Shown piece after piece: positions 1 to 19,524 of a stretch of 19,524 nucleotides of DNA. A program made the translations under genes and the position numbers. How positions within the stretch are numbered: position 1 is the stretch's first letter; the number at the start of each line of letters is the position of its first letter. Source of the DNA: Clostridia bacterium (GTDB lineage Bacteria; Bacillota; Clostridia; Oscillospirales; CAG-272); NCBI GenBank assembly GCA_017456685.1, contig JAFTIV010000186.1:1-19524 (forward strand), given 5' to 3'. The notes beneath the pieces were generated by a model. That model did not search any database, was not told the DNA's origin, and saw nothing but the letters and a program-made list of their open reading frames with translations.

Positions 1-12
1 AAGGAGAAAAAT

Positions 13-1752
13 ATGAAATTTGAAATTATTAAAAATCAATTTGTAAGAGATGGCGAGCCCGTAAAGCTAATCTCAGGCGCTGTCCATTATTTTAGAAATA
101 TGCCTGACACCTGGCGCGACATTTTCAAGAAAATGAGAGCTATGGGTCTTAACTGCGTTGAAACCTACTGCGCGTGGAATATGCACGAAAAGAAAATAGG
201 AGAGTTTGACTTCTCGGGAAATCTTGACATTAGACGCTTTGTCGAGATTGCAAGCGAGGAGGGGCTTATGGCAATTGTGCGCCCCGGACCATACATTTGT
301 GCCGAATGGGAGTTTGGTGGCCTTCCTTGGTGGCTTCAAACGCTTGAGGATATGGAAATTCGTTGCTCTAACCCTATTTATATGGAGCATTTTGAGAATT
401 ACCTCTCTCATCTTTTCGACCAAATCCGTCCCCTTCTCTGCACAAATGGCGGACCTATAATTATGCTTCAATGCGAGAATGAATACGGCTACTATGGAGA
501 TGATAAGGATTATTTGAATAGCCTTTACGGCATCTATCGCAAGCACGGAATTGATGTTCCTCTTTTCACCTCCGATGGCACAAGCGAGGAGAATTTGCTT
601 GACGGAACAATTGACGGCTGTCTTGCAACGCTCAACTTTGGCTCAAGGGTTGAGGACAATTTCCGCGCACACGACAAGCTATTTCCCGATGCTCCTAAAA
701 TGTGTATGGAGATGTGGAACGGCTGGTTTGATGCATGGGGCGACGGCTTCCATCACACAACAAGCGCACAGGACTATGCAAGGGTAGTTGACGATATGCT
801 CACCCGCGGAAGCCTTAATATGTATATGTTCATCGGTGGCACGAACTTTGGCTTTACAAGTGGTGCTAACCACTACGACAAGTTCAAGCCAGATGTCACA
901 AGCTACGATTACGATGCTATGCTCACGGAGTGTGGCGATGTTACAGAAAAATATATGGCGGTGCGCGAGGTAATTAAAAAGCACATCGGCAAGGAGCTTG
1001 AGCCTATTCCTGCTAACAGAGAAAAGCGCGCCTACGGCAAGATAATGCTCACACAGAGTGGCGGATTTTTTGATAATCTTAACAATTTGTCTAAGCCTAT
1101 CTTCTCTAATGTTCCAAGATGCATGGAGCATTATGGTCAGGGCTACGGCTACATTGCATATACGACCACGCTAAATCGCGATTACAAAAACACTCCTATT
1201 CAGTTTGCTGACCTTGGCGACAGAGCTCTTATTTACATAAACAGCACCTTGAATGGTATAGTTTATGTGAACGATGACGAGCTTAAGACGACCATAAACG
1301 CAAAGGCTGGCGACACTCTAACTATATTAGTTGAAAATATGGGCAGAGCTAACTTTGGTCCTAAGATGATGCGCAAAAAGGGAATTGCCGGCAGATGTCT
1401 GCTTGGAAACAATATAATTAACTTCCACTGGAATGTATATCCACTTCCTATGGACAATCTCGATAGCGTTGTCTATGGTAAGGCATTTGACGAGCCCAGT
1501 GGCTTTTATAAGGGTAATTTCACCATCGACAAGGCGTGTGACACCTTCCTTTATCTTGATAATTTCAAAAAGGGCTTTGTCACAGTCAACGGCTTTAACC
1601 TTGGCAGATATTGGGAAATAGGCCCTCAAAAAAGCCTTTATGTTCCTGCCTCGCTTCTTAAGGAGGGAGAGAATGAGATTGTCGTGTTCGAGAGCGACGG
1701 CTTGAAGGGCGAGCCCTGTGTTGAGCTTAAGGACTTCCCGACTCTACAATAA
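13..1752 (+). CDS. GH35 beta-galactosidase
   Basis: This 579-residue protein hydrolyses terminal beta-galactose from glycans. The GH35 catalytic barrel occupies roughly residues 5-320. The acid/base is Glu157 in the NEYG motif, and the nucleophile is Glu233 in MEMWNGWFD; the family signatures GPYICAEWEFGGLPWWL (92-108) and GGTNFGFT are also present. The C-terminal 200 residues are the beta-sandwich domains usual in GH35, ending with a GFNLGRYWEIGPQ-type motif. There is no signal peptide, so the enzyme should be cytoplasmic and act on imported oligosaccharides. The start is fixed by AAGGAG at 1-6, six bases before the ATG. Its promoter lies left of the window, so it may be the last gene of an operon. 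A strong terminator follows within 20 bases. With the convergent alpha-fucosidase it suggests use of mucin, milk or plant galacto/fuco-glycans (inference). Exact substrate linkage cannot be read from sequence. Confidence 0.95.
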   Translation: MKFEIIKNQFVRDGEPVKLISGAVHYFRNMPDTWRDIFKKMRAMGLNCVETYCAWNMHEKKIGEFDFSGNLDIRRFVEIASEEGLMAIVRPGPYICAEWEFGGLPWWLQTLEDMEIRCSNPIYMEHFENYLSHLFDQIRPLLCTNGGPIIMLQCENEYGYYGDDKDYLNSLYGIYRKHGIDVPLFTSDGTSEENLLDGTIDGCLATLNFGSRVEDNFRAHDKLFPDAPKMCMEMWNGWFDAWGDGFHHTTSAQDYARVVDDMLTRGSLNMYMFIGGTNFGFTSGANHYDKFKPDVTSYDYDAMLTECGDVTEKYMAVREVIKKHIGKELEPIPANREKRAYGKIMLTQSGGFFDNLNNLSKPIFSNVPRCMEHYGQGYGYIAYTTTLNRDYKNTPIQFADLGDRALIYINSTLNGIVYVNDDELKTTINAKAGDTLTILVENMGRANFGPKMMRKKGIAGRCLLGNNIINFHWNVYPLPMDNLDSVVYGKAFDEPSGFYKGNFTIDKACDTFLYLDNFKKGFVTVNGFNLGRYWEIGPQKSLYVPASLLKEGENEIVVFESDGLKGEPCVELKDFPTLQ

Positions 1753-1771
1753 ATCGCTATGGCATAAAAAT

Positions 1772-1800
1772 AGCAGGCACTGCGGTGCCTGCTGTTTTTT
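1772..1800. terminator. Bidirectional intrinsic terminator
   Basis: A perfect 9-bp stem (1772-1780 with 1785-1793) closes a TGCG loop. On the plus strand it is followed by G and six T, ending the beta-galactosidase transcript. On the minus strand the same stem is followed by ATTTTT, so it can also end the fucosidase/small-ORF transcript that converges on it. Confidence 0.92.
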
Positions 1801-1810
1801 GTGTGTGGAA

Positions 1811-2011
1811 TTAAATTCCGTAGATGCGTACAATTCTTTCACCCTTATATCTTTTGGGATACTCTGTGTCGATATAATCAGCCTCAAGCTTACCTATCTC
1901 ATAGCTTCCTGAAACCTCGCCATAGGTTTGCGCCTCGACACCCGACTCTGTCCAAGCGTATCCGTTCCAGTAAATTGTTTCTCCGTTTTCCGTTGTTGCT
2001 GCAATGTACAT
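1811..2011 (-). CDS. Small orphan protein downstream of fucosidase
   Basis: I do not recognise this 66-residue protein. It has no cysteine, no signal peptide and no membrane segment. It is rich in Tyr, Gly, Glu and Ile, with two Trp near the N-terminus (YWNGYAWTE, about residues 14-22), which looks like a short beta-strand-rich protein. It is probably real because AAAGGAG lies seven to eight bases before the ATG, nearly the same leader as that of the beta-galactosidase (AAGGAGAAAAATATG). It sits 38 nt after the fucosidase stop on the same strand and is followed by the bidirectional terminator, so it should be the second cistron of the fucosidase transcript. Function unknown; a substrate-binding or accessory role is only a guess. 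Confidence 0.62.
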   Translation of the reverse strand: MYIAATTENGETIYWNGYAWTESGVEAQTYGEVSGSYEIGKLEADYIDTEYPKRYKGERIVRIYGI

Positions 2012-2049
2012 ATATTTTTCTCCTTTAAATCGTTCAAGCTCGTTGCTTA

Positions 2050-3363
2050 TTATTTAAGAAACACCTCAATTACAGGCACAGGTGTGTCTGGCTTTACAGG
2101 TGGGATTTTGAATGCAACAAGGGTATCTGTCTGTGTTCTGCCCTCACTAAAGTGGTCAACGCTACCCTCTGTGTAGAGAATTTCGCTTCCGTCGTGAAGG
2201 AATTGTGCGTAGTCGATTTTTCCGCCAAGTCCATCAAATTCAAGGAATGCGTATGGGTATTCTACCAAGTGAATATAGAGGCGCTTTCCATCAAGGCTTT
2301 GGGTCAAGCGTGTGCCTCTTGGAGCGACAAATTCTGGCTCTGCCATTGTACAGCCATAAATTGAACGGCTGTTATATTTCATCCAGTCAGCATAAACCTT
2401 GAGTGCATCCTCTGCTCTTTTATCAAGATAGCCACGGTGAGTTGGTCCTACATTCATAAGAAGGTTTCCGCCGATGCATACGGTGTTTATGAGCATATCA
2501 ATTAGCATCTTTGGCGATTTCCATGTTGACTCGTCACGATGATAGCCCCACGAGCCCGAGAAGGTTTGGCACGCCTCCCATGTAAGAAGCTCTCCCGTTT
2601 CCTTGTGAGTTACCCATTTCATTGGCTGATATTGCTCAGGTGTCCAAATGTCCTGCTCAAGGTCACAGCGGTTATCAATTATGATATTTGGCTGAAGCGC
2701 TCTTACTGTCTTTATAAGCTCGACCGACTCCCAGTCGTCCTTGCCCTTACCCTTCATCCACGCGGGGAATTTGGGGTCTGCGTTTGGATACGAGAAATCG
2801 AACCACATAATGTCGATTTGTCCGTAGTTTGTGAGAAGCTCTGTTACTTGGTCACGCATATATTTTGCGTATTTTTTCATATCGCGACCCTCGTTTTGCT
2901 TCTCTGCGTCCTCGTCGTAGCGTCTTGGGTGAATAGCATCTATTGTAAAATCAGGGTGATGCCAGTCGATAAGAGAATAATAGAAGCCTATTCTAATTCC
3001 CTCTGCGCGGAATGCATCAACGAACTCTCTCACAAGGTCGCGTCCTGCGGGGGTGTTTGTGCATTTGTAGTCCGTATATTTGGTATCGAACATACAAAAG
3101 CCCTCGTGGTGCTTTGTTGTAAGAATTGCATATTTCATTCCTGCAGCCTTAGCCTGTCTTGCCCATTCCTTAGCATCGTAAAGGTCGGGGTTAAAGTACT
3201 TAAAATACTTATCGTACTTCTCGTCTGTGATGCACTCGATGTGCTTAATCCACTCATTACGAGCAGGCATTGCATAAAGACCCCAGTGAATGAACATTCC
3301 AAAGCGGTCATGCTCGAACCATTCGGTGTCGGCAAGTGTTTTTCTTGTTTTGTAGCTTGACAT
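2050..3363 (-). CDS. GH29 alpha-L-fucosidase
   Basis: This 437-residue enzyme should remove alpha-L-fucose from glycans by retaining hydrolysis. GH29 hallmarks are FGMFIHWGLYAMPARNEW (21-38), the LTTKHHEGFCMFDTKYTDY block (81-99, His85/His86) and IDIMWFDFS, where Asp189 is the expected nucleophile. A second barrel signature, GNLLMNVGPTHRGYLD, precedes a short C-terminal beta-domain. There is no signal peptide, so it is predicted cytoplasmic. The ATG is supported by GGAGGA six bases upstream. The length is that of short bacterial GH29 proteins lacking extra carbohydrate-binding modules. The acid/base residue is poorly conserved in the family and I cannot assign it. The gene is read towards the beta-galactosidase and is followed after 38 nt by a small ORF. 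Its promoter overlaps AT-rich palindromes, suggesting repression by a sugar-responsive regulator encoded elsewhere (inference). Confidence 0.95.
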   Translation of the reverse strand: MSSYKTRKTLADTEWFEHDRFGMFIHWGLYAMPARNEWIKHIECITDEKYDKYFKYFNPDLYDAKEWARQAKAAGMKYAILTTKHHEGFCMFDTKYTDYKCTNTPAGRDLVREFVDAFRAEGIRIGFYYSLIDWHHPDFTIDAIHPRRYDEDAEKQNEGRDMKKYAKYMRDQVTELLTNYGQIDIMWFDFSYPNADPKFPAWMKGKGKDDWESVELIKTVRALQPNIIIDNRCDLEQDIWTPEQYQPMKWVTHKETGELLTWEACQTFSGSWGYHRDESTWKSPKMLIDMLINTVCIGGNLLMNVGPTHRGYLDKRAEDALKVYADWMKYNSRSIYGCTMAEPEFVAPRGTRLTQSLDGKRLYIHLVEYPYAFLEFDGLGGKIDYAQFLHDGSEILYTEGSVDHFSEGRTQTDTLVAFKIPPVKPDTPVPVIEVFLK

Positions 3364-3405
3364 AATTGTCCTCCAAAAATATATTTACCTTACCCTTATT
3401 CTATC

Positions 3406-3422
3406 ATTTATATAGTATAAAT
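3406..3422. promoter_or_regulatory. Palindrome downstream of fucosidase promoter (possible operator)
   Basis: ATTTATA and TATAAAT arms surround a TAG centre, giving perfect 7-bp arms. It lies at about +12 to +28 relative to the predicted start. It shares the core TATAGTATAAA with the palindrome at 3449-3465; the two centres are 43 bp apart, close to four helical turns. The region is AT-rich, so chance cannot be excluded. Confidence 0.4.
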
Positions 3423-3440
3423 TCAATATATTAGTGAAAT

Positions 3441-3468
3441 TTTATACACTTTTATAGTATAAAAGCAA
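3441..3468 (-). promoter_or_regulatory. Predicted sigma-A promoter of the fucosidase gene
   Basis: On the minus strand TTGCTT (3468-3463) and TATAAA (3446-3441) are separated by 16 bp. The expected transcript start is near 3434, giving a leader of about 70 nt before the fucosidase ATG. The -35 and most of the spacer lie inside a perfect palindrome (3449-3465). Confidence 0.55.
3449..3465. promoter_or_regulatory. 17-bp perfect palindrome overlapping the fucosidase -35/spacer
   Basis: The arms CTTTTATA and TATAAAAG flank a single G, giving perfect 8-bp symmetry. It covers part of the -35 and most of the spacer of the predicted promoter, where a bound repressor would block RNA polymerase. No regulator gene is in the window. 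Confidence 0.45.
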
Positions 3469-3502
3469 TTACTTAAATATGTATAATAAATAACATCTCA
3501 CA

Positions 3503-3545
3503 GCTAAAAGCAAGGGGACACAAAGATTGCGCCCCCTTCTTTTGC
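3503..3545 (-). terminator. Probable terminator after the lipoprotein protease gene
   Basis: Immediately after the protease stop codon the minus strand can fold a stem of AAGGGG with CCCCTT, extended by AAAAG with CTTTT and GC with GC across two single-base bulges. The loop is about 15 nt. The T-run is short and lies partly in the stem, so this is a weaker terminator than the others in the window. Confidence 0.5.
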
Positions 3546-4550
3546 TTATTTACCCTGATTAAAGGGCTTGTAATTATAATCTATCTCGTCGAAGTACTCA
3601 AGGATTTTTTCAGCGGGAATTGAGTATGAGTTTGACGGCTTTCCCTGCTCATGAGCTGTGCCTGCGTAGTTTACGCCGATTAGCTGAAGGCTACTATCAA
3701 CAAGAGCGCCACCACTTGAGCCGTTGTTAATATAGGCATCGTGGTGAAGTGTGTCAAAGGACACATTACACTCGGTAACATCCGAGTCGGTAATTGTTAC
3801 TCTACCGTAATTTAGCACCTCGCCCATTGTGATGGTGTTAGGCTGACCCTGTGGCTGACCGAGGGAAACAACAAGCTCTCCCCTCTCGGCATTTTTTGAC
3901 GCAACATCAAGGACCGTATATTGCTCACCGCTACTGAACTTAAGAAGCGCAAGGTCGTAGTTAGCGAGCGCGCTACCCTCAATAAGGGTTGCTTGATATT
4001 CGTTTCCTGAGTAGTCGGTTACATAGAACTTTCTGCCCGTTGAGTCGGCAGACATTTCCTTACTATAGACAACATGATTGTTTGTCAAAAGATAGTATTC
4101 TCCGTCCTTATAATCAATGATAACTCCGCTTCCGTTTGAAACTCCTGTTGTCACCTCAAAGCCGAAGCCCTTAGTTATATATTTAGTTGTAACGTATACA
4201 TTCGCCTTAATTGCCTCTGTGCTTATAAGGTTTACAATCTCTGCGTGGTTAACATCTCCACATTCCTTGCAAATACCGCGCTCATAGCTGTGCGTTCCCT
4301 CGTCATTTATAAAGTTATCTATAAACTCATATCCGCAAACGCATATGTGGCGAGTATAGCCTCTGTTATTGCAAACGGGAGCTACAACAATCTCCTCAAA
4401 GCTATGCTGATGCTCACCAGTGCCTGACGAGGACTGAGTCGAGCTCGACACAGGTCCTGACGAGCCATTCTCGTCAACGCCATCAAACAAGGTGCACGAG
4501 GACATTGCAACGACAATAAACGCAAGAAGCAATGCTAATATTTTTTTCAT
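3546..4550 (-). CDS. Trypsin-like (HtrA-type) serine protease lipoprotein with Cys-rich N-terminal segment
   Basis: This 334-residue protein is predicted to be lipid-anchored outside the cell. Residues 1-18 form a signal peptide ending at Cys19 in an MSSC box, a somewhat relaxed lipobox. A Ser/Gly-rich linker (28-45) follows. Then comes a Cys/His-rich segment (46-100) with His48, His50, Cys60, Cys70, Cys72, His87, Cys94 and Cys97, resembling a zinc ribbon. The chymotrypsin-fold domain runs from about 105 to 325, with a complete triad: His159 in TNNHV, Asp199 in NYDLALLKF and Ser279 in NGSSGGAL. No PDZ domain follows, so it is HtrA-like only in its protease core. It starts 23 nt after the transporter stop, with AAGGAG upstream of the ATG, as the third gene of the GNAT-transporter operon. 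Substrates are unknown; a role in envelope protein quality control is inferred. Confidence 0.9.
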   Translation of the reverse strand: MKKILALLLAFIVVAMSSCTLFDGVDENGSSGPVSSSTQSSSGTGEHQHSFEEIVVAPVCNNRGYTRHICVCGYEFIDNFINDEGTHSYERGICKECGDVNHAEIVNLISTEAIKANVYVTTKYITKGFGFEVTTGVSNGSGVIIDYKDGEYYLLTNNHVVYSKEMSADSTGRKFYVTDYSGNEYQATLIEGSALANYDLALLKFSSGEQYTVLDVASKNAERGELVVSLGQPQGQPNTITMGEVLNYGRVTITDSDVTECNVSFDTLHHDAYINNGSSGGALVDSSLQLIGVNYAGTAHEQGKPSNSYSIPAEKILEYFDEIDYNYKPFNQGK

Positions 4551-4573
4551 AATATCTCCTTTATGCCAAGCTC

Positions 4574-5980
4574 TTACTGTGGTAAGAATTTAGCCACTAT
4601 TCCATAAATGAGAAGCGCGCCTGTAATCACGGGAAGAATAAAGCGCATATAGACCTTCATCCATTTTTGCACCTTTAAGCCCTTACCCTGATTTGCCTCC
4701 TCCATAAACTTATCAAAGCCCCAGCCGAACTTATTCGTACAGAAAATAACGAAGATAAGTGAGCCTGCGGGAAGAATGATATTACTTACAATGAAATCCT
4801 CAAGGTCCAAAACTCCCGAGCCTGCACCGAATGGCTGGAAGCCACTCCATACATTGAAGCCAAGCACGCAGGGGATTGAAAGAAGGAATAATGCAATTCC
4901 GTCAATTAAGCAAGATTTTTTCTTGCTCCAGCCAAACAAATCCTGTGTACAGGAAAGAATGTTTTGGAATACGGCAAGAATGGTTGAGAATGCCGCAAAG
5001 GTAAGGAACAGGAAGAAAAGCGCTCCCCAAAATCTACCCGCCGGCATATTTACAAAGATATTTGGAAGGGTTTCAAATATAAGACCAGGTCCTGCGGTTT
5101 GCGAAAGAACCTCGGCGGTTGAAAGCCCGTCTGTTTTCATATATGTGAAGAAGGCTGGGAAAATAATAAGTCCCGATGAGATTGCAACAACGGTATCAAG
5201 CACGGAAATTGTAACGCTCTCACCCATCAACGCCCTATCCTTATTTATAAAGCTACCAAAGATAGCCATTGAGCCCATACCAAGGCTCAGCGTAAAGAAG
5301 GACTGGTTCATTGCGGCAACGATGATATTTAAAAGTCCTATTTCCTTTACTCTTTCAAAATTGGGCAAAAGATAGAAGGACAAGCCCTCGCCCGCGCCCT
5401 CGAGCGTAAAGCTACGAATAACGAGCACGAAAATTAGCGCAAGAAGCGCAAGCATCATAACCTTAGTTACCTTTTCAAGTCCCTTTTGCATATTGAAGGA
5501 GCAAACAAGGAAGCCAAACACGACGACAATAGCCATAAACACAAGTAGCATCCAAGGATTTGCAAGCATCTCTGTATAAACGCCCGAAACCTCAACACTT
5601 GTTTTAATGCCGTCAAATTTGCCTGTTAGCATATAAATAAAATACTGTAGCATCCAGCCTGTGACTGAGGTATAGAACATCATCAGCAAAACATTACCTG
5701 CAAGGGAAACATAGCCGTGAATATGCCATTTATGTCCTGGCTTTTCAAGCTGCTGATAAAGCTTTACGGGGCTTTTTTGAGCAGCCCTACCCATTGAAAA
5801 CTCCATTGTCATAATTGGAACACCAAATATGGCAAGGAATAGTAAATATATGATTACGAAAAGTCCGCCACCGTTTTGTGCGGCAACTGTTGGAAATCTC
5901 CAAACATTTCCTATACCAATAGCACAGCCTGCGCTTATAAGTATAAAGCCGAGACGGCTACCTAATTTTTCTCTTTCCAT
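4574..5980 (-). CDS. Sodium-dependent amino-acid transporter (NSS/SNF family, SLC6-like)
   Basis: This 468-residue membrane protein belongs to the sodium:neurotransmitter symporter family. TM1 carries the signature GCAIGIGNVWRFPTVAAQ (18-35), followed by NGGG, which form the Na+ and substrate sites around the unwound helix in LeuT-like proteins. TM6 carries NQSFFTLSLGMGSM (225-238), the second unwound helix. TM8 carries FAAFSTILAVFQN (328-340). I count about 11 membrane segments, as in the bacterial MhsT/Tyt1 group rather than the 12 of LeuT. The substrate is probably a hydrophobic or aromatic amino acid, but I cannot define it. Its ATG shares one base with the upstream acetyltransferase stop (TAATG), with GAGGA inside the end of that gene, so the two are translationally coupled. 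The lipoprotein protease follows 23 nt later. Confidence 0.95.
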   Translation of the reverse strand: MEREKLGSRLGFILISAGCAIGIGNVWRFPTVAAQNGGGLFVIIYLLFLAIFGVPIMTMEFSMGRAAQKSPVKLYQQLEKPGHKWHIHGYVSLAGNVLLMMFYTSVTGWMLQYFIYMLTGKFDGIKTSVEVSGVYTEMLANPWMLLVFMAIVVVFGFLVCSFNMQKGLEKVTKVMMLALLALIFVLVIRSFTLEGAGEGLSFYLLPNFERVKEIGLLNIIVAAMNQSFFTLSLGMGSMAIFGSFINKDRALMGESVTISVLDTVVAISSGLIIFPAFFTYMKTDGLSTAEVLSQTAGPGLIFETLPNIFVNMPAGRFWGALFFLFLTFAAFSTILAVFQNILSCTQDLFGWSKKKSCLIDGIALFLLSIPCVLGFNVWSGFQPFGAGSGVLDLEDFIVSNIILPAGSLIFVIFCTNKFGWGFDKFMEEANQGKGLKVQKWMKVYMRFILPVITGALLIYGIVAKFLPQ

Positions 5981-6579
5981 TATTCCTCGATTGACCTCTT
6001 TATCATTTTGTAATATTTAAGCCCAGTAAAGCCCGAGAACTCAAAGAGCTTACGAAAGCCGTGCGCCTCGTAAATCGCGATTGCAATGCTATTGTCGGCA
6101 AGGCAGTCAAGATAAACATCCTTGCTTGAATATTCGCCCTTGAGAATGAAATCAAGCATTGCACCTGCAACGCCCTGTCCGCGATACCTCTCGTCAACAC
6201 AAAGGCACGCGATATAGTATCCGTCAGGATGAGTTTCCATAGGAATAAAGTATTCCTTCATAACGCTCTCAAACGCCTCGTCAATCTCTGCGTCTGCACC
6301 CGCCTCCTGAAATGCGTCAAAGAAGGCGCCTACATTGATGCTTATGGGTGATGGCGCTATTACCGAAATTCCAATAACCTCGCCGTTTAAAACGGCAACG
6401 CAAATGTTGTCTCTATTGTATATGGTGTCCGCATTTATCATATTTACAAGAATTTGCTTAGCAATGCTTGTGTTCTCTCCAAAGAAATGTGGGAAAATAT
6501 AATTGTCGGTTTCGTATATAAGCTTGGTTACCTGCGAAAGGGTGTCCTCACTCGCAAGCTTTCTTACTTCTATATCCAT
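5980..6579 (-). CDS. GNAT family N-acetyltransferase
   Basis: This 199-residue protein should transfer an acetyl group from acetyl-CoA to an amine acceptor. Motif A, for the pyrophosphate of acetyl-CoA, is CLCVDERYRGQGVAGAML (125-142), with the R/Q-x-x-G-x-G/A pattern at Arg133-Gln135-Gly136-Gly139. Motif B is LADNSIAIAIYEAHGFRKL (160-178), the usual C-terminal strand-helix pair with the conserved Tyr170 and GF. It has about 50 residues more than minimal GNATs, inserted between strands 3 and 4 (about 80-120), which should shape the acceptor site. The acceptor is unknown. It is the first gene of a three-gene operon with an amino-acid transporter and a lipoprotein protease; the transporter might hint at an amino-acid or peptide acceptor (weak inference). 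AAGAGG precedes the ATG. Confidence 0.9.
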   Translation of the reverse strand: MDIEVRKLASEDTLSQVTKLIYETDNYIFPHFFGENTSIAKQILVNMINADTIYNRDNICVAVLNGEVIGISVIAPSPISINVGAFFDAFQEAGADAEIDEAFESVMKEYFIPMETHPDGYYIACLCVDERYRGQGVAGAMLDFILKGEYSSKDVYLDCLADNSIAIAIYEAHGFRKLFEFSGFTGLKYYKMIKRSIEE

Positions 6580-6636
6580 AAAATCCTCTTAATTTATTTT
6601 TCTAATTTTGCATTTGATTATGCACAATACATTTAA

Positions 6637-6665
6637 ATTATAACACACGCGAGGCAAATTGTCAA
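6637..6665 (-). promoter_or_regulatory. Consensus sigma-A promoter of the GNAT-transporter-protease operon
   Basis: On the minus strand TTGACA (6665-6660) and TATAAT (6642-6637) are separated by exactly 17 bp, a perfect match to the housekeeping consensus. The expected start is near 6630, giving a leader of about 50 nt. It should be a strong promoter unless repressed. Confidence 0.85.
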
Positions 6666-6788
6666 TATTTATATATTTTTCTCACTTTATACATAACAAA
6701 TGTTCATATGTTAATATGATAATAAGTATCAAAAATATCATTTTAGCGCCATTTCCAAGATTTTTGCTCGTTTTTTTGCAAAAAAATA

Positions 6789-6817
6789 TTGATTATAAAA
6801 AAAGTGTGTGATAAAAT
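6789..6817 (+). promoter_or_regulatory. Predicted promoter of ddh
   Basis: TTGATT (6789-6794) and TAAAAT (6812-6817) are separated by 17 bp. A TG one base upstream of the -10 (6809-6810) makes it an extended -10 promoter. The expected start near 6824 leaves a leader of only about 26 nt, too short for a riboswitch. Confidence 0.7.
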
Positions 6818-6849
6818 ATTTCTATAATTTTAATATTTAAGAGGTTCTT

Positions 6850-7824
6850 ATGATAAGAATAGGTATTTACGGATATGGCAACCTCGGCAGAGGAATTGAG
6901 AGTGCCATTTCTCAAAATAGTGATATGGAGCTTGTTGCGGTTTTCACTCGTCGTGACCCTGCGAGCTTAAAAATAAACAGCGACGCAAGGGTTATGAGTG
7001 CAAGCGATGCTCTTTCTATGGTTGGCAAAATTGATGTTATGATTATTTGCGGTGGAAGCGCAACAGATTTGCCTATACAAACTCCAGAGCTCGCAAGGCA
7101 TTTTAATGTAATTGATAGCTTTGATACACACGCTAAAATTCCCGAGCATTTTGACAATGTTGATGCAAGCGCCAAGGCGGGCTCCCACACAGCGATGATT
7201 TCAGTCGGCTGGGACCCAGGCATGTTCTCGCTCAACAGAATGTATGCAGGCGCAATTCTTCCCGAGGGCAAGGACTACACCTTCTGGGGCAAGGGCGTAT
7301 CTCAGGGTCACTCCGATGCAATCCGCAGAATTGACGGAGTTGCCGATGCTAAGCAATACACAATTCCTGTTGACGAGGCGCTTACAAGCGTTCGCTCAGG
7401 CTCAAATCCTGAGCTCACAACAAGGCAGAAGCACACAAGAGAATGCTTTGTTGTGGCAAAGGAGGGGGCTGACCTTGCAAGAATTGAAAACGAAATCAAG
7501 ACAATGCCGAACTACTTCGCCGACTACGACACAACCGTTCACTTCATCTCAAAGGACGAGCTTGACAAAAACCACTCTGGAATTCCTCACGGTGGCTTTG
7601 TAATTCGTAGCGGTGTCACCGGAAACGGCAACAAGCATATAATTGAGTACAGCTTAAAGCTTGATTCCAACCCCGAGTTTACAGCCTCGGTTATTGTTGC
7701 ATATGCGCGCGCTGTTGCTCGCTTGGCAAGCGAGGGCTCATTTGGCTGTAAAACTGTTTTCGATATTGCGCCAGCATATCTTTCACCAAAAAGTAGCGCT
7801 CAGCTAAGAAAAGAGCTTCTATAA
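6850..7824 (+). CDS. ddh: meso-Diaminopimelate D-dehydrogenase
   Basis: This 324-residue enzyme performs NADPH-dependent reductive amination of tetrahydrodipicolinate to meso-2,6-diaminopimelate, the one-step route to lysine and to the peptidoglycan cross-linker. The N-terminal Rossmann motif is IGIYGYGNLGRG (4-15), followed by FTRRDP (32-37), whose arginines suit the NADPH 2'-phosphate. Substrate-site residues known from the Corynebacterium enzyme have counterparts here: Asp92 in FDTH, Asp122 in GWDPGMFSL, Trp146 in FWGKGVSQGHSDA, Thr171 in YTIPVDEAL, Arg197 in KHTREC and His247 in SGIPHGGF. The length is that of the family (about 320-326). AAGAGG precedes the ATG. It appears monocistronic, with its own promoter and a terminator directly after it. 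It implies a meso-DAP-type cell wall. Confidence 0.96.
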   Translation: MIRIGIYGYGNLGRGIESAISQNSDMELVAVFTRRDPASLKINSDARVMSASDALSMVGKIDVMIICGGSATDLPIQTPELARHFNVIDSFDTHAKIPEHFDNVDASAKAGSHTAMISVGWDPGMFSLNRMYAGAILPEGKDYTFWGKGVSQGHSDAIRRIDGVADAKQYTIPVDEALTSVRSGSNPELTTRQKHTRECFVVAKEGADLARIENEIKTMPNYFADYDTTVHFISKDELDKNHSGIPHGGFVIRSGVTGNGNKHIIEYSLKLDSNPEFTASVIVAYARAVARLASEGSFGCKTVFDIAPAYLSPKSSAQLRKELL

Positions 7825-7826
7825 AG

Positions 7827-7857
7827 GAAAAGCCATCGCAATGATGGCTTTTCTTTT
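7827..7857 (+). terminator. Intrinsic terminator of ddh
   Basis: An 11-bp stem, GAAAAGCCATC (7827-7837) with GATGGCTTTTC (7843-7853), closes a GCAAT loop and is followed by TTTT. It begins two bases after the ddh stop codon. Confidence 0.9.
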
Positions 7858-7918
7858 ATGACAAAATTCGACCCTTGTGAATAGTATAGTAGCAGTAGCT
7901 GCTTGCGAGGTGAAAATT

Positions 7919-8698
7919 TTGAGCTTTGAAATTATTCGTGGAATTTTAATTCCCTTTATGGGCACATGCCTTGGTGCGTGCTGTGTCTTTTTTATGCGAC
8001 GAGGAATTAGCGAGGGGGCAACGCGTGCACTAAATGGCTTTGCAGGTGGAGTTATGGTGGCAGCATCGGTCTGGAGCCTTTTAATTCCATCTATGGGTGC
8101 ATCGTCGCATCTTGGCACGCTTGCATTCATTCCTGCGGTTGTCGGGCTGTTTTTGGGTGTTTTATTTCTTTTACTGCTTGACAAAACAATTCCGCATACT
8201 CACATAAACAACCAAAGCGAGGGACCGCGCTCTAAAATGGGCAAGCGCGCGCTTATGTTTCTTGCTATAACGCTTCACAATGTGCCAGAGGGCATCGCAA
8301 TTGGTGTTGTTTATGCATCACTTGTGTCGGGGAGTGTCGATATTTCGCTTGCCGAGGCGCTCGCGCTCAGCGTTGGAATTGGAATACAAAACTTCCCAGA
8401 GGGGGCTATAATCTCTATGCCTCTTTGCGAGGACGCAGGAAAAGGGCGCGCGTTTATTTACGGTGTGCTTTCAGGCATTGTAGAGCCGATTGCAACTCTT
8501 TTGACAATTCTTATGGCAGAGCTTTTATTACCCGTTTTTCCGTATCTTCTAAGCTTTGCCGCAGGAGCGATGCTATTTGTGGTGGTTGAGGAGCTAATCC
8601 CAGAGATGACAAATGGCGACCACAAGGCGGACATTGGAACTAGAATGTTTACCCTTGGCTTTGCAATTATGATGTCGCTTGATGTAGCGCTCGGCTAA
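7919..8698 (+). CDS. ZIP family divalent metal transporter (GufA-like)
   Basis: This membrane protein of about 259 residues should import Zn2+ or a related divalent metal. The ZIP signatures are LHNVPEGIAIG in TM4 and IQNFPEGAIIS in TM5, which supply the binuclear metal site. The short loop after TM3 has HTH ligands. About eight membrane segments are present, starting with ILIPFMGTCLGACCVFFM and ending with a VEELIPE helix, as in the GufA subgroup. I prefer TTG at 7919 as start because GAGGTG (7907-7912) lies six bases upstream and the protein then begins at the usual family position. An in-frame GTG at 7877 would add 14 residues but has no ribosome site, and a GTG at 7910 lies inside the likely one. 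It follows the ddh terminator, so it probably has its own weak promoter; a terminator follows it. No metal-regulator box is visible. Confidence 0.92.
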   Translation: MSFEIIRGILIPFMGTCLGACCVFFMRRGISEGATRALNGFAGGVMVAASVWSLLIPSMGASSHLGTLAFIPAVVGLFLGVLFLLLLDKTIPHTHINNQSEGPRSKMGKRALMFLAITLHNVPEGIAIGVVYASLVSGSVDISLAEALALSVGIGIQNFPEGAIISMPLCEDAGKGRAFIYGVLSGIVEPIATLLTILMAELLLPVFPYLLSFAAGAMLFVVVEELIPEMTNGDHKADIGTRMFTLGFAIMMSLDVALG

Positions 8699-8704
8699 AA
8701 AAGC

Positions 8705-8734
8705 AACACCCTGTGTCAAAGCAGGGTGTTTTTT
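8705..8734. terminator. Bidirectional terminator between ZIP and hydrolase genes
   Basis: A 9-bp stem, AACACCCTG (8705-8713) with CAGGGTGTT (8722-8730), is followed by a T-run on the plus strand and by TGCTTTTTT on the minus strand. It can end both converging transcripts. Confidence 0.9.
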
Positions 8735-8754
8735 GTATAATTAAGGTCTTGTAG

Positions 8755-9492
8755 TTAGTATAAAACAAATTCATAAATATATTGCGCGGTTGTGAGCAAT
8801 TGCTCCTCGCGCGTGATTTGAGCTACTCCGTCACCATCCTGCTCGCCATATGCGCCAAAGTATGCGTGATTTCCGCCCTCAATTATGTGCTCCTTAAGAC
8901 CATTTGGCAGATTTTCTCTGTTTTTTTCATATTTTTCCATATTCAATACCCCGTCGCACGAGCCATAAATCGAGATAACCTCAAGCCCTGTGTCGCTAAG
9001 GTCTGTTGTTGAATAAGAGGCGAGAAGAATTACGCCCTTTATCTTATCGCTGTTTTTAGAGGCGTATGTAGATGCCATAGAGCCACCGAGAGAGTGTCCA
9101 CCAACATACCAGCTATCAAGCTCGGGAAGCTCCTCTAAGAGCTTATCTGCCTTATTTGGGCTAAAGACCGCAAGGTTTGCTGGCATTTTCGCGATAACGC
9201 AAGCTATTCCGCGCTCATAAAGCAGTGACATAAGAGGAAGATAGGCTCGGTTTTCAACCTTTCCGCCCGGGTAAAATATGATACCCGTTGTCGCTCCCTC
9301 GGGCACAAGAAGCAGACTTCCATCGCCAAGCCTTTCTGGTGTATGCTCCGGCAAATATGCCAAAAGCGCGTCCTCGTCAGCCCTGTAAAAATCATTCAAA
9401 TAGAATACGCAGGCGAGCAAAAGCGCAAGAAGCACCGCGCATATTACGCACCCGATAATTATTCTCTTTCTTTTGCTTCTAATCTTGTCCAT
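8755..9492 (-). CDS. Membrane-anchored alpha/beta hydrolase
   Basis: This 245-residue protein has a basic N-terminus (KIRSKRKR) and one membrane segment (about 11-32), so the hydrolase domain should face outwards. The fold is an Abhydrolase_5-type alpha/beta hydrolase. The oxyanion strand is IIFYPGGKVENRAYLPL (71-87). The nucleophile is Ser134 in GGHSLGGS, the acid is Asp180 in YGSCDGV and the base is His209 in GGNHAYFG. The triad is complete, so it is probably active on an ester or peptide, but the substrate is unknown. The ATG lies inside the end of the HAD phosphatase gene (14-nt overlap), with GGGGGA upstream, so the two are translationally coupled. Transcription ends at the bidirectional stem 8705-8730. 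Confidence 0.88.
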   Translation of the reverse strand: MDKIRSKRKRIIIGCVICAVLLALLLACVFYLNDFYRADEDALLAYLPEHTPERLGDGSLLLVPEGATTGIIFYPGGKVENRAYLPLMSLLYERGIACVIAKMPANLAVFSPNKADKLLEELPELDSWYVGGHSLGGSMASTYASKNSDKIKGVILLASYSTTDLSDTGLEVISIYGSCDGVLNMEKYEKNRENLPNGLKEHIIEGGNHAYFGAYGEQDGDGVAQITREEQLLTTAQYIYEFVLY

Positions 9493-10303
9493 AAATCCCC
9501 CGTTTGAGTAAAAACCGTGCTACTCCGTCGTTTTCGTTGCTATCAATTATGCCACTTGCTCCCGCCTTTAGTGCTTCGCTTGCGTTTTCAACGGCATAAA
9601 GCTCGTGTGCCACCTCAAGCATCGAAAGGTCATTTTCCCCATCGCCAAAGCAGACGATTTTGTCACAATCGAGCATTTTTGCAAGCTCTTTTATCGCGTT
9701 TGCCTTTGTCGCACCCTGTGGCATTATTTCAAGCCACCAGTCGCCAGTATATGCGTCCTTGTAAAGCACGCACGAGCACTCCGTTCTAAAGCGCTCATAA
9801 AGTGGGAAAAGTGCTTCTCTTTCGTCTATGCAGGTTATGTGAAACAGCTCACCCTGTGTGAGCATTTCTTTTTTTGTTGGATTGCATCTTGAGTCGCTTG
9901 GGTGGTCGTCGAGAAACGCCCTTATCCCTCTTGTTACGCATTTTTCGTCATAGGAAAAATGCTCCTTGCCATCAAAGAAGGAATAAACAAGAGGCGAAAT
10001 CCCAGCCTCCTGCACCAAGGCAAGCGCCCGCTCTGCCGTTTTCTTCTCGAATGAGCAGGTATAAATAACCTCACCGCTTGGTGTCGCCATAAAGGTTCCA
10101 TTATAAAGAATTATAGGGATTTTAGGACACAGCCCTCGGCTAACCTCGCTTGCTGTGTAAAACGAGCGCGCTGTAGCATAGGTAAAGAGCATTCCCTTTT
10201 CAATAAGCGCATTTATGGCGCTCAGGCTAAATGGTGATATTGTCTTGTCGCCTCTCAAGAGCGTGCCATCAAGGTCGCTCACATAAAGCACTCGCTCGCT
10301 CAT
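9479..10303 (-). CDS. Cof-type HAD hydrolase (class IIB sugar/nucleotide phosphatase)
   Basis: This 274-residue cytoplasmic phosphatase belongs to the HAD superfamily, Cof/YbiV group. Motif I is SDLDGTLL with nucleophile Asp10 and acid/base Asp12. Motif II is the Thr in TYATARS (41-47). Motif III is Lys200 in GATKANAI. Motif IV is GDGENDLSML with Asp221 and Asp225, the Mg2+ ligands. The large C2B cap lies between motifs II and III (about 80-190). Such enzymes remove phosphate from sugar phosphates, pyridoxal phosphate or FMN; the substrate cannot be assigned here. AGGAGG precedes the ATG. It is the first gene of a two-gene unit with the overlapping alpha/beta hydrolase and has a clear promoter. 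Confidence 0.94.
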   Translation of the reverse strand: MSERVLYVSDLDGTLLRGDKTISPFSLSAINALIEKGMLFTYATARSFYTASEVSRGLCPKIPIILYNGTFMATPSGEVIYTCSFEKKTAERALALVQEAGISPLVYSFFDGKEHFSYDEKCVTRGIRAFLDDHPSDSRCNPTKKEMLTQGELFHITCIDEREALFPLYERFRTECSCVLYKDAYTGDWWLEIMPQGATKANAIKELAKMLDCDKIVCFGDGENDLSMLEVAHELYAVENASEALKAGASGIIDSNENDGVARFLLKRGIYGQD

Positions 10304-10333
10304 TTTAATCCCTCCTGTTGCTTTAATACTTAT

Positions 10334-10362
10334 ATTATAGCTTACTTACACAGGTAATTCAA
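10334..10362 (-). promoter_or_regulatory. Promoter of the HAD phosphatase-hydrolase pair
   Basis: On the minus strand TTGAAT (10362-10357) and TATAAT (10339-10334) are 17 bp apart, a close match to the sigma-A consensus. The leader is about 25 nt. Confidence 0.82.
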
Positions 10363-10373
10363 GACGCTTTTAT

Positions 10374-10410
10374 AAAAAAGCATATCGCACAGAGCTTGCT
10401 GTGCGATATG
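10374..10410 (-). terminator. Intrinsic terminator of rtcB
   Basis: A perfect 12-bp stem (10381-10392 with 10399-10410) closes a 6-nt loop and is followed on the minus strand by CTTTTTT. It lies directly after the rtcB stop codon and upstream of the HAD gene promoter, so it separates the two units. Confidence 0.94.
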
Positions 10411-10416
10411 TGTGTC

Positions 10417-11595
10417 TTATTTGTGCTTCAAGTTGTAAATAGGCTGTCTGATTTTTTCGATTTCGACAGTATCGCCGATTAGGGAGATTATCTCCTCCAT
10501 TGGCTTATATGCCATTGGGGACTCGTCAATTGTTGCTGGGCAAACGCTTGTTGTATATATGCCCTCCATTGATTTTCTGTACTCGTCCTCAGTAAAGAGC
10601 TCCTTTGCGCGAGCACGAGATACAAGCCTACCTGCACCGTGAGGGGCTGAGCTGTTCCAGTCCTCATTGCCCTTTCCTATGGCGATAATACAGCCATCGC
10701 GCATATTCATAGGAATTATAACGCGCTGACCCCTGTGTGCAGGAATTGCACCCTTACGCACTATTTTATCATCATCTATAAAGTTGTGCATTGTTTCAAA
10801 GCTTTCAGCCTTATAGACCCCGAGAAAGTGCATAATATCCTCGGCAATTTTTGCTCTGTTTCTAACTGCGAACTCCTGACAAATGCGCATATCGTGCAAA
10901 TATGCCTCGCACTCCGCACCCTCAAAATAGCAAAGCTGAGGTGGAGATTTTGTCCTATCTGCATATTTTTCTGCAACAGCCAAAAGAGCCTCGTCAAGCG
11001 CCTCGGGCTTGCCCTGTGCCATAAGCTCGCTACGCACGCGCTCGCGCTCGTTATCTGCCGAATGCTTGCAAGCCTCAATCGCCCTTCTTTGATAAATATT
11101 AGCCACCTGCAAGCCCACATTACGCGACCCTGTGTGAATAACGAGATACACATTGCCCTCGTCGTCCTTATCAAGCTCTATAAAGTGGTTTCCACCGCCA
11201 AGCGTGCCAAGAGAGCGAAATGCCCTGTCCTGATCCTCAAGCTCATCGAAGCAATAAAGCTCCTTTATAAGCTCTACGCCTGCATATTTTTCTCTTACAT
11301 TTGTGCCCGCAGGAATATATTTTCGAATAAACTCATCAAGCGCGCGAAGGTCAGGCTCTATTTTGCCAAGGCATACTGTGAGCATGCCACAGCCGATATC
11401 AACGCCTATTACATTTGGAATCACCTTGTCGCCAAGCGTTGCCGTAAAGCCAACGACACAGCCCCTACCGATATGTGCATCGGGCATTATTCTAACGACA
11501 GAGTTTGCAAATGGTGGCGTCTCAAGCAATGTATAAACCTGATTTACCGCATTTGGGGCTATATTATCTGTAAAAATCTTAAGATTGTAGCTCAT
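10417..11595 (-). CDS. rtcB: RtcB family RNA ligase
   Basis: This 392-residue enzyme is a GTP- and Mn2+-dependent RNA ligase that joins 2',3'-cyclic phosphate or 3'-phosphate ends to 5'-OH ends. The metal ligands and active-site blocks are complete: Asp66 and Cys69 in GVDIGCGM, His137 in LGGGNHFIEL, His154 in VIHTGSRNVG and His270 in ETMHNFID. His319 in SAPHGAGRLVSR is the residue expected to be guanylylated. The early MPDAHIGRG motif is also intact. I choose the ATG at 11595 because GGGAG lies eight bases upstream; the in-frame ATG 18 nt earlier overlaps that ribosome site. No archease, RtcA or RtcR is in the window. It is 132 bp downstream of the Clp-FtsH fusion gene on the same strand, so it may receive readthrough, and a perfect palindrome (11621-11636) lies in its leader. 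The cellular role in clostridia (RNA repair after cleavage) is inferred. Confidence 0.95.
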   Translation of the reverse strand: MSYNLKIFTDNIAPNAVNQVYTLLETPPFANSVVRIMPDAHIGRGCVVGFTATLGDKVIPNVIGVDIGCGMLTVCLGKIEPDLRALDEFIRKYIPAGTNVREKYAGVELIKELYCFDELEDQDRAFRSLGTLGGGNHFIELDKDDEGNVYLVIHTGSRNVGLQVANIYQRRAIEACKHSADNERERVRSELMAQGKPEALDEALLAVAEKYADRTKSPPQLCYFEGAECEAYLHDMRICQEFAVRNRAKIAEDIMHFLGVYKAESFETMHNFIDDDKIVRKGAIPAHRGQRVIIPMNMRDGCIIAIGKGNEDWNSSAPHGAGRLVSRARAKELFTEDEYRKSMEGIYTTSVCPATIDESPMAYKPMEEIISLIGDTVEIEKIRQPIYNLKHK

Positions 11596-11620
11596 TATGC
11601 TCACTCCCTTCAAATTATGT

Positions 11621-11636
11621 AGCTTGATTTCAAGCT
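11621..11636. promoter_or_regulatory. Perfect palindrome upstream of rtcB
   Basis: AGCTTGA and TCAAGCT flank two bases, giving perfect 7-bp arms. It lies about 25 bp before the rtcB start and next to a possible -10 (TATAAC on the minus strand, 11642-11637), although I find no matching -35. It could be an operator or a small leader hairpin. Confidence 0.45.
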
Positions 11637-11701
11637 GTTATAAATATACGCCATTTTGTGCGCCCACATGTCCCAAGGCGTGCGACATTTTTAAGCAAGG
11701 G

Positions 11702-11722
11702 GGGCGAGCAAAATGCCCGCCC
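11702..11722 (-). terminator. Weak hairpin after the Clp-FtsH fusion gene
   Basis: On the minus strand GGGCGGGC and GCTCGCCC pair (one G-U) around an ATTTT loop, starting five bases after the stop codon of the fusion gene. No proper T-run follows, so termination is likely to be partial and readthrough into rtcB is possible. Confidence 0.4.
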
Positions 11723-11727
11723 TGTGT

Positions 11728-14700
11728 TTATTTTACAGCATATTTTTCAAGAATTTCGTTTATCTGGCTTGCCTTTAGATAGTTCGTTTCAAGAAGCACC
11801 TTGACAAGCTCGTCAACGGCAACTCTATTTTTTGCGATTTGCTCCTTAGCAATAGCTAACTGCTCGCTTAGAATTTGGTTAATTCTGCGTCTTACAATTG
11901 ATTGATATTCGGCATCCTTGTCAAGATAGTCGGCAGAGATAAGTCCTACCTCCTCGTCCATTCCGTAGTGACAAATCATAGCCTGAGCAAGTCTTGTAGC
12001 ATTTTTAAGGTCGCTTGATGCTCCTGTTGAAACACCGTCCTCATCGCCATAGTAAACAAGCTCCGCACCTCTACCGCCGAGAGAGCATCTTATGCTTTCA
12101 AGAAGCTCGCGCCTTGTGTAGCCACTTTTCTCCTCCTCGTTGCGTTGCATATAGCCACCGTGGTCGCCTCTTGAGACGATTGTAACATACGCAGGTGTGT
12201 TTCCACTTAACCAATAAATAAGGGTGTGACCCGCCTCGTGACGCGCGGTTTTTTCAAGGTCCTTAGTTGACCAAAGCCTCTTTTCACCGCCATTGAAGGT
12301 TTCAAATGCCTCCTCAAAGTCCTTATCACCGATTGTGGCATTGCCCTTGATTGCATTTCTTAGAGCGAACTCAATAACGGATTCAAGGTCTGCAAGGCTC
12401 ATTCCAGAGGAACGAGTAGCAATATTCTCTATCTCATCATCTGTAAGCGTGATGATAGGATACTTTGGAAGCTTTAGGCGTAGATACTTTTCTCTCTCCT
12501 CCTTGTTAGGAAGGTCAACAAGAATTTTTCTGTCAAAGCGACGAAGAAGCGCGGGGTCAAGGCTTACGCCCTTCTTTGGGTCTATGTTAAAGTTTGTAGC
12601 GGCTAAAATGAACACAGGCTTAGAGGTGTCTGTATTAAAGCCGTCCATCTCTGTAAGGAACGCGGTAAGGGTCGATGACTCTGCATTTGTTGTGCTTGTG
12701 TTTGCGTTTCTGTCCTTAGCGATAGCATCTATCTCGTCGATAAAGACAACCGCAGGCGCATACTTGCGCGCGGAAGCAAAGAGCGCATGAACGGTCTCTG
12801 GTCCCTCTCCTACAAATCTCTTTAGGAAGGAGTTGCCATCAACAGGCATAAAGGTAACATCGCTCTCGCCTGCCATAGCCTTTGCAAGAAGGGTTTTACC
12901 TGTGCCTGGAGGACCGTAAAGGAGAATTCCACGAGGTGCGCGTGCTCCCTTCTTCATAAAGGAAACAGGGTCCTTTAGATAATTCACAAAATATCTAAGC
13001 TCATCCTTAGCATCCTCAGCACCAATAACATCATCAAAGCGAACCTTTGGCTTAACTCCACCATCGAGAATTTGCTTTGAATCTCCTGTATCGGGAGCAA
13101 GCGAAAGGGTGAAGCCAAAGAGGCGAATTTCGGCTCTCTTGCCGTCCTTAGACACGGATTGCGAGGTCTTGAAGGACATAACCTTGTTCTCGCTTGCGAG
13201 CTTGAGCATATTGCTCTGTCTGTATGCGTCCTCGCAAAGCTCCTTAATAGCCAAGTCGAGTCCGTTTTTCTTCCTTGTGCGTACTGTCAAAACATCTCTT
13301 ACACCAAGCTTAGAGAATGAGAAGAGCTCCTCTGCGCTTATATCTCCCTCTCGCTTTTGAATTATGTAGGTTGGCATTGGATGCTTTTCAATAGCATATT
13401 CAAGGAACTCCTGACCAACGGAGTCAATGTCCTCGGCATTGAGAAGCTTAATTCTCTCATCCCTCATCTTACAGCGAACATCGCAAACAATTGCAGTAAT
13501 GCGGTTTTCAAAGAGAATTTTCTTGGCATCGTCAATTGTGTCAGCGATATGAAGCTTAACGCTTCTTACCTTTGCGCAAATCTCCTCAGCAAGCTTGCCG
13601 GTCGCGAACACAAGCACCTCGTTCTCTCTGCTGTTTTCAAACATCGACTTGATTTTCTCGTCGTCTGGAATATCTGCCTTTATTGTGATTTTCTCAAGCA
13701 GGTCAAGCCTTGCGGGCTCAACAAGCCTAAAGAGCTCATAAAGCTCATCGTGGAAGAAGCCATTTGCCCTACCCTTTATAGCGCGGGCATCAGCCTTTCC
13801 GCCCTCAGCCATCATTATAGCGGCAGGAACTCTCTTATCAAGAGCAATGGGCTTTTTGATGGTATTATTGAAGGCATCTATGTTCTTGGCGAGCTCATTT
13901 CTTGCAATATCAACAAGCGCGCTTGCGCCAAGATGGTTAAACATTACGACATTACCAGAGGCAAAGCGCGAGCAAATAGGCTCTGGGAAGAGCTGATTTC
14001 CGCTTGGTCCCTTGTCGGCTGCGAGTGCCTTCATAATCTGCTTTCTTGGAAGCGCTGAGAGGTTTGCAATTGAAAGGTCGTTATACAAATTCTTTCCTGC
14101 GTTTGTGGTAAGAATTATAATGGCATCGGCAAAGGAAACCTCCTCGTCAGTGTAGTTATCTCTTAATCTACCTGCATCAAGCATTTGAAGGAAGAGGTGA
14201 ATTACATTTATATGCGCCTTCTCAACCTCGTCAAACAAGAGCACGCATTTTGGATTTTCTGCAACGAAGCTTGTTACATTACCCGCCTTAGCGCCCTTAT
14301 AAACCTTGTCAGAGCCACAGAACTCAAGATTTGCTTCCTTTTCCGAGTATTCACTCATATCAAATCTTGCAAACGGAAGCTTAAGAAGCCTTGCAACCGT
14401 TTCCGAAAGGAAGGTTTTTCCTGTACCTGGAGGGCCTGCGAAGAGGAAGGTTGCCTTTGGCTTATTTGGGTCCTTCTTTATTCTGTGTGCAAGCTGTGCG
14501 TGAAAGTAGCCTGTTATAAATACATTTATTGCGTGGTCCTGACCGAATACATGCTCAAGAAGCGATGCCTTGAGCTCCTTAGCCTCGGTAACAAGTCCTG
14601 ACAGTCCCTGCTCCTTTTCAGGCTCGTCCTCATCCTTCTGTTCGTCCTCGTCATCCTCGTCGAAGAAGAGGTCAAAAAGGTCGTCATTCTCGCCCTCCTT

Positions 14701-15156
14701 AGGGGTGAGCTGTGCATCCATTTTTCCAAAAATGTATCTTTCAACCGCAGGAGTTGGGTTTTCGAGAATAATTTTTACGAGCACATCTGCGGTAACCTCG
14801 CCAAGCTCAATCTCAAGTATGCGCTTTTCTGCCTCCTTAAAGAGAGCTCCAAGGCTTAGCTGATCGGCCTTTAGCACCTTTATATAGTCCGTCTTGAAAA
14901 GTGCCATTATATCAAATAGCACCATATCCCAAAACTTGGTGTGAACCTCAAGGAGCTTTTTTGTCTCGGCAAGCTCCTCCATTGCCTCCTCGTCGCTCGA
15001 AAGTGAGCTTGGAAGCATTCCAAAATAATCGTCCGAGAGAACCTCGAGAACTCCTACAACCAACAGGTCAACAGGAATGTCTGTGAGATTTTTTATCTCC
15101 TCCTTGCGGGCAAAGGCGTTTTTTAGAATTTCTTGAACTAAAACACTATTTTCCAT
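11728..15156 (-). CDS. Clp-type AAA+ / receiver-like / FtsH AAA+-M41 protease fusion
   Basis: A single 1142-residue frame joins parts of two protease machines. Residues 1-150 are helical and resemble the double repeat of the Clp N-domain; an acidic linker follows (155-184). Residues 190-490 are a ClpA/B/C D2-type AAA+ domain: Walker A GPPGTGKT 241-248, RFDMSEYSE, pore-loop Tyr286, Walker B LLFDEVEKAH with Asp309/Glu310, LQMLDAGRLRD, sensor TTN 350-352 and sensor-2 DARAIKG. Residues 512-645 resemble a response-regulator receiver, with Asp559 but without the usual acidic pair and Lys. Residues 705-1142 are FtsH without its membrane part: Walker A 748-755, pore motif FVGEG 781-785, Asp807/Glu808, ALLRRFD, zinc site HEAGH 973-977 and Asp1049 in STGASSDL. 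All catalytic residues are intact. The ATG overlaps the upstream gene by 11 nt, with GGAGAG before it. I infer a soluble ATP-dependent protease that the two preceding membrane proteins recruit or control. Confidence 0.9.
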   Translation of the reverse strand: MENSVLVQEILKNAFARKEEIKNLTDIPVDLLVVGVLEVLSDDYFGMLPSSLSSDEEAMEELAETKKLLEVHTKFWDMVLFDIMALFKTDYIKVLKADQLSLGALFKEAEKRILEIELGEVTADVLVKIILENPTPAVERYIFGKMDAQLTPKEGENDDLFDLFFDEDDEDEQKDEDEPEKEQGLSGLVTEAKELKASLLEHVFGQDHAINVFITGYFHAQLAHRIKKDPNKPKATFLFAGPPGTGKTFLSETVARLLKLPFARFDMSEYSEKEANLEFCGSDKVYKGAKAGNVTSFVAENPKCVLLFDEVEKAHINVIHLFLQMLDAGRLRDNYTDEEVSFADAIIILTTNAGKNLYNDLSIANLSALPRKQIMKALAADKGPSGNQLFPEPICSRFASGNVVMFNHLGASALVDIARNELAKNIDAFNNTIKKPIALDKRVPAAIMMAEGGKADARAIKGRANGFFHDELYELFRLVEPARLDLLEKITIKADIPDDEKIKSMFENSRENEVLVFATGKLAEEICAKVRSVKLHIADTIDDAKKILFENRITAIVCDVRCKMRDERIKLLNAEDIDSVGQEFLEYAIEKHPMPTYIIQKREGDISAEELFSFSKLGVRDVLTVRTRKKNGLDLAIKELCEDAYRQSNMLKLASENKVMSFKTSQSVSKDGKRAEIRLFGFTLSLAPDTGDSKQILDGGVKPKVRFDDVIGAEDAKDELRYFVNYLKDPVSFMKKGARAPRGILLYGPPGTGKTLLAKAMAGESDVTFMPVDGNSFLKRFVGEGPETVHALFASARKYAPAVVFIDEIDAIAKDRNANTSTTNAESSTLTAFLTEMDGFNTDTSKPVFILAATNFNIDPKKGVSLDPALLRRFDRKILVDLPNKEEREKYLRLKLPKYPIITLTDDEIENIATRSSGMSLADLESVIEFALRNAIKGNATIGDKDFEEAFETFNGGEKRLWSTKDLEKTARHEAGHTLIYWLSGNTPAYVTIVSRGDHGGYMQRNEEEKSGYTRRELLESIRCSLGGRGAELVYYGDEDGVSTGASSDLKNATRLAQAMICHYGMDEEVGLISADYLDKDAEYQSIVRRRINQILSEQLAIAKEQIAKNRVAVDELVKVLLETNYLKASQINEILEKYAVK

Positions 15157-17503
15157 TATTTCTCTCCATCTTTTCCGCTCTGCGTGCGTCCTTATCTACC
15201 ATTACATAGCCAAAGCGCGCAAGAAGCCAATATGCGTCATTAAGAATTTGATAGTCATACTTGATAACATCAGCCTCGTCCTCGCTAACCCCGTCGCGCT
15301 CGCTGACTATTTTTCTAAAGTCAACAAGACCCTTCATCGTTGTGAGGTTTCCGTGACGACGAAGTGCAAAGCTCTTACCATTTGTATGCTTTCCGTCTTC
15401 GCCTATTTCGTCTCTTATCTGCTCAAGGGTTGCAGGAATAAAGCCTCTGCTTATCATAAACGCATTCCAGCGCAAATGCTCCTGTGCAACAAGGTTTCCG
15501 CGCTTGTCGGTTGAAAGCTTAAGGCTATATTCGTCCTTAAGCACAGGTCTGGCGAGCGAGGTTACAAGCTTAATCTCAGGCTCTCTTTTGCCAAGATATC
15601 TTTCGTAATAGTCCTCTTGTGTTAGGTGTGTAAGACCTGTTTCACCGTTTTTACAATAATCAATGCCCATAAGATTGAGCTTTAGTCTTAGATTGAGGCA
15701 GGCGTAAATATTTGAGTCTCTTTGATAGCTCCAGAGCTTTGAGTGCCATCTCTCGATAATACTCTGTCTTTCTCTGCCAAGAAGCGCCTCGCTTACTCTA
15801 TTTAGCGCAATTTCCTTATTTTCAATAGCATAAAGCGCGTCTCTTATCTGTGCAAGAGCAAGCCACTTATCGCTTAGAAGTGCTTCAATATTAAAGCCAA
15901 CCTGCTCATCGTTTCCTATAAATATGCAATTTTTCTGCTCAAGGAAGCTTTGCTCCTTAGACCAGCCTCTTGCCTTTACGAATATAATAATATTCTCAAT
16001 GCCCCACTCGCTTCTCTTTTCAACAAGCTTTTGAGCCATATCAATGTTTTCAAGGTCTGTACCGAAGGCAATCACAATGTACGAAAGCTTCTTTTCGCCA
16101 TTTTTTGAAAGAACGCGTGCACGGATTGTGTCGTAGAAGTCCTTTTCGTTGATATTAATCTTTTGAGGGTCAACAAGCGCAGGGGTCTGTGGAAGCGGTA
16201 GATAATCAATTTTTCCGCCATTTTTTGCAACAGCAAGCTCATCACTCATCTCGTGCTCAAAGCGGTAGTAGGTGTGATTGAGGTTCTTGTCGCTCTCTGC
16301 ACTTTTTTCCTTGTCAAAGATGATATAGCTTATCCTCTTTTGCGAGGGCTCAAGCTCATTTCCCTTAGAAACAAGAACATTACTTGAGGCAGAGGAAAGG
16401 AAGATTTGCTGATTTGTCTTGCCGAAGCCGACAAGTATCATATTGATATCAACATTGTCCTTGATAAGTGCGGTGTCGTAATCAATATAGCTACTATCCA
16501 TATAGCGAGTAATGGGATATTTATCAATGAACTCAAGAGCAACCTTTTGATACTCGTTTGTATAGTGGAAGCATCCGCGTGCGCTTGATATAATATCGGT
16601 GTAAATCGCCTCGTATCTTGGGTCGCCATAAACATAAAGGTCAAGCTTTCCAAACACATTGAGCCTTTCCTTGCCGTCCTTGTCGAAGATGCCGTTTAGA
16701 AAGGCTCTGCAAAGCTTCATATTTCTCTCGTCATCGCGAGTGTTTATTATAATCGAGGTCTTTCGTGGAGTGCGTAGGCGCTCAAGAAGCGCGTTTGCCT
16801 TTTCCTTATCTGTAATTTTATCGAGCTTTTTCTTAATTTTTCTGCTCATTCTATCATAGCGAGCCACATCCTTGGCAACATATTTTAGGATTTTGTCCAC
16901 CATTTTCTCGCTATAGCGCGTAGAAACATATGGCATCTTTTCAAAGTACAATGCCAGCGAGCCCTCCATATCGAGCTTATCTATTATGGTTTTGTTTCTA
17001 TCGCGTACATCTGTCTTAAAGAGAATTTTGCTCTTTTCGTTATCTCCAAAGATGAATACGCGGTCCTTTTTGGTGAACCTTGTTCTCAAGCTCTGGAAGA
17101 ACTCCCACAAATGCTGTGCTGTTAATGAAAATACAAGTATCAAAGCGTTAATACCTACCAATGCAAAGCAGAAATAAATTGTTATCTCGTAAAGGATATT
17201 GTCAGCCATCAAAAGCTCAATTTGGTCAAGGTCGTATTTTAAAACGACTAAGTTTATAATTCGATTGACCGCTCCAAAGAATGCCTTTAAAAAGTCTTTG
17301 CCCGCATACATATATCCTATTAGATAAAGCGGTATTGCGGTTATGTAGATTATTGCACATTTGCCCTTCTTGAAGCTACGAAGGAATGTTATTCTTTCCG
17401 TACGCTCCTTCGCAAGCGCACTAACTATAACGAACAGAACCTCGGCAAAAAGCAGTGCCAAGCAAATAATCGTTACGGCATATATTGTAAGTGTTGTTAT
17501 CAT
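15146..17503 (-). CDS. Membrane protein with Rossmann-like regions and C-terminal RyR domain
   Basis: This 785-residue protein has three membrane segments (about 4-30, 48-66 and 102-130), with a further hydrophobic amphipathic stretch at 70-88. Two Rossmann-like cytosolic regions follow. The first starts at RVFIFGDNEKSKIL (148-161). The second has INMILVGFGKTNQQIFL (353-369) and SYIIFDKEK, and resembles TrkA-N/RCK nucleotide-binding units. Further alternating strands (SYIVIAFGTDLENIDMA, NIIIFVKARG) run to about 530. The C-terminus (about 672-770) matches the bacterial RyR (ryanodine-receptor repeat) pattern: AQEHLRWNAFMISRGF, then RRHGNLTTMKGL, then YDYQILNDAYWLLARFGY. The upstream gene has the same plan and the shared motif EHxRWNAFM, so the two look like diverged paralogues. 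The start overlaps the upstream stop in ATGA, with a GGAG site inside that gene. It is probably a membrane sensor of a nucleotide or small ligand; channel activity is possible, but no selectivity-filter motif is visible. Confidence 0.8.
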   Translation of the reverse strand: MITTLTIYAVTIICLALLFAEVLFVIVSALAKERTERITFLRSFKKGKCAIIYITAIPLYLIGYMYAGKDFLKAFFGAVNRIINLVVLKYDLDQIELLMADNILYEITIYFCFALVGINALILVFSLTAQHLWEFFQSLRTRFTKKDRVFIFGDNEKSKILFKTDVRDRNKTIIDKLDMEGSLALYFEKMPYVSTRYSEKMVDKILKYVAKDVARYDRMSRKIKKKLDKITDKEKANALLERLRTPRKTSIIINTRDDERNMKLCRAFLNGIFDKDGKERLNVFGKLDLYVYGDPRYEAIYTDIISSARGCFHYTNEYQKVALEFIDKYPITRYMDSSYIDYDTALIKDNVDINMILVGFGKTNQQIFLSSASSNVLVSKGNELEPSQKRISYIIFDKEKSAESDKNLNHTYYRFEHEMSDELAVAKNGGKIDYLPLPQTPALVDPQKININEKDFYDTIRARVLSKNGEKKLSYIVIAFGTDLENIDMAQKLVEKRSEWGIENIIIFVKARGWSKEQSFLEQKNCIFIGNDEQVGFNIEALLSDKWLALAQIRDALYAIENKEIALNRVSEALLGRERQSIIERWHSKLWSYQRDSNIYACLNLRLKLNLMGIDYCKNGETGLTHLTQEDYYERYLGKREPEIKLVTSLARPVLKDEYSLKLSTDKRGNLVAQEHLRWNAFMISRGFIPATLEQIRDEIGEDGKHTNGKSFALRRHGNLTTMKGLVDFRKIVSERDGVSEDEADVIKYDYQILNDAYWLLARFGYVMVDKDARRAEKMERNNGK

Positions 17504-19524
17504 TTATTTTCTCCGTCCATAAAATCGTAGCAATAGTCCTTTTCCTTCTCACCATCAGGGAGCTTATCATAGGTCACTATGAGATTGTGCATCTTTGTCT
17601 TTGAGGATTTAAGCGCCTTATTTTCGGTATAAATATAACCCTCAGCGCGCATAAATGCGTTCCAACGAGAATGCTCAAGCTCGCGCGACTGCTCGTACCC
17701 TAAGAGCTCAAGGGTCGGGCTTTCCCTCTGCTCCTTTTCTCTTATGCAGTAGCCAAGGCTACGAAGAATGTCCACATGGACAGCCCTTGCAATAGACGAG
17801 CGCCTACAGTATTCCTCAATATTATATCTGCGCTCAGCACAGATTATATCGTTTTTATTATATGCAATGAAGAACGATGGTATTTCCTTAAGAAGCCCTA
17901 TAATATCATCAAGAAGCTCCTTTATTTTATTTATTTCTCTCTTGCTACTATTTTCGCTCTTGCTTTTTATTGCGCCCATAATAGCCTCGGTGGGGGAAAA
18001 CTCCGCAAAGAGCCTTGCCTCGTGAGGTGAACGCTTAAGGCTATCAAGAATGTACTTGCCGTCCTTATTATCGCCGATTTTTTCGTTTACATAGAACGGG
18101 ATTATTCTCTTAAGCTCGCCTCTTAGCGCCTCGAGCTCCTCGCTTATATCAGCCGAGGTGCTACCGCTTGAGATAAAGGTGTTTATCTTTGCATCGGCGC
18201 TGCCAAGAAGCGTATCGCAATCAACCGCCTTCTCGTTGAAGTCCAAGCCATCAACAAGAGATTTTGTAGCCCAGTACATATGGTAAGGCTTTGCCTTATC
18301 CTCAGCCTTTTCATTTTCAACATTTTCAAGCGAATAAACGCTTTGCATGCTTCCTATGTATTTTATGTCCTTATCACCGTTTTCGTTAAGGATATTAGTC
18401 TTTCTTGTGCTGAATACAACCGCCTGAATAGGTGGAAGGCTATCAAGCGCGCCAAGACCACGCCCAAGAATTTTTCGTACCTCCATTGCGGTCTTAACAT
18501 TAAGCTCATCGTTGCCAAGGCAGACATATACGATATCTATTCCGCCCCTTGCGCTTGCCTGTATTTTCTTAATCGTATTTTCGAAGTCAATATGATTTAC
18601 ATCTACCTCTGCGTAAGGAATAATCTCATAGATTGAGTCGCCCTTGACATTTTTCTTGCCGTATTCCAATAGCGCAGACATTTTCGGCTCGAGGCGCTTT
18701 TCAAGGTCCTTGTCCTTATCAATTATATGAATTTTCGGGCGACAGTTAGGAATCTGTGATGCCCAGCTATACGCCTTAAGAAGCTCTGTTCCAAAGGAGC
18801 CGATGCCTATAATTACAATATCTACGCTCTTTTCGCCCTCGCCTGCCCTTGGGAAAATCGCCGAGCTTGAGCTAACGGTGCTTATCGCAAGATTTTTTGT
18901 AACATCTATTCTACGGATTTTCAAATCAGGCGCGCCCTTTTCTCTGCCTCTTGAGATTGAGTCAATCAAAAGCTCGCTATCAGCAGTGGTTGCAAAAATG
19001 TAAAGCTCTGCCTCATATTTTGACCTTAGCTCTGCCTTACAGCGCTTAGAAAGATTTATGGCCTGCTTTACATTCTCCTCCTCGTTTGCGCCGATAAAGA
19101 AGAATTTTCTAACCCTTCTTGGTCTTTTAAACCCTACGGCAGATATGTCCTTTCTAAAGCAGATGGCACCGAGCTTAATTGCGCGCTCCATCATTTCGTA
19201 ATGCTCCTCACTTTGCTCGTGATAAACATCAAAGAAAACTATAACCGCCCTTTTGTCTCTGCTTCTTACATCATCTGCAAGCGCGATTGAGCTTGAGTTA
19301 AGCTCAGACATATAATAAACGACCTTACCGCTTCTAATCACAGAAAGAATATGCGCCCACGCATCCTTTACAAAGGATAAAACAAAGCCGGCAGTCATCA
19401 CGGGTGCTACAACAAACATAACAACCGAGTAAGTAGCAAAGACGGATGCCCACTTGCCTTGAACGGCACCTACTGCGCCAAGATAATCATTTATAATTGT
19501 GTAATCTCCATCAAGCACGAAAAG
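17500..19524 (-). CDS. Membrane protein with Rossmann-like regions and short RyR domain (5' end missing)
   Basis: The frame is open to the right edge of the window, so the N-terminus is missing; a GTG at 19518 is in frame but has no visible ribosome site. Numbering from that GTG gives 672 residues. One membrane segment is seen (about 24-50), probably the last of several. A first Rossmann-like region starts at KVVYYMSELNSSSIAL (65-80) and continues with VIVFFDVYHE and KFFFIGANEEENV. A second has VDIVIIGIGSFGTELL (232-247), a clear GxGxxG dinucleotide-binding loop, followed by KIHIIDKDKDLEKRL with an acidic residue at the end of strand 2, which favours NAD-type ligands. The C-terminus (about 612-672) is RyR-like, with LEHSRWNAFMRAEGY and YDKLPDGEKEKDYCYDFM, but it stops before the last helix seen in its neighbour. 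The stop overlaps the next start in ATGA. It is the first visible gene of the Rossmann/RyR-protease operon. Confidence 0.8.
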   Translation of the reverse strand, partial: LFVLDGDYTIINDYLGAVGAVQGKWASVFATYSVVMFVVAPVMTAGFVLSFVKDAWAHILSVIRSGKVVYYMSELNSSSIALADDVRSRDKRAVIVFFDVYHEQSEEHYEMMERAIKLGAICFRKDISAVGFKRPRRVRKFFFIGANEEENVKQAINLSKRCKAELRSKYEAELYIFATTADSELLIDSISRGREKGAPDLKIRRIDVTKNLAISTVSSSSAIFPRAGEGEKSVDIVIIGIGSFGTELLKAYSWASQIPNCRPKIHIIDKDKDLEKRLEPKMSALLEYGKKNVKGDSIYEIIPYAEVDVNHIDFENTIKKIQASARGGIDIVYVCLGNDELNVKTAMEVRKILGRGLGALDSLPPIQAVVFSTRKTNILNENGDKDIKYIGSMQSVYSLENVENEKAEDKAKPYHMYWATKSLVDGLDFNEKAVDCDTLLGSADAKINTFISSGSTSADISEELEALRGELKRIIPFYVNEKIGDNKDGKYILDSLKRSPHEARLFAEFSPTEAIMGAIKSKSENSSKREINKIKELLDDIIGLLKEIPSFFIAYNKNDIICAERRYNIEEYCRRSSIARAVHVDILRSLGYCIREKEQRESPTLELLGYEQSRELEHSRWNAFMRAEGYIYTENKALKSSKTKMHNLIVTYDKLPDGEKEKDYCYDFMDGENK

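Follow-up and report, generated by a model that had tools for sequence, protein, structure and literature searches.

Gene layout and the protease PROT

The analysed window, a stretch of 19,524 nucleotides, represents an entire contig (G000:C174) from the genome assembly of an uncultured bacterium (208 contigs, 63.7 % complete). Three genes on its minus strand code for two related channel-like membrane proteins (MEMB3 and MEMB2) and an unusual double-motor protease (PROT). The gene overlaps of 4 and 11 nt with in-gene ribosome sites, from which translational coupling had been proposed in the preliminary description, were borne out, with GGAG located 7 nt upstream of the ATGs of both downstream genes (MEMB2 and PROT). 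MEMB3 is 5'-truncated, because the window comprises one whole contig of a fragmentary genome. Alignment to full-length relatives revealed about 87 N-terminal residues (TM1, TM2 and pore helix) to be absent, and the true start is not the GTG listed at 19518.

17500..19524, minus strand: MEMB3, RCK/RyR membrane protein whose 5' part lies beyond the contig end; 674 residues remain
17500..17503, minus strand: MEMB3/MEMB2 stop-start overlap ATGA, 4 nt (GGAG at 17511-17514)
15146..17503, minus strand: MEMB2, RCK-channel-like membrane protein, 785 residues (model, fold matches)
15146..15156, minus strand: MEMB2/PROT overlap, 11 nt (GGAG at 15164-15167)
11728..15156, minus strand: PROT, Clp AAA, receiver-like middle, FtsH AAA and M41 peptidase, 1142 residues (profiles, motifs)
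14068..14589, minus strand: PROT Clp-type AAA, ~residues 190-363; Walker A GPPGTGKT at 241 (profiles, motifs)
13237..13644, minus strand: PROT middle stretch, weakly receiver-like, ~residues 505-640 (response-regulator matches)
12502..13059, minus strand: PROT FtsH-type AAA, ~residues 700-885; Walker A GPPGTGKT at 748, FVGEG at 781 (profiles, motifs)
11752..12273, minus strand: PROT M41 peptidase, residues 962-1135; HEAGH at 973 (profiles, motifs)

The earlier assignment of PROT as an intact Clp/FtsH hybrid protease without membrane anchor holds, since its motifs are complete (a Walker A/Walker B pair in each motor, at 241/305 and 748/803, plus HEAGH at 973 and TGASSD at 1044) and no hydrophobic segment exceeded the threshold. 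The M41 peptidase (PF01434) scored 113 bits versus a cut-off of 29.9, with HEXXH and the full domain present. The match to FtsH (TIGR01241) reached 380.8 bits at a cut-off of 600, the N-terminal membrane anchor likewise being absent, and that to ClpA (157.5 against a cut-off of 993) was far below. PROT D1 matches D2 of ClpA/ClpB, while D2 and the peptidase match FtsH; in contrast to these families, however, PROT joins both motors in one chain, lacks a membrane segment and scores far under the respective cut-offs. A receiver domain in the middle stretch was not accepted (E 0.09-1.3 only) and is kept as weak. No description of this Clp-FtsH layout was found in the open-licence literature. The FtsH-type ternary conflict systems, in the available excerpt of their description (Kaur et al. 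2020, PMC7159879), comprise an inactive FtsH-copy first motor as well as MoxR and vWA partners. They share with PROT a double AAA arrangement, an active FtsH-type motor and a presumed conflict setting, whereas D1 of PROT is Clp-type with intact Walker A and B; neither MoxR nor vWA was seen in the window's gene list (by eye), and the PROT locus does not fit the ternary type as excerpted.

Architecture of the MEMB proteins

The membrane proteins contain the following features.

17411..17494, minus strand: MEMB2 TM1, residues 4-31 (model; hydrophobic segment)
17306..17356, minus strand: MEMB2 TM2, residues 50-66 (model; hydrophobic segment)
17246..17293, minus strand: MEMB2 pore-helix-like segment, residues 71-86 (model; RCK-channel-like position inferred from fold match)
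17219..17245, minus strand: MEMB2 filter-position loop VLKYDLDQI, no GYG (model; loop comparison)
17075..17197, minus strand: MEMB2 TM3, long inner helix, residues 103-143 (model; hydrophobic segment)
16508..17068, minus strand: MEMB2 first RCK-like Rossmann, ~residues 146-332 (model; 3llv and KefC fold matches)
15869..16456, minus strand: MEMB2 second RCK-like Rossmann, ~residues 350-545, GFGKTN at 359 (model, fold matches, motif)
15149..15730, minus strand: MEMB2 helical C-terminus with RyR-type residues H676, W679, H717 and D745 or D750 (alignment, model; own RyR profile comparison negative)
18682..18819, minus strand: MEMB3 TrkA_N-like Rossmann stretch, residues 236-281, GIGSFG at 240 (under the cut-off; TrkA_N in 8/10 relatives)
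17533..17694, minus strand: MEMB3 RyR-type C-terminus, residues 611-664; H618, W621, H646, D663 (profile and alignment)

The MEMB2 model (pLDDT 90) displays two transmembrane helices, a pore helix and a third transmembrane helix, followed by two RCK-type Rossmann domains as in the RCK-gated channel family; the best fold match is GsuK, and the transmembrane part is covered only in the matches to GsuK, MthK and Slo1, all of which have a large rmsd. MEMB3 and MEMB2 are different members of one RCK-channel-like membrane protein family (MEMB2-MEMB3 homology probability 98.8). Model, fold match and family profiles show the anatomy of this family to consist of a pair of outer helices, a re-entrant segment resembling a pore helix, an inner helix, two RCK Rossmann domains and an RyR-type domain. 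The Rossmann regions previously ascribed to the paired membrane proteins are supported by the family profiles and by comparison of the MEMB2 model with RCK channels.

CASTOR/DMI1, plant nuclear Ca2+ channels that are not known to carry an RyR domain, also possess an RCK gating ring plus an extra C-terminal domain and were aligned to MEMB2 residues 146-779. GsuK, a K+ channel with two RCK domains that responds to ADP and NAD+ as activators (excerpts of PMC3510474; PDB 4gx0-4gx5), shares with MEMB the pore helices preceding two RCK-type Rossmann domains in a single chain. In contrast to GsuK, MEMB has the K+ selectivity signature GYG/GFG in none of 49 loops (the MEMB2 rows shown read VVLKYD-like), carries an RyR-type C-terminus and comprises two unlike subunits.

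Single-sequence Pfam searches, one of the checks initially proposed, yielded weak matches for MEMB3 (TrkA_N E 0.0059, RyR E 0.0058, neither reaching the curated cut-off) and neither Rossmann nor RyR for MEMB2, whereas family profiles and fold methods support both domains. Among MEMB3-type proteins, TrkA_N was detected in 8/10 and RyR in 5/10 (weakest accepted E 0.1). Similarity to the RyR domain PF02026 is significant for the MEMB family and MEMB3: the MEMB3-type profile matched the RyR1 chimera 6uhi (E 1.4e-7), and a 49-row MEMB profile matched stand-alone RyR proteins (probability 97.5, E 4.9e-12). The proposed RyR-type C-termini stand for the family and MEMB3 and are less certain for MEMB2 alone, which has no Pfam match and a probability of 3.1 for its own C-terminal profile against RyR. 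The full-length MEMB2 model had RyR3 R12 9ls7 as its 18th-ranked match (E 0.055, probability 0.87), and the C-terminus modelled alone was poor (pLDDT 61). A match between the MEMB2 profile and radixin (E 0.054) was dismissed as chance.

RyR domains were shown to bind cADPR immune signals only in 2026, in phage proteins, among them RyDEP, a free protein that cleaves or sequesters 2'/3'cADPR (excerpts of PMC13232231). The ligand residues H, W, H and D, common to RyDEP/PF02026 (RyR Repeat12-type) and MEMB, are invariant in two alignments (A3, 10 rows; A2, 70 rows), and a loose H-W-H-D motif occurs in 72/76 full-length MEMB proteins. On sequence grounds, the MEMB C-termini are of RyR type, with a weaker profile match for MEMB2, and the residues by which RyDEP binds cyclic ADP-ribose are retained in them. 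Unlike free RyDEP, as described in these excerpts, the domain in MEMB ends a bacterial membrane protein, where it may bind or cleave such a ligand. Among stand-alone RyR neighbours, the second His is missing in 4/5.

Distribution and gene neighbourhood

The preliminary description regarded the three genes as a fixed system, with MEMB3, MEMB2 and PROT acting as a single dedicated unit. The tight overlaps and in-gene ribosome sites in the window favour it, and coinciding contig sizes (17103, 40149, 51850) in protein tables hint indirectly that MEMB2 and PROT lie on common contigs elsewhere. However, MEMB was present in only 25 of 80 fetched PROT loci (next gene in 22), mostly as a single MEMB, and the MEMB3-MEMB2 pair was seen once more, in genome G008 of the same genus, on a different contig from the PROT of that genome. 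Furthermore, MEMB2-type genes of L042 and L088 are not neighbours of PROT but lie at distances of ~5.9 and 4.1 kb, and those of G199, G339 and G751 have no PROT within the DNA fetched around them. A conserved fixed trio was rejected on these arrangements, and a dedicated three-gene machine is very unlikely. The families being mostly apart, named beforehand as a refuting outcome, applies in part. Even so, MEMB was found in 12/13 PROT genomes versus 30/394 genomes overall (order sample), and the MEMB and PROT families are associated at genome level. PROT is absent from 18/30 MEMB genomes, and no MEMB was found in the PROT-containing G003 and G012; in the class sample, MEMB occurred in 11/291 genomes.

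YbjN-like proteins were commoner in PROT loci than MEMB (37/80, next gene in 29). PROT may thus primarily serve YbjN-type chaperones, degrading proteins delivered by YbjN-like (TY-chaperone) partners, e.g. ADP-ribosylated ones, with MEMB as one optional neighbour; an ADP-ribosylglycohydrolase after PROT in L065 and the tie of YbjN-related chaperones to ADP-ribosylglycohydrolase systems (excerpts of Iyer et al. 2022, PMC9503650) agree with this. We nevertheless consider it unlikely, given that 13 loci, including the YbjN-free window, hold MEMB but neither YbjN nor an RyR protein, and given the 12/13 PROT genomes with MEMB.

TIR genes adjoin MEMB genes in 7 cases versus 0.66 expected (more than tenfold), repeated in a second sample with 2 versus 0.08, the p-values ignoring shared ancestry. 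Genomes with a TIR gene next to MEMB are G053, G310, G345, G378, G410, G112, G669, G686 and G096, and operons of this kind include MEMB-TIR at L183 and MEMB-RyR-TIR at L184. The window contig, which ends inside MEMB3, holds no TIR gene, and the TIR link is therefore borrowed from relatives; the proposed defence role is thus backed by these neighbourhoods, but not by the locus itself. Some TIR domain occurs in 29/30 MEMB genomes, which is not counted as evidence because a MEMB-free control set is absent. Membership in a known defence family was rejected: PADLOC gave no match for MEMB2, MEMB3 or five further MEMB proteins and generic AAA matches only (IetA and others) for PROT. Mobile carriage was likewise rejected, with no relative of MEMB or PROT on viral contigs and none of the one MEMB queried on plasmids. 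The phage search returned a single record, the UNVERIFIED scaffold MT835673.1, whose flanks resemble those of L139 and which is therefore probably bacterial DNA.

Absence from these viral contigs and plasmids would also suit a housekeeping role, with MEMB as a chromosomally fixed NAD/nucleotide-gated ion or osmotic regulator, PROT as its quality-control protease, and TIR marking some copies only. RCK channels and Trk/Ktr systems, as fold matches, are ion-homeostasis proteins, housekeeping-like flanks recur at five class-sample MEMB loci (L185-L188, L190) and at L140 (named by eye), and the G008 pair adjoins polyamine genes for S-adenosylmethionine decarboxylase and PAD_porph (agmatine-deiminase-like). 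The patchy MEMB occurrence in both samples and the TIR enrichment speak against it, and we consider it rather unlikely. Outside L168, neighbours were called vWA, PP2C, calcineurin-like phosphatase or PrsW by eye; the candidate vWA of L170 had no Pfam match.

Proposed function

Because MEMB relatives often adjoin immune-type TIR genes, the favoured hypothesis is a defence or stress channel gated by a nucleotide. Our best, though tentative, reading is that MEMB proteins are channel-like sensor/effectors under the control of NAD nucleotides, that relatives are linked to TIR, and that a dedicated protease is an optional addition. MEMB3 and MEMB2 would form a mixed gating ring sensing an NAD-derived nucleotide of the ADP-ribose type made by TIR enzymes, and the ligand-bound ring would open or shut the membrane pore; the nucleotide or NAD-like input suggested at the outset probably remains the likeliest signal. 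In relatives, the neighbouring TIR protein probably supplies it, and the MEMB family may act much as the membrane effectors do in an immune or stress response of Thoeris type. In the excerpts available, type II Thoeris combines TIR with a membrane ThsA carrying a macrodomain, signalling by His-ADPR (PMC12948488), and likewise has a TIR gene next to one for a membrane protein in which a domain is expected to bind ADP-ribose nucleotides. MEMB differs in having RCK and RyR rather than macrodomain, and in TIR being located in relatives' loci rather than on this contig. The MEMB pair, replacing the FtsH-type anchor, probably recruits the soluble two-ring unfoldase-protease PROT to the membrane, where, as the least certain step, it might clear the activated channel, ending the response, or degrade proteins handed over.

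Rather doubtful is a bacterial cyclic-ADP-ribose-gated channel, in which an ADP-ribose signal made by TIR enzymes would bind to a two-subunit RCK channel at its RyR-type domains, with the dedicated Clp-FtsH protease resetting or executing the response. Such a channel would mirror, in prokaryotes, the disputed regulation of animal ryanodine receptors by cADPR. Should the RyR end gate the channel, bacteria would possess a TIR-to-channel immune route, not found described in the open-licence literature, and would provide a simple system for the old question of a direct action of cADPR on RyR domains. The cADPR-binding residues of RyDEP here end a bacterial membrane protein that resembles an NAD-activated channel and has relatives sharing operons with TIR.

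Gene arrangement and the hybrid protease

The window spans an entire contig of an incomplete, metagenome-type assembly and carries genes for two RCK-channel-like membrane proteins (MEMB family) with an RyR-type C-terminus, putative in MEMB2, and for a hybrid protease (PROT):

17500–19524, minus strand, MEMB3, cut by the contig end
15146–17503, minus strand, MEMB2
11728–15156, minus strand, PROT
10417–11613, same strand as PROT, 114 nt beyond it, a gene for a putative RtcB-type RNA ligase

As proposed in the preliminary description, the first three genes overlap (4 nt, MEMB3/MEMB2; 11 nt, MEMB2/PROT) and carry in-gene ribosome sites, GGAG lying 7 nt upstream of both downstream starts. PROT combines a Clp-type AAA domain, a weakly receiver-like middle, an FtsH-type AAA domain and an M41 peptidase. 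Every catalytic motif looked for is present and no hydrophobic segment was detected in PROT, which agrees with the earlier view of an intact protease lacking a membrane anchor. Precomputed domain annotations revealed AAA_2, AAA and M41 in 120 of 120 PROT relatives among the matches listed; at E 1e-3, 7632 matches were obtained, a number that may include many ordinary FtsH or Clp proteins. In genome G024, a diverged PROT subfamily is encoded beside PROT. Diverged Clp-FtsH hybrids (~35% identical to PROT) at L022:2726-5611 and L029:9496-12384 have small conserved neighbours of ~207 and ~295 aa without Pfam hit.

Anatomy of the MEMB proteins

Single-sequence Pfam searches yielded little for MEMB2 and MEMB3, yet the family is well defined: the two proteins are homologous over the greater part of both chains (probability 98.8), and scoring of 7995 candidates gave 468 relatives of MEMB2 at E 1e-3. 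In the MEMB2 structure model, built from 70 rows (pLDDT 90.4), TM1 and TM2 precede a 16-residue helix placed like a pore helix and a long TM3; two Rossmann domains follow, and the C-terminus is helical. GsuK, KtrA, DMI1/CASTOR rings and TrkA lead the 998 PDB chains aligned to the model, with GsuK and TrkA at the top of the Foldseek search; the GsuK rows have a large rmsd (11–12 Å), which indicates a different domain orientation. ADP and NAD+ activate the dual-RCK K+ channel GsuK (PMC3510474). In the filter-position loop, 39 of 49 MEMB proteins have an acidic pair and none of the 49 has GYG/GFG, so that the putative pore is not expected to be K+-selective.

The RyR domain originally assigned to both membrane proteins was recovered by profile search for the MEMB3-type (RyR1 chimera 6uhi, E 1.4e-7), and the direct test of MEMB2 failed (probability 3.1). 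The putative RyR-type end of MEMB2 is supported by homology to MEMB3, a Foldseek match of the model to RyR3 Repeat12 (rank 18, E 0.055, probability 0.87) and conserved residues. A 49-row MEMB profile matched stand-alone RyR proteins (E 4.9e-12), which belong to PF02026 (130 bits for L163). According to a 2026 preprint (PMC13232231), RyR-domain proteins of phages use H75, W78, H100 and D117 to bind or cleave 2'/3'cADPR; the H, W, H and D at the corresponding positions do not vary in the MEMB3-type (A3) and MEMB2-type (A2) alignments.

Five stand-alone RyR neighbours (alignment A6; L163, L174, L184, L168, L171) retain the first His, Trp and Asp, and four have Thr aligned at H100 of the phage protein RyDEP; judged from these residues, they may bind another ligand or serve as decoys.

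Association with PROT and TIR genes

The best 80 of 112 PROT relatives from one scan, all from Clostridia-type or uncultured-bacterium records, provided loci many of which end at contig ends; in four the gene caller gave no PROT frame. MEMB is present in 25 of these loci and is the next gene, on the same strand, in 22; for YbjN-like proteins the counts are 37 and 29. Stand-alone RyR proteins occur in 7 loci, and 28 contain neither MEMB nor YbjN. PROT is followed by an ADP-ribosylglycohydrolase gene in L065, and in L027 and L154 it adjoins Card1-like genes, slightly below the Pfam cut-off. Of 394 genomes from the order, 30 encode MEMB (E 1e-10), 13 encode PROT (E 1e-110) and 12 encode both (p 4e-14; p 3e-9 in genomes ≥90% complete; shared ancestry uncorrected in both). 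Only 4 of the 12 (the window's genome G000, and G049, G053 and G229) have them adjacent, and the association thus reaches beyond neighbouring genes; G003 and G012, with PROT and no MEMB, are counter-cases.

The proposed three-gene system is not supported as a fixed unit: MEMB adjoins PROT in the 22 loci and the MEMB pair recurs, but the pair lies apart from PROT in genome G008 of the window's genus. There, MEMB3-type and MEMB2-type genes overlap by 1 nt (L198) and group with window MEMB3 (support 90) and within the MEMB2 clade (support 100), respectively, and PROT resides on a separate contig with a YbjN-like neighbour. As further pairs occur in G310, G159 and G299, and also flanking PROT in G053, the pair rather than the trio is the older unit. 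The G008 pair lies in a same-strand run (L198:7685-17562) with genes for S-adenosylmethionine decarboxylase (AdoMet_dc, E 1.6e-24) and PAD_porph (E 1.3e-88), an indication of polyamine metabolism next to an RCK-type protein.

In 6 of the 30 MEMB genomes, TIR_2 domains are encoded within 6 kb of MEMB, 7 cases in all (0.66 expected); within 3 kb there are 6 cases (0.41 expected). A second, class-level sample added 10 MEMB genomes, of which G464 is just a fragment; in 2 of the 10, TIR lies within 1 kb (0.05–0.08 expected). These are L183, where MEMB and TIR overlap by 4 nt, and L184, a single run of MEMB, RyR protein and TIR. The TIR neighbours include TIR-LRR, TIR-beta-propeller and TIR-NB-ARC-TPR proteins, and most retain, by eye, a Glu after the S..W motif region. 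Across a tree of 66 MEMB proteins, PROT neighbourhood changed at least 8 and TIR neighbourhood at least 6 times.

Proposed function and further MEMB neighbours

The gene overlaps, the MEMB family anatomy and the links between MEMB and the PROT and TIR genes are shown by the data; in the model inferred from them, MEMB would sense an NAD-type nucleotide and gate the putative pore, and PROT would be recruited. As a whole this model is the leading one, though somewhat less likely than not. Its boldest form, MEMB as a cADPR-gated channel, is improbable. Housekeeping-like genes surround MEMB in L185-L188, L190 and L140, which speaks against a purely defensive reading and for a housekeeping ion role, itself rather unlikely; the three estimates overlap and need not sum to certainty.

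MEMB runs (L168:2238-4406, L171:1497-3665, L159:6585-7622) further include a PrsW-type intramembrane protease, with E 4.7e-29 in L168 and by eye elsewhere, and a Card1-like gene; two protease kinds adjoin MEMB genes. The UNVERIFIED 'Bacteriophage sp.' scaffold MT835673.1 (L201) carries a MEMB gene, and was rejected as phage-borne since its flanks resemble bacterial L139 and it is probably mislabelled bacterial DNA. MEMB2-like genes adjoin large proteins whose start resembles, by eye, STAND/DUF4062 sensors (L121:10103-10694, L134:5745-8816), and Tubulin_2-type proteins are encoded downstream of MEMB at L156:12576-16172 (E 2.8e-48) and L170:12317-15898 (by eye).
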